Source of the DNA: Candidatus Obscuribacter phosphatis
GTDB lineage: Bacteria > Cyanobacteriota > Vampirovibrionia > Obscuribacterales > Obscuribacteraceae
Direction: 5' to 3'
Length of the DNA stretch: 64,000 nucleotides
NCBI GenBank assembly: GCA_001899315.1
Contig: MOYA01000003.1
Coordinates: forward strand, 148,369-212,368
A model generated the notes under the pieces. The model ran no database searches, was not told the origin of the DNA, and was given only the letters and a program-made list of their open reading frames with translations. Every line of letters starts with the position of its first letter. The stretch's first letter is position 1. Made by a program: the position numbers and the translations under genes. Shown here piece after piece: positions 1-64,000 of this stretch.

Positions 1-500
1 TGTAAGCGAATGACTTGATTTTCTATACGATATCTTACTCTACTTTTCTTCTGGTTACGCAAACGAAGAACATGGTCAATATGGCCGCTGCCATATTGGC
101 GGTCACACTCAATACAGGACTGAGCCTACTTTAGCACCGTTCACTTTCCTTGGTTATATTTGGCGGCGCTGCCTTGGTTCTTGGCTATCTTAAGCACAGA
201 GTCTAATTCCTTGCCCCTAGCAAAAGTGCATCAGCCTGAGAAGCACAGTCCTTAACTTTCCTTGTCCTTTCCATAGCCCTAATCCCAGAGGGAATACTTT
301 CGGGCTGCAGCAAAGGCAAAAAGCAAACCGCCGCTCCCAAAAGCGAACTGGCATATGTCCTGCATTAGAGTTAGCAGCACCCAAACAGTTAAGCCGGTGC
401 CCGTATGAGGCACCGGCTCAATTGTAGATAGATATGCAGCCAAAAGTCAGCTCAATTAATTAGCCAATCCAGACCAGAGCCTCTTTCAAAGACAGCCAGT
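1..500. other. Non-coding stretch, no convincing gene
   Basis: I see no open frame with a ribosome-binding site and gene-like composition. Two hairpins stand out: a perfect 9-bp stem (CAATATGGC/GCCATATTG, 77-98, loop CGCT) and a perfect 10-bp stem (AGCCGGTGCC/GGCACCGGCT, 392-418). The first overlaps a 20-codon hydrophobic frame (ATG at 72, stop at 131) that lacks a Shine-Dalgarno. It could be the tail of something outside the window or chance. Confidence 0.5.
392..418 (-). terminator. Hairpin downstream of the small minus-strand gene
   Basis: Perfect 10-bp GC-rich stem with a 7-nt loop, about 80 nt past the stop of the minus-strand small ORF. The sequence after it on the minus strand (TTAACTGTTTGGG) is only weakly U-rich, so termination is possible but not certain. 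Confidence 0.4.
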
Positions 501-791
501 TTAGGCATAAAGTCTATCTAGGTAGGAGTCTCTTTCATTGTTCTTATCGCCGTTACCATTGTCTCTTTGAGTGCGTCCGGCAACCACTTCATTACCACTG
601 GTCAGCTGCAGGTCCGGCAAAGAATCCTGTGTACGTCTCCAATTATCCCTTTGTGCGTCACGGCAATCCGCCGGGTTGGAAACCACCGGACCGCCAGGCC
701 AGCACTCAGCAAGAGCAAGCTGACGAAAGTTATCACCAGGCCGCGGACGAATACCTTCGGGCTCACTTGTGGTCATGCGATTTTCCAGCAT
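501..791 (-). CDS. Small hydrophilic hypothetical protein (96 aa)
   Basis: I do not recognise this protein. A frame runs further upstream, but the ATG at 791 is preceded by AGGAGA with 7-nt spacing, so the product starts MLENRMTTSE. It is charged and has no signal peptide or membrane segment. It is rich in Asp, Asn, Arg and Gln, and its last third (GRTQRDNGNGDKNNERD) looks disordered. Its best support is the ribosome-binding site; a minority possibility is that it is not expressed. Confidence 0.45.
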   Translation of the reverse strand: MLENRMTTSEPEGIRPRPGDNFRQLALAECWPGGPVVSNPADCRDAQRDNWRRTQDSLPDLQLTSGNEVVAGRTQRDNGNGDKNNERDSYLDRLYA

Positions 792-1329
792 AGTAAATTC
801 TCCTAATAGAAAAGGCGGTAAGCACCGCGTTTGAACTTTGTGAGAGTAATCTAGCAAGGCAATTTGACATGAGGTTGACACAACAAACTGCCTACTACCT
901 ATTCAACCGAAGCAGCCGGCATTGGTAAGCGGCTGCTTCGAATATTAATTTGCCCGTATATCGTGCGCAGGGCGCCATTGCGCTCTGTTCGCCATACCGA
1001 GGGCAACCCAAAGAAGCTCACACAATGCTATGATGCTAATAGAAAGATTGTGATGTGCGCCCTTTTGTTAAGCTTAAGAACTTAGTAAGTTGCCGCTAGT
1101 TGCACTCGGTCTGGTAAGAACCACGACGTGAGGTTATCGAGATAGCGGTTCTCTCAAGCTATGCCTATTCTGCGCGCATCCAGGCTCTAACGCTTAATAT
1201 ACAGCCGCTTAGCTCTTCTAGAGCGGCTCACGATCACGCAACTACAAATGCGCCACTGTGCAGCTGTAAAGATGTGCAATTTCGCAAGTAAGACTATATG
1301 TATCCCCCTCGATTACTTGAGGCTGTTAA
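792..1329. other. Long hairpin-rich intergenic/leader ahead of an RRM gene
   Basis: No gene seen in 538 bases. It holds several inverted repeats: CGAAGCAGCCG/CGGCTGCTTCG (908-940, perfect 11 bp), AGCCGCT/AGCGGCT (1203-1228), and AGAACC...GGTTCT around 1116-1153. Two TTGACA hexamers lie at 864 and 875. The leader sits directly upstream of an RRM gene. Cyanobacterial rbp genes are known to be cold-regulated with long 5' leaders, so a structured regulatory leader is plausible but inferred. Confidence 0.4.
908..940. terminator. Strong hairpin, terminator-like
   Basis: Perfect 11-bp stem (908-918 with 930-940) and an 11-nt loop, followed on the plus strand by AATATTAATTTG. No gene obviously ends here, so it may belong to a small RNA or to the leader of the downstream RRM gene. 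Confidence 0.35.
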
Positions 1330-1617
1330 ATGACTAAACAAGCACAAATACTTATCGGCAATCTATCGACAGATGCCAAAGAAGAACAAATTTGCGAAAT
1401 CTTCTCCAAAACAACTGGTAAGCTAAAGTCTTTATCGATTCCCAAAGACCCAAGAACCGAAAAAGGAAAGGGCTTCGCCTTTGTTGAAATGTACAGCATT
1501 CTAGAAGCAATAGAAGCCATATCAAGTCTAAACGGCGAGTGCATAAATGGCAGAAAACTCTCAATGAGCCTAGTAGAACCCAAAAAAGAAGAAAGAAAAT
1601 GGTATCAATTGCGGTGA
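1330..1617 (+). CDS. Single-RRM RNA-binding protein
   Basis: A 95-residue protein made of one RNA-recognition motif. RNP2 is ILIGNLS near residue 7 and RNP1 is KGKGFAFVEM near residue 44, including the aromatic residues that stack on RNA bases. The short C-terminus (PKKEERKWYQLR) is basic and lacks the glycine-rich tail of some cyanobacterial Rbp proteins. GAGG lies about 8 nt before the ATG. Family knowledge: such proteins bind single-stranded RNA and are often cold-induced in cyanobacteria. The long structured leader upstream fits regulated expression. It is a paralogue of the minus-strand RRM gene 700 bp away. Confidence 0.9.
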   Translation: MTKQAQILIGNLSTDAKEEQICEIFSKTTGKLKSLSIPKDPRTEKGKGFAFVEMYSILEAIEAISSLNGECINGRKLSMSLVEPKKEERKWYQLR

Positions 1618-1739
1618 CCAATTACTGATACAACAACCGGAGATAGAGAAACCGGTGGTGCACCAGACGAGCGCCGCATCCCTATCAAATAGGAAATCCA
1701 AAGACCAAACGTACAAGAAAAGAAGGGTATAGAGAAATA

Positions 1740-2222
1740 ATGAAATCGAAACCAAGCAGACAAATAGTGCAACTGCCGCCGGATACACCGACAAAATACG
1801 GTCCCTTGAGCATCCACCAGAACGGCATCGCAGTGAAACATTTGACGGCGACTCCCACACCACTGATTGGCAGAAAGAGCCATCTTGCGCATTCCCTAGA
1901 GAATGTGCGCCTGTCGCTGCACGTGGAACGGTTCGACGCCACTGAAAGACTATCCTCCGATATCATCTGCATCACTCGATTTCCCGAATATGGCTATGAA
2001 ATCAAACATTTGACCCCATGCGAGATGCGCGTCGGTCAAACACACGGCACCGCCGTAGTTCAATCTACCTGTATGTGCATGGACTTTGAAAACGCCCACG
2101 ACACATACCTTGAAGTAGAATACTCGCTGGGCGAAGAATCTATCTCTCTGGTCACTATTCCAATCAAGTTCCCAGTCCCAGCAACAGAAAGCGAAGACGA
2201 AGATAACGAAGAAGCAGAGTAG
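1740..2222 (+). CDS. Hypothetical protein with acidic tail (160 aa)
   Basis: Family not recognised. It is a soluble protein with no signal peptide or membrane span. The middle (residues about 60-145) is consistent with a beta-rich fold and contains a short cysteine cluster (STCMCMDF). The last dozen residues are almost entirely acidic (ESEDEDNEEAE). The start has only a weak purine-rich site upstream. It lies between two RRM genes and ends head-to-head with the second, sharing a hairpin. A role connected with the RNA-binding proteins is only a guess from position. Confidence 0.6.
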   Translation: MKSKPSRQIVQLPPDTPTKYGPLSIHQNGIAVKHLTATPTPLIGRKSHLAHSLENVRLSLHVERFDATERLSSDIICITRFPEYGYEIKHLTPCEMRVGQTHGTAVVQSTCMCMDFENAHDTYLEVEYSLGEESISLVTIPIKFPVPATESEDEDNEEAE

Positions 2223-2269
2223 TTCAAACCAGAACCACCCTGCTTCTTTAAGCCTTTAGCCGAGTTTTG

Positions 2270-2300
2270 AGCAATAATTGCTCAGTCAGCAGTTATTGCT
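2270..2300. terminator. Bidirectional terminator hairpin between convergent genes
   Basis: A 13-bp stem (AGCAATAATTGCT paired with AGCAGTTATTGCT, one G-U) with loop CAGTC. It lies between the stop of the acidic-tail protein and the stop of the minus-strand RRM gene and touches the latter's stop codon. Placement and symmetry suggest it serves both transcripts. Confidence 0.55.
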
Positions 2301-2587
2301 TACCAGCCGCTTCCATAGCTTGTAGACGGCTTGCGATCACGCGGCTCAGATATGGCTACATAGAGAGTGCGGCCGTTATGTTGACTTTGATCCAAAGTGC
2401 GAATCGCATCCTGCGCGGCTTCCGGTGAGCTCATCTCGACAAAGCCAAATCCGCGCGATCTGCCGGTATCCCGGTCAGTAGCCATTCTTGCTGAAAGTAC
2501 TTCGCCATGACCGGCAAAGATTCCACCAAGCTCAGTGTCGGTGGTGCTGAATGCTAGGTTTCTGACGAATAGTTTATTGTTTTGCAT
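2300..2587 (-). CDS. Single-RRM RNA-binding protein (second copy)
   Basis: One RRM domain in 95 residues. RNP2 is LFVRNLAF (residues 6-13) and RNP1 is RSRGFGFVEM near residue 44. The tail ends SEPRDRKPSTSYGSGW, a short remnant of the Gly/Ser-type tail of cyanobacterial Rbp proteins. AAGG lies upstream of the ATG at a loose spacing. It is clearly a paralogue of the RRM gene at 1330 but differs through most of the helices, so the duplication is not recent. It probably acts as a cold-shock-type RNA chaperone or mRNA-binding protein. Confidence 0.9.
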   Translation of the reverse strand: MQNNKLFVRNLAFSTTDTELGGIFAGHGEVLSARMATDRDTGRSRGFGFVEMSSPEAAQDAIRTLDQSQHNGRTLYVAISEPRDRKPSTSYGSGW

Positions 2588-3064
2588 TTAAAAGTAGACC
2601 TTGATTGAAGTATGTTTTTGACCGCAATGCAGCCAAAGAAAGAGTCATAGAGATGAATATACAAGGCAACGATGCGGCACTATCTTATGATCGCGAGTGA
2701 CAGTCCAAAGACTGACACAAGTACTGAAGACAAAATCGATATCCGGAAAGTGGCTTTGCACCTAAACCTTCGGCAATAGAACTCAAAGGTAGAGCAAGAC
2801 AGCCTGACAATTTCAATAGCACTCTAGCACGTCTGTCTATCAAATACCAGTATTTCTCAAATTCTTTGTCGGTCAAAGGCTCAACCAAATCTACTACAGT
2901 CCAGTCAGGGCTCCGAATCGAGCGCTTTGAACTCGACTTGACATAAAGTTGTGACGACCTATACCATCTTCACCCAAGTCGGACTCACCGAAAAGATGTA
3001 CAGAAGTCGAGAGCCAAGAAGTTAGGGGCTGCCGAACCAACTGCTTGGTCATACACCTATTCTT
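2588..3064. other. Intergenic region, no supported gene
   Basis: A 477-base gap between divergent genes. One minus-strand frame (2685-2888, TTG start) could encode 67 residues but has no ribosome-binding site, so I do not call it. Promoters for both flanking genes should lie here; I could not place them with confidence. Confidence 0.4.
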
Positions 3065-6000
3065 ATGAAACAAAAGCACACTCAAACAGCCAAACTAACC
3101 AGTCTTTTTCTAACCATTCTGCTTCTCTCAACTAGCAGCCCCTTGTTGGCTCAAGCAGCCCCCCTAGAAATTGCTGAGAATCAAAAAGAAAATACAAAAC
3201 GTGTGCGCGATTCGTTCAAGCTTTATTTGAGCCCTGACTTTGCAGATAAAGACGCAGGACTCGCAGATACAAAGGCAGAGCTTACATTAACCCGCTCAGC
3301 CGCGATTAAAGATAGAGCAGAACCAAAAGCGAAAATACTATCAGCTGAACGCGTAAAAGACCTTCTGGCAAAGCTGCCGCCACTGCCTAGCAGCAACGAG
3401 CCAGCGCCGGTAGCGACTGATTCGGCTACATTCAAGACAAAAACGCAAGCGCAGTCAAATATGTCATCGATACCTAGGCTGCAAGCACAGGAAGAGACCC
3501 CAGCCAAACCGGGTGATTCGAGACCTCTGCAAGTAATCCATATTAGTCACCGCGATAAAGTAGAACAAATCAGACAACTTACTGTCACTTTCTCAAAGCC
3601 AATGGTACCTATTGGTCAAATTGCAGCAAACGCTGCGGGAAAGTACATAAAGCTCAGCCCTCAACCTTCTGGTCAATGGCAATGGTCTGACACAAAAACC
3701 TTGGTCTTTATTCCAGAGAAAGACCGCTTTCCCCAAGCCACTGCTTATGAAGTAACGATTCCAGATTCAGTCGCATCGCTCGACGGCAGCAAACTAGGCA
3801 AGGCAATAAAATGGACCATTGAGACACCCACGGTCAAAGTTCGGCAATTCTTTCCCCAGCCGCAGCCCCACTATAATGAATCTACAGAAGAAGAATCTAC
3901 AGAAGAAGAATCTACGGTGGAAAGCTTAGGACAATGCGCTCAGCCGTCCTTTAGTGCTGTCTTTAATCAAGAGATAGAACCCGAAACCATTATCAAGCGC
4001 ATTAGTCTTGTGGCGAACTCGAAGTCATATGCCCTTCGACTGTCTAAAGATGAAGAACTAGGCACTAAGGCAAAGGGCAAAAACTGGATTGCCTTTACGA
4101 CAGTAGATCCCCTTCCCAAAAACTGCATAGCCACAGTCCGCTTTGACCGCAACCTTCCGTCGGCAGAGGGGCCGCTCCGCGAGACTAGCAAAGACTCCCC
4201 AGAACAGACTTACAAAGTAGGAAGCGCTAGTCCGCTGCTGCTTACCACCCCTAATTTGAAAGGACAAGCAAGAAGCAAGAAAGAGCTTGAAGGGACTACA
4301 GATATAAGAGGTGAGGTTTTCTCGTTTTCAAATCCAATTGATCCATCATCATTTCAGAATGACATGGTGAAAGTCACACCGCCACTGGCGCAACAGAAGG
4401 TCGTTCTCAAGGGCAATAAGATAATCGTATCCGGGCAGTTCGATGCATTCAGTGAGTACCGGGTTGCCTTTAGCGAGTCAATCACCGATAAATCTAGACA
4501 AAGACTTGCGCCTGGCTGCATCGGGGTGATTAAGACCGGCAAATTGAGTCCTTTAGTTAAGGCAAACAAAGAATTCCAGTCTATACAACCAGGAAAACCA
4601 ATAACACCGAGTTTCTGGGCCCAAGGTGGAGCAAAGCTTAAAGTAACTGTTCGCCAAGTAAAGGCAGAAGATTGGCGAGATTTCAACCTCCGAAAAGCAA
4701 AAAAGCCATTTGGAAAGGTACTTTCACAAGAAGTTTACTCTGTCGATAAAAAAGGCGGAGATATAAAGCTTGACCTATCCCATACTCTTAAGTCCAAATA
4801 CGGACATTTGCTGGTGGAAGCAAGACTTCTAAACTCACCTCCTGAAACCCGAGCGATTGACTATACCTGGATTCAAATTACAGATATGGCTTTGGATTCA
4901 TTCAAACCAGAAGAATCAAGCAGTGGGGGAGGTCTGACTGTATACGCCAACCAGCTAATTGATGCTGCGCCTATTGAAGGAGTTGTTCTAACCTTGACTG
5001 ATACTGTATGCAGTGCCAGTGCAACCTCCGACAAAAATGGTTTGGCAACAATCAAGATACCAAACCATATTGAATTTATACAAACTCTTATTGGCAAGAA
5101 AGGAGAGGACTCCTGCCTCTTGACCGAAATTTGCCCAAGCGCAATAAATCCAGGTAAGAGCCGGAAAGTCTGGTATCTGACTTCGAATAGAAGTCTTTAC
5201 AGACCTGGTGAAAAATGCGGTGTAAAGGGTTGGGTTCGAGAACTAAAGCCAGGTAAGTGCTTGGTTCCAGCAAACTGTTTAGCAGTACATTACGAGCTTC
5301 ATGGTCTGGATAAAAAATTAGAAGGCGATGCTATGGTAGACAGCCACGGCGGCTTCTCCTTTCATTTTTCTATTCCGAAAGATTTGCCTTTGGGACGCTA
5401 CGTCCTCTGGACCTATCCAACGAGTGAGAAGAAAGCTGGATATGGATTTGAAACTGGTCAATTATCCTTAAACGTAGAAGAATTTCGCAAAACCGATATA
5501 GAAACGCACCTGAGCTCACCGAGCAGTTTTGAACTTATAGAGGGACAAGACACAATAATCACAAGCAAGGCGAGTTATCTTGCCGGTGGGCTGGTGGCAA
5601 ACAGCCCCGTACACTGGACTGTACAAAGTTGTCCCATCTTTTTCAGTCCGAAAGGCTGGCGCGATTATGAATTTGAATCAGCAGATGAAAGAGAGAAAAT
5701 CTGTGACTTAACAGCAATCACAAAGACTATCAAAGGCAAAACCAACGAAAAAGGCGAATCCAAGCTTCTCATCAAGACCCTAGCCAACTCTTCTAAAGGA
5801 GCCATGAGCTATTGCTGCCAAGCCACCGTCTTCGATATCAACAGGCAAGAGTGGTCAAAGACACTAAATCTGGTGACACATCCAACCGACACTTATGTCG
5901 GCATCAATTCACCAAGCAAAGTATTGGCGCCTGGCAAATGGCTCCCCTTGAGCCTAGTTGCCGTCGATCGCGAAGGCACAATCAAGTCGACAAAGGTTGA

Positions 6001-9000
6001 GTTGACTATAGAAGAATACGACCAAAACGACAACATAATAAAAACAAAACAAGAGTCTTTAGATATAACTACAAAAGCTGAACAGCTCTGCTACAAACCA
6101 AGCGCTCAAGCCAAGAAGGTCAAAGCTGAAGTACGGTCGGCTCTCTCGAAAGGACAACTGCAGAAAGCATCCATAATCGTCGATATAAAACCCGACTCAG
6201 AAAACACCAGTTTCATTGTGGACGACAGGCGCTGCACACTAACTGCCGACAAAACATTTTACAATCCAGGCGAAGAAGCAGAAGTAACAATTCAAACACC
6301 AGTCTACCCTTCAAAAGGGCTGCTGCTCAATAGCAATGGACAAATCCCACCTATGCCACTGACAATGGAGGGTCCGGCAAAAACAATCAAAATTCCAATC
6401 ACCAAAGATTGCTTTCCGTCCTTTTCAATAAAGGTATTTTTGGTTAAGGATGCTGACACCATATGTGAAGGCGATTTGAACATTTTGCTGCCGCTATCGC
6501 TCAAACGCTTAGATCTGACCGCCAAGCCTAGAGAACCATTAACTTCACCAGGCAAAGAAGCGGTAATAGACTTAGAGCTCAAAGATCATAACAACCCGGT
6601 GGTAGGTGGGCAAATAGCGCTGGCGGTGGTCGACGAAGCGGTACTGACCTTGAACGATTACAAATTGAATGATCCACTTCAAGCCTTTTACGGAAGTATG
6701 CATAATTATCTGGAAGGTAGACATTCGAGAAATCTTAGGCGCGGCTTTTGGATACTTGTTCATAATTCTAGAGCCTTTACCAGACCGGTTGAGCAAAGTA
6801 TAAGCCAAGCAAAAGAGCCTCAAAGTGTTCCTGCTTTTGCTGGCAATCTACGGCGTAATTTCTCAGCTCTAGCTTTCTTCAAACCAGATATAGAGACCGA
6901 CGCCAATGGCAAAGCCCAGGTGCGGTTTAAGCTGCCAGACGGCATAACCCGCTATAGAATTATGGCAGTGGCGGAGTCACAAGATAAATTTGGCACAGTC
7001 GAAGATAGTCTGACAACCAAACTGCCAATAGCTATTAAGCCTTCACCACCAAGATTTCTCAATTTGGGTGACCAAGCCGAGATATCGATGGTTCTGCAAA
7101 ATCTAACAAACAAAGAACAAAAGGTTCAGTTAGCGCTTCGCTCTGACAAGTTAGACATATCCGATCCAGGTAAAGAGGTCGTCGTGCCTGCCGATGAGAG
7201 ACTGGAAGTACGTTTTCCAGCAAAAGCGATATCTCTAGGGATAGCACAATTGCAGTGCGCTATGACAACAGACACCTATTGCGATGCAACCGAATGCAGC
7301 TTGCCGGTGCTTATGCCAGCCAAATCAGAAACAATTGCACAGAACGGAGTGCTCGGAGGCGCGAATGAAGGTGATGCGCAAACTCTTGCAAGAGTCGAAC
7401 CGCTGGTGATACCAGATAATGTCTTCGATAATCTAGGTGGACTAACCTTGAGCACCAGTAATTCAGCGATTTCTGGACTGGCCGACTCCATTAAGTATCT
7501 ACGAGACTATCCTTACCAATTCACTGAGCAGATCTCTGCACGCCTGCTTGTCCTACTGTCAATGAATGATCAGATCTCTATATTGCCGATCAGCAACGAA
7601 AAAGAGAAAGAACATACGAAGGCATCTATCAGAAGAGATATAGAGCAACTCTGCAGCCGACAAGAACCTGATGGTTCCTTCCGTGACTGGGAGGGAAATT
7701 CAGCCCCACGCAGCCCTTTCGCCTCTATCCAAACAATAAGCGCTCTAAAAATGGCAGCGGCGCAAAAATATGCTGTATCAGAGCGAACAATAGAACTTGC
7801 CGATACATATTTAAGAGACATTGGTAAGCAAATCAGTGGCGAGTACGACGAAAAATCAAGAATAGCCCTTCTCTCCTATGCTCTCAATGTTAGACACAGG
7901 AACAAAGACACCGATAGCAAAGCAGCCAAAGTTCTGTTGGCACAAGTCATGCCGCTTGAAAAAGCAATAGGAGGTCGAGGGCGCCGAGAAAGAGAAAGAG
8001 ATAAAGAGGGCGAAAAAAGAAGCAAAGACACAGCCGCGACACTCTCGACCGAAGCAGCGGCATGGCTCCTCCCTATAATTGCAGCCGACAAAAATAACAA
8101 GCTGGAAACAGAGAACCTGCGAAAACTTATCAATAGTCGCATCACAGTCAACTCAACTAGTGCTGATGTCCCACAAGATAACTATAACGATTTCGATCAT
8201 TGCCTCTTCTTTAGCCAGACGAGAAGTGAAGCCGTTGTCTTGGAGGCCTTGATGGATGATCAACCGCAAAGTCATCTCATCGCAAAACTGGTGCGCTCCC
8301 TTCAAGAATGCAGAAAAAATGGCATATGGGCCAACTCACAAGAGAATTGCCGCGCTTTGCTAGCTTTAGCGAAATACTGCAAGCGCTACGAAAACCAGGA
8401 AATGAAGTTTAAGACACGGATCTGGTTGAATGACAATCTGCTCAGCGAAGTGAACTTTGCCGGGAAAGAAAACAAGCAAGCCTCAATAAGAGTACCGATG
8501 AATAAACTCAAAGACCAAAAATTCATCAATATCAAACTAGAGAAGACCGGCAAAGGCAAACTGTTCTATCAAATTGCTCTCGACTATACACCTAGCGTCA
8601 TTGAAGGCGGTCTCAACCGCGGCTTTAAGTTAGAGCGCAGCTTTGAGGCTATAGACAACAAAGCTGACGTCCATAGAGACGAACAAGGCATCTGGCACAT
8701 CAAAGCCGGAGCCAGGATAAACGAGGTTGTACGCTTAGCCACGCCGGGTGAAAGGCACCATGTAGCGCTGGTTGTTCCCTTGCCTGCCGGGACCGAAGCA
8801 AGCGACTCCAAAAACTTTGCAACATTTGACAACGAGCCTGAACAGCCTGACCAGGCAATTACCGCTTGGGTCGGTAAGGAAAATCTTCGCGACGATCGAG
8901 TGGAAGCGTTTGATACCATGCTGAGGGCTGGTCAGTATAGCTACAAATGCAAGCTGCTGGCGACAACACCAGGATGCTATAGAGTAGCACCTGCAAAAAT

Positions 9001-9064
9001 AGAAGAAATGTACAAAAGTGAGATTTTTGGTCGTACCTCTTTTGACACTGTGATTATTGAATAA
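3065..9064 (+). CDS. Large alpha-2-macroglobulin-like protein without thioester cysteine
   Basis: A 1,999-residue secreted or periplasmic protein of the bacterial alpha-2-macroglobulin family (COG2373 type). A signal peptide ends near residue 32 (LLAQAAP). MG-type beta domains follow, with the MG2-like motif SLYRPGEKCGVKGW near residue 710 and the A2M core ALAFFKPDIETDANG near 1270. An alpha/alpha-toroid region then extends to about 1780. Family knowledge: these proteins trap proteases and usually carry a thioester in PYGCxEQ. Here the same place reads PYQFTEQ, with Phe1486 where the Cys should be, so the covalent mechanism should be absent. A 15-bp repeat encodes ESTEE units near residue 275. 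No ribosome-binding site is obvious before the ATG. The usual partner PBP1C-like gene is not adjacent. Confidence 0.85.
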   Translation: MKQKHTQTAKLTSLFLTILLLSTSSPLLAQAAPLEIAENQKENTKRVRDSFKLYLSPDFADKDAGLADTKAELTLTRSAAIKDRAEPKAKILSAERVKDLLAKLPPLPSSNEPAPVATDSATFKTKTQAQSNMSSIPRLQAQEETPAKPGDSRPLQVIHISHRDKVEQIRQLTVTFSKPMVPIGQIAANAAGKYIKLSPQPSGQWQWSDTKTLVFIPEKDRFPQATAYEVTIPDSVASLDGSKLGKAIKWTIETPTVKVRQFFPQPQPHYNESTEEESTEEESTVESLGQCAQPSFSAVFNQEIEPETIIKRISLVANSKSYALRLSKDEELGTKAKGKNWIAFTTVDPLPKNCIATVRFDRNLPSAEGPLRETSKDSPEQTYKVGSASPLLLTTPNLKGQARSKKELEGTTDIRGEVFSFSNPIDPSSFQNDMVKVTPPLAQQKVVLKGNKIIVSGQFDAFSEYRVAFSESITDKSRQRLAPGCIGVIKTGKLSPLVKANKEFQSIQPGKPITPSFWAQGGAKLKVTVRQVKAEDWRDFNLRKAKKPFGKVLSQEVYSVDKKGGDIKLDLSHTLKSKYGHLLVEARLLNSPPETRAIDYTWIQITDMALDSFKPEESSSGGGLTVYANQLIDAAPIEGVVLTLTDTVCSASATSDKNGLATIKIPNHIEFIQTLIGKKGEDSCLLTEICPSAINPGKSRKVWYLTSNRSLYRPGEKCGVKGWVRELKPGKCLVPANCLAVHYELHGLDKKLEGDAMVDSHGGFSFHFSIPKDLPLGRYVLWTYPTSEKKAGYGFETGQLSLNVEEFRKTDIETHLSSPSSFELIEGQDTIITSKASYLAGGLVANSPVHWTVQSCPIFFSPKGWRDYEFESADEREKICDLTAITKTIKGKTNEKGESKLLIKTLANSSKGAMSYCCQATVFDINRQEWSKTLNLVTHPTDTYVGINSPSKVLAPGKWLPLSLVAVDREGTIKSTKVELTIEEYDQNDNIIKTKQESLDITTKAEQLCYKPSAQAKKVKAEVRSALSKGQLQKASIIVDIKPDSENTSFIVDDRRCTLTADKTFYNPGEEAEVTIQTPVYPSKGLLLNSNGQIPPMPLTMEGPAKTIKIPITKDCFPSFSIKVFLVKDADTICEGDLNILLPLSLKRLDLTAKPREPLTSPGKEAVIDLELKDHNNPVVGGQIALAVVDEAVLTLNDYKLNDPLQAFYGSMHNYLEGRHSRNLRRGFWILVHNSRAFTRPVEQSISQAKEPQSVPAFAGNLRRNFSALAFFKPDIETDANGKAQVRFKLPDGITRYRIMAVAESQDKFGTVEDSLTTKLPIAIKPSPPRFLNLGDQAEISMVLQNLTNKEQKVQLALRSDKLDISDPGKEVVVPADERLEVRFPAKAISLGIAQLQCAMTTDTYCDATECSLPVLMPAKSETIAQNGVLGGANEGDAQTLARVEPLVIPDNVFDNLGGLTLSTSNSAISGLADSIKYLRDYPYQFTEQISARLLVLLSMNDQISILPISNEKEKEHTKASIRRDIEQLCSRQEPDGSFRDWEGNSAPRSPFASIQTISALKMAAAQKYAVSERTIELADTYLRDIGKQISGEYDEKSRIALLSYALNVRHRNKDTDSKAAKVLLAQVMPLEKAIGGRGRRERERDKEGEKRSKDTAATLSTEAAAWLLPIIAADKNNKLETENLRKLINSRITVNSTSADVPQDNYNDFDHCLFFSQTRSEAVVLEALMDDQPQSHLIAKLVRSLQECRKNGIWANSQENCRALLALAKYCKRYENQEMKFKTRIWLNDNLLSEVNFAGKENKQASIRVPMNKLKDQKFINIKLEKTGKGKLFYQIALDYTPSVIEGGLNRGFKLERSFEAIDNKADVHRDEQGIWHIKAGARINEVVRLATPGERHHVALVVPLPAGTEASDSKNFATFDNEPEQPDQAITAWVGKENLRDDRVEAFDTMLRAGQYSYKCKLLATTPGCYRVAPAKIEEMYKSEIFGRTSFDTVIIE

Positions 9065-9131
9065 AGGTAGCAAAATTGGTCAATGCTAAACTAATGTTCG
9101 CTCAGCCTATCTTCCTTGCGAAAGCCTACCT

Positions 9132-9641
9132 ATGCCAATTGACCCCGGATCACTAGCCGATTGGGCGGAAGCCCTCACCAATACTGTAGTTCTGGTCTTT
9201 ATCTATAAGCAACTGCGTCTAATGAACGTGCAAATGGTGCAGAACGACGACCAGGAACGTTTTCGCCGCTCATGGGAGTTTATCAAGCTCTATAGAGACG
9301 AACTGAGCCCGACAGACGGAAAACTACCACCGGCTCTCTTAGACCTAGAAGTTCAGGACGATTTGGTGCTGCCTGACAACGAATTGGGTCAGCTTGTGGA
9401 CCTGTTTTATAGACCGAGACTAAGACTATTCAGCCTCTTGAGCCAGTTACTCGAACACCAAGAAGTGGAAGAGCGCCTTCTCTTTGGCTATCTCATCGAA
9501 GATTTCAACAAATTTGTCTTCATAGGCATTCGCTCAGGCGGCGCCGAGCCATTCAAGAGCGATACGGCCCCCAAGATAAGCATGCTTCTCAACGCTTGGG
9601 GGGCGCAAATGAAGAGCCGCAAGCTACTGTTTGCCAATTAG
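9132..9641 (+). CDS. Small membrane-anchored hypothetical, DUF4760-like
   Basis: A 169-residue protein with one probable N-terminal membrane segment (about residues 10-30, EALTNTVVLVFIYKQLRLMN). A helical cytoplasmic part follows, containing RRSWEFIKLYRDEL. That organisation, a short TM helix then a helix with an R/WEFIKLY-type motif, resembles DUF4760-type proteins of unknown function; this is a resemblance only. It lies 67 bp after the macroglobulin gene and 18 bp before the peroxiredoxin gene, so the three may be co-transcribed. Confidence 0.65.
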   Translation: MPIDPGSLADWAEALTNTVVLVFIYKQLRLMNVQMVQNDDQERFRRSWEFIKLYRDELSPTDGKLPPALLDLEVQDDLVLPDNELGQLVDLFYRPRLRLFSLLSQLLEHQEVEERLLFGYLIEDFNKFVFIGIRSGGAEPFKSDTAPKISMLLNAWGAQMKSRKLLFAN

Positions 9642-9659
9642 CTGTTAAAATAGTCGCCT

Positions 9660-10100
9660 ATGTTAAACGAAACAGCCCCGCCATTTACTCTCGATGCCAC
9701 AAGTGGAGAAAAGGTCGTCCTTTCTCAGTTGCTCGGGTCTTTTGTTGTGCTTATTTTTTATCCAGCCAACGACACGCCGACATGCAATTCGCAGCTGGCA
9801 GAGATGAGCTTGAACACTCAGGAATTCCTCAAGCTGGGAGCCTTTATCTATGGGGTGAATACAGCTTCATTAGCCAAGTCGGGCGAATATTGCACCCGTA
9901 AACGGCTCAACTTTCCTATTTTGCACGACAATGGCGGCACCGTGGCTAAGCAGTACAAAGCCTTTACCTCATGGATAGGGCTAAATCGCCGTACCGTGGT
10001 CGTTGTCGACCCGCAAGGCCGCATTTGTTTTTATGAGAAAGGCAAGCCGACTGCCGAAAAGATAATCAAATGCATTGAGTCTCATCACGCCGCACTCTAA
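9660..10100 (+). CDS. Peroxiredoxin, Bcp/AhpC-TSA type
   Basis: A thioredoxin-fold peroxidase that reduces hydrogen peroxide and organic hydroperoxides using a peroxidatic cysteine. The motif FYPANDTPTCNSQ (near residues 35-47) has the TxxC form of the family, giving Cys45 as the probable catalytic residue. There is no second cysteine five residues later as in atypical 2-Cys Bcp. Another cysteine occurs in SGEYCTRKRLNFP, so the resolving mechanism may differ. Length (146 aa) is normal. No strong ribosome-binding site; the gene starts 18 bp after the upstream stop. Confidence 0.88.
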   Translation: MLNETAPPFTLDATSGEKVVLSQLLGSFVVLIFYPANDTPTCNSQLAEMSLNTQEFLKLGAFIYGVNTASLAKSGEYCTRKRLNFPILHDNGGTVAKQYKAFTSWIGLNRRTVVVVDPQGRICFYEKGKPTAEKIIKCIESHHAAL

Positions 10101-10187
10101 TCTGAAGCCTGAGGCAAAAGCCAACCGGCTCCAACATCTAAATAACAATACTGCTGCACTGTGCCGCTCAAATTGTGAAGGAAAAAT

Positions 10188-11306
10188 TTAGTGCAGAGGC
10201 ACACCCCAGCGCTTATAAAGCCGCGCAGCCAGGTCGATCATATCGGTTTGCATAGATGCGATATAAGGAGCATAACAAGCAAACTTTTGACTCAAAACAT
10301 TTCTTAGATTATTGTTGCCGCAAGCAAGTGCTTCGCTCAAAGTTTCGAGAAAAGCATCGGCAAAAGCAGCATCGTCTTGGTAAAGAGCGCCGGTAAATCT
10401 GCTCTCAAATTGACTGCTCTCAAATTGACCAAGCACATTTTGACAGGTCACCGCATTCGCCACCATATCAGCTAGCCTCAGATAATCATTTTGAAAGCAC
10501 TGTCTGTCACTTTCATCGACAAAGGCCGTACCTAGACGCTCATAAATCACATAAGCCAAATTGGGCAAGACTGCCAAACAATGCTCTAAAAGGTCGAATA
10601 ACTCTTCTGGTACCGGGCAATCATGGGTATCACGGCGCAACTTATCTAAACCCGAACGAGAGAGGCGCGGCTCGACTCGGCCGCCAGCCATATGAATCTC
10701 GACCACTCGCTCTAATGGATAGGTAGCCAAAAGTTCAAGCGCATCGATACCGAAGTTGGTCGCCTGGCAATAAAGATTGTGCAAATCAAGCAGCAAGAAA
10801 GACTGCGGCTGGTCTTGCAAGAGCGCTTCAAGAAAAGCCCCCTGCAGTAAAACATCTTCTCTTGAAAAAGCGAAAGCTAAATTTTCTAGACCGACCCTGG
10901 TAGCTGCATGTTGCTGCAATCTAGCCAAGTTAGCGCGACCGCGTTCAACAAATGCCTGCGAAAATGGTACCGAAAGCGGTGCGTTATCTATATAGCGCCC
11001 AGCCTGCGTAAAACCAAAATGCTCCGAAAAGAGAGTAAACCGGTGGCTTTCGACACTGTCCGAAAGAGCCTGCAGCCACGGCGTTTGTCTGGCATTTTCA
11101 CTGAACAGCGAATAACTGACGCCATGTCCAAGCAAGGCGCCTCTCTCGCCGTAGTCGTTCAATAAGGCAAAGGCCCAACCGGGCATAGATTCCAGCCCGG
11201 TATCAAAACTCCATTCCATACACTGCACCAGTCCTTGCCTATAAAGGGGCAAGAAAGCCGCAAAGAAGTTGTCTTCCAGCATTAATGAAACGCCCAGTTT
11301 GACCAA
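10188..11306 (-). CDS. MNIO / DUF692-family multinuclear iron enzyme, orphan
   Basis: A TIM-barrel protein of the DUF692 family, now called MNIO (multinuclear non-heme iron-dependent oxidative enzymes). Characterised members such as MbnB and TglH modify peptide cysteines with a separate partner protein. Candidate metal ligands are in place: GHGVSYSLF (His61), SEHFGF (His96), GLENLAF (Glu141), LLDLHNLYC (Asp174, His176), EIHMAGG (His205), DTHDCPVP (Asp226, His228) and YERLG (Glu256). About 110 extra residues follow the barrel. I see no DUF2063/MbnC-like partner and no short precursor-peptide gene nearby. Instead it sits 33 bp downstream of homoserine kinase, so it may work in small-molecule metabolism or with a distant peptide. 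Confidence 0.8.
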   Translation of the reverse strand: MVKLGVSLMLEDNFFAAFLPLYRQGLVQCMEWSFDTGLESMPGWAFALLNDYGERGALLGHGVSYSLFSENARQTPWLQALSDSVESHRFTLFSEHFGFTQAGRYIDNAPLSVPFSQAFVERGRANLARLQQHAATRVGLENLAFAFSREDVLLQGAFLEALLQDQPQSFLLLDLHNLYCQATNFGIDALELLATYPLERVVEIHMAGGRVEPRLSRSGLDKLRRDTHDCPVPEELFDLLEHCLAVLPNLAYVIYERLGTAFVDESDRQCFQNDYLRLADMVANAVTCQNVLGQFESSQFESRFTGALYQDDAAFADAFLETLSEALACGNNNLRNVLSQKFACYAPYIASMQTDMIDLAARLYKRWGVPLH

Positions 11307-11339
11307 GTTAGATTCAAGCCTATGCTTAGAAATACTTTT

Positions 11340-12305
11340 CTATAATTCCAATTCTTGAATGCCGTGATCATCGACTCTCAAATCAAGCAAATGACCAGGA
11401 TTTTTTTCACTTTCCATCCAAGCCTTGATCTTAGCCATGACGGCTTCTTTATTGCGCCTATGCACGACAGTGACCACAGAAGATCCGGCACCAGAAAGGA
11501 CACAACCTAGAACCGGGTCGTTGACTAACTCTCGCCGCAGGCGAGCCAGCTCGGGCACAAGCTGGGCGCGAAAAGGCTCATGCAATCTATCATCCATCGC
11601 TTCGCGCAGAGCCGACTCATCTGAGCGTGCCACTGCCGCCACCAACTGCGCCACTTTGTGTACGTTATAAAGCGCATCATCGAAACGAACCTGCTTAGGC
11701 AAAACAGTTCTTGTGGCAGTGGTATTGAGGGTGTAATTGGGTGTGTACACCAAGAGGCGCCAATCCTCGGGCCATTTCAGACGCTGAGTAATAATGCGCT
11801 TGCCGCTTGCCGCCGGCGAACAGACAACCAGACCGCCCAATAGACAGGCTGCTAAATTCTCGGGATGACCTTCCAACTCGCAGGCTTCGGCCAACAAGGC
11901 TGGCGCGGTGGGAATGCGATCTTTCAAAACATTAGCCGCCCAAAGAGCGCCGATAATGGCTGTAGAGGTCGAACCGAGACCCACGCCCAAGGGTATCTCA
12001 GAATCGACCATAATACGCACCCGGTCTAGCAGGTGGTGGTCTCTTTGCCAGAGCTTAGAAAGAATTGTATAGGTAAGATTGCCGCGGTCTTTTGCCAAAC
12101 TGGAGACTTCAATATCACCCTTGAAGGTAATCAGAGGAACTTCAGGATCATTTTCATCCAGCAAAAAAAAGGTCATTCGGCTGTATACATTCACCGCCAG
12201 CCCGAGGCAGTCAAGCCCGGGACCCAAATTGCTGGTGCTGCCAGGCAATTTTAGAGTTATCTTGCGGCCCTGTTTAATGAGCTCTTCGATTTGTATGAGT
12301 TCCAA
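11340..12305 (-). CDS. thrB: Homoserine kinase (GHMP family)
   Basis: Phosphorylates L-homoserine to O-phosphohomoserine with ATP in threonine synthesis. The three GHMP-kinase motifs are visible: GSTSNLGPGLDCLG near residue 22, the ATP-binding loop PLGVGLGSTSTA near residue 105, and LSGAGSSVV near residue 265. At 321 residues it has the family length. It is first in a likely two-gene operon with the MNIO gene and is divergent from the SDR gene, with 91 bp between them. No other threonine-pathway gene is adjacent. Other GHMP kinases are an alternative, but motif 1 fits ThrB best. Confidence 0.85.
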   Translation of the reverse strand: MELIQIEELIKQGRKITLKLPGSTSNLGPGLDCLGLAVNVYSRMTFFLLDENDPEVPLITFKGDIEVSSLAKDRGNLTYTILSKLWQRDHHLLDRVRIMVDSEIPLGVGLGSTSTAIIGALWAANVLKDRIPTAPALLAEACELEGHPENLAACLLGGLVVCSPAASGKRIITQRLKWPEDWRLLVYTPNYTLNTTATRTVLPKQVRFDDALYNVHKVAQLVAAVARSDESALREAMDDRLHEPFRAQLVPELARLRRELVNDPVLGCVLSGAGSSVVTVVHRRNKEAVMAKIKAWMESEKNPGHLLDLRVDDHGIQELEL

Positions 12306-12396
12306 GTTTCTGAGGTCTTCTAAAGAGGTAATACTTGAGACTGCCTGGGAGGATATTAGCTATACTTGCGGAGGTTTTGGCAACCGAAAGGCACTG

Positions 12397-13428
12397 ATGA
12401 GACATTTAGTTACCGGAGGCTCCGGGTTCCTTGGCAATTTGATCGCACAGCATCTCGTGGAGAGAGGCGAAGAAGTGCGTATATTGGACATTTGGGAAGA
12501 CCCGGATCGTCCCAAACAGGCCCAGTTTATACGCTGCGATGTTCTTGACAGAGAGAATGTAGCAAAAGCAGTCAAGGGGGTCAATGTTGTTCACCACACT
12601 GCCGCCCTCGTACCGGTAACCAAAGCTGGAGACATGTTCAGAAAAGTGAACGTGGAAGGTACCGGTATAGTGGCCGAGGAAGCAGCCAGAGCCGAAGTTG
12701 ATAGCTTCATCTATATGAGCTCAAGCGCCATCTATGGCATTACCAAGTCGCCGGTAGACGCCGCTGTCACCCCTCGACCAGCCGAAGAATATGGTCAAAG
12801 CAAACTGGATGGTGAACTGAAAGCAAAAAGCATTTCAGAAAAAACCGGCATGCCGCTAATTTCAATAAGGCCGCGTACCATCATTGATAAAGGTCGCCTG
12901 GGGATTTTCCAAGTATTATTCGACTGGATCAAAAACGACATCAATGTCTATACACTTGGCGACGGCAAAAATCGCATTCAGTTTTTGCATGCACAAGACT
13001 TGATCAACTGCTATCTACTTTTGAATGATCTGAAAAGACCCGGCTTTTACAATGTCGGAACCGACCGCTATGCCAGCTTGAATGAAAATCTAGGCAATCT
13101 AATCAAGCATGCCGGGTCCAAATCAAAAGTCAGACATCTGCCCAAAGATTTAGCCAAATCTTCCTTGCTTATGCTCGACAAGCTCAATCTCAGCCCGCTT
13201 GCGCCCTGGCACTATCTGAGCTACGGCGAAGACTTCTTTTTCGATGTCAATCATCTCAAAGAGCTGGGTTGGAAGCCGAAGTATTCAAATGACGAAATGC
13301 TCTGCGAAAGCTATGACAGCTTCACTGCCAACTATGAGCAATCGATGAAAGGCAAAGAAGGATCAGCCCACCGCAAACCCCTGCAGCAGAAAGTTCTCGG
13401 CTTACTCAAGGTCATTTCACGCTTCTAA
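12397..13428 (+). CDS. NAD-dependent epimerase/dehydratase (extended SDR)
   Basis: A 343-residue extended short-chain dehydrogenase. The dinucleotide loop is TGGSGFLG (residues 6-13), an acidic residue after strand 2 (ILDIWED) favours NAD, and the catalytic Tyr/Lys pair is YGQSK near residue 147 with SSSAIYG just before it. The frame is open further upstream, overlapping thrB, but the ATG at 12397 puts the Rossmann loop at the normal place and has AAAGG just upstream. A TATACT hexamer lies about 30 nt before it. The substrate is unknown; the sequence feel is that of 3-beta-hydroxysteroid dehydrogenase-like or sugar epimerases. It ends in a 4-nt convergent overlap with the kinase gene. Confidence 0.82.
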   Translation: MRHLVTGGSGFLGNLIAQHLVERGEEVRILDIWEDPDRPKQAQFIRCDVLDRENVAKAVKGVNVVHHTAALVPVTKAGDMFRKVNVEGTGIVAEEAARAEVDSFIYMSSSAIYGITKSPVDAAVTPRPAEEYGQSKLDGELKAKSISEKTGMPLISIRPRTIIDKGRLGIFQVLFDWIKNDINVYTLGDGKNRIQFLHAQDLINCYLLLNDLKRPGFYNVGTDRYASLNENLGNLIKHAGSKSKVRHLPKDLAKSSLLMLDKLNLSPLAPWHYLSYGEDFFFDVNHLKELGWKPKYSNDEMLCESYDSFTANYEQSMKGKEGSAHRKPLQQKVLGLLKVISRF

Positions 13429-14381
13429 TAGAAAGACTGCAGTTCGGCGAGCATCTCGGCAGCACTAGCCGGTCTCTCGTCAGCCTTTTTGCTTAAGCAA
13501 CTATTGATTAGGGTCACAAGCCGCGGGTCTGGTGCCGGCCCGTCGGCACCAAGCAATTCAGTTAGTGGTGGCGGTGTTTCATACATGTGCATGGCAAAGG
13601 TATGCATTGGACTCTCGCCCTCAAATGGGGCACGCCCTGTGAGCATGCGAAAATACATACAACCAAGCGAGTAGATGTCGGTGCGACAATCCAGTTCTCG
13701 CCCCAGGCACTGCTCTGGGCTCATATAAAGAGGACTGCCGAAAACCATACCGGGTTGGGTCAGTTCACGATCACGATTCTCATCATAGCAGCGCATACAC
13801 TTGGCTATGCCAAAATCGAGCAGTTTGACCGGCTCAAACTGATCAAGAGGATAGTGCTTGTCGAAACAAGAAACTTTATCGACGAGCATGACATTACTGG
13901 GCTTTATGTCCCTGTGAATTATGCCCAGTTGATGCGCCTCACTGAGGGCTTTTAGCACGCTAGAAATAATGCGATAGCTTTCTTTCTCATCAAAACGACC
14001 GACCTTCTTCAGCACATTATCAAGGTCTTGCCCGTGCAATCTTTCCAACACCAAATAAGGTCTAGGCGTCTCAAGCCGCAGCGTGGTGCCGTCCTCACGC
14101 TTCAATTCGCCTTCCAAAACACCGGCTGAATAGATATGAACCACATTCGGATGATTCAACTTATTGATAATCTCAGCTTCTCGGCGGAAACGTTCAATAC
14201 TCTCCTCTGTATCGGTAAGATTGGAATGCATTATTTTGACGGCCACTTTCAAGTCGGCACGGTTGTGACCGGCTAGATAAACCGTGCTCAGACCGCCCAC
14301 CCCAATAATCTCTTCTATTAAGAACCGCCCTTCGACCAGGCAACCGACTAATTTGGCACTTTCTTTGAGAATTCGCTGCAT
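13425..14381 (-). CDS. Soluble Ser/Thr protein kinase, PknB-like
   Basis: A eukaryotic-type kinase domain makes up nearly the whole 318-residue protein. It has a glycine loop IGVGGLSTVYLAG, the lysine motif VAVKIMH, the catalytic loop HRDIKPSNVML, LLDFGIAK (the DFG magnesium motif) and SPLYMSPEQ (activation segment end). No membrane segment or PASTA domain follows, so it should be cytosolic. A GTG two codons upstream is possible, but GAAGG lies 5 nt before the ATG at 14381, so I use that. A small helical protein gene lies 68 bp upstream on the same strand. Confidence 0.9.
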   Translation of the reverse strand: MQRILKESAKLVGCLVEGRFLIEEIIGVGGLSTVYLAGHNRADLKVAVKIMHSNLTDTEESIERFRREAEIINKLNHPNVVHIYSAGVLEGELKREDGTTLRLETPRPYLVLERLHGQDLDNVLKKVGRFDEKESYRIISSVLKALSEAHQLGIIHRDIKPSNVMLVDKVSCFDKHYPLDQFEPVKLLDFGIAKCMRCYDENRDRELTQPGMVFGSPLYMSPEQCLGRELDCRTDIYSLGCMYFRMLTGRAPFEGESPMHTFAMHMYETPPPLTELLGADGPAPDPRLVTLINSCLSKKADERPASAAEMLAELQSFY

Positions 14382-14449
14382 ATTCACCTTCTTTCTTAGA
14401 GTCTAGCACCGCCTCCCCAAAGGTGAAGAAATTGCCCGTAGAAAGAGAC

Positions 14450-14815
14450 CTATTGCCCCGGTCGAAGATTAGTCAGGGCTTGGCGCACTCTCTCAGCAAC
14501 AGGGCTGTCATAACCATTGACGGCTTCGTTAATTACCAATTCTCGCTTGAGATACTCTAAGGCGGCTGCCTCATGCCCGGCTGCCAGGCTCTCGCGGCAA
14601 GCATTCTCTAAATGCTGGCAATGCCCGGAAGTGTCAAAGCCCAACCAACCGCCCAAAACAGTCAGCCCATCAGATACACGCGCCCCGGTGTGAAAAATGC
14701 CCCGACTGGCCCGGCGCAGATCGGCGGTCACTTCGTCAAAGAAAATATCCGAGGCGTCGTCTCTCTTGCCAAAAGCCCTTTCATGGCTCAAATTGCTCAA
14801 ATCATTGCCGTCCAT
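14450..14815 (-). CDS. Small helical hypothetical protein upstream of the kinase
   Basis: A 121-residue protein. The open frame continues far upstream, but GGGGAGAG lies 6 nt before the ATG at 14815 and the upstream part overlaps the DUF2314 gene, so the short form is preferred. It has no signal or membrane segment. The last 50 residues (CRESLAAGHEAAALEYLKRE and on) look like a TPR-type helix pair. Function unknown; same strand and upstream of the Ser/Thr kinase, so a kinase substrate or adaptor is possible. Confidence 0.6.
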   Translation of the reverse strand: MDGNDLSNLSHERAFGKRDDASDIFFDEVTADLRRASRGIFHTGARVSDGLTVLGGWLGFDTSGHCQHLENACRESLAAGHEAAALEYLKRELVINEAVNGYDSPVAERVRQALTNLRPGQ

Positions 14816-14905
14816 AATCGCTCTCCCCAACAGTAACGAAACCACTTTACAAAGGGCGGACAAATCTAGCCATGTGCAATAGCACAGCCTTTTTGCCGTG
14901 CTATC

Positions 14906-15508
14906 ATGAACCCAATCAGTGGTCAGAGGAAAGGTTCTTTGCAAGAGTTTAGACATGACCAAGCCCAGGGTCGAGATCAAATTCGCCCGGTTTATGCCGA
15001 GCCTTGTCTTCGTCAAAGCAGCGCCAGTCTGGTCCATATCAGCAAGAAATGTCTGGTCTTTTCCCTTGCCGCCGGCATGACCATTTTGAACCTTTCCGCC
15101 TGCCAAAATCAAAGCAGCGCGGTCAAACCCGACAAACCGGCACCGGAAGGTACCACCTATGCCGCCAGCGAAGACCTCGAATTGAAGAAAGCGAGAATTG
15201 ACGCCCTCGAACACTTTGAAGAATTCAGGCAAGCTTTCAAGAATAAGAAACCAGGGGAAAAATTTGCGGTCAAGGCGGCGTTTAAAGACGGCGAGCAAGA
15301 AGTGCACAAATGGTTGATTGTTGATCAGATGGACAATCTTGATATTGTCGGCCATTTTGCTTCCGGAGATCCCCAGGGCACCTTGCAAGCCGGGCAACAA
15401 GCCACAGCCCGCGTGACCTTTATAGATGATTGGAGCTATATCGATAAAGACGGCGGCGAACACGGCGGCTATGGTCTGGCTGTGCTGCGCAAGAGGCAGA
15501 AGAACTAA
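14906..15508 (+). CDS. DUF2314-type lipoprotein
   Basis: The last 120 residues match the pattern of DUF2314 (YegJ-like) proteins: an N-terminal helix, then FAVKAAFKDG, EVHKWLIVD and DWSYIDKDGGEHGGYGL. Before it is a lipoprotein signal, ISKKCLVFSLAAGMTILNLSAC, shown here as ISKKC...LNLSAC, with the lipid cysteine near residue 66. The true start is unclear. The ATG at 14906 has no ribosome-binding site and gives an odd 45-residue hydrophilic leader. A TTG at 14936 follows AGGAAAGG. It heads a likely three-gene envelope operon. Family function is unknown. Confidence 0.65.
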   Translation: MNPISGQRKGSLQEFRHDQAQGRDQIRPVYAEPCLRQSSASLVHISKKCLVFSLAAGMTILNLSACQNQSSAVKPDKPAPEGTTYAASEDLELKKARIDALEHFEEFRQAFKNKKPGEKFAVKAAFKDGEQEVHKWLIVDQMDNLDIVGHFASGDPQGTLQAGQQATARVTFIDDWSYIDKDGGEHGGYGLAVLRKRQKN

Positions 15509-15544
15509 GCAGCCTAACAAAAAAAGAGCGCCAGAGAAGAAATA

Positions 15545-18500
15545 GTGCCCAACACAATCTGCAAAAATCACGAGTCCTTTAAGCATTACCTTTCTGCGCA
15601 CCGAGCCGCTTTCGGGCATGCCCGCGACGGGCGCAATCTAGAAATTCTCTTAGGCTTCAGCCCTTTGATAGTCTGTTTGATCATTTATCAATTGGGACAT
15701 TTTCTCTTTCCTAAAGCCGATGCCGGCTTCCCCAACATACTACTAAATCTATCCGCCCTAGCCGGCATGCTCGTGCTCATGGTATCAGATATAGTGCTAG
15801 AACCAATTCGAGCAGCGCACCGACGTGCCGCCAATCTCGATCTAGAAGCCTATGACACGGCAACCTTGGGTATGCCCTGGCATGAAGCGGTGGCTGGCGC
15901 CCGACCAAATCCAGAGAGCCTATCAAAACAAGCCAATGAATACGAAAATGACATGGCTGGTGCGCATCCGCCCGAGCTCTCTCTAGATGATAGTTGGTAC
16001 CCCGGCGAAATCGAAGACTTAGAACTGGAGCTTGCCCGTTTTCTCTGCCTCAGGCAGAACGTTAGTTTCGAATATTTCTTCCGCAAGCAGTATATTCAGC
16101 TCTTTCTTGTGCCGATGCTAATTCTTATCTCCATTTTAGTGATGATTCAGATATTTCTATTTGGCGCCGGCATCACTGCAATTTGCTGCACCCTTGTGAC
16201 GGCAAGCCCAGTGTTTAGGCTTTTGATCAAGGGCTTACTGACTCAAAATAAAAACTGCCGCACCCTAGAAGAAATAAAGAGCGATATAGAAAAAGCTTTG
16301 CAGAACAAAGAAGAGCTAACTACCGAAAACGCCAGGCGCTTTCAAGATCGGCTCTTTTTGACTAGAGATAGCTTGCCCTTGATGAGCATCGCCGGCTTTA
16401 AGTTAACCAAACTCAAATATCTGCCGCTGCTTAAGCAAGATACTGTTGAGCTAATCAAAAGAACTGTGCAAACCTTGATCATTGCATTAACCTGCCTTAG
16501 CTTAACAGCCTGCTCTGTAGATAATTTAATTGGCTCGGTGAAGCAGCTACCGCAAAAGCAAACGGTAGCTGCCGAAGTAGCGCTGCCGGTGAAGCAGCCT
16601 GACTTGAAAAATCTTCTCAGCGTCTCTTCTAAAATCAAGATCGTCGCCTCAGGCTCTTTCAAACCAGGCAGCTATTGGAGCAATGGCAAACAATTGAGTT
16701 TCAGCCCCGACACTAACTTTGAAGTGGATGTCGAAATGCCGGTCGAGAGCGCTGATTCTATTTCGACTAGATCTGCCACAGGTTTTCTGCGCACGTCTAA
16801 AGAATTCTCGGTAAACGCTCTGCCGGTGCCGAAAGAAATTCAACTAAAAGAAGGAAAAGCCTCTGGAGAAGTGGAGTTTGGCAAATGGCTGGGAGCCTTT
16901 TTTGTCAATCTGCTGCAACTGGCCTCGAATGACGGCGGCTTAAGAGACACCATTGCCAACATGCAGATCAAGAGCGCCCGACTCGAACTCAAGCCCGGCG
17001 CCAGACTCTGCTTCGGTGAGAAGAGCGTCATCGTCGGTCAAGACTCGACAATCACTCTTAGCGATGTTGCCATAGACAAAGACCTCAACTATAAAGGTGA
17101 TTTGGTCTTTGATCTCAATTTTGAAAAGGGCTGTGACTGGCTCGGCAAGAAGGTCGATGTACGCTTTAACGGCGGCTATGCCAAACTCTATCTGATTGCC
17201 GAAGGACGGGGCAAAGGGCTGAAGCTAGGACTAAATACGAACCATCCACTAATAATTGATAATCGCCACATGGACATCAGACTGGAAGATTGTCGATTCA
17301 ACTTTGGTCACAACAAACAATCAGTATCGCTCAGTCGCACCGCCGAAATCGACATCAAAGAACTGACTTGGGAGAGAAGAGAACTTAAGGAGCCGACTCT
17401 TTTTCTCAAGAGCGTGATGAATTTGACCGACACCGCCTGTGATATCAGCACCGGCAACCATCAGTCGAAGCTGACCCTCCCAGGCATCTTGCATACAATC
17501 TTAAACATAGACACTACCGGCAGCGAGAGTATAACTCATTTCGAGACTGAAGGGTCGGCAGTAGCCAAAGCCATCGCCGTGACCATAAACAAAGCTCATT
17601 CCAACCTCTTGCTTTTACTGGAAGACGGCTTGCTTGGTCCGGTTAACTTCGACAAGTTCGGCACCCTCGACTTTAGCTTAAAAGAAGGCAAAGCCCATCT
17701 CAAAAGCTTTGAATGGCAGTCGGGTGACAATTCTTTCGCTCTGTATGCAGAAGGCAATTCAACCCTCTCGGTGCCCAGCGAAATGCTCTTGCAAAAGAAA
17801 AACAAGAGCACAAAGACTTCGATGTCTCTGCCTATTGATATCGCCGTTGGTACCGCCAACTTCAAACTCGGCGATACGGTCACGCAATTGGAAGATCTAA
17901 AAGGTCGACTGCGTATCGACGTAGAAGGCGAAATCGAGATGGAATCAGACTTGGATTTCAACATCAAACATTCCACCCTCTTCAAAAACGACGAGGCCGA
18001 TGTGCGAGTGCGTGGTCTAGATCTAAAAATCGGCGACAAAAGTTCCAATTTAAATCTCAAGAACTGCCAAGTCTTAGTGACCAACAAAGCGCTAGCGGCA
18101 GCAATTCAAACCGAGACACCAAGCCAATTTGACTTGAAGCTCAACAAAGTTTTAGTGGAAAACAAACACTGGCGTTATCGCAATGCCATCGGCAAAGAAG
18201 TTAAGGTCGAGAATCTCAAACTGTTAGATATGAAAGCGCGTGGACCAGGCGTTCTTGATTTCAAAGCCTCGGCCGACGCCGTTTTGCTTGGTAGTGTAGA
18301 AAAATGTGGGCTCTTTATCGGCAAAGACAAATGGCAGACCAAGCCCTGGAAACTGGCAGGACATCTGGAAGGCAGCGGCTCGGTCAAATATCAGTTTAGT
18401 AAAGAAGCCGGCAAGCTCTCCCAGCTTGATTATCAGCTTTCTTTGCAATTGCCTCTGCCTGAAGACATGGAATTAGACTGGTCAGAAGTCGGTGCCGGTT

Positions 18501-18688
18501 TACTTAAATCGACTGAAAAGCATGTCATTCTTTCGCATCTGCGCCAAATCACCGTGCCTGTATCACACAAAGGAACCATAGATTTGTTTGCCGATCAAAA
18601 GTGGAAAAATCTAAAGATAGTGAAACTCGAGGTCAAACCCTCGGAAACCGGAGCAGAAGTGGTATTCAGTGCAAGTTCCAAACTATAG
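15545..18688 (+). CDS. S-4TM-like membrane domain joined to a long beta-rich lipoprotein-like domain
   Basis: A 1,047-residue protein with a GTG start (GAGAAG upstream). Residues about 10-290 resemble the S-4TM domain (SMODS-associated four-TM family): hydrophobic pairs near 33-85 and 183-225, then LGMPWHEAV, DSWYPGEIE, CLRQNVSFEYFFRKQY and the closing RRFQDRLFLTRD. In known cases S-4TM proteins are membrane effectors beside nucleotide-signalling enzymes. At residues 299-322 a lipoprotein-type signal (LIIALTCLSLTAC) follows directly, and about 720 residues of repetitive beta structure come after it, AsmA/tubule-like in feel. No CD-NTase is nearby. It may be a true fusion or two overlapping products, the second starting internally (ATG 16382, no good ribosome-binding site). 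Confidence 0.6.
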   Translation: MPNTICKNHESFKHYLSAHRAAFGHARDGRNLEILLGFSPLIVCLIIYQLGHFLFPKADAGFPNILLNLSALAGMLVLMVSDIVLEPIRAAHRRAANLDLEAYDTATLGMPWHEAVAGARPNPESLSKQANEYENDMAGAHPPELSLDDSWYPGEIEDLELELARFLCLRQNVSFEYFFRKQYIQLFLVPMLILISILVMIQIFLFGAGITAICCTLVTASPVFRLLIKGLLTQNKNCRTLEEIKSDIEKALQNKEELTTENARRFQDRLFLTRDSLPLMSIAGFKLTKLKYLPLLKQDTVELIKRTVQTLIIALTCLSLTACSVDNLIGSVKQLPQKQTVAAEVALPVKQPDLKNLLSVSSKIKIVASGSFKPGSYWSNGKQLSFSPDTNFEVDVEMPVESADSISTRSATGFLRTSKEFSVNALPVPKEIQLKEGKASGEVEFGKWLGAFFVNLLQLASNDGGLRDTIANMQIKSARLELKPGARLCFGEKSVIVGQDSTITLSDVAIDKDLNYKGDLVFDLNFEKGCDWLGKKVDVRFNGGYAKLYLIAEGRGKGLKLGLNTNHPLIIDNRHMDIRLEDCRFNFGHNKQSVSLSRTAEIDIKELTWERRELKEPTLFLKSVMNLTDTACDISTGNHQSKLTLPGILHTILNIDTTGSESITHFETEGSAVAKAIAVTINKAHSNLLLLLEDGLLGPVNFDKFGTLDFSLKEGKAHLKSFEWQSGDNSFALYAEGNSTLSVPSEMLLQKKNKSTKTSMSLPIDIAVGTANFKLGDTVTQLEDLKGRLRIDVEGEIEMESDLDFNIKHSTLFKNDEADVRVRGLDLKIGDKSSNLNLKNCQVLVTNKALAAAIQTETPSQFDLKLNKVLVENKHWRYRNAIGKEVKVENLKLLDMKARGPGVLDFKASADAVLLGSVEKCGLFIGKDKWQTKPWKLAGHLEGSGSVKYQFSKEAGKLSQLDYQLSLQLPLPEDMELDWSEVGAGLLKSTEKHVILSHLRQITVPVSHKGTIDLFADQKWKNLKIVKLEVKPSETGAEVVFSASSKL

Positions 18689-18696
18689 GAAGGGTT

Positions 18697-19794
18697 ATGA
18701 AAAAAGCTCGTATCTTTGGTATTCTGCGAAATCGCCTTACTTTTCGCAGATCTCATGTTTTCCCGGTTATTGCAACAGCTCTCTTTTTAAACAATGTCTG
18801 GCTTAGCGCAGCCGCCGATGAGACGAACGGCGGCTGGACCACTACTCTAGTGAATGGCATAAAGCTGACCTATCCCCAGAGTTTTCAGAAAACGGCCATC
18901 GGTCCAAGCAGCGACAACAAAGACAACTTGCTGAAAGTGAGCGGCTTGGTCGGCTCTGAGTATTTAGAATTAGCTTTGTCAAAGCTCGACCTACCTAAGG
19001 AAATGAGCGTAGAGACAAGCATAAAGACTCTAGACGAAGTTGTATTCAGCAAAATGCCGGGTTTCAAAAACAACGGACTTTTGCGCGGCATCACGCCGTA
19101 CAAAAAAGGTTATGAACGTGAGGTCACCTTCAAACATGGCGACACCGACTACTTTCAAAAACAAGCTTTTCTCAAAGACGGCGACACAATACTTGTCACT
19201 TTGACTGGTCCAATTAAGTCGCATGCCGCAGCCGGGTCGGTCTGGCAGGCTGCTATAGGCTCAATAGGTCGGTCGGGGCCAAATCAAATTAGCGCCCAAC
19301 ATTCTTTTGATGCCCCAAGCAAAGCTAATAGCCGGTCAAATGCCTGGACAAGCAAGGACGGTCGCCTATCCATCTCTTTTCCAGCCAATCTGCAAGAGAA
19401 AGTTTTAGACAGCGATGATCACTGTCTCAAGGCTGTGCATGAAGAAGGCGGAAAAATAATTGCCCTTGATGTTTATAGAGGCGATGACGACACCGATCTT
19501 GGTCTAGGGCAGATCTCAGAACTGCTGGAAGAAAAACACTACGCCTCACTCAAAGACTATAGAAAGCTCAGAGAAGAAGCGAAGCAACTGGGAGACAGCG
19601 GCAGTCTGCCAAGTATAGTGAGAGAGTCGACCTTTGAAACCAATGGCTGTAAGGTTCATCACTTGTCGGCCTATATCAAAGACGATAAACAGGCTAAGGT
19701 TTACGCTATTGGCTTAACCACAGCCGGTCTCAATCTCAATCAAGCCAATCAAATCTGGAACTCGATAGTTTCATCGGTGCGCTTGAAAAACTAA
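18697..19794 (+). CDS. Secreted protein with two PsbP/DcrB-like domains
   Basis: 365 residues from an ATG preceded by AGGAAGGG, 9 bp after the upstream stop. A cleavable signal peptide ends around residue 38 (LSAAADE). Two similar halves follow, about 45-190 and 215-365. Each starts with a W-x-x-x-x-G-(I/L)-x-(L/I)-(T/S)-(Y/F)-P strand (GIKLTYPQSF; GRLSISFPANL) and ends with a W-x-x-(A/I)-(I/V)-x-S-(I/V) helix (VWQAAIGSIG; IWNSIVSSV). That pattern is typical of PsbP/Mog1/DcrB folds. Role unknown; it probably works in the envelope with the two genes upstream. Confidence 0.65.
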   Translation: MKKARIFGILRNRLTFRRSHVFPVIATALFLNNVWLSAAADETNGGWTTTLVNGIKLTYPQSFQKTAIGPSSDNKDNLLKVSGLVGSEYLELALSKLDLPKEMSVETSIKTLDEVVFSKMPGFKNNGLLRGITPYKKGYEREVTFKHGDTDYFQKQAFLKDGDTILVTLTGPIKSHAAAGSVWQAAIGSIGRSGPNQISAQHSFDAPSKANSRSNAWTSKDGRLSISFPANLQEKVLDSDDHCLKAVHEEGGKIIALDVYRGDDDTDLGLGQISELLEEKHYASLKDYRKLREEAKQLGDSGSLPSIVRESTFETNGCKVHHLSAYIKDDKQAKVYAIGLTTAGLNLNQANQIWNSIVSSVRLKN

Positions 19795-19803
19795 GATACT
19801 GAG

Positions 19804-21156
19804 TTAATTAAACCAAGCAGCAAAGCCAGGGAAGTTGGGTCCAAACTCGGACATCCATCTTCGCCACTGACGGCCGCGCGAAAGTCGACCGTGTTCAATG
19901 TATGGAAGGGCATCTGAACCTTGCACAAAGAGCACAAGATCAAACTTTCTTGGCTCTAAGAAAAAACGCTTTATGTTAATGCCGTAACCGGTTTCTGCCT
20001 CACCCCTAATTGCTGCTTTAGTTTGCTCTTTATAGTCACGCCAGAAGGGTATGAGCTTCTTGCCAAGCAAAACTGCTTCCCCCTCGCTCATGATAGACAT
20101 CCAAGTGTCGATCATTTCATCACTCACCTTCACCCCCGGAATCACACCAGTTTGCTTGGCATTCGGCAGCCACTCACAATCATCGTCAACTTCAGCTCTA
20201 GAATATTTCCAGGAAATTCGACTCTCTGCCACCACTGCTAGGAAATGCCCATGGGCCAGGCGCAAACGCGCGGGTCCATCAATTGTGCCCTTAGCATGAA
20301 TGTTATTTTCATACTCTACAGTGGTCAAAGGCCAACTGATTGTATGAACCAAACCTACCAAATCTAAGATATCAGGGTCACCGAACTGGGCTGTAGGCAG
20401 GTCTGTCTTACTAAAAAATATGGGCGCCGCCAAATTGAAAGAAGAACTGCTGTCATAAGCCAAAAGAGTCTGACAAATGCCAGAAAGTAAATGACAATAA
20501 CCCTTGAGCCAGTGCACATCGGCACGGTCAAAGGCAATCTCGAAACGCTCCGATGGCGACTCAAGCTGACCCTCGTCTTGCCGCATCAAACGACTATAGA
20601 CACGCCAGAGAGTTTCGTTGCGCTCCCTCACCCCATCACCATTGAGGTCAAGCCTGATTTTGCCAAAGTGCAGACGCACTTTCACATCGCCGTCAATCAT
20701 GTCTAGAGCCTGCAGGCTCTGAGCCAGTCTAGCCAAAAACCTTTCGATGGACAGGCGCAAATCTTTATAGGTTAGAGTCTTTGGATTAGGATTCAGTCCT
20801 ATTACTAGACTCATAGCCCCCATATGCCTACCAGGCTTGAAGCCAAATTTATATAGGTCCTGTCCAAGCCCTTCCACAGCCATCAGAAAGCGGGTTATGC
20901 CCAAGGCAAAGGCAGCGCCGTTTCGGTCTGTCCCTTCTAAATCATTTTGAAAGTGTTTAGCCGCAGCCGCCAGACTCTCCTTACTCAAGGCATCGGCTGA
21001 ATAACCGACTTTCGCGGTCAGAGGCGGCTGGGTAAGGGCGGTCTGGGCGAAAGTCGGCGCCGGAAATATAGTTAGAGATAGAGTCAAATACTGAAACAGT
21101 GTCAGAGCCAAGAGCCCGGTTCCTATCTTAGTTTTTGACACAAATAGTCTTCTCAT
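19804..21156 (-). CDS. Secreted hypothetical protein with an EF-hand-like loop
   Basis: Not assigned to a family. It is 450 residues from the ATG at 21156 (GAGGAG about 11 nt upstream); an upstream TTG would add 18 residues. A signal peptide ends near residue 38 (APTFAQT). The loop DLNGDGVRERNE (about residue 190) has the D-x-N-x-D-G spacing of an EF-hand or dockerin-type calcium site. Next to it the protein is helical, consistent with a periplasmic alpha-solenoid. It is the last gene of the minus-strand pseudopilin cluster and converges on the PsbP-like gene with 9 bp between. Confidence 0.6.
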   Translation of the reverse strand: MRRLFVSKTKIGTGLLALTLFQYLTLSLTIFPAPTFAQTALTQPPLTAKVGYSADALSKESLAAAAKHFQNDLEGTDRNGAAFALGITRFLMAVEGLGQDLYKFGFKPGRHMGAMSLVIGLNPNPKTLTYKDLRLSIERFLARLAQSLQALDMIDGDVKVRLHFGKIRLDLNGDGVRERNETLWRVYSRLMRQDEGQLESPSERFEIAFDRADVHWLKGYCHLLSGICQTLLAYDSSSSFNLAAPIFFSKTDLPTAQFGDPDILDLVGLVHTISWPLTTVEYENNIHAKGTIDGPARLRLAHGHFLAVVAESRISWKYSRAEVDDDCEWLPNAKQTGVIPGVKVSDEMIDTWMSIMSEGEAVLLGKKLIPFWRDYKEQTKAAIRGEAETGYGINIKRFFLEPRKFDLVLFVQGSDALPYIEHGRLSRGRQWRRWMSEFGPNFPGFAAWFN

Positions 21157-21281
21157 TGCAGGCTCGCTCCTCTTTAGGCTTACAGAAAGTCTACGAAGCC
21201 CGCAAAACAAATAGAGCCGCGATCAACAGTTTAGCCACTGTTGCCTGAGCAAGACCAATCTAGATTGATAGACTTCTCTTT

Positions 21282-21908
21282 CTACAAATCAAGGCGCGCC
21301 AGTTGCATATTGCCGTCAATCACTTCGAGCATCTGCTTACGCTTTTCGAGAGAGATTGTGTCGACTGCCGCTATGGTTCGCCTGGCATCGCCATAGAGGT
21401 TAAGTGACTGCTGCAACTCTTTGCGCCTGGCAAGAGGCTCGCTCTGGCAACAAGCCTTGAGATAATGACAAGCCGCTAGATTAGTCAAGTCCCGACCAAT
21501 TTGCGCATCAGCACCAGACAAACGGGCCTTGTCGAAATCAAGAATGCTGCGATAGCTCTCCATCGCGCTATCAAAAGCCCCCATCTCACTATAAAGCGAA
21601 GCAAGCTCTTGGGCATCTTTGCTGAAATCCTCGGCTGAGGCTGGCTCAATCCAGAGTTTGCGCAGCAATTCGGCACTTTTATCAAGCTCACCGTCTTGTC
21701 GGTAAGCGGCAGCCAGACGGCGCTTACCGACTCGGTCCAACTTACCCTGGGCGTAAAGAGCGGCAAGCGAGAGCTTTTCCCCTTCTAGATTCTGCCAGTG
21801 ATTGGTCTCTTTTAGAGCAGTATTAGCCTCATTCACATAGACCATACTGCCCAGAATACCTGCGCTTAAGACAAGGGAAGCAAAAAGAATGCTCAATTTA
21901 TTCTTCAT
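21282..21908 (-). CDS. Membrane-anchored TPR-like protein of the Tad cluster
   Basis: 208 residues with an N-terminal membrane anchor or signal (residues 5-25) and two to three TPR-like helix pairs (LAAAYRQDGELDKSAELLRK; LASLYSEMGAFDSAMESYRS). GGGAGG lies 8 nt before the ATG. That site overlaps the stop of the upstream TadE-like gene, so translation is probably coupled. By position it may be a scaffold or assembly factor for the pseudopilin products; this is inference. Confidence 0.7.
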   Translation of the reverse strand: MKNKLSILFASLVLSAGILGSMVYVNEANTALKETNHWQNLEGEKLSLAALYAQGKLDRVGKRRLAAAYRQDGELDKSAELLRKLWIEPASAEDFSKDAQELASLYSEMGAFDSAMESYRSILDFDKARLSGADAQIGRDLTNLAACHYLKACCQSEPLARRKELQQSLNLYGDARRTIAAVDTISLEKRKQMLEVIDGNMQLARLDL

Positions 21909-21912
21909 TGTC

Positions 21913-22716
21913 TTAACCTCCCGGAGGCGCTGGCGGAGGAGGTGGTGGCGGCGGTGGTGGTGGTGGCGGCGGCGGTGGCGCCGGTTTTGGAGCCGGTGCT
22001 GGTGCCGGCGCCGGTTTGGGCGCAGGAGCTGGGGCTGGAGCCGGCTTTGGCGCTGGAGCTGGAGCCGGGGCTGGAGCGGGCTTTGGTGCTGGAGCTGGAG
22101 CCGGGGCTGGAGCCGGCTTTGGCGCTGGAGCTGGAGCAGGTGCTGGGGCAGGAGCCGGAGCTGGAGCAGGGGCAGGTGCTGGAGCCGGAGCCGGGGCTGG
22201 AGCCGGAGCCGGGGCTGGAGGTGCTACCACCGGTGGAGGCGCTGCGCCCGAGCCCGGGTCTGGAACAAATGGTACACCAAGAATGGGGAAGGTATAAGTC
22301 CTGGCATAAGGCAGGAGCCCATCCTTGAGCTGCGCTCCGAAAAACTGAATCGGTACGGGTAACCTGACATCAGCCCGGGTGGTGACTGCCACATAAGGCG
22401 AGCCGGTGGCCGGTGTGACATAAATGAAATCGGTGGCGGTGGCTGCCACTTTGGGCTGCGAAACAAAGTAACCGTCGGTGCGGTGCGCGAGGGCGGCCTG
22501 CTGGGCCGCCTGCAAACCGGCCGCGGCATTTGAAGTTGAGGCGGCAGCCCTGGCAGCATCACGAGCAGCCGAGTCGACTACTGAATAACCCCAGACGACC
22601 ACCAGCATATCGAAGGCAAGTATGACAAAAATAACAAAGAGCAGTGAAGCTACAGCAATCTCGATAGTGGTACTGCCAGTGGCACTACTTAGATACCTAT
22701 TTCTTTTCTTTCTCAT
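21913..22716 (-). CDS. TadE-like pseudopilin with Pro-Ala-Lys repeat tail
   Basis: 267 residues. The N-terminus has the TadE pattern: a short basic stretch, then GSTTIEIAVASLLFVIFVIL as a pilin-like membrane helix with Glu near position 5 of the helix. A globular part runs to about residue 158. The rest is low complexity: about 85 residues of PAPAP/KPAP repeats ending in poly-proline and PAPPGG. Such PA/PK tails are known to be extended, TonB-like rods, so this part may span periplasm or peptidoglycan. The start overlaps the VWA gene's stop by 4 nt (ATGA). Confidence 0.75.
   Translation of the reverse strand: MRKKRNRYLSSATGSTTIEIAVASLLFVIFVILAFDMLVVVWGYSVVDSAARDAARAAASTSNAAAGLQAAQQAALAHRTDGYFVSQPKVAATATDFIYVTPATGSPYVAVTTRADVRLPVPIQFFGAQLKDGLLPYARTYTFPILGVPFVPDPGSGAAPPPVVAPPAPAPAPAPAPAPAPAPAPAPAPAPAPAPAPAPKPAPAPAPAPAPKPAPAPAPAPAPKPAPAPAPAPKPAPAPAPAPKPAPPPPPPPPPPPPPPPPAPPGG
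21930..22235. repeat. GC-rich tandem repeat coding the Pro-Ala-Lys tail
   Basis: Short repeats of the type GGAGCTGGAGCC and GGCGGTGGTGG make up the 3' end of the TadE-like gene. The array is also open in other frames on the plus strand (Gly-Ala and Trp-Arg repeats), which are shadows. Length variation between strains is likely. Confidence 0.85.
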
Positions 22717-24581
22717 TGCAACACCACCAGACTGCGAGCGATAGTTTGAAAAGCCTTATTGAGATCGGCTGATTTTGTCACAGACACATAGATAGCGTTG
22801 TTGCCTGAGATAAAGGCTATACCTTTGCCGGAACCGCCCTTATTATCGCCTAAAAACGCGTCTTCTTTAGGTTTGATTGTGGCGTTCTGAGAGAGTCCAA
22901 TTGTATAAATTGGAATGCCTTTGCTATTAGCCAGACTAGCCTTGGCGAAAGCAGCCGACTCTGCGGCGGCAGAGCTGCCGCCCGGTTCATTAGGCACACC
23001 GTCGGTAAAGAGTATGATGGCTCGCTTGGCTCTCGGTCTATACTTAGCAGCATCAGTCAGCTCATTGAGTGCCGACTGCAAAGAGTCGGCAATATTGGTT
23101 TTACCTGTCGGTCGCAGGGGCAAGATAGCCCCTTTGCCATTCAAGGCGTCGTTTACATCGTCAAAATTAGACTTACTTTTGTCTAGATTGACCAAAGGCA
23201 CCGGAAAGTTATTGCTGCCGCCATGCAGCCATGCGGGGTCGCAACTGGCGGTAGTGGTCGGCCAATAAGAGGTGGCGGAAGTTCCCGCTTGGTCGGAGAA
23301 GGCACTCAAGCCAAAATGAGCATTGCTTGAAATATTCATTGTGTAAAAGAAATTGCCGGCAGCTAGACGAGCGGCTGCCATAGGGTCAAGAGTCTTCTCC
23401 ACCTGGGCCCAGTAAGCGGCATAATAACCGGGCTGACGAGGGGGCAGCTTGGGGTTTATCTTGGTACCCCCCTGGCTCTGCAAACAGATAGCGTCGCTCT
23501 CCATATTGCCTCTGGCAGCTTCCAAACAGGTCTCGTACTTTGAAAAGTCATAGGCGCCTACACTGGGAACAGGCACTATCAAGTCGGTGAAACCGTTGGC
23601 GTAAGCGTTGGCATCGACACCGTTGCCTTTGGCATTGAGTGTATTGGTAGGATCGAAATTGCCCGGAGGCCAACCCTGCTCGTTAATAAGGGCACCGGGC
23701 GGATAAACAGTGGCTGTCGGTAAGCCGGGAATGCTGCCGGCCGGATAAGTAAACTGGTTGCCTCTTAAGCCCTTGAGGGCATTGCCGGCCGGGTAGCTCG
23801 ACTCTGAAAAGATAAAAGGTTTGCTATTAGATGGAGCCCCATAGGCGCCATAAGATAGGTTCTGCGGAGGGACGGCATTCAATCCAGTGCCGGTATAGGT
23901 CGGCAAGAAAGTATCGTAAATGGACTTACCGCTTGAGACCAACTTATACTCCACAGTACTTGTGGCCGGGTTCCAGTAGCGATTGACCAGACTAATTGGG
24001 GTTTGGTCGTCCATCGAACCTGAGACATCAAAGCATAGGAAGAGGTCAAGCTGAGGCAAGCCGCCGTCAGAGACGGCTGAGGCTGTTTCAATCAAGCCGA
24101 TATTCAAGAGTGAAGACGAAAAAACCGGCTTATCGGAATAAATAGCTTGTAACCGCATGGTTACTGCGTCTTTGCTGCCGTTGGCCACAGGCTTGCCGGT
24201 GCTGTCGAGCAGTGTGAAATTTAAATTGACCTTATTGACCGCCGGAGTGCCTAGTGGGCTGCCTGTATTGCGATCTATTTGCACATTCGACTTATTAAAA
24301 CTGGTGGTCAATACACTATTTTGTTGAAAAGTCTGAATAGCAACATCCATAGCCAAATCGTGCAACTGCGTATAAGTGTAACCAGGCGGCGAACTGGCTA
24401 GAGCAGCTGTGCCGGCTAATGTAGCGGCATCGGTGACCGAACGCAACTGGGCACATAGTAAGGTATAACGAGCAAACTCAAATCCGAGCAGCCCAAGCGG
24501 CAAAATAACAAAAAAAGCAATGACAAGAATAAGTGCTACCGTTGTAGCGCCTCTTCTTCGCTTATGTCTATAGTTTGACAT
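22713..24581 (-). CDS. TadG-like pseudopilin with von Willebrand factor A domain
   Basis: 622 residues. Residues 1-60 form the TadG/Flp-type start: basic residues, RRGATTVALILVIAFFVILP as membrane helix, then FARYTLL. A VWA domain follows with the metal-site motif FDVSGSMDD near residue 185, the threonine motif PTGKTNIADSL and ILFTDGVPN. An insert of about 250 residues rich in Gly, Pro, Asn and Tyr splits the domain between the first and later metal-site elements. Family knowledge: TadG/VWA proteins sit at the envelope and help Tad pili assemble or adhere. Start codon overlap links it to the TadE-like gene downstream. Confidence 0.82.
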   Translation of the reverse strand: MSNYRHKRRRGATTVALILVIAFFVILPLGLLGFEFARYTLLCAQLRSVTDAATLAGTAALASSPPGYTYTQLHDLAMDVAIQTFQQNSVLTTSFNKSNVQIDRNTGSPLGTPAVNKVNLNFTLLDSTGKPVANGSKDAVTMRLQAIYSDKPVFSSSLLNIGLIETASAVSDGGLPQLDLFLCFDVSGSMDDQTPISLVNRYWNPATSTVEYKLVSSGKSIYDTFLPTYTGTGLNAVPPQNLSYGAYGAPSNSKPFIFSESSYPAGNALKGLRGNQFTYPAGSIPGLPTATVYPPGALINEQGWPPGNFDPTNTLNAKGNGVDANAYANGFTDLIVPVPSVGAYDFSKYETCLEAARGNMESDAICLQSQGGTKINPKLPPRQPGYYAAYWAQVEKTLDPMAAARLAAGNFFYTMNISSNAHFGLSAFSDQAGTSATSYWPTTTASCDPAWLHGGSNNFPVPLVNLDKSKSNFDDVNDALNGKGAILPLRPTGKTNIADSLQSALNELTDAAKYRPRAKRAIILFTDGVPNEPGGSSAAAESAAFAKASLANSKGIPIYTIGLSQNATIKPKEDAFLGDNKGGSGKGIAFISGNNAIYVSVTKSADLNKAFQTIARSLVVLQ

Positions 24582-24621
24582 TCTTGATACTCCAAAACAC
24601 TAAACGCTTAGACTGCCTGCC

Positions 24622-25155
24622 CTATTCGGTCAGGCCACTGGGATTCTCCGAATAAGTATCGATATTAAAGCGGAGATGATAGGGTCCGGTCAGACCCGGC
24701 ACAGACATAGACAACCACTTAGGATCAAAATGAACCAGTGGGTCTAGATCGGCATCGACGGCTGTTCTGACAAAATAGAGATTTTTAGAAGTATCAACCG
24801 CTCCGGCAGCCAGCTTAGACTTATATTCAGTCAAAGATCCACCACTGAGAGGTCTGACCAATATAGAACAAACCGGCGCACCGGGAGTGATACCAGTCAA
24901 ATCTTTTAGCGCCCCCTTGAGAGATGTTGCAGCATTAGCCACTGCATCTGTATAAGTAGGAGACTTAGCCGCTTTCTTAGCAGCGATATCGCTGGCAAAA
25001 TAAAGGAAGCAAGCACGGTAGCTCATGCTTATCATAATGATCAAAGGGAAAGCCAGACCTATTAATAGTAACCAGAGACTAGCCGGTAACTCGGCCATTG
25101 AATAACCGAGTTGGCGCTCTCGACTCTGCTTATTCTTTCTCACTGCCGTCTTCAT
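24622..25155 (-). CDS. TadE-like pseudopilin, first gene of the cluster
   Basis: 177 residues. The basic leader ends in RQLGYSMAELPASLWLLLIG, which looks like a prepilin-type cleavage context (G before YSMAE, Glu at +5) followed by a membrane helix to about residue 47. The rest is a soluble beta-type domain. It precedes two more TadE/TadG-like genes on the same strand with 40 bp between. No TadA ATPase or TadB/C gene is in view, so the assembly machinery must be elsewhere. Confidence 0.7.
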   Translation of the reverse strand: MKTAVRKNKQSRERQLGYSMAELPASLWLLLIGLAFPLIIMISMSYRACFLYFASDIAAKKAAKSPTYTDAVANAATSLKGALKDLTGITPGAPVCSILVRPLSGGSLTEYKSKLAAGAVDTSKNLYFVRTAVDADLDPLVHFDPKWLSMSVPGLTGPYHLRFNIDTYSENPSGLTE

Positions 25156-25241
25156 AGTAAACTCCGTTCAAAAATTGTGCTCAATTCGCTGCCGGTGTAA
25201 TCTCCAAGGTAATGAGCACAAAAGACGGTGTCAATAAGCAC

Positions 25242-25331
25242 TTCACACAAGCCTCACGTAAAGGCTGGAAAAGCGCCAACTTCACGCAAAATTCACCTAG
25301 TTTTTATGTTGGCGCTTCACCTAGGTTTCAC
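25242..25331. promoter_or_regulatory. Three TTCAC direct-repeat pairs (OmpR/PhoB-type box candidate)
   Basis: In the divergent intergenic region TTCAC (once CTCAC) occurs six times as three pairs: 25242/25253, 25281/25292 and 25316/25327. Each pair is spaced exactly 11 bp. Eleven-bp direct repeats are how PhoB/PhoP-type winged-helix regulators bind, and the Streptomyces PHO box core is GTTCACC. Two pairs are framed by a perfect inverted repeat AAGCGCCAAC/GTTGGCGCTT (25271-25317). Probably the operator for the Tad cluster, the TPR gene, or both. Confidence 0.5.
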
Positions 25332-25427
25332 GCTCAACAAAGATGATAGGGTGACAGGCAGCCGATTTGCCGAAGAGCATCAATTACTAGTTTGCAAAAC
25401 CTATAAATAGAGAAGCGAGTCAGTGCA

Positions 25428-27773
25428 ATGAATAACGAAGCATTTTTTGGATCAGGCACCGATACCTATGAAGACCTTGAAGCCCTGCTGCAATCGGGCG
25501 AAACATTGTCTTTGCATATGACTCTAAAGCCTCAAAAAGAAAGCTCGCAAAAAAACTCAAAAGAAAGCGCGCCAGAAAGCTCAGAAGAAATCACAAGAGT
25601 AATGCAGGAACTAAGCAAAGCGGCAGAGTCGGAAAGAAGGCAGGAAGAATATAAAGAGACACTAGCCGAAAGTTATATCAGTCGCTGCCAAAAGACAAGC
25701 GCCCCGGAAGAGCCAGCCAAGCCCCAGGTAAAAAGAAGTACTAGACAAGACTTACCGTGCATTCCCCTAGAAGAAGAAAGAAAAGAACTACTAAGCAAAA
25801 ACGTCAAATATGGTATCGCCATCGGTGCGCTTCTTTCTGCCTTCATTACTATAACAGCCATTTTTCAACTTGCTTATTTCTCTAAACTCAGCCTCGAAGC
25901 AGCGGAGAATGCCGCTGCCTCAAACAAGACTGACGAAGCGCTGAGACTCTCGCAAGATGCTATAAACTACAATCCTCTCAATAGCAGAGCCTATACTATG
26001 AGAGGCAAATTATTGGCTAAAGACTTTTGCCTTTTGGAAGCAGAGCGTTGCCTGAGCCTTTCTCTTAGTCTCTGCCCCAATGACAAAGAAGCTCTCGATA
26101 GCAGAGCGGCAATTTCGCTTAAGCTAAACAAACCGGCACAAACAATCGCCGACATAGAAAAGCTCAAAGGTCTAAGCCAAAACGAGCTTGAGGCTTATCA
26201 AGCCGGCAACCTTGCCGCCGCCCAATATGCCACAGGTCACTTTGAAGAAGCCCTACAAAACTACGAAAAGGCCACCACCAACCAACCTCATAATCTTAGT
26301 TTTTACAGCGGCAGAATCTATAGTCTTCTCGCCATGTCGAAAACCAAACTCGCCCTCAATCTCTGCGAAGATCTGATCAATCAGTTTCCCGAAAGCGGCG
26401 ATGCCTTTGCCATGCGCGGACTCTGCCTGCAGCAATTGAACAAATACGAAGAAGCTCTGCGCGACTTTGACAGAGCCATAGGACGCGAGCCCAAGAATGT
26501 AACCGGCTATAGACTGAGAGCGGGACTGCATCTACAGAAAGGCAACAAAGAAAAAGCCTCAGCCGATCTAGTTGCCGCAGCAAAACTAGATAGTTTCAAC
26601 ATCGATACCCAAATCAACTCGGCCAAACAGCTGCTTGCCTTAGGACAAGTGCAGCAAGCCGGACAAATATTGGCACAAGCCTCGCGCATGCCCGAGTTTA
26701 AGAACAACAAGCAAGGACACACTCTTTTGGTGGAGTATTATCTGCAAATTAATGCCTATAAAGACGCCGAAAAATTATTACGAAGAGCCAACCAGGAAAA
26801 ATCGAAAATATTACTGGCATACTGCCTGGCCAGACGCGGACAGAGCGAACACAACTTGCGCTTTGACGGCGAAGCCTTGGAGATCATCAAGTCGCTGGAT
26901 AAAAATTCGGCTAGCGCCAGTGAACTCTATTTGGCCGGCAAAGTAGCCAACCTGCTCAAGCAGGAACTATCAGCCATAGACTATTTCACTAGGGCAATTG
27001 AGTCGAGCGAAAGAGATAATCACGGAGACAATCACGAAAACAAACAAAAAGCTTTAGTGGAAAGAGCAAAACTTTATTTTGCAAGACAACAACTAGCCAG
27101 CTGCAAGAGAGACCTGGAAGAAGCGCAAAAACTTATCGGGCTTGATGCCGATGCTGCAAAGCTATTGCAATTTTGCCGCAGCAAGCTTGATGCCGGCGCC
27201 AAAATTGTCATTGATCTGCCCAAGAGTGCCCACGATCTCTATAAAAATTACACCAATGACAAACTATCGACCCTGGCCTACCAAGCCCTGCAGAGCGGCG
27301 ATTTCGAGAAAGCCAGACTGACCATGATTGAACTTACAGAAAGACAGCCAAGAGATGGTCGCGCCCTAAAATATCTTGTCACAGCCCAAACAAAACTCAA
27401 TCTCAACGAAGAAGCTGTGGACACATATGGCAGGCTGGCAGCCCTTGAAGGCTTAGACAAGACCGACAAGCTGCATTACGCAAGAGCCCTCGCCCATACC
27501 CAAAATTTTGCCGCAGCCTTACCGATTCTCGAAAGCTTGAAAAAGGAGAGCAAAGACGAAGCAATTGTTCTAGAGATGGCGCGGATTTTAGATGCACAAG
27601 GACAATTCGACCACGCCCTCAGCCTCTGCCGCATACGTCTGGCCGATGAACAGATTATCGACAGCAAAAGCCGCAACGAATTAAAGCAATTACTCGGGCG
27701 TTTACTTGATGAAAACAAAGACAAACCGCAAGAAGAGAAAGAGAAAAGTGAAAACAAAGACACCCAGGGCTAA
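25428..27773 (+). CDS. Large TPR protein with a single membrane span
   Basis: 781 residues. Residues 1-125 are charged and probably disordered. One membrane helix lies near 128-150 (YGIAIGALLSAFITITAIF). From about residue 155 to 740 there are repeated TPR helix pairs, for example ALRLSQDAINYNPLNSRAYT and ALRDFDRAIGREPKNVTGYR. The tail is Lys/Glu-rich. TPR proteins are protein-binding scaffolds; the partner is unknown. It is divergent from the Tad-type cluster across the TTCAC repeats and is followed within 40 bp by the HTTM pair. Confidence 0.8.
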   Translation: MNNEAFFGSGTDTYEDLEALLQSGETLSLHMTLKPQKESSQKNSKESAPESSEEITRVMQELSKAAESERRQEEYKETLAESYISRCQKTSAPEEPAKPQVKRSTRQDLPCIPLEEERKELLSKNVKYGIAIGALLSAFITITAIFQLAYFSKLSLEAAENAAASNKTDEALRLSQDAINYNPLNSRAYTMRGKLLAKDFCLLEAERCLSLSLSLCPNDKEALDSRAAISLKLNKPAQTIADIEKLKGLSQNELEAYQAGNLAAAQYATGHFEEALQNYEKATTNQPHNLSFYSGRIYSLLAMSKTKLALNLCEDLINQFPESGDAFAMRGLCLQQLNKYEEALRDFDRAIGREPKNVTGYRLRAGLHLQKGNKEKASADLVAAAKLDSFNIDTQINSAKQLLALGQVQQAGQILAQASRMPEFKNNKQGHTLLVEYYLQINAYKDAEKLLRRANQEKSKILLAYCLARRGQSEHNLRFDGEALEIIKSLDKNSASASELYLAGKVANLLKQELSAIDYFTRAIESSERDNHGDNHENKQKALVERAKLYFARQQLASCKRDLEEAQKLIGLDADAAKLLQFCRSKLDAGAKIVIDLPKSAHDLYKNYTNDKLSTLAYQALQSGDFEKARLTMIELTERQPRDGRALKYLVTAQTKLNLNEEAVDTYGRLAALEGLDKTDKLHYARALAHTQNFAAALPILESLKKESKDEAIVLEMARILDAQGQFDHALSLCRIRLADEQIIDSKSRNELKQLLGRLLDENKDKPQEEKEKSENKDTQG

Positions 27774-27808
27774 TTGAGGTTACACTAGTTGACCGTTAGG
27801 AAATGAAA

Positions 27809-28381
27809 ATGCAAGAGATGGAAATCAATCACAAGCTATCAAACAAGACTAGTGGCAGAGAGCTGTTCATAAGTCTCTTTATCTGCACCTATCTCTTTTA
27901 TTTGATAGCCTGGCTCTCACCCGAAAACGAGACTCGCAAACGCATCATTGAGCCAATCAATACAGCCTGGTTATTCTTTGGTCTCGACCAAAACTGGAGA
28001 CTGTTTTCACCAGAAATCAAAGATATCAACTTTCATACCCTGGCTATTCTCACCTTTGAAGACGGCAGCAAGAAAATCTGGGAATTGCCGCGCATGAAAA
28101 GACTAGACTTCTGGCAACGCTTCAAAGACGAAAAATTCCGCAAGTGGAGCATAGATTCTCTGCCTTGGCCTGACTACAAAGAATTCCATCCCGACTTTGC
28201 AATCTATGTAGGCAAGAAGTTCTTCAATCCCACAAACAAACCTGTCTCACTCAGCCTGCAACTTTTCTGGACAGACATTCCAGACCCGGAAAAGCACTTT
28301 ACCAAAGTAGAGAATCTACCTGAACACACACGCATGAATAATGTTTTCTTCTATCGCTTCAAAGAAGGAGACCTGCAATGA
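27809..28381 (+). CDS. HTTM-partner membrane protein
   Basis: 190 residues. It has one N-terminal membrane helix (LFISLFICTYLFYLIAWL), then LDQNWRLFSPEI, the W-R-(M/L)-F-(S/A)-P motif often seen in small proteins beside HTTM genes, and a beta-rich soluble part. An ATG 6 nt upstream is possible, but AGGA is 7 nt before the ATG at 27809. It overlaps the HTTM gene by 4 nt, so the two are probably made together and interact. Confidence 0.65.
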   Translation: MQEMEINHKLSNKTSGRELFISLFICTYLFYLIAWLSPENETRKRIIEPINTAWLFFGLDQNWRLFSPEIKDINFHTLAILTFEDGSKKIWELPRMKRLDFWQRFKDEKFRKWSIDSLPWPDYKEFHPDFAIYVGKKFFNPTNKPVSLSLQLFWTDIPDPEKHFTKVENLPEHTRMNNVFFYRFKEGDLQ

Positions 28382-29370
28382 CCTTAGCTTCTATCTGGCA
28401 AGCATGGCGACGTTTCTGGTTTGAGCCGCAGGGCACCGAGACCATCTCGATCTACCGAATTCTTTATGGTCTTCTCGTCAGTCAGATCTTTCTCATTCAT
28501 CTAGCCGGAAGATTTGAAGAATGGTACGGTCCAGACTCGATGATCAGAATCAGCACAGTGATCAATCATTTCTGGCACAGAGAACCGCGTCTAGATTTAT
28601 TCTTGCTTTTTCCGCAGCAAGCGCAAAGCTATACCATAATTTATTTCTTGGCAGCGGCGCTCTCAATCATGCTCATTCTAGGCTTCAAAGGCAGACTGGC
28701 AGCCTTTCTAGTCTGGCTCACCCTGGTCTCGATGCACCACCACAATCCCTACAACATAAACGGCGGTGATGCTTTCCTCAGAGCTGTCGGCATCTTTCTA
28801 GCACTTTCTCCTTGCAGCGATCATTATTCGATAGACTCTCTCATCGCCAAGAGAAAGGGCATTTTGCCCATAGAAAAGAGCCCCTGGGCTCAGCGCATGA
28901 TTCAAGTTTCAATCGCCCTGGTTTATTATCAGACCTTTTGGTGCAAGATCTCAGGTCACCAGTGGCTAGACGGTACCGCGGTTTACTATGCCACCAGACT
29001 CGATGACATGCTGCGCTTCCCCTTACCTCTCGTCTCAGACAATATGACCGTGCTCTGGCTGCTCAATTGGTTTACTCTGATCATCGAATTTCTCGGCTGG
29101 AATGCAATTTTCTTGAAAGAATGCCGCTATGCGGTGGTCATCGGCTTAGTGTTTCTGCACCTCGGCATCGAGTATATGGTCAATCTGCCCGTCTTTGAAT
29201 GGGCCTTCATTTTTACTCTTTTCACATTTGTAGACGCCGAGCACACAAGAAAAGCAAGCCACTTTCTCAAATCCTGCTTGCTTGCTGTTTTCTTTCCAAA
29301 CAAAGGCAAAGACAAGTCCTCAAAATCAGACCTAGACTTGGGCTTAGGCGTAGGCGGTCAAGCAAGCTGA
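28378..29370 (+). CDS. HTTM-domain (gamma-carboxylase-like) membrane protein
   Basis: 330 residues with about six to eight membrane helices and the HTTM pattern: ISIYRILYGLLV near the start, the WYGPDSM loop, HHHNPYNINGGDAFLR and WLDGTAVYY. HTTM proteins are bacterial relatives of vitamin K-dependent gamma-carboxylase; most lack carboxylase activity and their role is unknown. The soluble lumenal domain of true carboxylases is absent here; the adjacent coupled gene may supply the soluble part. Confidence 0.78.
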   Translation: MTLASIWQAWRRFWFEPQGTETISIYRILYGLLVSQIFLIHLAGRFEEWYGPDSMIRISTVINHFWHREPRLDLFLLFPQQAQSYTIIYFLAAALSIMLILGFKGRLAAFLVWLTLVSMHHHNPYNINGGDAFLRAVGIFLALSPCSDHYSIDSLIAKRKGILPIEKSPWAQRMIQVSIALVYYQTFWCKISGHQWLDGTAVYYATRLDDMLRFPLPLVSDNMTVLWLLNWFTLIIEFLGWNAIFLKECRYAVVIGLVFLHLGIEYMVNLPVFEWAFIFTLFTFVDAEHTRKASHFLKSCLLAVFFPNKGKDKSSKSDLDLGLGVGGQAS

Positions 29371-29382
29371 CTGCCCAACAAA

Positions 29383-30993
29383 CTATTTTGAGGGACCGGC
29401 TGGACCGGCGGGACCGACCGGTGCTGCCGGCGGAGAAGCAGCCACAGGCATATTGCTTGCCGGACTGACAGCATTGATGATCAAATTGCGATTGTATTCG
29501 GCAGCCGCTGTAAACATGGGTGTCACTTTCGGCGCCTTATCTAGATCGGCTATTGCTTCGGCGGTCTTACCAAGCAAATAATAGGTCCAGGCGCGGTTAT
29601 AGAGAGCCTGACTTAAACGGGGATCCACCTGCAAAGCCAGGCTATAGTTCTTCAGTGCAGCCTGCAGGTGCCTGCTGCACTTTTCCACCAAAGCGGCATC
29701 GGCTTCATGCACCAGACTATTGGCCAGAGCATGATGACAAAGAGCCCGATTATAGAAAGCTTGCGCAATACCTGGGTTGAGAATGAGACATTTGGAAAAT
29801 GAAGCTATAGCATCATCATAATGCCCTTGTGCGGCTTCAATAGTGCCTATGCAATATAAGGCTTCAGCCCGGCAATTCTCGCCTCTCTTGGCTTCGCCAA
29901 AGTAACGCAGAGCTTCGTCGTTGCGACCTTCCACCGCCGCTTTCAGCCCCACGCTAAAACTAGCAGCAGACGGAGAGCCGTTATTGACCGGAGGACCAGA
30001 GATACCGGCAAAACCAGCGGTGCTCACTAATTTATCGATGACAGTCAATTCTTTCAGTGGGCGAACCTGAAAACCAGGATCAAAAAGAAATTCAGCTTGC
30101 TGGGTATCGTTTGAATTGGGCAAAATTTGCTTACTTTTGCCGTCGCCTTCAGCCATTTTGACCATGGTTGGCCCATTAGTCATCGCATACCAGCCGTAAA
30201 AACCAACTAAAAACAAGATCAAAGAAGCCAAAACCAGAGCAGTTGCCTTGTTCTTTGCCTTGGGAGGCTCAGTCTGTGCGGCCAAATACTCGAGTCGGTC
30301 GTACTCTTTGTGGGCGACAATGTCGGCGGTGTCCTCTATGAGAGCGTCCAGTTCTTCGGCAGTGGCATCGGTGAGGTCGAATTTACCGCTCTTCTCAGCA
30401 AGAGCCAATTCTTCTTTCTTGACTCGCCGACCAGCATTTCTAGCCACATCGTAAATTGTCTCGTAAAAGAGATCTGGGTCGGGAAGAGTACCGTCCATCT
30501 TGGTTTGGCGATGCGACTCTTCTAAACCGGCAGATCTGACGGCATCGACTATCAAACTGGCAATACGCTCCACCCGCTCTTGCGTATGCGCCTGACGACG
30601 TTCCATAAGGCGCGCAGATGGCGGCTTTACCGGCGCACCCAGTTCGGGCGGAACCTCTTCGATAGAGAGAAAATTGGCTTCTCCCTTATTTATCTGCTCC
30701 AAATACTCGAGAAAACGCTCCTGACGACTGAGACAGTCGAAGGCTGTGTTGACCAGCACCATGGCTTTTTCAATTTTCTCGCGTTCGCCCCCCTGAGTCT
30801 GCAACAACCGATCACGCAGACGACCCGATATGCGATCTCTTGCCTGTTTTAGCTGCTTACGACCACCCCCGGCCGAAACATTCAAGACCCGCCTGAAATA
30901 TTGTCGCAAAGACGACTCATCCACAACTTGGCCTGTCGCACCAACTTGAGAATTGTCGTTTTCTTGGCTGCTTGAATTGTCCATCTCCGCCAC
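29383..30993 (-). CDS. Membrane protein with J-like N-terminus lacking HPD and C-terminal TPRs
   Basis: 536 residues. Residues 27-105 resemble a J-domain fold: LRQYFRRVLNVSAGGGRKQL at the start and NTAFDCLSRQERFLEYL at the end. The HPD motif that stimulates Hsp70 is missing. One membrane helix lies near 250-270 (ALVLASLILFLVGFYGWYAM). TPR pairs follow from about 355 to 500 and the end is Pro/Ala/Gly-rich. GTG start with GAAGG 5 nt upstream. It converges on the HTTM gene and is divergent from the UPF0104 operon. Confidence 0.7.
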   Translation of the reverse strand: MAEMDNSSSQENDNSQVGATGQVVDESSLRQYFRRVLNVSAGGGRKQLKQARDRISGRLRDRLLQTQGGEREKIEKAMVLVNTAFDCLSRQERFLEYLEQINKGEANFLSIEEVPPELGAPVKPPSARLMERRQAHTQERVERIASLIVDAVRSAGLEESHRQTKMDGTLPDPDLFYETIYDVARNAGRRVKKEELALAEKSGKFDLTDATAEELDALIEDTADIVAHKEYDRLEYLAAQTEPPKAKNKATALVLASLILFLVGFYGWYAMTNGPTMVKMAEGDGKSKQILPNSNDTQQAEFLFDPGFQVRPLKELTVIDKLVSTAGFAGISGPPVNNGSPSAASFSVGLKAAVEGRNDEALRYFGEAKRGENCRAEALYCIGTIEAAQGHYDDAIASFSKCLILNPGIAQAFYNRALCHHALANSLVHEADAALVEKCSRHLQAALKNYSLALQVDPRLSQALYNRAWTYYLLGKTAEAIADLDKAPKVTPMFTAAAEYNRNLIINAVSPASNMPVAASPPAAPVGPAGPAGPSK

Positions 30994-31106
30994 GTTTACC
31001 TTCCAGATAGTAAGTTTGACAGTAAGAAAATATTACACAGAGGCTTTTCAAGAGAGTTTAATTAACACTCTCAGGGAAGATCTTACCTGACTTATGTGGA
31101 AGCTAA

Positions 31107-32672
31107 GTGGCCTCGAACCTTACTAAGATTATTAAAAGTCGCGGCACCGTAGTCTTTTTAGGACTGGCGGTGAGCGCAGCCCTGCTTATCATGACAGCCC
31201 GGACAATTAGATGGAACGTTGTCTATGATGCCTTTGCCACAGCTGTCTGGCTGCCCTGGATTCCACTTGCTGTCGCCACATATACAGTCGGCATGTTGCT
31301 CAGAGGCCTGAGACTGCAAAAATTAGTGGAAAGCGAGGCCAACCTCACCGTCGCCACCGCCAGCAACATCATTGCCGTTGGTTATGCAGTCAACAATATC
31401 TTGCCGGCCCGACTGGGAGAGTTCGCCCGAGCCGGTATGTTGGCCGAACGCACCGGTCTGCCCTATGCCCTAGCTCTTACCGTCACCTTCTTAGAGAGAC
31501 TGCTTGACGGTCTGACGATTCTTACTCTTTTCGTTTTAGCAAGCTTTATCACCCCGACCCAAAGCTGGATGACCTCAGCTTCTCAGATTGCCGCCCTCAT
31601 TTTTGCCATGGTCCTGCCCTGTGTTCTTGTCCTAGCAATTTTCCCGCAGCTGTCGCTTTCTTTGGCTTCACAGCTGAGTCATCCTTTCGGCAGAAATTTA
31701 CACCATAAGGCTCTCGCCCTGACCACTCAGGTGACCCGCGGTTTCGGCTGCTTGCGCAGCGGGGCATCGGCGCTCTTGGTGCTGATGCTGAGCTTTCTCA
31801 TCTGGGGCATAGAAGGCTTGATGTTTGCCCTGGTTTTACCTTGCTTTCAAATTGTTTTCAGCCCGGTCAAGGCACTGGCGGTGATGGCATTCACCAATCT
31901 CGGCATTCTTGTCCCTTCCACCCCGGGCTATCTGGCTGTCTATCATAAATGCTGCGCCGAAGCCTTGCAGGCGGTGACCAGCAAACAAGGAGCCGGACTG
32001 CTCACCCCCTTCATTCCCAGTCAGTTGCTTGAGACAATAATGCCCTTTTCGACAACGGCGGTAGAAGCCGATACAGCGCTTTCTTACGCAGTAGTCGTGC
32101 ATCTGATTTTTTATGCCACCGTCACCATTTGGGGCGTTATTGCCATGGCCCGTTACGGTGTGGAACTGGGCACCACCGCCGCTCTTGCCTGGGAAGCAAA
32201 ACCTTTGCCCAGGCAAGATCTGGAAAAATTTGCCGATGTGGCTTTAATTACCTCGACCCCTCGCATCAAGAGCGAAACACTCTGCTTCCAACCCAGCCTC
32301 TTCTGGACAAAGCTGGCCGAAGCCATGATTATGCCGCCCGGAGAGATCTTCTTGAAAGAGGAAGACAAGCAAAAGCAAGCCTTGGAAGACTCGGCCCTCT
32401 TTCTTTGCCGGGAAGTATCTTCCTTGCCGAGAAAACTCTGCACCATGCTCAAAATAGGCATAATCGGCTTTCGCACGATTGTTGTCTTGACCAATTTCAA
32501 TGCCTTCGAAAATCTTTCTTTAGCCAAGAGACAAGCTATTGTCAAAGCCTGGTCTTTCGGCAAGATCGGCTTGACCCGCAAACTCTTCAAGCCGCTGCGC
32601 AGTATTGCTCTTTTAGCTTACTTCGAAGATGAAGGCGTGCAAAGTGCCCTGCAAGCGGAGCGGCAAGCATGA
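31107..32672 (+). CDS. UPF0104 / LPG-synthase-TM-like flippase-type membrane protein
   Basis: 521 residues, GTG start (GGAAG upstream). About eight membrane helices cover residues 15-350. The family signature NNILPARLGEFARAG sits near residue 95, with TFLERLLDG after it. This fold is shared with the flippase half of MprF and with AglD-like proteins; members are thought to move lipids or glycolipids across the membrane. A soluble tail of about 160 residues is unusual and unassigned. First gene of a four-gene coupled operon (next gene overlaps by 4 nt). Confidence 0.78.
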   Translation: MASNLTKIIKSRGTVVFLGLAVSAALLIMTARTIRWNVVYDAFATAVWLPWIPLAVATYTVGMLLRGLRLQKLVESEANLTVATASNIIAVGYAVNNILPARLGEFARAGMLAERTGLPYALALTVTFLERLLDGLTILTLFVLASFITPTQSWMTSASQIAALIFAMVLPCVLVLAIFPQLSLSLASQLSHPFGRNLHHKALALTTQVTRGFGCLRSGASALLVLMLSFLIWGIEGLMFALVLPCFQIVFSPVKALAVMAFTNLGILVPSTPGYLAVYHKCCAEALQAVTSKQGAGLLTPFIPSQLLETIMPFSTTAVEADTALSYAVVVHLIFYATVTIWGVIAMARYGVELGTTAALAWEAKPLPRQDLEKFADVALITSTPRIKSETLCFQPSLFWTKLAEAMIMPPGEIFLKEEDKQKQALEDSALFLCREVSSLPRKLCTMLKIGIIGFRTIVVLTNFNAFENLSLAKRQAIVKAWSFGKIGLTRKLFKPLRSIALLAYFEDEGVQSALQAERQA

Positions 32673-34180
32673 GCGGAACGCAAGAAAAACGACGCGAACG
32701 TGAACGTGAACGTGAACGTGAACAAGTCTTGATCATAGGTAGTGGCGCCGGCGGTGCCACTGTGGCCTATACATTAGCAGAGCATGGCTTTGAAGTGCTG
32801 GTTCTAGAAGAAGGACAAAGACATACGCTGGACAGCTACGGACAACCACCCACCAAAGCAATGAATCTGCTCTATAGAAACCGCGGCATGATGCCGATAA
32901 TGGGCAGTGTGCCCATCGGCTATGTCGAAGGACGTTGTCTGGGGGGCAGCACCGAGATCAATTCGGGTTTTTGGCACCGTCTGCCACCGGAATTTTTGCT
33001 GCGCTGGCAAGCCCGTTTTGGCTTGCACGATTTCAGCCTAGAGAGCCTAGAGGAACATTTTGACTGGGCCGAAGCCAAACTCTTGGTACAGGGTCGAAAT
33101 GGAGAATGGCCAAAATCGACCCAAGTCTTTCACCGCGGCATAGAAGCTATGCGCTGGTCGTCCCAGGAAGTGAAAAGAGCGGCCTCAGGCTGCGTCAATA
33201 CCAATGCCTGCGCCACCGGCTGCCCGAAAGGCGCCAAACAAGGGGTGAGCGTTTCACTGATTCCGCAAGCAGAAGCGAAAGGGGCGCGTTTTTTGACCGG
33301 CGCCAAAGTAAAACTAATTTTGAAGAGCGGCGGCAAAGCCACCGGCGTCCTCGCCGATGTGGTAGGTGCGGACGGCAGTGCCTCACTGGTGCGCATCGAT
33401 GCAGACCATATTTTTGTTTGTGCCGGTCCCACACAAACACCGGCGCTCTTGCGCAAAAGCGGCATCAGAGAGCATATCGGCGACACTTTCCAGATTCATC
33501 CGATGCTCAAAGTTACTGCTTTGTTCGACGAAGAAATCAATGCCCAAAATTCAGTCATGCCCCTTTTGCAAGTGAAAGAATTTTGGCCGGATATTTCAAT
33601 GGGTGGTTCTTTCTTTTCGGTCGGTCATCTCTCGGTAAACCTAGCCGACAATTGGCTGGAAACCTCAAAATCGATTAGACAATATCGCAATATGGCCAGC
33701 TACTATGTAGGCGTGCGCGGCACCGGCCATGGTACCGTTCGTCCATCTCTCAGCTCGGACGGCGAAGCCAAGTTAAAATATGAGCTTTCAGACGTCGATA
33801 TCAGACACTTGAGCCAAGGGCTGGCACGACTTTCCACCTTGCTTTTGAGAGCCGGAGCTAAAGAAGTCTATCCCTGCGTCTTCGGACTGCCCAAAATCAA
33901 TGCCGAATTGGAAGCAGTGAGGTGGCTGGATGAAAGCCTACCAAGGTCTGCCCTCAGTCTCACCACTGTACATGGCTTTTCCACTTGCCCCATCGGTGAG
34001 CGCCCCGAAAGATGCGCCGCCGACTCTTTCGGAAAAGTACACGGCTTCAAAAATCTCTACCTTGCCGATGCCAGTATGCTGCCTGACTCGCCGGGTATCA
34101 ACCCGCAAGGCACAATCATGGCAATAGCAAGACGCAATGCTCTCAACTTTGTAGAAAATCGCCAAGCAAAAGGAGAATGA
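32669..34180 (+). CDS. GMC-type FAD oxidoreductase (cholesterol-oxidase-like)
   Basis: 503 residues. FAD-binding loop VLIIGSGAGGATVAY near residue 20, the GMC signature GGSTEINSGFWHRLP near 92, and the C-terminal INPQGTIMAIARRNA that closes the FAD site. A cysteine-rich stretch (CVNTNACATGCPKGAK) near 175 resembles the loop of long-chain alcohol oxidases and glucose-methanol-choline enzymes acting on lipids. The N-terminus carries an RERERERE run from a 6-bp tandem repeat. Substrate unknown; neighbours suggest an alcohol on a membrane lipid or triterpenoid. Confidence 0.85.
   Translation: MSGTQEKRREREREREREQVLIIGSGAGGATVAYTLAEHGFEVLVLEEGQRHTLDSYGQPPTKAMNLLYRNRGMMPIMGSVPIGYVEGRCLGGSTEINSGFWHRLPPEFLLRWQARFGLHDFSLESLEEHFDWAEAKLLVQGRNGEWPKSTQVFHRGIEAMRWSSQEVKRAASGCVNTNACATGCPKGAKQGVSVSLIPQAEAKGARFLTGAKVKLILKSGGKATGVLADVVGADGSASLVRIDADHIFVCAGPTQTPALLRKSGIREHIGDTFQIHPMLKVTALFDEEINAQNSVMPLLQVKEFWPDISMGGSFFSVGHLSVNLADNWLETSKSIRQYRNMASYYVGVRGTGHGTVRPSLSSDGEAKLKYELSDVDIRHLSQGLARLSTLLLRAGAKEVYPCVFGLPKINAELEAVRWLDESLPRSALSLTTVHGFSTCPIGERPERCAADSFGKVHGFKNLYLADASMLPDSPGINPQGTIMAIARRNALNFVENRQAKGE
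32693..32722. repeat. CGTGAA hexanucleotide repeat in the GMC gene start
   Basis: Five units of CG(T/C)GAA just after the start codon give an Arg-Glu run ahead of the FAD-binding domain. In-frame copy changes would alter only this tail. Confidence 0.85.
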
Positions 34181-34182
34181 GA

Positions 34183-35259
34183 ATGAGCCTCGCTATCGTC
34201 ACAGGCACTCCAGGATGGCTCGGTAACAGGCTCTTAGAGACCCTACTTACCGGCATGCCGGAAGTGGCTGCCCTCAAAGAAGTGAAGAGCGAGAAAGTGC
34301 GCGCCCTCTGCCTACCCAATCTAATTGAAGACGGCAAACTAAAAGAACTGGTCAAAGAGGCTGCAGGCAGCCTGGAACTGGTAAAGGGAGATCTTGCCGC
34401 CAGTGACCCTCAGGGTCACAATCTCCACCAATTATTCAAAAATGCAGAAGGCGCAACCGTCTTTCATGTGGCCGGCATCATTCATCCTAGCCGCGGCGTC
34501 AAGGAGTTTTATGACGTCAATGTGGAAGGGACAAGAAGAATGCTCGATGAGGCAAAGAAACAAGGCGTCAAACGCTTCATCCATGTTTCCTCCAATTCAC
34601 CAATTGGGATAGCCAAAGCCGGCAGCACCGTCTTTGACGAGAATAGCCCGTACAACCCCTATATGAACTACGGCAAGAGCAAGAAATTAGCCGAAGATTT
34701 AGTCAACCAGGCCGGACGCGAAGGCAAGCTGGAAACAGTTATTATTCGACCACCGTGGTTCTATGGCATAGGTCAACCGGCCCGCCAAACTCTCTTTTTC
34801 ACCATGGTCAAAAACGGCAAAGCCCCCATAGTCGGCTCCGGCGAAAATCTTAGATCGATGGCTTATGTAGACAATATCTGCCAGGGTCTTTTGCTTTGCC
34901 AGAAAGTAAAGGAAGCAGCCGGTCGCACCTATTGGATCGCCGACCAGGAGCCCTATAAGATGAACTTTATTGTGGACACTATTGAAAAAGTGCTCAGCCA
35001 AGATTTCAACATCAAATGCAAAGGCACTAGAATGCACCTGCCCGATCTAGCTTCAGAGGTAGCCTTAGGCATAGATGCCACCTTGCAGGGCTTGGGTCTC
35101 TATCATCAAAAGTTCCATGTTTTATCTGAAATGAATAAAAATATTGCTTGCTCTGTCGCCTTGGCGGAAAAAGAGCTCGGCTATAAGCCAACCATCGCAC
35201 TGGAAGAAGGTATGCGCAGGAGTATAGATTGGGTTCTCAAGAACGGACAAAGCATTTAG
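34183..35259 (+). CDS. NAD-dependent epimerase/dehydratase, 3-beta-HSD-like
   Basis: 358 residues of extended SDR type. Nucleotide loop VTGTPGWLG near residue 5, the active-site YGKSK near residue 165 with HVSSNSPIG before it, and PYNPYMNYGKS typical of the family. AAAGGAG lies 7 nt before the ATG at 34183; an ATG two codons earlier overlaps the GMC stop. Together with the GMC oxidase it could oxidise and isomerise or reduce the same lipid alcohol. It is about 25-30% like the SDR at 12397 by eye, so not a recent duplicate. Confidence 0.82.
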   Translation: MSLAIVTGTPGWLGNRLLETLLTGMPEVAALKEVKSEKVRALCLPNLIEDGKLKELVKEAAGSLELVKGDLAASDPQGHNLHQLFKNAEGATVFHVAGIIHPSRGVKEFYDVNVEGTRRMLDEAKKQGVKRFIHVSSNSPIGIAKAGSTVFDENSPYNPYMNYGKSKKLAEDLVNQAGREGKLETVIIRPPWFYGIGQPARQTLFFTMVKNGKAPIVGSGENLRSMAYVDNICQGLLLCQKVKEAAGRTYWIADQEPYKMNFIVDTIEKVLSQDFNIKCKGTRMHLPDLASEVALGIDATLQGLGLYHQKFHVLSEMNKNIACSVALAEKELGYKPTIALEEGMRRSIDWVLKNGQSI

Positions 35260-36740
35260 GCTCCCCGTATTTGGTGGCTAGCTTGGTTCTGCTTTCGGCG
35301 GGACTTATCTTTTCTTATTTTCTCTATGGCAATTATGCCCTACAAAAAGAGATGGCCATCGAATACGAAGGCCCTTGCCTTTGGGCTGCCAGTCGCATCT
35401 TTCACGGGCAAAATCCTTATCCCTTAGAAAGTTTGAGCGAAAGCCCTTTTGCCGTCATCATCTATCCACCCCTCTATTTTCTCGCCACGGCACCCCTCAT
35501 GTTTTTTTCAGAGGGCTATAGACTGTCCAGGCTTTTCTCTCTTTTGACGGCGCTGGGCTCGGCTCTCTTTTACTATTTATTTTTGCGCCGACTGAAACTA
35601 TCAAAACTCAGCGCCATGACGAGCAGTGCTCTTTTTATGAGCTTTATGGCTGTCTGGCTCTGGGCGGCTAAGGCTCGGGTAGACGAACTATCACTTTGCC
35701 TCACCCTTATCTCGCTCTATTTCTTTGCCGGTTGGAAACGAAAGTCAAATCTTATTTTTAGCGCAGTCACACTTAGTTTAGCGACGATGACAAAGCAGCC
35801 CTCTGCCTTGTTTGCCCCCTCTTATTGTCTCTTTCTTTTGCTGCAAAAAAATTGGAAAGGACTAGCAATTATGGCTGGTACTTTCACCCTAAGTCTGGCA
35901 GCCCAAATTGGCATCTGCCAACTCGCCACCGCCGGCGGTTTCATCGCCCATATGCGCTTTGCCTCTCATATGCCTTTTCAATGGCAATATTTAGTCGATC
36001 GCCTCACTCTAATGCTCGGTGATCTTCCCAAGTTTGCCATGGCGTTCTTTTCTTTGTCTTTCTTGGCTCCGCTTATAAGCAAGCAAGACAAAGAAAAGAG
36101 CACCAGCTTAGTCCTTGCCGCCCTGCTTCTCATCACTAGCCTGCCAGTTACTCTCTACACCGCCGGCACCGAATATTCCAATGTCAATCATTTTCTTATT
36201 GCCCTCATTCCCCTGCCGCTCTTCATCGCCCTGGCACTCGATTGGTCTATAAAAAGCCCTAGCTTAGGCGGCAAACTGTACAAAATAGCAACAGCCTGCA
36301 CCAATGTTATTTCAGCCCTGATTTTGTCTTTTCTGGCTTACTCGCAGTTCAACCCCGCCAAGCTCTCAGACAAGCCACACCTTGACAAACCAATCAGTCT
36401 TGAAACCTTTCGCGGGCTAGTAACCGGTAAAAGCATTCTTGCCGAAGACGGCGGCTACGGGGTACTTTTTGGCGCCGAGAGCGAGCCGGTAGACATAACC
36501 ACCTTTATTCAAGTGCTCGGCAGAGACGGCAAGCAAGCCGAGCAAATGACCGAAAAGCTCAACCATTGCCAGTATGCCGCAGTAGTCATGAACCACAAAG
36601 AGCTGGACGGTACAAGAAACGCCATGCAATGGAGCGCCAAACTGAAAGCCGCCCTGCAGGAAAATTACCGCTTCGCCGGGCAAATTAACGGCAACGGGGA
36701 ATGCCAGGACGTGTTCTTGCCGGCCCGGTCCATGCGATAA
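35229..36740 (+). CDS. GT-C (ArnT/PMT-like) membrane glycosyltransferase
   Basis: 503 residues, about ten membrane helices. After the first helix, EMAIEYEGPCLWAASRIFHG gives the acidic residue expected in the first external loop of GT-C enzymes. YPPLYFLATAPL and WLWAAKARVDELSL are also in keeping with the DUF2029/GT39 type. The soluble tail (from about 395) is external. The TTG start overlaps the SDR gene by 31 nt and has no strong ribosome-binding site; a GTG at 35273 is an alternative. Such enzymes move sugars from polyprenyl carriers onto lipids or proteins. Last gene of the operon. Confidence 0.7.
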   Translation: MGSQERTKHLGSPYLVASLVLLSAGLIFSYFLYGNYALQKEMAIEYEGPCLWAASRIFHGQNPYPLESLSESPFAVIIYPPLYFLATAPLMFFSEGYRLSRLFSLLTALGSALFYYLFLRRLKLSKLSAMTSSALFMSFMAVWLWAAKARVDELSLCLTLISLYFFAGWKRKSNLIFSAVTLSLATMTKQPSALFAPSYCLFLLLQKNWKGLAIMAGTFTLSLAAQIGICQLATAGGFIAHMRFASHMPFQWQYLVDRLTLMLGDLPKFAMAFFSLSFLAPLISKQDKEKSTSLVLAALLLITSLPVTLYTAGTEYSNVNHFLIALIPLPLFIALALDWSIKSPSLGGKLYKIATACTNVISALILSFLAYSQFNPAKLSDKPHLDKPISLETFRGLVTGKSILAEDGGYGVLFGAESEPVDITTFIQVLGRDGKQAEQMTEKLNHCQYAAVVMNHKELDGTRNAMQWSAKLKAALQENYRFAGQINGNGECQDVFLPARSMR

Positions 36741-36770
36741 TAGGCAACTCAATTAGAGACAGGTTGGGTC

Positions 36771-38330
36771 GTGTCTGAAGCCAAGGCAACAAAACAAACA
36801 GGAAAGGAACGCTTAAACGAGCTTTCCGGCTTTGGCCGCTGGAAAGAACTCTTTCCGCCCCTCGAAAACGAAGAAACCGCCCTGGCCTCTTTGCGTGAAG
36901 ACCTAGCCGAGGTGCCGGTACTTGGCACCGACGGCAAAGTGACAAACACTTATGCCAAAATCGAAGCAGAAGACTTAAGCCGGGCTGACAAAGATTTGAT
37001 CTGGCATTGCCTCGCCCTGGTGCGCGAAGCTTATTTGAAGTTGGAAGATGCCGATTGCCAGGCCGGTGGCGGTGGTTACCAATGGAATATGAATTGGAAG
37101 CACACCCGCGGCGAACTGGACCAGGTTTTGGAAGCTTGTCGTATCTTGGAGCTGAGTCCGCAAGAAGCGCGAGACGCCATGATCGCCTCAATCTTCTCGG
37201 ATGCGGTAAAGAACCGCGGCAATTTCATTGTTCATAATGTGCATGGCGCCCAAGCCGCCGCCCAGGTGCTTTCTTATTTCTTCGACCCCGACAATCCGGA
37301 AGAAATAAAGATAGTGGAAAGGATTGTTCTAGCTGTAAAGCAGCACCAAATAGCGCCGCCTGAATTTATGGCCCGCACCGTAGCCGTGCTGCTTTGCCGC
37401 AAGTTTGATCTGGAGCCCTTTGATCGCCTGATTGCCCGCGGCAATACCATAGAACAGGCAAAAAATAAGCGCAATAGACGCGTAATTTCAATCTATAGCA
37501 AAATCAGACTGCCCTACCAGAAAGAGCATCTCAGCGATGATCTGCTCACTATCAAATTCACCGAAGAAGAAAGAGAGATGCTCTCGGCCATCGAAATAGA
37601 AGACTGGTATGTGCCGCATCCAGATGTACGCGACTCGGTTATTGCCCACGCCCTCATCGCCGGCGATCATTCGATTAATTACAATAATCCAGATGGCTTT
37701 GCCAAAATAGCTTTGATCAGAGGTCCATCTACCGAAGCTTATTTCGAAGACCCGACCATATATGATTCGCTCGAATCGGCTATGGCAAGCTTTAGCGACA
37801 GCTACAAGATTTTACTGCCCGAAGTACGCACCTTAGCCCTGAACGGCATCCGTCGCACTCACCTGGCAGTGACGCGGGTTTTGCGCATCATGACCGAGCT
37901 TTTTGCCAATATTACAGTCGGACCAAGAGATAACAAGACCGAGATCAACGGCGAAGAAATGGTCAGACAGGCGATGGACCGAGCCAAAATGAAAAATCCG
38001 GACATCTTTGAAAGAGACGCCGGTTACAGTTCGGAAGAAGGACACCGAATATTAGAAAAGGCAGTTGAAAAGGTAGGACAAATTCTTGCCGACTGGCAAG
38101 AAGAATATGGCGCTATTCCGTTCTGTGAAAGAGAGCCCAGCCAATCGGAGCCGGGTCCGGGGCGCTTACCTTTCTGGAATACGCCTTTGCGCTATCCTCT
38201 GCGCGATCAAAAGGGCGAGCTGCTTATATCCAGCCTTACCGAATTAGAACAGAGGCAGTTTGCCTTTGCTCTTAGAATCAGGGAAATAGCCGTAGAATTA
38301 TTGCGTGCCGAACAGTGGTTTTTCTGCTAA
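36771..38330 (+). CDS. Hypothetical protein with HD-like helical core
   Basis: 519 residues, GTG start, no signal or membrane span. Between residues 135 and 205 it has AMIASIFSDAVKNRG, IVHNVHGAQAAAQVL and VLAVKQHQI. That is the spacing of an HD phosphohydrolase, but the HD doublet reads SD, so metal binding is doubtful. The rest is helical and charged (a second acidic half with TVGPRDNKTEINGEEM). I cannot assign a function. It begins 30 bp after the glycosyltransferase gene and may share its transcript. Confidence 0.55.
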   Translation: MSEAKATKQTGKERLNELSGFGRWKELFPPLENEETALASLREDLAEVPVLGTDGKVTNTYAKIEAEDLSRADKDLIWHCLALVREAYLKLEDADCQAGGGGYQWNMNWKHTRGELDQVLEACRILELSPQEARDAMIASIFSDAVKNRGNFIVHNVHGAQAAAQVLSYFFDPDNPEEIKIVERIVLAVKQHQIAPPEFMARTVAVLLCRKFDLEPFDRLIARGNTIEQAKNKRNRRVISIYSKIRLPYQKEHLSDDLLTIKFTEEEREMLSAIEIEDWYVPHPDVRDSVIAHALIAGDHSINYNNPDGFAKIALIRGPSTEAYFEDPTIYDSLESAMASFSDSYKILLPEVRTLALNGIRRTHLAVTRVLRIMTELFANITVGPRDNKTEINGEEMVRQAMDRAKMKNPDIFERDAGYSSEEGHRILEKAVEKVGQILADWQEEYGAIPFCEREPSQSEPGPGRLPFWNTPLRYPLRDQKGELLISSLTELEQRQFAFALRIREIAVELLRAEQWFFC

Positions 38331-38444
38331 GCACTTAGAGCTATGGATCGTTTTGGATCGTTATTGACCGCATATTAAGCCGGGTGGTAGCATTTGCCAA
38401 AGCGCCTTTAATTGCTTACTTAGTAACGAAAAGCAAAAAATATA

Positions 38445-39797
38445 ATGGAAGTCATTGCCTCGGTAGACGGTAACGGAAAAGTACTCAGCATCAGCCAGAA
38501 CTCGTTTGAAGCCTGGAAGCTGTCTGCCGACGAACTGGTTGGGCGCTCTATCTTCGACATTCTTTACCCCGAAGATATGATGTCGGCCCAGCAAGCGCTG
38601 CTCTCGGCAACTTTCATGAAACAACCGACCCAGTTCGAATGCCGGGTAGTGAGGCGTGATTCTATTGTTGTGCCCATGTACTGGACGGCGCAATGGTCCG
38701 ACATGGACAATGCCATGCTCATGGTGGCGCAAGACCATATCAAGCCTAAAGGCGGTGAAGACCCATACAAAGAAGCGCGAGAAACCATGCGTTTTCTTAT
38801 GGAAAGTATACCAATGGGGCTTTTTCTGGCCAGCGTGGACGGAAAAATAGACTTTGCCAACAAATTCCTGGAAAATCTCATGGAAACCGGCGCCCTCGGA
38901 CTTTCGGAAAGATTGATACGAACGGTTTTTCCTATGGATGTAAGGGTGGGCGCCAGCGGTGACTCTGCTTTTGCCGCCTACATAGACAAGAAAACGCAGA
39001 TGCGTGTATTAACAGCCAAAGAGCGCGAAATACCAATCGAATTCTCACTCAAACGTGTCAATATAGGCGGACTGCCAATGTACCTTGGCACCGTCATTAA
39101 TACCACAGAGCGCTTTGAACTGCAGCGCATGCGTCAAAAGTTTATCGACAGCGTGCAGGTACAATTAAAAGCCCCTCTGGCAGCCATCATGATGCACATC
39201 GAACTAACTCTGGAAGGTGTACACGGCAACCTCAACGAACAAGGTAAAAGGCGCGCCGAGACCATTCTCAAAGACATTCATGAAATGCTTGCCGCCATCG
39301 AAAGCATTCTTGAGGTGAACAAGCTGCAATCGGGCACATTCGCCCTCGATGTGGCGCCAAACAATATTATGGCGCTCTTGCAGCAAGCGCTCATGGCCAT
39401 GCTTTATGAAATTAGAGAGAAAGAGCTTGTTTTAGAAATAAACGGTCCCGAACTTGCCGTCATGGTGGACGAAGAAAAACTGATGACCGTGGTCATGACT
39501 CTCTTTGCCAATGCTGTACGCTTTTCTCCCCAGGGCAGCAAGGTAAGAGTGCAAGTTATTGATGTCGGCAACAAAGCAAGAGTGGAAATCATCGACCGTG
39601 GCCCAGGCATGACCGAAGATCAAAAAGACGCTCTCTTTGACCCACTCAGACAGCCCACCGTCACAGGCGAAGGCGGCGCCGGCACGATTCTGGCAGCTCG
39701 ACAGATTGTGGAAAAACATGGCGGCAACATGGGCGTTATTAGCCACCAGGGAGCCGGCTCTAATTTTTGGTTCGAACTGCCGAAAGCCCCAGACTGA
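38445..39797 (+). CDS. PAS-PAS histidine-kinase-like protein lacking the phospho-acceptor His
   Basis: 450 residues. PAS domains lie at about 5-105 and 115-225, then a dimerisation helix and an ATPase domain. In the helix the usual S-x-x-H-E-L-R-T-P-L box reads SVQVQLKAPLAAI, so Val replaces the His. The ATPase part keeps the N-box (FANAVRFSPQGS) and the G1 motif (IIDRGPGMTED), while G2 is altered (GEGGAGTILAARQ). It has no membrane segment. It may bind ATP and act as an adaptor or pseudokinase. No response regulator is adjacent. Confidence 0.82.
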   Translation: MEVIASVDGNGKVLSISQNSFEAWKLSADELVGRSIFDILYPEDMMSAQQALLSATFMKQPTQFECRVVRRDSIVVPMYWTAQWSDMDNAMLMVAQDHIKPKGGEDPYKEARETMRFLMESIPMGLFLASVDGKIDFANKFLENLMETGALGLSERLIRTVFPMDVRVGASGDSAFAAYIDKKTQMRVLTAKEREIPIEFSLKRVNIGGLPMYLGTVINTTERFELQRMRQKFIDSVQVQLKAPLAAIMMHIELTLEGVHGNLNEQGKRRAETILKDIHEMLAAIESILEVNKLQSGTFALDVAPNNIMALLQQALMAMLYEIREKELVLEINGPELAVMVDEEKLMTVVMTLFANAVRFSPQGSKVRVQVIDVGNKARVEIIDRGPGMTEDQKDALFDPLRQPTVTGEGGAGTILAARQIVEKHGGNMGVISHQGAGSNFWFELPKAPD

Positions 39798-39910
39798 CCT
39801 GCCATTCAAAACAGTAATAACTCAGAGCAGATACAATTCAATTTTCATGTTCTAGATTTACAGAGTCACTTGCCGGCGTCCCGGCACTGTCAGACTTTGC
39901 CTGCAGACTT

Positions 39911-39994
39911 TTCTACTCTGAGTTCTGTTCTGACTTCTGTTCTGCTTTCAGTTCTGTTTTATGTTCTGTTTTATGTTCTGGTCTCTGTTCTTTT
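39911..39994. repeat. 12-bp tandem repeat, TTCTGTTCTGNN
   Basis: Seven degenerate 12-bp units (TTCTGTTCTGAC, TTCAGTTCTGTT, TTATGTTCTGTT and relatives) in the 358-bp gap between the PAS protein and the permease. Nothing else is recognised in that gap. A plus-strand frame runs through the repeats into the permease gene but lacks a proper start. Confidence 0.8.
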
Positions 39995-40155
39995 TTTCCC
40001 GGCTGTTCGACCGAACAGCTCTTCGACATTCAGGTGGCAATGCCCATCTTGGGCAATATCCAAAGCTGAAGGGCAAAATAGACCCCTATTATGGCTACAA
40101 ACCAAATTACATCGTGCATAGAATTACTCATGATAGTTGGAGTATAACAAGAAGT

Positions 40156-40899
40156 ATGGACCCACAAATAATCATAGCGGCTTTGGCGGCTTTAGGCGCC
40201 TCTTTATTGACTTTCTTCACCGGCTTTGGACTTGGTACCGTTTTGCTGCCGGTCCTGGCTGTCTTTCTACCTTTACCGAATGCCATTGCGACAACCGCGC
40301 TGGTGCACTTTATCAATTCAACCGGCAAACTCTGCCTAACTTTTCGCCACACTAGCGGCCCGATCCTTCTTAAATTCGGACTACCAGCCTTTATTGCCTC
40401 CTATTTTGGTGCAAAACTGCTGGTACTGACACAGGCGCCTAAACTGCCTATGGCTCTACTGATGGCAGTTTTCGCCATAGTAGACTTGCTTAAGCTAGCC
40501 GAAAAATTCAAGCTGCCAAAGACCAAGCAAACTCTCTGGCTAGCCGCAGGTGGAGCCCTAAGCGGTCTATTTGGTGGTTTTTCCGGGCATCAGGGCGCCT
40601 TTCGTACAGCCTTTCTCTTAAGAATGGGCTTGAGTAAAGAAGCCTTGGTGGCCACGGGCGCAGCCCTCGCCTTTTTGGTAGACCTCATGCGCCTTATGGT
40701 TTACCAAAGCAGCCTTAATCTATGCAATAACAGTTGCCAATTACAGCTACCGATTACAGTTGCCGCAACCATAGCGGCACTGCTTGGCACCATATTTGGT
40801 AGCAAACTTCTCAAGAAAGTGGCAATTAGACAAATCGAAATTCTTGCCTCGATCATGCTTTTAGCAGTCAGTCTGGCTCTAGCTCTAGGCTATATTTAG
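40156..40899 (+). CDS. TauE/SafE-family anion permease
   Basis: 247 residues with seven or eight membrane helices. The family's N-terminal repeat GASLLTFFTGFGLGTVLLPV and its second copy GGALSGLFGGFSGHQGAFRT are both clear. Family members export or import sulfite, sulfoacetate or other organosulfur anions. The frame extends upstream, but the ATG at 40156 starts right at the first membrane helix. It meets the minus-strand neighbour in a 4-nt convergent overlap. Actual substrate unknown. Confidence 0.82.
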   Translation: MDPQIIIAALAALGASLLTFFTGFGLGTVLLPVLAVFLPLPNAIATTALVHFINSTGKLCLTFRHTSGPILLKFGLPAFIASYFGAKLLVLTQAPKLPMALLMAVFAIVDLLKLAEKFKLPKTKQTLWLAAGGALSGLFGGFSGHQGAFRTAFLLRMGLSKEALVATGAALAFLVDLMRLMVYQSSLNLCNNSCQLQLPITVAATIAALLGTIFGSKLLKKVAIRQIEILASIMLLAVSLALALGYI

Positions 40900-41726
40900 A
40901 GCCTGCGCCCCCTAACTATTGCACGGGCGGCACGGCGGTCTTGCTCAGTGGGACCATTCTCGGCTTGCCACTTAATTAAATCAGGCATACGTCTATAGCT
41001 CAGCATCTCTTCCGCTAATCTGCCGCTTTGCAGTTCTTGCATCGGCCGGGTGACCAACTTGCCCTCTTTCAAGGCTTTGATGACGGCGTCTTCGATATCT
41101 TTGACCGTCACCTTATCTTCGCCTTTTTCTTGCATGAGTCGCCTGGCTATTTCCACCCCCGCCCTGTTATTGAGCAGATCGGCATTAGTATCGGCTATTT
41201 TGGCCAGGTCAATCTTGCCCCGATATGAAGAGTAGAGATTGAAGTCTTTCTGCTCATTCATCCAGCCCATTTCAAGGGACGTGCGCTCACCATACTTCAT
41301 GGCATAGATTGCCGAGGTAATTGTATGGCGGAAAGCGTTCTCTTCAGTCAGATCGCGCCTACTGTCTTCAACAAGATTATGAGCCCTAGCCCGGTTGCCG
41401 GCCCACTGATTGAACTCGTTTTTACCGGAAATTGTAAAGTCACCAAAGGACGAGTCTAAGCTGGGCGAAAAAGAGCTACCTTGGTCGGCTGGCTTGCCGC
41501 GATAGCCGTCTTTAGCCTTGGTGCTGGAGTCATCACCGACCAGGGTCAAGTTATTTAGCCCAGGGGCTTCTGTGGTCTTGGCCGTTTCTCGATGCTGAAA
41601 AGGTTGCCTGGCCTCAGGACTAGAGAGCAGGCTGCCGCCGAGCATAGACAACTCGGAAGAAAGAACGCCTTTACCAATTTGAGCGCTCTCATGCTTTTCT
41701 CTAGGCTCGTCATTTCTTGAAACCAT
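40896..41726 (-). CDS. Hypothetical protein, DUF6973-like C-terminal domain
   Basis: 276 residues from the ATG at 41726 (a longer frame with a non-ATG start exists). The first 110 residues are Ser/Gly-rich and probably disordered. The second half carries EENAFRHTITSAIYAMKYGE and DLLNNRAGVEIARRL, which match the N-A-F-R-H and N-N-x-x-G-x-x-I-x-R pattern of DUF6973-type domains, found in secreted or phage-linked bacterial proteins. No signal peptide. Function not known. Confidence 0.55.
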   Translation of the reverse strand: MVSRNDEPREKHESAQIGKGVLSSELSMLGGSLLSSPEARQPFQHRETAKTTEAPGLNNLTLVGDDSSTKAKDGYRGKPADQGSSFSPSLDSSFGDFTISGKNEFNQWAGNRARAHNLVEDSRRDLTEENAFRHTITSAIYAMKYGERTSLEMGWMNEQKDFNLYSSYRGKIDLAKIADTNADLLNNRAGVEIARRLMQEKGEDKVTVKDIEDAVIKALKEGKLVTRPMQELQSGRLAEEMLSYRRMPDLIKWQAENGPTEQDRRAARAIVRGRRL

Positions 41727-41781
41727 AGACGATATATACCCGAAAAGAGAGAAGACTGGACAAGATCGGGCTGTCAAAAGC

Positions 41782-41821
41782 AAGAAAGAGAAGGGGAAAT
41801 GTCTTTCCCCTTCTCTTTCTT
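41782..41821. terminator. Perfect 18-bp hairpin downstream of transketolase
   Basis: Arms AAGAAAGAGAAGGGGAAA and its exact complement with loop TGTC. On the minus strand it is followed by TTGCTTTTGAC, a short U-rich tail. It lies past the 16-bp repeats after the transketolase gene and just before the DUF6973-like gene. Confidence 0.7.
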
Positions 41822-41940
41822 TAGACTTAGCCTAGACTGGTCTTAATCTAGCTTGGGCTTAGTCTAGATTGGACTTAGCGTATATTGGCCTTAATCTAGA
41901 TTGGACTTATCCAAATAGAGCTTTATCCCAATAGAGCTTT
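41822..41940. repeat. 16-bp tandem repeat growing from the transketolase 3' end
   Basis: About eight degenerate units, on the minus strand TAAGTCCAATCTAGAC and variants. The first units (TAAAGCTCTATTGGGA, TAAAGCTCTATTTGGA) include the gene's last codons and its stop, so the array starts inside the coding end and continues downstream. Confidence 0.75.
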
Positions 41941-43818
41941 AACTGTAGCCACAATATGCGGGGCGGAGATGCCAGCGGCGTCCATCAACTCATGGGGAGC
42001 TCCCGAGCCGGGCATTTCGCGCACAGCAATTTTGACCACATTGGGCATCTTCTTGGAGGAGATCTTCTCGCCTCTGGTCGGCGGCTGAGCAGCAAAGGCA
42101 TCGAGGACTGCGTCGCCGAGTCCGCCTTCCGGCCAGTGATCTTCCACCACAACCAGGTGTCCAGTCTCGTTGGCAGCGGTCTCTAGAGTTTTCACATCGA
42201 TAGGTTTGACACTATACAAGTCGATGACTCGTACATTGATACCCTGCGACTTCAACTCTTCATAGGCTTTCACACATTCATGCAAGGTGATGCCGGCGGC
42301 AATAAGTGTGACTGCATCATCTTTAGATGAATAAAGCACCTTGCTGCCGCCAATCGGGAAGGTTTCGTCTTCTTTATAGAGAAGCTTGGTCTTTTCCCTT
42401 GTTGTGCGCATGTAAGAGATACCATCCAGATGATACATCGCTTCCACCAGACGAGCTGTTGAAACAGCGTCGGTGGGATAGAGCACGGTCGAGCCGTGGA
42501 TGGCGCGCATCATGGCAATATCTTCCAGGGCCATTTGAGATGGACCATCAGCACCAATTGAACAACCGGCGTGGGAACCGCATAGCTTTATGGTACCGCG
42601 GCTGATGGCACCCATACGGATGAAATCGTAGGCACGCGAGAGGAAGGCGGCAAAGGTAGAGGCAAAGGCTTTCTTGCCTCTTGTGCCCAAACCAAGACCA
42701 ACACCGACCATCAGCTGCTCGGCTATAAACATTTCAAAATAGCGGTCTAGAAATGCTTTGGCGAACTTCTCGGCATAGGTTGAGTTGGAGACTTCAGCAT
42801 CGATGACGACGACATCGGCGTAAGCAGTACCGAGGGCTTTGAGAGCATCGCCGTAGGCTTCACGGGTGGCGGCAGGAGCCGAATAGTGAGGGGCGGCATA
42901 CTTGCCCGAACCAGTAATTTCAGCACTAAGCTGAGCCTTAGCCGGCATTTGCGGTGGAGCAGCTACTTTGATAGTGATACTTGACTCACCGCCGAGGAGC
43001 TTGATTGCTTCCTGGGCTTGTTCGGCCGAAAGAGGCTTGCCGTGCCAGTTATCTTGATTGGCTGTGAGAGGAATACCATGACCTTTCTCGGTCTTAGCGA
43101 TAATCAAAACCGGCTGACCTTGCACTTTCACGGCGGCTTTGTAAGCGTCGTCTATTTGCTTGAGATCATGTCCGTCTATTTCAATCACATGGCAACCAAA
43201 GGCTTTGGCGCGTTCGGCATAAGCATGCGAATTCCAACCAAGGGCGGTCTCGCCTCTTTGACCGAGGCGGTTCATGTCGAGTATGCCCACCAGGTTATCA
43301 AGCTTGTAATGAGAGGCACAAGCCATGGCTTCCCAGACCGACCCCTCAGCCATCTCGCTATCGCCAAGCAAAACCCAGACCTTGTAATCGAGCTTATCTA
43401 GATATTTGCCGTTCAAGGCCATGCCAACGCCCAGAGCCAGTCCCTGCCCGAGCGAACCGGTAGCAACATCGACCCAAGGAATAATTTTGGGAACCGGGTG
43501 ACCTTCCAAACGAGAACCGAACTTGCGCAAGCTCATCAGTTCTTTATCGTCGATAGCACCGGCGGCTTTGTACATAGAATAGAGAAGCGGGCAAGCATGC
43601 CCCTTCGAAAAGATGAGGCGATCGTTATAGGCGTAATCGGGGCGGTCAAAATCATATTTGAGATAGCCTGTCATGAGCACGGCCATGAGATCGGCTGCCG
43701 ACATACTGGATGTGGGGTGACCGGAGCCGGCAGCAGTGGTCGATCTGATACTGTCGACTCTGAACTGACGGGCAAGCTCGGTGACCTTTTCTACGGCCAA
43801 TGCCTGTACTTCCACCAT
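41923..43818 (-). CDS. tkt: Transketolase (short, animal/archaeal-like form)
   Basis: Moves two-carbon ketol units between sugar phosphates in the pentose phosphate pathway, with thiamine diphosphate and Mg. 631 residues in one chain; AGAAGGAG lies 7 nt before the ATG at 43818. Visible motifs: SGHPTSS near residue 32, the ThDP/Mg motif GDSEMAEG...DMN near 150-180 and the C-terminal domain VIDLYSVKPID near 535. GDSE replaces the more usual GDGE/GDGC start of the motif. The short length resembles vertebrate-type transketolases rather than the 660-residue E. coli type. A 3' repeat array follows. Confidence 0.92.
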   Translation of the reverse strand: MVEVQALAVEKVTELARQFRVDSIRSTTAAGSGHPTSSMSAADLMAVLMTGYLKYDFDRPDYAYNDRLIFSKGHACPLLYSMYKAAGAIDDKELMSLRKFGSRLEGHPVPKIIPWVDVATGSLGQGLALGVGMALNGKYLDKLDYKVWVLLGDSEMAEGSVWEAMACASHYKLDNLVGILDMNRLGQRGETALGWNSHAYAERAKAFGCHVIEIDGHDLKQIDDAYKAAVKVQGQPVLIIAKTEKGHGIPLTANQDNWHGKPLSAEQAQEAIKLLGGESSITIKVAAPPQMPAKAQLSAEITGSGKYAAPHYSAPAATREAYGDALKALGTAYADVVVIDAEVSNSTYAEKFAKAFLDRYFEMFIAEQLMVGVGLGLGTRGKKAFASTFAAFLSRAYDFIRMGAISRGTIKLCGSHAGCSIGADGPSQMALEDIAMMRAIHGSTVLYPTDAVSTARLVEAMYHLDGISYMRTTREKTKLLYKEDETFPIGGSKVLYSSKDDAVTLIAAGITLHECVKAYEELKSQGINVRVIDLYSVKPIDVKTLETAANETGHLVVVEDHWPEGGLGDAVLDAFAAQPPTRGEKISSKKMPNVVKIAVREMPGSGAPHELMDAAGISAPHIVATVKALLG

Positions 43819-44042
43819 GTTAACTCCTTCTGGTTGAATCACCCTTGACAGGTCCTATTCCAAAACGTCGCTTTCCCCGGTTAGCTTCCGGCAGCGCAGT
43901 TTGATTTGCATATGGTACCTGGTACGGGGGCGATTTGCCTTAACTTTATTATTAAGCGAAAAGAGTAGAATAAGCACTCGCGCTTGTTCAAACTAAATTT
44001 GGGACCAAATTTTGGACCAAATTCAAGTCTGAATTGAAGCAT

Positions 44043-44093
44043 GCAGCCGAAACAAATTAGCAGCCGAAATAAATTAGTAGCCGAAGAAAAATA
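44043..44093. repeat. 17-bp tandem repeat upstream of the aminopeptidase gene
   Basis: Three units, GCAGCCGAAACAAATTA, GCAGCCGAAATAAATTA and GTAGCCGAAGAAAAATA. Just before it, TTTGGGACCAAA and TTTTGGACCAAA repeat (43997-44022). They fill most of the 305-bp gap ahead of the aminopeptidase; its promoter must lie in or before them. Confidence 0.8.
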
Positions 44094-44123
44094 AACATCC
44101 AAATCAAATAAGAGGTAAAGCAA

Positions 44124-46820
44124 GTGACCACAGGCAAATGTGATGATTACAGGTTGAGCAAAGCTGTTTTGCCCGAACGTTACCGTATTCACCTCTGCCC
44201 AGACTTGCAAACTTTTACCTTCACCGGTAACTGCGAAATTGACGTCCTGATAAACGCAGGCGAAACTGAAAAAATCAGCGAAATCGTCATGAATGCGGTG
44301 GATTTGGATATAGAGAATGCTTCTCTATCGAGGGACGGCAGCCAAATAGAGCCGGTCAAAATCGAACTAAATCATGAGCTCGAAAGGCTGACAATCGAAT
44401 TTGCCGAAGCCTTAGAACCAGGGGCAGCCACTATCACACTTGAGTTCTCTGGTCATATCAATGACAAATTGCGGGGCTTTTATCGCAGCGAACAGGTTCA
44501 TCCCGAAACGGGAGAAAAGAGCTTTATCGCCCTCACTCAGTTTGAAGCGACTGATGCCAGAAGAGCTTTTCCTTGCTTCGATGAGCCAGAATTCAAAGCC
44601 ACTTTCCAGCTGGAGATGACAGTAGAAAAATCACTTACAGTCATTTCAAATACACCAATAGCGGAAGAAATTCTGAAAAGCAATGACCAGGGGCAGACGC
44701 TTAAGACCGTCCGTTTCAAAGAAACCATGAAAATGTCAACCTATATAGTCGCCTTCTTGGTCGGCTCTTTCGACAAATCAGAAACTATTGATGTAGAAGG
44801 CATACCCTTCACTGTTTACGCGCCCCAGGGTAAGGGAAATCTGACTAAGTTCGCCCTCGAAATTGGCGCTTTTGCTCTACAGTTTTTCAACAGCTATTAC
44901 GGCATCAAATATCCAGGCGAAAAGATGGACATGATTGCCGTTCCCGACTTTGCCTTCGGCGCCATGGAAAATCTGGGGGCAGTCATCTACCGAGAAAACG
45001 CCCTCTTGGTTGACCCCAATAGAGCCTCACATCAGGAACTAGAGAGAGTTGCCGATGTTATTGCCCACGAGCTAGCCCATATGTGGTTCGGCAATTTGAC
45101 CACAATGAAGTGGTGGAACGGCATCTGGCTAAACGAAGCCTTTGCCACATTTATGCAATTGGTTGCCGTGGACAACTTCAAGCCATCTTGGAAAAGATGG
45201 GAGACTTTCGGAGTCTCACGGGCGACGGCAATGACCACAGACGGACTTTCTGCCACTCGCAAGATCGAGTTTCCGGTAATTAAACCGGAAGAAGCAAACG
45301 GCATGTTCGACGTATTGACCTACGAGAAAGGCGCTTCGGTGCTGCGCATGCTTGAACAGTTCATCGGGGAAAGTGAATTTAAAGCCGGTGTAAATGCTTA
45401 CCTGCAAAAACACAAATATGCCAATACCGAAACCGCCGACCTCTGGCAAGCTCTGGCAGAGAGCGCCAAACTGCCGGTCGGCGGGATAATGGATTCCTGG
45501 ATTTACCAAGAAGGCTATCCGCTCGTCAAAGTCGAACAAGGTGAAAAGCCAGGCACAATCAAGCTCAAACAAGAACGCTTCTTTTATTTGAAAGAAAACA
45601 GCGCCGACACACTCTTTCAGATTCCACTGATAATCAAAGTCGCTCTTGGTGCTAAGACCGGCAGTCCAGAGGCGCCCAACGGTGGCATGGGGAGCTTCCA
45701 AACGATCAAGTATTTGCTCAAAGAAAAAGAAGCGAACCTGGACTTAAATGAGCTGCTCAGCCAAAGTTCTAAAGAAAACAAGGTGATAGCAGAAGCTTCA
45801 GACCTGAAACTGTTGGTTGTCAATGCTGGCGGCAGCGGCTTCTACCGTGTGCACTACGATAGTGCATTAATGAACTGCTTCAAGAGTGCCCTGCAAGAAC
45901 AATTCGCCGCTCCGGCACAGGGTCATGTAAAGCAAACAGATGTTCCGTTAAGTACACTGGAACGCTTTAATCTGATCAACGACTTTTTTGCACTAGCCGT
46001 AAACGGCACTGCAACCTTGCCGGAATATCTGGACTTCCTGAAACTCTTCCGGCTGGAAGGCGACAAAAATGTCTGGGCTCTGATTATCTCATCATTGCAA
46101 TATCTCGAGAGAGTTTACTTCCCCAGCACCGCCGCCATCAGAGATTTGACCCTGGAACTGCTCAAACCCACCATCAGCTGCCTAGGGCTGGCGGAGATGC
46201 CCGGCGAAAGCGAGCAGATCAAACAGCTCAGAGGGTTAGCGCTACAAGCTATTGGCACCACCGGTGATGACAAAGAAATACAGAAACAACTAAGCGAACT
46301 CTATGAAAAGAACGGCGACAACTTGCCGCCCGATATACTTTCGGCAGCTCTTTCTGTACTAGCATATTGCGGCGATGAGAATCGCTACAATGCTTTTAAC
46401 GCCAAATATCTAGCGGCTCAATCACCGCAAGAGAAAGAGAGATACATGCAGGCTTTAGCCCAGTTTAAACAAGAAGATTTGCTGAAAAGAACCCTTTCTA
46501 TGACCCTGACCGGCGAGATTCGCAGCCAGAATGCTCCATATTTGGTGCGCAACCTGATGCTTAATCCCTGGGGCAGAAAGATAGGCTGGCAGTTCGTCCA
46601 AGATAACTGGAGCGAAATCAGAGCCAAGTTCCCCGCCCTGATTATCACCCGCCTTGTGGAAGGCATCACCGGACTAATTGACGAGCAACTGAGCCTGGAA
46701 GCTGAAAAGTTCTTCGCCGAAAATCCTGTTAAGGAAGGGCAAAAGACAGTGGACCAGCATCGAGAGAAGCTGAAAGTCGCTATGTCCCTACAAAGACGAC
46801 TAAAACAAGCAGTCGTCTAA
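44124..46820 (+). CDS. M1-family zinc aminopeptidase
   Basis: 898 residues, GTG start with AGAGG about 9 nt upstream, no signal peptide, so probably cytosolic. It removes N-terminal residues from peptides. The substrate motif FGAMENLG is near residue 279; the zinc site HELAHMWFGN near 315 is followed by the distal glutamate NEAFA about 19 residues later. A C-terminal ERAP1-like helical domain occupies residues 565-890. The overall plan is that of puromycin-sensitive/tricorn-interacting-factor-type aminopeptidases. The gene stands alone between two repeat-bearing gaps. Confidence 0.92.
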   Translation: MTTGKCDDYRLSKAVLPERYRIHLCPDLQTFTFTGNCEIDVLINAGETEKISEIVMNAVDLDIENASLSRDGSQIEPVKIELNHELERLTIEFAEALEPGAATITLEFSGHINDKLRGFYRSEQVHPETGEKSFIALTQFEATDARRAFPCFDEPEFKATFQLEMTVEKSLTVISNTPIAEEILKSNDQGQTLKTVRFKETMKMSTYIVAFLVGSFDKSETIDVEGIPFTVYAPQGKGNLTKFALEIGAFALQFFNSYYGIKYPGEKMDMIAVPDFAFGAMENLGAVIYRENALLVDPNRASHQELERVADVIAHELAHMWFGNLTTMKWWNGIWLNEAFATFMQLVAVDNFKPSWKRWETFGVSRATAMTTDGLSATRKIEFPVIKPEEANGMFDVLTYEKGASVLRMLEQFIGESEFKAGVNAYLQKHKYANTETADLWQALAESAKLPVGGIMDSWIYQEGYPLVKVEQGEKPGTIKLKQERFFYLKENSADTLFQIPLIIKVALGAKTGSPEAPNGGMGSFQTIKYLLKEKEANLDLNELLSQSSKENKVIAEASDLKLLVVNAGGSGFYRVHYDSALMNCFKSALQEQFAAPAQGHVKQTDVPLSTLERFNLINDFFALAVNGTATLPEYLDFLKLFRLEGDKNVWALIISSLQYLERVYFPSTAAIRDLTLELLKPTISCLGLAEMPGESEQIKQLRGLALQAIGTTGDDKEIQKQLSELYEKNGDNLPPDILSAALSVLAYCGDENRYNAFNAKYLAAQSPQEKERYMQALAQFKQEDLLKRTLSMTLTGEIRSQNAPYLVRNLMLNPWGRKIGWQFVQDNWSEIRAKFPALIITRLVEGITGLIDEQLSLEAEKFFAENPVKEGQKTVDQHREKLKVAMSLQRRLKQAVV

Positions 46821-46920
46821 ATTGAGCAAGATCGGGAGCAGAATTCTTCTTCACTTGCAATAAACTGCTATTGCTGCAGCGAGGTGTAAGCAAACTAACT
46901 AGTTAGTGAAGGGGAGTAGA

Positions 46921-47826
46921 TTGAGTTCAATGAGTTCACTGAGTACATTAAGCACATTAAGCACTTTGAGTACATTAAGCACTTTGAGTACATCAAGCAC
47001 ACTGACAATAATTGAGAAAGTCTGCAGGCTCATTGAAAAGGCTGAAACATTGCCATCTCTCTCGGACTTATCGAAGCATTGCGGCGTTAGCCCCCATCAT
47101 CTGCACCGCGTGTTTAAGGAGACCACTGGACTGACCCCTCGCCAGTACGCTCTTTGCGAACGTCGAGAAAGACTAGAACGAGCTCTCAAGGAGGGCAAAG
47201 GCATGACAGAAGCCCTCTTTGAAGCCGGCTACAACTCAACTGGTCGTTTCTATGAGAAAGCAAACGAGCTTCTTGGTATGAAACCAGAGCAATACAAGAA
47301 GAAAGGTCAGGGCACACAAATATTCTTTGCAGTGGGCACCTCTAATCTAGGAGAAGTATTGGTGGCTAGAAGCACCAAAGGCATTTGCGCCATTCTCATT
47401 GGAGACTGCGCCGATGCCCTTTTGGACGATCTACAAGAACGTTTCGCCAATGCTGACATCATAGGAGCCGATAGTACTTTTGACGACGTAGTAGGCAAGA
47501 TTGTCGGACAGATTGAAAGCCCCAGCCTCGATTCCAAAATCGCCGACCTACCGCTCGATATCCAAGGAACACTGTTTCAACGCCGTGTTTACAATACACT
47601 CAGACAAATTCCAATTGGCGAAACAATCTCTTATCAAGAATTAGCGAACCTGGTTGGCGCACCAAAAGCGGTGCGAGCCGTAGCCTCGGCTTGCGCCTCT
47701 AACAAGCTCGCCATAGCCATCCCCTGCCACCGGGTGGTAAGAAAGAGCGGAGAGATATCAGGCTACAGATGGGGAATTGAGCGTAAGCGCGTATTGCTAG
47801 AGAGAGAAAAATCGGTCAAAAAATAG
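46921..47826 (+). CDS. Ada-like AraC/O6-methylguanine-DNA methyltransferase
   Basis: 301 residues from a TTG 4 nt after AGGGGAG; GTG 46906 or ATG 46930 are alternatives. An AraC helix-turn-helix pair (about residues 25-120, SLSDLSKHCGVSPHHLHRVF) is followed by a methyltransferase domain with the acceptor site IPCHRV near residue 267. It transfers methyl groups from O6-methylguanine to its own cysteine. The N-terminal zinc domain of full Ada, which senses methyl phosphotriesters, is missing. A 9-bp repeat gives a Ser-Thr-Leu run at the start, and a 12-bp array begins at the stop codon. Confidence 0.9.
   Translation: MSSMSSLSTLSTLSTLSTLSTLSTSSTLTIIEKVCRLIEKAETLPSLSDLSKHCGVSPHHLHRVFKETTGLTPRQYALCERRERLERALKEGKGMTEALFEAGYNSTGRFYEKANELLGMKPEQYKKKGQGTQIFFAVGTSNLGEVLVARSTKGICAILIGDCADALLDDLQERFANADIIGADSTFDDVVGKIVGQIESPSLDSKIADLPLDIQGTLFQRRVYNTLRQIPIGETISYQELANLVGAPKAVRAVASACASNKLAIAIPCHRVVRKSGEISGYRWGIERKRVLLEREKSVKK
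46924..47004. repeat. 9-bp in-frame repeat coding Ser-Thr-Leu units
   Basis: Nine units of AG(T/C)AC(A/T)TT(A/G) or close variants directly follow the TTG start of the Ada-like gene, giving a leader of STL units before the helix-turn-helix. Confidence 0.85.
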
Positions 47827-47931
47827 CGGTTGGGCTAGCGCTGGGGCTAGCGGCTGGGTTGGCGCTTGGGCTAGCGGCTGGGCTAGCGGCTGGGCTAGCG
47901 GCTGGATTAGCGATTGGTATAGCGGTTGGGC
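47824..47931. repeat. 12-bp tandem repeat starting at the Ada-like stop codon
   Basis: Nine units of TAGCGGCTGGGC and variants. The TAG of unit 1 is the stop codon of the methyltransferase gene. The array fills much of the gap before the thioesterase gene. Confidence 0.88.
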
Positions 47932-48002
47932 TTCTGTGACCTGCTAAAATAAGCCTGCCTCCAAGCATGCGCAAGTGAAACCATCTAAAAGGAAACTCAC
48001 AA

Positions 48003-48482
48003 ATGACAGTATTTGCCTCCGCCTCTAGAGCCCCGCTTAAAGAACTAGATCCTCATTTCGAACAGAAAGTGAGAAATAGTTTCGAACATCAGGGCTTTAA
48101 GAGATTAGGCGGGGAGCTACCAGTCATAAAGCTAGGACATGTCGAAGCCCATCTACCTTACAGCGATATGGTCAGGCAGCAGCACGGACTCTTCCACGGC
48201 GGCATGGTAGCTATGGCAGCAGATTCGGCTTCCGGCTATGCTACCTATACAGTGCTGGCGCCAGATGAAGAGTGCGTTTCCGCCGAGTTCAAAATAAACT
48301 TTCTAAAGCCCGCTCGCGGTGAAAAGCTCATAGCCAGAGGTAATGTTATTAAGGTCGGCAGAACTCTTGTAATAGCGGAAGCAACCGTATCCGTATTGAG
48401 AAACGGCGAAGAAATAGAGTGTGCACTGATGCTTCATACTTTGGCTAGAGTAAAACATCTAAAAAGCGGAAAGAATGAATAA
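48003..48482 (+). CDS. PaaI-like hotdog thioesterase
   Basis: 159 residues. Hotdog-fold features: QQHGLFHGGMVAMAADSASG (near residue 58), with HGG as the catalytic loop and Asp as the likely base, then SAEFKINFLKPARGEKLIARG. Such enzymes hydrolyse acyl-CoA or aryl-CoA thioesters. Length is normal for the PaaI group. AGGA lies before the ATG. It stands between the Ada-like gene and a methyltransferase, with no pathway context to name a substrate. Confidence 0.85.
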   Translation: MTVFASASRAPLKELDPHFEQKVRNSFEHQGFKRLGGELPVIKLGHVEAHLPYSDMVRQQHGLFHGGMVAMAADSASGYATYTVLAPDEECVSAEFKINFLKPARGEKLIARGNVIKVGRTLVIAEATVSVLRNGEEIECALMLHTLARVKHLKSGKNE

Positions 48483-48559
48483 GTCATAGTTCAGAAAAGC
48501 TGAGGTGTTCTAGCTTAAGAAGCAACGCCGACAAAGTGCCTTAGAGGGGAAATGCTATT

Positions 48560-49318
48560 TTGGACAAAAGTTTTTTCAAAGGGCAGATTCTAGACATCTG
48601 GCGCTCTGCTAAAAGTCCTGAAGAAACCGCCGAAGAAGTGGACTTTCTGCGGGAACAGTTTGCCGACAGTCCGAATGAACATCTATTGGACTTTCCTTGC
48701 GGAGCCGGACGATTGAGCCTAGGTTTGGCGATGCACGACTATAAAGTTACAGGGCTAGATTCTTGCCCAGAGTTTATAGCAGAAGCCAAAAGAAGCGCGA
48801 AAGAACTTCGGCTATCAGTCCAGTTTATCGAGCAAGACCTACGCCAAGATTTTTCTTCCACTTCTTTCCAGAAATTTGGTGGTGCCTTTTGTATGGGCAA
48901 TAGTTTTGGCTACTTCAATATCTCTGAAACGAAGCAGCTATTCTCGCAACTAAGCCACTGCATGGCTCCCGGCGCCAAGCTAATTATAGAGTCTGAAGCC
49001 ATCGCCGAGAGCTTTTTGTTGAACGTCGGCGAACGAGAGTGGATGGAAGTGAGTCTCAATGGCAAGAAAGCGTACCTTCTCGTCAAGACAAACTACGATC
49101 CAATCGCTGGAATAGCAGACGCGGAATATATCGTGGTGGAAGACGAACGGACAAGCAAACATAGCGCCAGGCACTATATCTATAGGCTTGGAGAGGTAGC
49201 CGCAATGCTCGAAGAGGTTGGTTTTCGGCTGGAGAATGTACTATCCAGCCTGGAAGGTGACCACTTTCGCGTAGGCGACAACAAATCGATCTTGATTGCT
49301 TTTCGGCAAGAGAAGTAG
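48560..49318 (+). CDS. Class I SAM-dependent methyltransferase
   Basis: 252 residues, TTG start with GAGGGGA upstream. The SAM-binding motif LLDFPCGAGRLSLGLA is near residue 42, the acidic end of strand 2 is VTGLDSC, and FCMGNSFGYF matches motif IV. The later part (KHSARHYIYRLGEVAAMLEE) is typical of small-molecule methyltransferases of the methyltransf_25 type. Substrate unknown. A palindromic terminator follows at once. Confidence 0.85.
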   Translation: MDKSFFKGQILDIWRSAKSPEETAEEVDFLREQFADSPNEHLLDFPCGAGRLSLGLAMHDYKVTGLDSCPEFIAEAKRSAKELRLSVQFIEQDLRQDFSSTSFQKFGGAFCMGNSFGYFNISETKQLFSQLSHCMAPGAKLIIESEAIAESFLLNVGEREWMEVSLNGKKAYLLVKTNYDPIAGIADAEYIVVEDERTSKHSARHYIYRLGEVAAMLEEVGFRLENVLSSLEGDHFRVGDNKSILIAFRQEK

Positions 49319-49342
49319 AAATTTTCGAAAATTTCTACTTCT
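49311..49342. terminator. 32-nt palindromic terminator-like repeat, copy 1
   Basis: AGAAGTAGAAATTTTC followed by its exact complement, overlapping the methyltransferase stop. The core AGAAGTAGAAATTTT recurs in the inverted repeat at 50418-50469, on the other side of the AbiEi-like gene. Confidence 0.65.
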
Positions 49343-49487
49343 TCATCTCAATAAATCTCCTAACACAGAAAAATAACGCAAAGTACTCATCAAGATAATT
49401 GGCTTAAACAGTGCCATCGAGACAGTATTTATATCGACTCAAGCCACGAATTAAGTCTATGGACACCCCTCAAGGCTCCAATAGATT

Positions 49488-50267
49488 CTAAGCGAAAATT
49501 CTAGAGCCCGGAACTCGATACTTACCGGTTAGACCGGCCTTACGAGTTTTAACTCTGTCGATTAGGACCTGAAGTGATTCATACGGCAACCGCGGAAGGC
49601 AATCGCTAATCCATTGAGGGAGGAACTGTTTAAGTGAAGGAACGACCAAACGTTCTTTGGGTGAGAGGCTTAAGAATGTCTTGTATATCTCTTCTTCCGA
49701 ACAGTACTTCTCGCCCCTGAGCCAGAGAGTTCGGAACTTCCTACCGGCCTCAGTCTCGCCCAGTCTGGACTTCCTATTTCCAATCGCTAAGATACTGATT
49801 TCAGCCTCTCTCAAATAGATGCTTGAAGTTTTTCTATCTCTTATTTCCTGCTCTGCCTTGAATCTGCCGCCACTCGAAACACACAGAAACTCGACACAAC
49901 GAGAAGAATCTACCGGATTGCTCAGCAGGAAGTTTCTTGCTTCTCTCTTTTGTTCTTCTCTTGAAAGCTTTGTTGTTGAGACTTTTCCTGCGAATGCCAC
50001 TCGCTTGATTCCAACAATCACCTCTTCAGGCACAGGCTTTAGACCTCGTATTTTGCGACGGAAGACGCCCCTAGCCAACCTTTCTATGTAGCCAACCTTA
50101 ACAGCCGTGCAAAGGAAAGAATCTAGAGAAGGTCGTTCCTCTACCAAAGTGAGAAGTTCTCTGGTGGTGAAGATATAGTTAGGTGGCAGCATAGACAAGT
50201 ATCTACGAACCAAAGATAGCGAATCTTTGTTGTATGGTCTTTTCTCTTTTTCTCGGTTATTGGGCAT
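49488..50267 (-). CDS. AbiEi / DUF6088-like putative antitoxin or regulator
   Basis: 259 basic residues. The first 80 resemble the winged-helix start of AbiEi/DUF6088-type proteins: LPPNYIFTTRELLTLVEE, then a second helix and VGYIERLARGVFRRK. AbiEi proteins are antitoxins and repressors for AbiEii nucleotidyltransferase toxins. No AbiEii-like gene is adjacent, so it would be an orphan. The C-terminal half is unassigned. The gene and its two flanks are bracketed by two related palindromes. Confidence 0.5.
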   Translation of the reverse strand: MPNNREKEKRPYNKDSLSLVRRYLSMLPPNYIFTTRELLTLVEERPSLDSFLCTAVKVGYIERLARGVFRRKIRGLKPVPEEVIVGIKRVAFAGKVSTTKLSREEQKREARNFLLSNPVDSSRCVEFLCVSSGGRFKAEQEIRDRKTSSIYLREAEISILAIGNRKSRLGETEAGRKFRTLWLRGEKYCSEEEIYKTFLSLSPKERLVVPSLKQFLPQWISDCLPRLPYESLQVLIDRVKTRKAGLTGKYRVPGSRIFA

Positions 50268-50417
50268 AAAGCCTCCTTCTGCCGCAGCATAATTCAGAGT
50301 CGCGGAAACAACTGCATTGGGTTCTGTATATAAAGACGTAATTCGAAACCAAAAAGTTCAATCGGCGCGACCCTTGACATCGCGAAAATAATCTTCGGGA
50401 ACGAGACCGGATGGAAA

Positions 50418-50469
50418 GAAAACCAAGAGAAGTAGAAATTTTAGAAAATTTCTACTTCTCTTGGTTTTC
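50418..50469. terminator. 25-bp perfect inverted repeat, copy 2
   Basis: A 25-bp stem with only AG at its centre. It contains the same AGAAGTAGAAATTTT core as copy 1 and extends outward with GAAAACCAAG. It lies 22 nt past the stop of mscS, so it should end that transcript; it may also stop transcription from the other side. Confidence 0.7.
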
Positions 50470-50490
50470 CATTTCGAGCGAAGCAAAAAT

Positions 50491-51351
50491 CTATGATTTA
50501 TCCCCAGCCGAGAATTTAATATTCCGCCTGCGAAAAACTTCAAATATCAAATGATTCAACTCACTTCTCAATGTACTGGGCTTAGACAAAAACTCAGAAG
50601 TATAAACACGAAGCAAATAGTTATTTGTCTTCTCCCCCAGATCTTGCAGAACCACCTCCGGAGCCGGCTCAGACAAAACACCAGTGTGCGCATTTGCAGC
50701 CTCTAGGATTGCATCAATAACGGTAGAAGGCGACAGCAAGCCATCTGCACTTACAGGAAAAGTAAATCTAACGCTGTGCTTCACATCACTAGCGTTACAG
50801 CTCCAATTTGTAATCTTCCCTTTGAGCAATTCTGAGTTTGGGACAATGATAGCGACATTGTCATTAGTGACTATTGTTGTTGTGCGAAGCGCTACTCGCA
50901 TAACACTTCCAATCGTTCCATCAAACTCGATTCTGTCTCCGACCTTAAAAGGTCCTTCAAGAACAATAATGACGCCACTCACGACATTGCTTATCAAGCC
51001 CTGCAGACCCAAGCTGACTCCGAGGCCGACGGCGCCTGCAACCACAGTAAGAGCGCTCAAATCGATACCGGCGGTCTGCAGTATGACGATAAACCCGACG
51101 AAAAGAACGAAACCGCGCAAGAATGAACCAGCAGCAGCTCTCATTCCAGGTTCTATTTTGGTTCTGGATAAAAGCTCTCTCTCAAACCAAGTCTTCGCAC
51201 GAGCCGTGGCAATAACTAAAAGGAAAAACAGGACAGCCACATAGATGAGCATGGTCAGTGAAACTGTCGTTTTGCCTATTGGTAAAAACTGTGCGTTCAG
51301 TATTTGGTTCAGCTGGGACAACTGATTGAATAGTTGAAAATTTGGATTCAT
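50491..51351 (-). CDS. mscS: Small-conductance mechanosensitive channel
   Basis: 286 residues of MscS type. Three membrane helices are visible: about 30-47, 72-90 and the glycine/alanine-rich pore helix LTVVAGAVGLGVSLGLQGL near 105. The beta domain follows with GPFKVGDRIEFDGTIGSV and VPNSELLKGKITNWS. It opens on membrane tension to release solutes in osmotic downshock. It starts 10 bp after clpA stops, so it is probably the third gene of the clpS-clpA unit. Confidence 0.93.
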   Translation of the reverse strand: MNPNFQLFNQLSQLNQILNAQFLPIGKTTVSLTMLIYVAVLFFLLVIATARAKTWFERELLSRTKIEPGMRAAAGSFLRGFVLFVGFIVILQTAGIDLSALTVVAGAVGLGVSLGLQGLISNVVSGVIIVLEGPFKVGDRIEFDGTIGSVMRVALRTTTIVTNDNVAIIVPNSELLKGKITNWSCNASDVKHSVRFTFPVSADGLLSPSTVIDAILEAANAHTGVLSEPAPEVVLQDLGEKTNNYLLRVYTSEFLSKPSTLRSELNHLIFEVFRRRNIKFSAGDKS

Positions 51352-51361
51352 TTAAACACTG

Positions 51362-54064
51362 TTATTCGCTTATTATCAGCTTTAGACTATAAACATCGGA
51401 GCTGCTTTCTTCAGCCTGCACATCGACCACAACCTTGCCGCCCTTCTCAAGTTTGCCAAATAGTAGTTCTTCGGCAAGAGGCTCACTTAGGCGTTCCTTT
51501 ATTAATCGGCCCATGGGTCTCGCTCCATATTGTCGGTCATAACCATGCTCAGCCAGCCAGTCACGCGCCTCCGCAGTAACTTCTAAGCTCACATTCTTCT
51601 CGACTAAACGAGTGCGAACTTCGTCAACGAATTTATCGACAATCAGCAATATATTTGAATATGTGAGTGGGTTGAAGGCAATCCAAGCATCAAGCCTATT
51701 TCTAAATTCAGGCGAAAAGGTTCTTTCAATGGCGCCGCGTCCCTTTCCAAAACCAAGCCCATAGCCGCTACCGCTAGATTCGGCTCTTTCGCGCCCCGAT
51801 CCGACTCCGCCTTCGGAGGACTCTCTTTCTTGACGGGCCTTTTCCATCTCTTCGGCGAGATGTTGGGACAGCGAAGTCTTTGAAGAAGCGGCACGGAAGC
51901 CGATGTTATCACCCATCATCTCACGCGCCCCAGCATTAGTCGTCATGATCAGAATGACGCTTCGAAAATCAGCCTTCTTACCGTTGTTGTCGGTCAGTGA
52001 ACCATGGTCCATAACCTGCAGCAAGATATTGAATAGATCTGGATGAGCTTTCTCTATTTCATCCATCACTATCACGCAGTGAGGCGTCTTGCCGACAGCA
52101 TCAGTCAATAGTCCACCTTGCTCAAACCCTACATAGCCAGGCGGCGCGCCGATAAGGCGAGAAACAGAATGCTTTTCCATGTACTCACTCATATCAAAAC
52201 GCAAGAAATTGACACCGAGTATTTTTGCCAACTGCTTAGCCAACTCTGTTTTGCCAACCCCAGTCGGTCCAGAGCACAAGAAAGAGCCGATAGGTTTGTC
52301 TGGACTACCAAGTCCAGACCTGGATAATTTGATGGCTCGCACCATTTTCTCGATGGCATGATCTTGACCAAAGATGACTTGCTTCAGCTCTTTCTCAAGA
52401 AGCGCGAGTCTGTCCTTATCTGAACCAGATACTGTCTTTGGCGGAATCTTGGCCATTGATGCGACGGTCAGCTCAACATCATGAACAGTGACTACAGCAG
52501 CGCCAGCAGCGCTATCCCCGGCGGATGCGCTGACTCTGCCTGAAGCGCCGCCCCCGGCTAAGGTGTCGTCTCTGGTCACAGCGCCCGCCCCAGAAGCCGC
52601 TCCGGCACCCGCTCCAGCGCCCGCTTCAGAATCTTGAGAGGGCTCGCCTTCGCGGCGCAAGCGCACAACAGCGCCGGTTTCATCGACAACGTCAACTGCT
52701 TTATCGGGCAAAAAGCGATCATTGATGTGGCGAGCTGATAGTTCAGCCGCCGCGTGTAAGCTCTCGTCTGAATATTTGACGCCGTGAAATTCCTCGTAAT
52801 AAGGCTTCAGCCCCTGCAGAATCTTGACCGTGTCTTGAATGGAGGGTTCAGAAATATCGATCTTTTGAAAACGCCGAGCAAGCGCCTTATCTTTCTCGAC
52901 TGAGTTCTTATATTCTGCATAGGTGGTAGAACCAATACAACGCAACTCACCAGACGACAGTGCCGGCTTGAGAATGTTGGAGGCGTCCATAGCGCCGCCT
53001 TCGACGGCGCCGGCTCTGACAATGGTATGAATCTCGTCGATAAAGGCAATAGCCCCGGGCAAAGCCTTGAGTTCGCGCACTACAGCTTTCAGTCGTTCTT
53101 CGAAGTCACCACGAAAACGGCTACCGGCAACCAAGGCACCCATATCGATAGCATAGACATGAGAAGCTTTGAGAGCACGAGGCACTTCACCCCGGGCAAT
53201 TTTGAGGGCTAAGCCCTCAGCGATGGCAGTCTTTCCGACTCCGGCTTCACCGACAAAAACGGGATTATTTTTGCGGCGTCGACAGAGCACCTGAATGGTT
53301 CTCGCCACCTCCGCCTCTCGCCCGATGAGCGGGTCAATCTTGTTTGCTCGAGCTTGCTCAAGCAAGTCAACACAGTACTTATCAAGGGCAGTGCGTCGAC
53401 CTTTCTCCGGCTCCTTGCCGCCTCGCCTTTTGGCACCGCCAGGCCCTTCGCCATCCACCCCCTCGCTTCTCTCGCCATCCTCACCGACTTCAGCACTAAA
53501 GTCAGGTCCTAAATCAAAATCTGACTCAGAGTCTTTCGAACCTTCGTGCAAGTCCTCGTCTTTGGCGATACCGTGCGATATGAAGTTGAGCACGTCCAGG
53601 CGCGAGACCCCATACTGCTCTAAAAGGTAAACTGCATGCGAGCGCCGTTCATAATACATAGCAGCCAAAACCGAGCCACAGTCGATGGTTTGACGTTGAG
53701 CAGAAAGAGCCTGCATGGCGGCACGCTCCAATACTCGCTCAAAGGCTGCCGTAGGCTGCGGAAAATCGCTGTCATCTTCAAATTCGGCATTCTTTCCTGA
53801 GCCAGCCAAAGTATCGCCGTAGTTGAACTCGTCTGGCAATATTGGTTTATTCTGAGGAATTTTTTCCAGATTATCCTCTAGATAGCGGTCCAGGTCGCGA
53901 GCCATAACGGTCACGTCTGCGCCGCAAGCAGTCAAGACCTGGCGGGCTGAGGGCTCAATCGTCATAGCTAACAGCAAATGCTCAAGAGTAATGAACTCAT
54001 GACGACGCTTTTGGGCGTCTAGACCAGCTTGGCTGAGTGTGTTTTGCAGTTCCCGACTAAGCAT
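51362..54064 (-). CDS. clpA: Clp protease ATP-binding subunit ClpA with low-complexity inserts
   Basis: 900 residues. An N-domain (1-150) is followed by two AAA+ rings with Walker A motifs GEAGVGKTA (near 270) and GPTGVGKTE (near 598). It unfolds substrates and feeds ClpP; the ClpP-docking loop is NIGF near residue 722, where E. coli has IGL. Two inserts are unusual: about 60 Gly/Ala/Ser residues between the rings (near 475-535) and about 50 Gly/Ser/Arg/Glu residues after the docking loop, before [18 protein letters not shown] precedes the ATG. clpP is not in this window. Confidence 0.93.
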
Positions 54065-54080
54065 CGCGCCTATCCTTTTT

Positions 54081-54220
54081 GATTTTTCCGGTTTGATTTT
54101 TCCGGTTTGATTTTTCCGGTTTGATTTTTCCGGTTTGATTTTTCCGGTTTGTTGTTTCCGGTTTGTTGTTTCTGATCTGACGTTTCCGGTTTGACGTTTG
54201 TAGCTTTATGTTTCTAGTTT
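54081..54220. repeat. 14-bp tandem repeat between clpS and clpA
   Basis: Ten units of GATTTTTCCGGTTT, five of them identical and the rest diverging toward clpS. The array fills most of the 195-bp gap, ending just before the clpA ribosome-binding site. Confidence 0.9.
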
Positions 54221-54259
54221 GATGTTTTCAACAGACTCTTCTAGCTCGTTCCGGCCTAG

Positions 54260-54868
54260 TTATTCCGGTTCCAAGGTGAGGCGCAGAGGAAACTGCCTAG
54301 CTCTTGCCAAGCGAGTAACTTTCTCGACCTTGGCCTCAGCCACCTCAAACGGATAAATTCCGGCAATACCGACCCCCTGTCTGTGCACATTCATCATAAT
54401 TTGGTCGGCTTCAGCCGGCGGCTTGAAGAAAACAACCCTGAGAACATAAACCACGAATTCCATGGTCGTGTAATCGTCATTATGCAAAAGCACCTTGTAC
54501 ATAGGCGGCTTTTTCATTTTTTCACGAGGGCGCTCCAAGACCTTGGTGGAGCCCCCAGAATCACGATCTCCTGAATCACCGTCGACGGAGGCTCTGAAAG
54601 TCCCAGCAGCCTCTGACGAGGCGAGCCGCGCCGAGCTTGAGCCGGCAAGCCAGCCAGGGACTAAGCGAGAGACTAAGCCCGGGTTTAAGCCAGTGACTAA
54701 GCCAGTGACTAAGCCCGGGTCTGAGCCAGTGACTAAGCCAGAGACTAAGCCCGGGTCTGAGCCAGAGACTGAGCCCGGGTCTAAGCCGGAGACTAAGCCC
54801 GGGTCTGAGCCAGAGACTAAGCGAGAGACTAAAAAGGTTCGATAGCTAAAATTTGCCGGCACAGTCAT
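54260..54868 (-). CDS. clpS: ClpS adaptor with long repetitive N-terminal extension
   Basis: ClpS delivers N-degron substrates to ClpA. The core is residues about 118-202: PPMYKVLLHNDDYTTMEFVV (N-degron pocket with the NDD motif) and the HRQGVGIAGIYPFEVAE segment. Ordinary ClpS proteins are 80-110 residues; here about 115 residues precede the core. Residues 18-70 are 8-residue units such as SGSDPGLV, SGLDPGSV and TGSDPGLV from a 12-bp DNA repeat, then a Ser/Ala/Asp-rich linker. Whether translation starts at 54868 is uncertain because the ribosome-binding site is weak. Confidence 0.88.
   Translation of the reverse strand: MTVPANFSYRTFLVSRLVSGSDPGLVSGLDPGSVSGSDPGLVSGLVTGSDPGLVTGLVTGLNPGLVSRLVPGWLAGSSSARLASSEAAGTFRASVDGDSGDRDSGGSTKVLERPREKMKKPPMYKVLLHNDDYTTMEFVVYVLRVVFFKPPAEADQIMMNVHRQGVGIAGIYPFEVAEAKVEKVTRLARARQFPLRLTLEPE
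54655..54840. repeat. 12-bp repeat inside the clpS extension
   Basis: Alternating 12-bp units of GAGACTAAGCCC and GGGTCTGAGCCA. Every unit keeps the reading frame. The antisense frame also stays open and encodes Lys-Pro-Glu-Thr repeats, a shadow. Confidence 0.88.
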
Positions 54869-54960
54869 AAATCTCAGATGAGTACGGAACTCTGCTTTAT
54901 TCTATCCAAAATTATTTTGGTGTCACATAACCGACACAACTATGTCATGAACTCGACACA

Positions 54961-55081
54961 GAAGGCATTGTAAATTAATCCCGTCGAAAGGCAATTACGG
55001 CAAAAGCAAAGCTCGGTGCTAGTCCGTGATCAATAAAATTAAGGAGAGATGATGGTGGGATCGTCTCTCCTTAATGTTTTT
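54961..55081 (+). ncRNA. Possible structured leader or small RNA ending in a terminator
   Basis: No protein gene fits between clpS and the DMT transporter. A strong terminator (55038-55081) lies 60 nt before the transporter start, with no plus-strand gene upstream to terminate. Upstream of it CCGT...ACGG (54981-54999) and CGG...CCG around 55015-55026 can pair. This is the layout of a leader controlling the transporter, or of an independent small RNA. GCAAAAGCAAAGC recalls part of the c-di-GMP-I aptamer but the rest does not match, so I assign no class. Confidence 0.35.
55038..55081 (+). terminator. Intrinsic terminator ahead of the DMT transporter gene
   Basis: A 15-bp stem (ATTAAGGAGAGATGA with TCGTCTCTCCTTAAT, one G-U), loop TGGTGGGA, then GTTTTT. 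Best intrinsic terminator of the window. Confidence 0.8.
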
Positions 55082-55140
55082 CTAGGTTGTAAAAGGCAAC
55101 AGATGTCCAAGCCAGTCTGCTTTTTTGCCATAATGACAAT

Positions 55141-56055
55141 ATGGAAAGCCGCCTGGAAGCCACAACTGCAAATTTGACCCAAGACTCGGTGAGCACCGCC
55201 GTAAAACTGGCAATATTGAGCACTGGCATTTTCTCGGTGATGTTTGCCCTAATCAAAATGCTCGGACCAGAATATCCGTCCGGGCAGGTGCTATTTTGCC
55301 GCAGCTTCTTCGCCGTTATTCCACTCTTTCCAGCCATAATGAAAAACGGCGGTTGGCAAGTCTTTAAAACTAGTCGCCCGGGTATGCATCTAACCCGTTC
55401 AGCCATGGGACTAATCTCGGCATTTCTCTGTATTGAAGCACTGCGTTGGCTCCCCTTGTCTGAAGCAACCAGCCTCTTCTATACAGCACCGCTAATTACC
55501 ACTGTACTTTCTTTCTTCCTACTCAAAGAAAAATTGTCTCCGCTTAAGCTAATCGCCGTTATGGCTGGCTTTGCAGGCGTTCTCTATATGCTGCAACCGC
55601 AAAGCAACGGCAATCTGACCGGCGCCTTGATAGCGCTAGGCTCGGCACTCTGCGCCGGCTTTGTCGCCATCGAGCTGCGCCGCCTCAGCGAAACCGAAAA
55701 AAGCATCACCATAGTAGCCTTTTTTATGTCCGCCTGCTCTCTGGCTGGGCTCTTGACCATGCCCTTCGCCTTTACAATGCCCGATCTAAAGGACGCCCTC
55801 ATCTTGCTCGCCATCGGTATCACCGGTGGTATCGCGCAGATATTCATGACCGAAGCCTACAAGTTTGCACCGGCATCTACAGTGGCGCCGCTAAACTACA
55901 CATCGCTTATCTGGGCAACTCTCTTCGACGCCCTGCTCTTTGCCAAGATACCAGCCTGGCACACCTTGCTCGGTGCCCTTGCCGTTGCCTGCTGCGGCAT
56001 CTTGGTGGTCAAGGCCGGTAAGCACGAAGAAACCAGAGTATCGGCTAAAACCTGA
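55141..56055 (+). CDS. EamA/DMT-superfamily transporter
   Basis: 304 residues with about ten membrane helices in two EamA repeats. Repeat 1 is near residues 15-140 (PSGQVLFCRSFFAVIPLFPA; LSEATSLFYTAPLITTVLSF), repeat 2 near 155-290 (APASTVAPLNYTSLIWATLF). These transporters export amino acids or other metabolites. It follows a terminator-bearing leader and ends in a run of 6-bp repeats that starts at its stop codon. Substrate unknown. Confidence 0.85.
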   Translation: MESRLEATTANLTQDSVSTAVKLAILSTGIFSVMFALIKMLGPEYPSGQVLFCRSFFAVIPLFPAIMKNGGWQVFKTSRPGMHLTRSAMGLISAFLCIEALRWLPLSEATSLFYTAPLITTVLSFFLLKEKLSPLKLIAVMAGFAGVLYMLQPQSNGNLTGALIALGSALCAGFVAIELRRLSETEKSITIVAFFMSACSLAGLLTMPFAFTMPDLKDALILLAIGITGGIAQIFMTEAYKFAPASTVAPLNYTSLIWATLFDALLFAKIPAWHTLLGALAVACCGILVVKAGKHEETRVSAKT

Positions 56056-56087
56056 GCCTCAACCTCAACCTCAGCCTCAGCCTCAAC
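56056..56087. repeat. 6-bp repeat starting at the transporter stop codon
   Basis: Five units of (A/G)CCTCA directly after TGA. Another example of an array that begins at a gene end. Confidence 0.75.
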
Positions 56088-56224
56088 TGTTAGCTCTTTT
56101 CGCCAAGAAAAGGCTCTTTCTTCCTGATGGGCTTGCGGAGAACACGAAGCCGGCCAATTTCTTTCACGCACTTTTCACCTTGCAAATATGACGATGAGCC
56201 TTGCCGACAGCGGGAGAAAAGACA

Positions 56225-56428
56225 ATGCTAGACCACAAGAGCCAAAATCAAACTGAGCAATGCCGCGATCTGCAAAGACAATTAGAAAACTTCGCCGATC
56301 CTTCAAGAAACCAGGGCGTAAACGCTCTTTTTGAGGCAGAAAGACTGCGCACACAGTACGACAACAAGTGCACAGACTTAGGCTTTCCGCCTTCAAAAGA
56401 GCTGCTCGACTCGCTCAAGAAAAAATGA
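56225..56428 (+). CDS. Small hydrophilic helical protein (67 aa)
   Basis: Not recognised. GGGAG lies 9 nt before the ATG, which supports this start over an upstream TTG. The product is charged, probably alpha-helical, with two cysteines (QCRDLQRQLEN; NKCTDLGFP) and a Lys-rich end. It lies 51 bp before a TPR protein gene and may be expressed with it. Confidence 0.6.
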   Translation: MLDHKSQNQTEQCRDLQRQLENFADPSRNQGVNALFEAERLRTQYDNKCTDLGFPPSKELLDSLKKK

Positions 56429-56479
56429 CAAACGGCAAGCGTAGTATTATGAATTCATATACTGCGCTTCCGAGGCCAA

Positions 56480-57421
56480 ATGTTTTCAAAGAAATACAAA
56501 CCATGCCTAAGTAGTGCTCTGGTATTTTGCGCTCTGCTATTGTGCGCCCTAGGTCTTGCAGGTGAAAGTTCCTGTTTGGCCGCGCCAAACTATAATAAGC
56601 TCTACGACGAAGCTCAAGCTTTGATGAACAGAGGCAGCTATCGAGATGCCCGCGTTATCTTGAAACGCATAATTGAAGCCAATCCGCGCGATTCGAGGGC
56701 GCTCACGGCGCTCGGCGTCACTCACATAAACTCCGATGAGAACAATCAATCATTGAGCCGCGGCTTTCCCCTGGCTATGGATTGCTTTCAAAAGGCAACC
56801 ACTTATGACCCTAAGAATGAAGAAGCATGGGGAAGACTGGCCGACTGCGCCAACATCAACGGCGACTACGCCAAAAGTTTGCAGTACGCAGAAAAGGGCA
56901 TAGCCCTCAATCGCAGCAACCCGCACATTCTCTCATTGAGAGCCAAAGCAGTGGCGCTCAGCAGCCTGCATCGAGACAAAGAAGCCCTGCCGGTAGTAGA
57001 TCAACTGATTAAAACCAACTACAAACCCATAGACACTTTGTTTATGAAAGCGGCTTGTCTAGAAAATATCGGCGACTACAAAGGTGCGCTCGCCGTCTAC
57101 CAGCAGGCTGAAAAGGCAAGCAAGACTGATACGGTCATCTATCATCAGATAAGCTGCCTGGAACACCTCAAGCAAAGAAATGAAGCCATCAAGCTTCTCG
57201 ACAAAATAATTGCCTCAAAACCAGACGACGATGCCGCCTTGCACAAGAGAGCTAAGCTCAAGGTTGCAGCCGGTGACCTCAAAGGCGCTTTGAGCGACTA
57301 CAGCCTGGCAATCAAAAGCTTACCAACCACATCACTTCTCAACGAAAGAGCCGCCCTATACGACAAGCTGGGTAGAGCCGACCTGGCTAAGAAAGACCGC
57401 GAGAAAGCACTTCAAGATTAA
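56480..57421 (+). CDS. Secreted TPR protein
   Basis: 313 residues with a signal peptide ending near residue 35 (SCLAAPNY). Seven to eight TPR-like pairs fill the rest, for example AQALMNRGSYRDARVILKRI and AVYQQAEKASKTDTVIYHQI. Located in the periplasm or outer membrane side. Binding partner unknown. It ends the core-like part of the window; the accessory region starts after it. Confidence 0.82.
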   Translation: MFSKKYKPCLSSALVFCALLLCALGLAGESSCLAAPNYNKLYDEAQALMNRGSYRDARVILKRIIEANPRDSRALTALGVTHINSDENNQSLSRGFPLAMDCFQKATTYDPKNEEAWGRLADCANINGDYAKSLQYAEKGIALNRSNPHILSLRAKAVALSSLHRDKEALPVVDQLIKTNYKPIDTLFMKAACLENIGDYKGALAVYQQAEKASKTDTVIYHQISCLEHLKQRNEAIKLLDKIIASKPDDDAALHKRAKLKVAAGDLKGALSDYSLAIKSLPTTSLLNERAALYDKLGRADLAKKDREKALQD

Positions 57422-57488
57422 TAGCCTAGTTTCATCGGCTAAGTGGTTGAGTTCACGAGCAATCCGGTCACTCTCGAAAAGTTGGCAA

Positions 57489-57659
57489 TCAGGATGTAGA
57501 CGTCTTCGCAGGCAGCTCAATTGCCTCAAAAGCAACAGAACTCTTCAGGATTTTCATATCCCCAAGAGATCCATTGCTTCGCCCAGCTTCATGCTCGCCA
57601 GTTCTCCGCAGTTCTAAACCGCCCTCGACATTATGAGTCACTTCCTGTGTTCCGTCAAT
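57489..57659 (-). pseudogene. Frame-shifted C-terminal remnant beyond the hypothetical gene
   Basis: Directly past the stop of the next gene (57655), the minus strand stays open in the -1 frame for 56 codons, starting IDGTQEVTHNVEGGLELRR and ending VAFEAIELPAKTSTS. It has no start codon with a ribosome-binding site. The junction is an A5 run (AAGAAAAATTGA). Either a one-base change split one gene in two, or this is the end of a lost gene. Confidence 0.35.
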
Positions 57660-58365
57660 TTTTCTTCACTTGGAGCACTCGGGTTATGACTTCCTGATGG
57701 GTCACGCTTATCTGCGTAGGCTCAGATGGGCAATGCAGGACGATATCAGAGAAGTATGACCTACGGAATTCGGAATTCCCTTGCCTAGCAGATAGAAAGG
57801 AAATCTGAATGCCACCATCCTTCTCGCTTACATCAATGATGAAGCCGACACGTGACACACTATCAGCGGACTTGCAACCCGTCTCCCTAATCAACCCTGC
57901 CATATACTCGGACCATTCACTCTTGAACATAGGGAATGGTTTTTCCTCAAGGCAAGATTCAAATGCCTTGAGCACATGCCGGCCTAGTTCTTTGTCCAAG
58001 AGCACACACACTATCGGTTCGCCAAATGGAACAGCTACAGATGAATCACTCCCAATATAAGAAAATGGCTGGAGAAAGAGTTTATCCTCGTAATACAGGA
58101 CCTGCAGATTTCTATCGCGCATAAACGGTCCCTTCAAATCACGGTCTAAGATGAACACTAATCTTAACACCAGGAGCGGCATTGTCGATGGCGTACTCAA
58201 TAGCGCTTTGTTGTGACGGTTTCGACGAAAAGCGATCACAATCAGATTCTCGAAAAGTGTAGCTTGTTCAGGTGAGGGAGTCTTGGTTCCGTCCGTAAAG
58301 ATTAGCTGCTTATCAGAGCGCCTCGTTTTGCTTCTTGTTTTAGAGGCCACCAGCGATGGTGTCAC
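57655..58365 (-). CDS. Hypothetical protein of the accessory region
   Basis: 236 residues, family not recognised. From about residue 62 (MPLLVLRLVFILDRDLKG) it reads like a normal alpha/beta protein. The first 60 residues are basic and irregular. The GTG start lies within a short direct repeat and has no ribosome-binding site, so the true start may be the ATG at residue 62. No signal or membrane segment. Position beside toxin genes makes an orphan immunity protein possible, but that is a guess. Confidence 0.5.
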   Translation of the reverse strand: MTPSLVASKTRSKTRRSDKQLIFTDGTKTPSPEQATLFENLIVIAFRRNRHNKALLSTPSTMPLLVLRLVFILDRDLKGPFMRDRNLQVLYYEDKLFLQPFSYIGSDSSVAVPFGEPIVCVLLDKELGRHVLKAFESCLEEKPFPMFKSEWSEYMAGLIRETGCKSADSVSRVGFIIDVSEKDGGIQISFLSARQGNSEFRRSYFSDIVLHCPSEPTQISVTHQEVITRVLQVKKN

Positions 58366-58400
58366 TTAACGTGGGTCCATCGTCACTTAACCTGAGCCCA
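58361..58400. repeat. Two 19-bp direct repeats, IS21-end-like
   Basis: GTCACTTAACGTGGGTCCA and GTCACTTAACCTGAGCCCA, 21 bp apart start to start. IS21-family elements carry several such repeats at their ends. No transposase (istA/istB) gene is present, so this could be the remnant of an excised or decayed element. The comparison is from memory. Confidence 0.4.
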
Positions 58401-58489
58401 AATCGATCGATGATGTCAGGTCCGACTCTCTAGGATGTTACGCCGCTACAGCTACTGAGCGACGTGTCATGATCAGCTGTCAACTGATT

Positions 58490-59281
58490 CTACATAACTA
58501 CAGTGTAAGGCACATCTGGCAACTGCAGAAGCCTACGTTGCAGCTCCGTGATGTCGGTTTGAATCCAATCAGGAGACGAATCGGATGAGAGTATCCTGGC
58601 GATGGAGAAATTAAGTTCAATTGGCAAGTCCGGATACAAATTCTTCCAATTTCTACCACCACGAATAGTCACTGTATCTCCGGAAATCATCAACTTCTCG
58701 CATAGTGCCTGCACAACTGCATAATTTGCATATTCTAACAATCTTCGACGCTCAGTCCGACTAGTTGACATATCAGTTACAGAAATCCACAATACGCCAC
58801 CAGCAGGAAAAGTACCGCTAGGCTGCATATCCAAAGACAAGCGTGTTGATTTGGATTTTGCAGTCTTTATCGGAATGGCGCTTGAGTCGCCAGCAAGCAG
58901 CTCTTTTTCCTTGAGAGTTCGCAAGTGTTCGAGACACTCGGGACTATCAGTACAAAAGTATTTTAGGCTTGCAAAAATGGCTTCATCAACTAGTTTAGAA
59001 AGGAGCTGCTTATCATCAGGGATTTCACCAACATAGCAGTACATATGTCGATATTGACCACTATTAGGCGTTGAAGCGAGTTCAATATCCAAACCACTGA
59101 CTGTAGGATTTTCTACAAGAGTCATATATAGCTCGGTAAAGTCCGGGAGACTGAATCCGAGATTCATAAGCTGGAGACACCATCTGAACCCGGCTTGCCT
59201 CACCATCGGAAGTTGATACCAAGCATTGGTTGCAGGCTTGTGACAACGAATTATGATGTCCTCAATCTTTTTGCGCTTCAT
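58490..59281 (-). CDS. Hypothetical protein of the accessory region (263 aa)
   Basis: Not recognised. A soluble, mixed alpha/beta protein with no signal peptide. The start ATG is followed by KRKKIEDIIIRC. Segments such as VLWISVTDMSTSRTERRRLLEY and LPIELNFSIARIL look well folded. It sits between toxin-type genes and has no partner on its strand closer than 120 bp. It may be an immunity protein or cargo of a mobile segment. Confidence 0.5.
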   Translation of the reverse strand: MKRKKIEDIIIRCHKPATNAWYQLPMVRQAGFRWCLQLMNLGFSLPDFTELYMTLVENPTVSGLDIELASTPNSGQYRHMYCYVGEIPDDKQLLSKLVDEAIFASLKYFCTDSPECLEHLRTLKEKELLAGDSSAIPIKTAKSKSTRLSLDMQPSGTFPAGGVLWISVTDMSTSRTERRRLLEYANYAVVQALCEKLMISGDTVTIRGGRNWKNLYPDLPIELNFSIARILSSDSSPDWIQTDITELQRRLLQLPDVPYTVVM

Positions 59282-59682
59282 GCATCACTCCCAAAAGACT
59301 AACCAATCCAAGAATTTACAGCTTTTCTTTGAGTACAATTTGGCAAACTGTTTTGCCGACCTTTTATCGAGCCATTTTGCAATTCTTGGCGAATTGTTTT
59401 GCACTTCCACGCTCTGTGCGGCCTTCAGCCTTGAGATATTGCATTTCAATTCTCCAAATAAACAAAGAGCTTTTTGAGACTGCGAGAGTTAGCGGTTACC
59501 AAAAGCTCATGCCTGACAATTCATGCTAGCGCAGCTCATACAGTTCTCACCCTCCCAGCATCCAACAAAATCGTTCAATTGCAGACTTTCGCAAAACTCC
59601 CTGTGCGCGTTTCAAGATTCACCCGTCGCCGGCGACCACTTTTTGCATAATTCCGCAACCGTCATCTCGCATCAAGCACTCT
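59282..59682. other. Gap containing a dispersed repeat copy
   Basis: 401 bases without a supported gene. It holds repeat copy 1 (59391-59455) and a smaller hairpin GGCAAACTGTTTTGCC (59343-59358). Plus-strand frames here are short and lack ribosome-binding sites. Confidence 0.45.
59391..59455 (+). repeat. 65-bp dispersed repeat, copy 1
   Basis: Aligns without gaps to 62221-62285, about 56 of 65 positions identical by eye, same orientation. Its ends form an imperfect inverted repeat (GAATTGTTTTGCA against TGCATTTCAATTC). It lies downstream of the toxin/immunity pair. Confidence 0.75.
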
Positions 59683-59919
59683 TCACTTGCTTGAAACTTC
59701 TACCAGCGGACGATTCAGCGCTCCCCTTGCTTCTGCCAAAATCTGCAAAGCTTCTTGGTCGTCTTGTACAAGATTGAGTAGCTCTTCTTTCTCATAGGTC
59801 GAGAATATGTGGTCGAGTACCCATTTTCCTTGAACAAACCCAGCAATAAAGTTATCCCGGTCATCAAACACTGATGTTTCTCCAGAGTCTGCTTTTGCCA
59901 CTAGCAAATAACCCAACAT
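59683..59919 (-). CDS. Small immunity-like protein next to the toxin tip (78 aa)
   Basis: GGAGG lies 7 nt before the ATG at 59919, a strong site. The product is acidic, with a beta-rich first half (LGYLLVAKADSGETSVFDD) and a helical second half (KEELLNLVQDDQEALQILAE). The gene starts 13 bp after the stop of the RelA/SpoT-like gene on the same strand. That order, toxin then small acidic protein, is typical of toxin-immunity pairs. Function inferred from position only. Confidence 0.6.
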   Translation of the reverse strand: MLGYLLVAKADSGETSVFDDRDNFIAGFVQGKWVLDHIFSTYEKEELLNLVQDDQEALQILAEARGALNRPLVEVSSK

Positions 59920-59932
59920 ACCCTCACCTCCG

Positions 59933-60787
59933 TTACTTTTCCAAGATTTCCTTTGCCCGTTCAATGAACGTCCTAACCAGTTTCTCCGTTTGCTTAGTCC
60001 TCTTCAAATATGCTTCCCATGCGGTCTGATAAAGATTTCTCGACTGTTTATCGATATCCATAAGCTCAACTTTCTCATCATGAGAGAGGGATGATACATG
60101 CTCGCTTCTCACACGCTTGTACATCTGATGCTCTTTTTTGCCTGCCTCACTGATCTCTTGTGGCAATATTTGATATTCCAATATTTGTCCATTTGGAGCT
60201 CTCAGGTCAATCGCTGCCATTCTCCACCCCCTAGCTTTTGGCGCAATGAGTTTCTCAAGGTCTAGTTTAACGATCTCGAAGCCGCTGCGCTTCAGAAGTT
60301 CAACAATCCTCGGCAATTCATTTAAGCTCTCTACTGGCGTCTTAAATCTAAACGAGTCTCCAACATGCTCTACATCAAACCAGTCCTTGTTTTCCATTAT
60401 TGACGGGCGGTTTGCCTTGTCTAGAATGTCCTTCGCTTCTTTCACACTTATCTCAGACTTAGTACCAAGTGCAGTATCAATCTCTCTCAAGAATTTCTCT
60501 ACCAGTGCCGTGTTCTCATCCGTTAGCGCCATTAACTGAGTTACAGGCTCCGCCTCTGCCGCTTGTGCCGGTTCCTCGGGCTTTTCCAGCACCTTTAGTC
60601 TTGACGCCAGCACGTCATACCCGCCGCCATTTTTCGGCATCACTATCTCGATGCTCTCGTTCTGTTCGCCGCCGGCACTGCCATTGTGTGCATTCTGGTT
60701 AAGCGCTTGCACTGCTCTTACATCAGCCGCCCCGGCCGCTCTTGCCGCCTGTGCTTCCGGCTGATTCTCTAGCCCCTGGCGCTCCAA
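59933..60787 (-). CDS. RelA/SpoT-like toxin tip of polymorphic-toxin type
   Basis: 284 residues from a TTG; no ribosome-binding site and no ATG upstream, while the frame is open to 60877, so the 5' end may be truncated. Residues 1-60 are Gln/Ala/Asn-rich linker. Residues about 130-230 resemble a RelA/SpoT nucleotidyltransferase fold: VGDSFRFKTPVESLNELPRI, KARGWRMAAIDLRAPNGQ and ILEYQILP followed by KKEHQMYKR. The order fits the (D)xxR, G-Y-R and E-x-Q positions of the family. Known toxins of this fold make (p)ppGpp-like or (p)ppApp products. No secretion domain is present. Confidence 0.5.
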   Translation of the reverse strand: MERQGLENQPEAQAARAAGAADVRAVQALNQNAHNGSAGGEQNESIEIVMPKNGGGYDVLASRLKVLEKPEEPAQAAEAEPVTQLMALTDENTALVEKFLREIDTALGTKSEISVKEAKDILDKANRPSIMENKDWFDVEHVGDSFRFKTPVESLNELPRIVELLKRSGFEIVKLDLEKLIAPKARGWRMAAIDLRAPNGQILEYQILPQEISEAGKKEHQMYKRVRSEHVSSLSHDEKVELMDIDKQSRNLYQTAWEAYLKRTKQTEKLVRTFIERAKEILEK

Positions 60788-61131
60788 TGCCCCGCTGCCT
60801 CTTTTGCCTTCTTGTCCGTTAAATTGCTTCCTGCCTGTCCTTTTCCTTCTCGTCCAGGTTCCTTTTGGCGTCTTCTAGCCCGCCTCTCCGCTCTTTCGTG
60901 TAGTCTCTATTTTTATGGCAGAAATCAAGGACAGCGAGAGCGATAGAGGTGTCCCATTAAGGCGGTCTGAAGCATATAGCTAGTCACGGCATCTCAGCCC
61001 AACACTCAAGGCTAGGACGGGTCTGTGCCAGAAATCGAATGGTTTAATTCACAAGAGCGAACAGAACGCCTCTTGACTGCGTCTATATTTAGAGCTACGA
61101 TGCAAAAGGCTCCATTTTTGGAGGAGGAAAC
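60788..61131. other. Divergent gap with remnant coding signal and the TA promoter
   Basis: On the minus strand a frame other than the toxin's reads DAKRNLDEKEKDRQEAI then stops (about 60823-60875). It is helical and charged like a coding fragment, suggesting loss or frameshift upstream of the toxin tip. The right side holds the promoter and ribosome-binding site of the Xre-RES operon. Confidence 0.4.
61073..61101 (+). promoter_or_regulatory. Sigma-70-type promoter of the Xre-RES operon
   Basis: TTGACT and TACGAT with 17-bp spacing, about 30 nt before a strong GGAGGAGG ribosome-binding site. CTCCA at 61111-61115 can pair with TGGAG of that site. Such antitoxin-first operons are usually repressed by their own antitoxin, but I could not identify a clear operator. 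Confidence 0.5.
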
Positions 61132-61521
61132 ATGGCAAAAACTATCCCAAGAGGCAAAACCAGGGAATCCGTAGCATTAGCGGCATTTTTCAAAATAGCC
61201 GAGCAATGGGGACTAAACACCCAGCAGCAAATGAAATTGCTCGGAATGACGAGCGAATCAACCTTCCACAAGTACAAAAATGCACCTGAAGGTGCAAAAA
61301 TCGACCCGGATAAGCTTGAGAGATTGAGTTTAGTCTTAGGTATATACAAGGACCTTCGCACCTTATTGTCTAACGAAGAATCGGCTCGCACGTGGATCAA
61401 AAAACCAAATAGTGCTGAACCATTTTGCGGCAGAGCCGCCTTGGATTACATGACTGAAACAGGCCGAATGCTTGATTTGTACCGAGTACGGCACTATCTT
61501 GCGGCCCAAAGAGGCGTCTAG
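61132..61521 (+). CDS. Xre/ParS-type antitoxin of a RES-Xre module
   Basis: 129 residues. Helix-turn-helix-like first half (FFKIAEQWGLNTQQQMKLLG, then MTSESTFHKYK) and the toxin-binding second half with ERLSLVLGIYKDLRTLLSNE, AARTW-like ARTWIKKPN and GRAALDYM, typical of MbcA/ParS/Xre antitoxins (DUF2384). It neutralises the RES toxin encoded immediately downstream and probably represses its own promoter. Strong ribosome-binding site. The stop TAG touches the next start codon. Confidence 0.85.
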   Translation: MAKTIPRGKTRESVALAAFFKIAEQWGLNTQQQMKLLGMTSESTFHKYKNAPEGAKIDPDKLERLSLVLGIYKDLRTLLSNEESARTWIKKPNSAEPFCGRAALDYMTETGRMLDLYRVRHYLAAQRGV

Positions 61522-62214
61522 TTGTTATCCATTCCTGAATCGAATATCAATTGGACGCCTTGTTTTCGCATCATTGCGACTCGCTATCCAGCGATCAATT
61601 TTTTCGAAACAATTACAGCAGATCCAGCAGAGTGGGAAATGCTGCTTGAGGTAGAAAGGCTTACAGACCCAACATTTAGCGTAGGCTACTTGGGCTCGCT
61701 GGAACAAGAAGATCGAATTTCCGGAGCAGGTGCGGGACGCATCCTTCCTTCTTTCACCTTTCACGACCCAACCGGAACGCGCTTTAGTACTGCCTCTTAC
61801 GGTGCCTATTATGCGGCCCTAGATCTTAAGACAGCAATTTACGAAACAGTACACCACCGCACGATATTCATGAAGGCAACCAACGAACCCGCCCAAGACA
61901 TTGATCAATTGCTAATCTTGGCAGATCTACAAGGCAAACTGCACGACATTCGTCTTATGAGATCGGCGTTAGCTAATGTATACGATCCATCGAATTATAG
62001 CCATTCTCAGTCTCTGGCAAGCAATTTGAGGAGCGCAGGCAGTCTGGGTATCGTCTATCAAAGCGTGCGCAACAGCCCGACAGGCGAGTGCGTGGCGGTA
62101 TGGCGCGCGCGCGTGTTATCGAATGCACGAGAAGATAGACATATAACTTATCGGTGGAACGGCAGCAAAATAACAGGTTATTTTGACAAGTCAGCCTATC
62201 AAGCCCTCCTGTGA
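61522..62214 (+). CDS. RES-domain toxin (NAD+-consuming)
   Basis: 230 residues, TTG start directly after the antitoxin stop. The family's namesake residues are present: RFSTASYGAYYAALD (Arg, with Tyr in the same block), TAIYETVHH (Glu) and GIVYQSVRN (Ser). RES toxins (MbcT, ParT, Xre-RES) degrade NAD+ or modify proteins with ADP-ribose and stop growth. The domain is complete, so the toxin is probably functional. Repeat copy 2 starts 7 nt after its stop. Confidence 0.85.
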   Translation: MLSIPESNINWTPCFRIIATRYPAINFFETITADPAEWEMLLEVERLTDPTFSVGYLGSLEQEDRISGAGAGRILPSFTFHDPTGTRFSTASYGAYYAALDLKTAIYETVHHRTIFMKATNEPAQDIDQLLILADLQGKLHDIRLMRSALANVYDPSNYSHSQSLASNLRSAGSLGIVYQSVRNSPTGECVAVWRARVLSNAREDRHITYRWNGSKITGYFDKSAYQALL

Positions 62215-62608
62215 TTTAGTGAATTGTTTTGCATTTCCAAGCACTGTGCGGCTTTCAGCCTTGAAAAATTGCATTTTGATTCGCCGAACTTTGCAAGTTA
62301 ACACACTAAGTCACAAGAAAGTCTCCTTCGTCTTGCCTTTTCTCGACTTCGATTTCGCCACTAAAGTCACCCCCGCTTACTCAGCCAATCGAAAGGATTT
62401 AACGACACGCCTTTCCTCACTTCAAGTATGGGGTTGCTGTGACGCTCTCACTTGACCTGTTACCCTGCTAATGAAAGCAGATCGGCTTGCTTGCGAGCGT
62501 CCGCCGTCCAAGGAGCAGTCTATTAAAGCTAGCCGAGGTTTCGTAACCAACCGCTCCACTGCTTAGCTGGGACTGTTGGGTCGGGCGCCTGGGGCTGCAG
62601 TTTATTAA
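62215..62608. other. Gap with repeat copy 2, no supported gene
   Basis: 394 bases. It contains the second dispersed repeat at its left edge. A stem-like stretch occurs near 62512-62562 (AAGGAGCAG...GGTTTCGTAACC...CTGCTT), but it does not make a tRNA cloverleaf. No frame with a ribosome-binding site. Confidence 0.45.
62221..62285 (+). repeat. 65-bp dispersed repeat, copy 2
   Basis: Partner of the copy at 59391. It keeps the central GTGCGGC(T/C)TTCAGCCTTGA block and the GAATTGTTTTGCA start; the right-hand inverted-repeat arm is more degraded. It lies right behind the RES toxin gene. Confidence 0.75.
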
Positions 62609-64000
62609 GTGACTCATAAAGGTATATCATTAGAGCAGGAGCCGCCCGGGGGCGCCGGAATGACCGAGATGGTAAAGGAGCAAGGGGAACAGGTGGAACG
62701 GCAGCCAGAGGCTAAGCCGTCAGCCTCGCCCGACGCCCAGGCTATAGCTTCACCGACTGCCCGGGAAAAACAATCAGCCGAAGCTGACAGGACAAACCAG
62801 AGCAGCGGGTCAATTGCGGAACTGGCCCTAAAGAGCCGAGGAATGAGTCGGGAGCAAGTGACCAAGCTACTAAAGGAGCAAGGCGACAGCGTAAGCATCG
62901 ATTACGGCAAAGGGCTTGAGGCTTCTAGAAAGACCGGGCTTACAGCCAAAGACATTGAGTTAAAATCGCAGGAGCCGCAAGAAGACTTGAGGCCCATAAC
63001 CCCTAAGCAAGTCGAAGTCGGTCCGCAAGTGATCCGGGCAGGATTAGATTACAACGTAGATAATCAGCCGTTAAGCCAGAAATTAGCCAAGTTCGCCGAA
63101 TCGGCACAAGCGCGACTTATGGACCCGGCCGGGCGACAAGCTTACTTTCAGGGGCTAATAGATAAGACTTTAGGAATAGGCGAAGGGCTGAATGAAGCGA
63201 AAGAAGAGATAAAGTCCGGGCTTAGCGGCGCGGCGCAGAAAGCCTGGACCGGGATAAAGGATGGAAGCGTGGCCCGATTCTTGGCGCAGCCAAATGCTAT
63301 CAACGAGCCCTTATTCAAGACTATTGGCACCTGTTTTGATGCCATGAGAAAAGACCCGAACGCAGTCAATAACGTGCTAACGATAATGGGGCGAGAACTT
63401 CTAGAGGCAAACGACAAATACAGCCAGATGCCCCCCAGAGAGCGCGGCATACAAGACGGTAAAGCAATGTTTTATTTCATCAATCCATCGGGCAGCATTG
63501 AAGCAGCCGACATGGCGATTATGGCGGGAGAGAGAGTGTTAGAGCCGGTGGATAAGGTGCTGGTGGAAGTTGTAAGAAAGTCGATGGAGACAGCTGGAGA
63601 GTTAGCGAAGACATCAGTGGAAGCGGCAAAAGAGACAAAGCAAATGCTCTTCGATTGGCTCAAGGTCAAGGGCTTTAAGCCAAAAGACATGCAACTGGTG
63701 GGTGTACCGGAGGGATACTTTGATGGTATTCAGCCAACAGAGACCTTAAAGCCGGCTGATACTTTTAACGCCATGTCGAAAGCTGACGACATAGGCAGCA
63801 GTGGCAAGCCTGGTGATATACAATCAGGCAAACCGTCGGAGATAGGTAATGAAGCATTGGACAACCCAGAAGGGTTAGCAGAGTTAGCAAAGAAATTCGG
63901 CATATCGATGCCGCCAAGAGACACGTATGTCTTTGTCGGGGAAAAAGATGCTGTATCGGCGGAAGCAGCAGCAAAGCGCCTTGGGCTGACAAAAGAGCAA
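62609..64000 (+). CDS. 5' part of a large polymorphic-toxin-like protein, runs off the window
   Basis: One frame is open from 62609 to the window's end (464 codons) with gene-like composition. A GTG at 62609 or ATG at 62660/62669 could start it; none has a good ribosome-binding site. The first 100 residues are Gln/Glu/Pro/Ala-rich and have no signal peptide. Then come helical segments such as GLNEAKEEIKSGLSGAAQKA and FLAQPNAINEPLFKTIGTCF, and a KAMFYFINPSGSIEAADMAI motif. The make-up, disordered start, helical middle and unknown end, suits a long secreted or phage-associated effector, but I cannot name the family. Confidence 0.6.
   Translation, partial: MTHKGISLEQEPPGGAGMTEMVKEQGEQVERQPEAKPSASPDAQAIASPTAREKQSAEADRTNQSSGSIAELALKSRGMSREQVTKLLKEQGDSVSIDYGKGLEASRKTGLTAKDIELKSQEPQEDLRPITPKQVEVGPQVIRAGLDYNVDNQPLSQKLAKFAESAQARLMDPAGRQAYFQGLIDKTLGIGEGLNEAKEEIKSGLSGAAQKAWTGIKDGSVARFLAQPNAINEPLFKTIGTCFDAMRKDPNAVNNVLTIMGRELLEANDKYSQMPPRERGIQDGKAMFYFINPSGSIEAADMAIMAGERVLEPVDKVLVEVVRKSMETAGELAKTSVEAAKETKQMLFDWLKVKGFKPKDMQLVGVPEGYFDGIQPTETLKPADTFNAMSKADDIGSSGKPGDIQSGKPSEIGNEALDNPEGLAELAKKFGISMPPRDTYVFVGEKDAVSAEAAAKRLGLTKEQ

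Follow-up and report, generated by a model that had tools for sequence, protein, structure and literature searches.

The window analyzed here is a 64,000-nt stretch on contig C3 of the genome under study (G000), from a member of the Obscuribacterales (Melainabacteria), which lie on the non-photosynthetic side of Cyanobacteriota. All four ORFs between positions 31107 and 36740 were confirmed and are co-directional. The features considered in this work are as follows:

31107-32672, + strand: UPF0104/LPG_synthase_TM flippase-like protein, 521 aa (Pfam/NCBIfam, predicted structure)
32298-32669, + strand: C-terminal helical domain of the flippase, ~120 residues, probable partner subunit of the GMC protein (blastp, alignment A4)
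32669-34180, + strand: GMC family flavoprotein, 503 aa (Pfam, motifs, predicted structure)
34177-35259, + strand: SDR1, an extended SDR, 360 aa (Pfam, motifs)
35229-36740, + strand: GT-C membrane glycosyltransferase-like protein (PMT_2 type), at most 503 aa, start uncertain
36771-38330, + strand: conserved protein of no recognised family, 519 aa, in most cases the next gene after the module
12400-13428, + strand: SDR2, an extended SDR, 342 aa, 45% identical to the SDR2 of Myxococcota locus L043

The flippase/GMC and GMC/SDR1 junctions are both 4-base ATGA stop/start overlaps. The 31-base overlap between SDR1 and the GT-C gene requires that a TTG at 35229 be used as the start codon, and in-frame TTG/GTG codons at 35271 and 35274, just past the SDR1 stop, are equally possible starts. 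The beginning of the GMC gene (32669-32740) encodes an Arg-Glu repeat, RERERERERE; L029, a relative with 97-98% identity, lacks it, and we read it as a short expansion of a repeat at a coupled start.

To place the operon among other genomes, we searched for the GMC protein in 84,980 species genomes and obtained 21 loci. The flippase, GMC and SDR1 genes follow one another in this order in the window, at L029-L041 and at L050, 15 Obscuribacteraceae loci in all, with the L035 flippase broken by a contig end. Two Myxococcota MAGs (L043 and L044) also carry them in order, and the ~60% identity of their GMC and SDR1 proteins suggests that these copies were acquired by horizontal transfer. A further genome, G077, has the flippase and GMC genes and lacks SDR1. 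The recurrence of this order in other genera, often with gene ends that overlap or nearly touch, argues against chance, and we consider the operon and its conservation to be solid. The coupling of the genes proposed in a sequence-only reading of this DNA is thus borne out, as is the conservation of gene order in relatives that it had set as its own test. The four-gene set that it described holds for flippase, GMC and SDR1, while the GT-C gene proved to be a genus-specific addition and a second SDR, non-adjacent here, belongs to the set. By neighborhood comparison and sequence search, the GT-C gene is present only in the three genomes of this genus; its PMT_2 score of 25.6 bits is just under the cut-off of 26.1. 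Better kept as a neighbor is the gene at 36771-38330, which follows the module in most Obscuribacteraceae and whose product is 53-97% identical in 9 relatives and has neither a relative in the PDB nor a Pfam match above cut-off.

SDR2 is part of the conserved set even though, in the window, ~18 kb separate it from the flippase gene downstream. In several other Obscuribacteraceae it likewise lies upstream of the flippase, at a distance of ~5 kb; it directly follows SDR1 in the Myxococcota genomes, L046 and L048, and is one gene away from it in Brasilonema. The GMC and SDR1 proteins form a single polypeptide in L050 (865 aa) and in L046 (a 992-aa ORF), which represent two lineages; such repeated fusion is strong evidence that they share a reaction sequence. 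At L048 (4949-6012), SDR1 is divided between two ORFs of 246 and 108 aa whose ends overlap, which may be a frameshift, a sequencing error or a real split.

The flippase matches LPG_synthase_TM/UPF0104 with 115.8 bits (Pfam cut-off 33.4) and TIGR00374 with 47.1 bits (cut-off 43.2), and retains invariant residues across an alignment of 16 homologues. Its predicted model comprises an MprF-type membrane domain (residues ~35-364) and a separate helical domain (~398-520). The six MprF chains, all among the matches listed, gave Z-scores of 17.5-18.6 against 6.0 for the next best, with the best superposition covering 274 residues at 4.0 Å (Z 18.6). The protein thus shares the fold of the MprF/UPF0104 family over ~270 residues but differs in having no aminoacyl-PG synthase domain and a different C-terminal domain.

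In L046, L048 and Brasilonema (L049), blastp and alignment revealed homologues of this helical domain that are encoded on their own by small genes immediately ahead of GMC. Because it is a separate gene just 5′ of GMC in three distant genomes, the domain is probably a GMC partner subunit, and we regard the evidence for the partner domain and its fusion as strong. By analogy with two-part GMC enzymes, the simplest reading is that fusion of the helical partner to the flippase would anchor the oxidase at the membrane. The large subunits of fructose dehydrogenase and Burkholderia FAD-glucose dehydrogenase likewise work with a small helical partner; however, the partner described here has no significant Gluconate_2-dh3 or PDB match and is fused to a flippase. 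The small protein of L046 scored 15.1 bits against Gluconate_2-dh3 (PF13618), below the cut-off of 23.4, and a profile of the partner domain retrieved no PDB relative and no recognised family. A relationship to the N-terminal domain of plant long-chain alcohol oxidases was considered and found no sequence support in the PDB, spruce PaAox1 included.

The flavoprotein itself is a GMC family member by Pfam, not a DprE1 homologue (GMC_oxred_N 126.2 bits, cut-off 23; GMC_oxred_C 66.5 bits, cut-off 24.6). It carries the FAD motif GSGAGG (GxGxxG type), and His435 and Asn478 are invariant in 16 homologues. Its model has a GMC fold (mean pLDDT 78); the best Foldseek E-values are to the large subunits of fructose dehydrogenase and FAD-glucose dehydrogenase, while VIA-align Z-scores gave ties that include choline, cholesterol and alcohol oxidases. 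With such ties among fold neighbors, structure alone does not choose the substrate. SDR1 matches Epimerase/3Beta_HSD with ~100 bits. Its TGxxGxxG motif (T9, G10, G13, G16), catalytic Ser (S139) and YxxxK motif (Y165, K169) are invariant in 14 homologues, as is the Ser138/139 pair together with Tyr165-x3-Lys169. Since the FAD motif, His435/Asn478 and Ser139/Tyr165/Lys169 are kept, both GMC and SDR1 are probably active. SDR2 likewise has the extended-SDR motifs, with a nearly invariant Tyr (alignment A6).

The best indication of a substrate comes from Brasilonema sp. UFV-L1, where L049 encodes on one strand a UbiA protein, a HAD phosphatase, a GT-C-like membrane protein (1076 aa), the small subunit, GMC, SDR1, a DUF218-like protein, SDR2 and an SMR protein. 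The UbiA protein matches the NCBIfam model for decaprenyl-phosphate phosphoribosyltransferase with 251.7 bits (cut-off 207) and the phosphatase scores 163.5 bits (cut-off 89.1). The SMR gene starts 1 base after SDR2; its product most resembles the ArnE flippase subunit and is only ~30% identical to the SMRs of its relatives. Kelly et al. (2024; PMC11127046) demonstrated experimentally that glycans receive pentofuranoses through a UbiA-type polyprenyl-phosphoribose synthase, a phosphatase, a flippase and a GT-C enzyme, and that one SDR, as the auxiliary epimerase, determines Xylf; for Araf systems they point to accompanying homologues of DprE1/E2. By analogy with these systems, the Brasilonema module appears placed where their auxiliary pentose enzyme would be. 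Among 18 related Nostocaceae loci without the module, 13 carry UbiA-HAD-SMR, many of them with a GT-C-like gene close by, and one relative (L263) has UbiA-DprE1-DprE2 (57%/63% identity) at the module's position.

This direct cluster link to a pentose cassette is seen in one genome. In G000, the flippase and GT-C genes lie together in the window and the synthase is on another contig (C1:1996392-1997333). We assessed how often the synthase and the module occur together. The synthase was over cut-off in all 16 family genomes with the module; within the family this is hardly informative, as a match is found in 44 of 50 genomes, with or without the module, and in Obscuribacteraceae the two are unlinked. 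The co-occurrence is more telling outside the family, where all six sampled module genomes have the synthase over cut-off, since a close homologue is found in only 17 of 99 Nostocaceae (Brasilonema plus 16 of 98 others sampled). This difference gives a rough Fisher p-value of ~2e-4, with five lineages taken as independent and Nostocaceae as the background. The conserved neighborhood of the synthase was set aside as evidence, as it reflects kinship and the non-module genome G007 has the same one; its CobU-, deformylase- and FabF-like members we take, by eye, to be housekeeping genes.

We also examined the distribution of DprE1. PF04030 proved a misleading marker, as it also matches other VAO-type oxidases, and we used instead a DprE1-specific profile checked against the PDB, which matches M. 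tuberculosis DprE1 with an E-value of ~1e-76. Canonical DprE1 is found in 0 of 16 module genomes of the family versus 10 of 34 non-module ones (Fisher p = 0.02, phylogeny ignored), and directly follows the synthase in G028, G065 and G016. However, a clean exchange of DprE1 for the module is argued against by a distant DprE1-like paralogue (124-203 bits) in 15 of the 16 module genomes and by G076, in which the module and a true DprE1 are present together. The profile matched only distant paralogues in G000, away from the module (best 177.6 bits). One locus there (L216, contig C1, 9586-16412), near chemotaxis-like genes, encodes a DprE1-like paralogue, a GT2-like protein, a classical SDR and two large membrane proteins, and may be a second locus for a lipid-linked sugar in this genome.

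Considering these observations together, we propose that the products of the operon form a redox module, anchored at the membrane, which modifies a polyprenyl-phosphate pentose, most simply by epimerization, and couples this to its flipping and use, a reading that we judge to have about an even chance of being correct. Polyprenyl-pentose is the best-supported substrate, chiefly through one cluster and co-occurrence; we infer the substrate, the position oxidized, the epimerization, the direction of flipping and the acceptor. According to this model, the unlinked UbiA phosphoribosyltransferase would make polyprenyl-phosphoribose and a phosphatase would strip its 5′-phosphate. The GMC flavoprotein, held at the membrane through the helical domain of the flippase, would then oxidize a ring hydroxyl, and SDR1, possibly with SDR2, would reduce the ketone from the other face. 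By analogy, oxidation by GMC followed by reduction by an SDR would follow the logic of DprE1/DprE2 and give an epimer. The UPF0104 domain would flip the product, which in this genus the GT-C enzyme (35229-36740) may transfer to a surface glycan.

Other explanations differ in the nature of the substrate. The GMC protein might instead be a fatty- or polyprenyl-alcohol oxidase whose product is reduced or reworked by the SDRs to give an unusual membrane lipid moved by the UPF0104 protein. UPF0104 proteins such as MprF move lipids, the fold neighbors of GMC include alcohol and cholesterol oxidases, and the best NCBIfam model for SDR1 is OleD, a 2-alkyl-3-oxoalkanoate reductase. The OleD match, however, is 90.7 bits against an equivalog cut-off of 580, so SDR1 is not OleD; thiolase, acyl-CoA ligase and acyl reductase genes were not seen in the annotated neighborhoods, and the sole linked pathway genes seen are those for polyprenyl-linked pentose. 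We therefore consider alcohol oxidation unlikely. The sequence-only reading had also offered a triterpenoid, and oxidation, reworking and glycosylation of a triterpenoid or hopanoid would be in keeping with the UPF0104 protein and with the 3Beta_HSD (97.5 bits) and HpnA-like (67.7 bits) scores of SDR1. Yet SDR1 is far below the cut-offs of the HpnA (367.65 bits) and SdmB models, and squalene-hopene cyclase was over cut-off in none of 50 family genomes, our own included. The triterpenoid claim is thus unsupported; we rejected this substrate, and regard it as very improbable. The broader suggestion of a membrane lipid is likely, and its better-supported form, given the Brasilonema cluster, is a polyprenyl-phosphate-linked sugar.

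Whether that sugar is a pentose is a separate matter, as the module may act on another lipid-linked or nucleotide sugar, such as a hexose or an amino sugar, with arabinose made by the DprE1-like paralogue or not at all. The G000 paralogue does adjoin genes for GT2 and for large membrane proteins; a synthase without DprE1 is found in many non-module genomes, so that ribose alone may be the donor there; and the best model for SDR2 is the HpnA 'sugar epimerase', below cut-off. This alternative nevertheless leaves unexplained the position of the module between the phosphatase/GT-C and flippase genes of the Brasilonema pentose cassette, as well as the synthase in every module genome, and we consider it improbable, to a similar degree as alcohol oxidation.

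If the polyprenyl-pentose reading is correct, the module resembles DprE1/DprE2 in pairing an FAD oxidase with an NAD(P) SDR next to a UbiA synthase of the same kind, in a pathway for polyprenyl-linked sugars. It differs in using a GMC protein and extended SDRs, where DprE1 belongs to the VAO/ALO-type flavoenzymes and DprE2 to the short classical SDRs. Brasilonema has the UbiA synthase, HAD phosphatase, flippase, GT-C and auxiliary redox/epimerase enzymes of the three-component pentofuranose systems, but its auxiliary enzymes are a GMC flavoprotein and two extended SDRs. In Obscuribacteraceae and Myxococcota, moreover, the flippase, which carries the GMC partner domain as a fusion, is of the UPF0104 rather than the MATE or SMR type, and the synthase is unlinked. 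We provisionally file the module as a variant of these systems, outside the DprE1/E2 family. A more far-reaching idea, which we put forward only tentatively and think less probable than the general model, is that it constitutes a third, independently evolved route from polyprenyl-phosphoryl-ribose to another pentofuranose, in which a two-part GMC enzyme and extended SDRs replace DprE1/DprE2 and are fused to the exporting flippase. In such a route the two SDRs could even invert two positions and so give lyxofuranose, a sugar that is missing from solved carbohydrate structures according to Kelly et al. (2024). Should the general model hold, DprE1/DprE2, a main tuberculosis drug target, would have a counterpart that is not homologous to it, and lipid-linked pentose chemistry would have been invented more than once. 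The Obscuribacteraceae, here metagenome-assembled genomes, would gain a predicted, measurable surface sugar, and fusion of the redox-partner domain to the flippase would tie the synthesis of a lipid-linked sugar physically and directly to its export. In the literature searched, which left subscription papers and preprints outside its scope, we found no described pathway with such a gene set, as the sequence-only reading had stated, no paper tying a GMC enzyme to a polyprenyl-pentose pathway, and nothing relevant on GMC together with DprE1, a flippase or a long-chain alcohol oxidase.

Several additional loci were noted during these comparisons. The synthase cassette of cyanobacterium G176 is followed by a GMC gene that is only distantly related (~22%) and was left uncounted. 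At L256 (11594-17632), a Nostocaceae UbiA-HAD-SMR-GT-C-like (1090 aa) arrangement precedes genes for a 214-aa protein, whose N-terminus is signal-like, and for a distant GMC (~22% identity); here a GMC enzyme may have been recruited to the polyprenyl-pentose pathway a second time. The large proteins linked to UbiA-HAD (L049 4151-7381, L252 11162-14416 and L256 11594-14866) consist of a GT-C-like membrane half joined to a C-terminal half of weak similarity to glucoamylase (GH15), with no Pfam match over cut-off. A relationship of the window's GT-C to that of synthase cassette L267 was dropped (blastp E-value 0.012, nothing by phmmer). Elsewhere in the window, 10188-11306 (- strand) encodes a RiPP-modifying enzyme of the MbnB/TglH/ChrH family (PF05114, 116 bits, cut-off 25) beside a GHMP kinase gene (11340-12305, - strand), a possible RiPP locus. 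At 27803-29370 (+ strand), the gene for a 192-aa protein with no Pfam match overlaps by 4 bases with the next gene, which encodes an HTTM-domain (SdpB-like) membrane protein, and this pair is also kept in L029.
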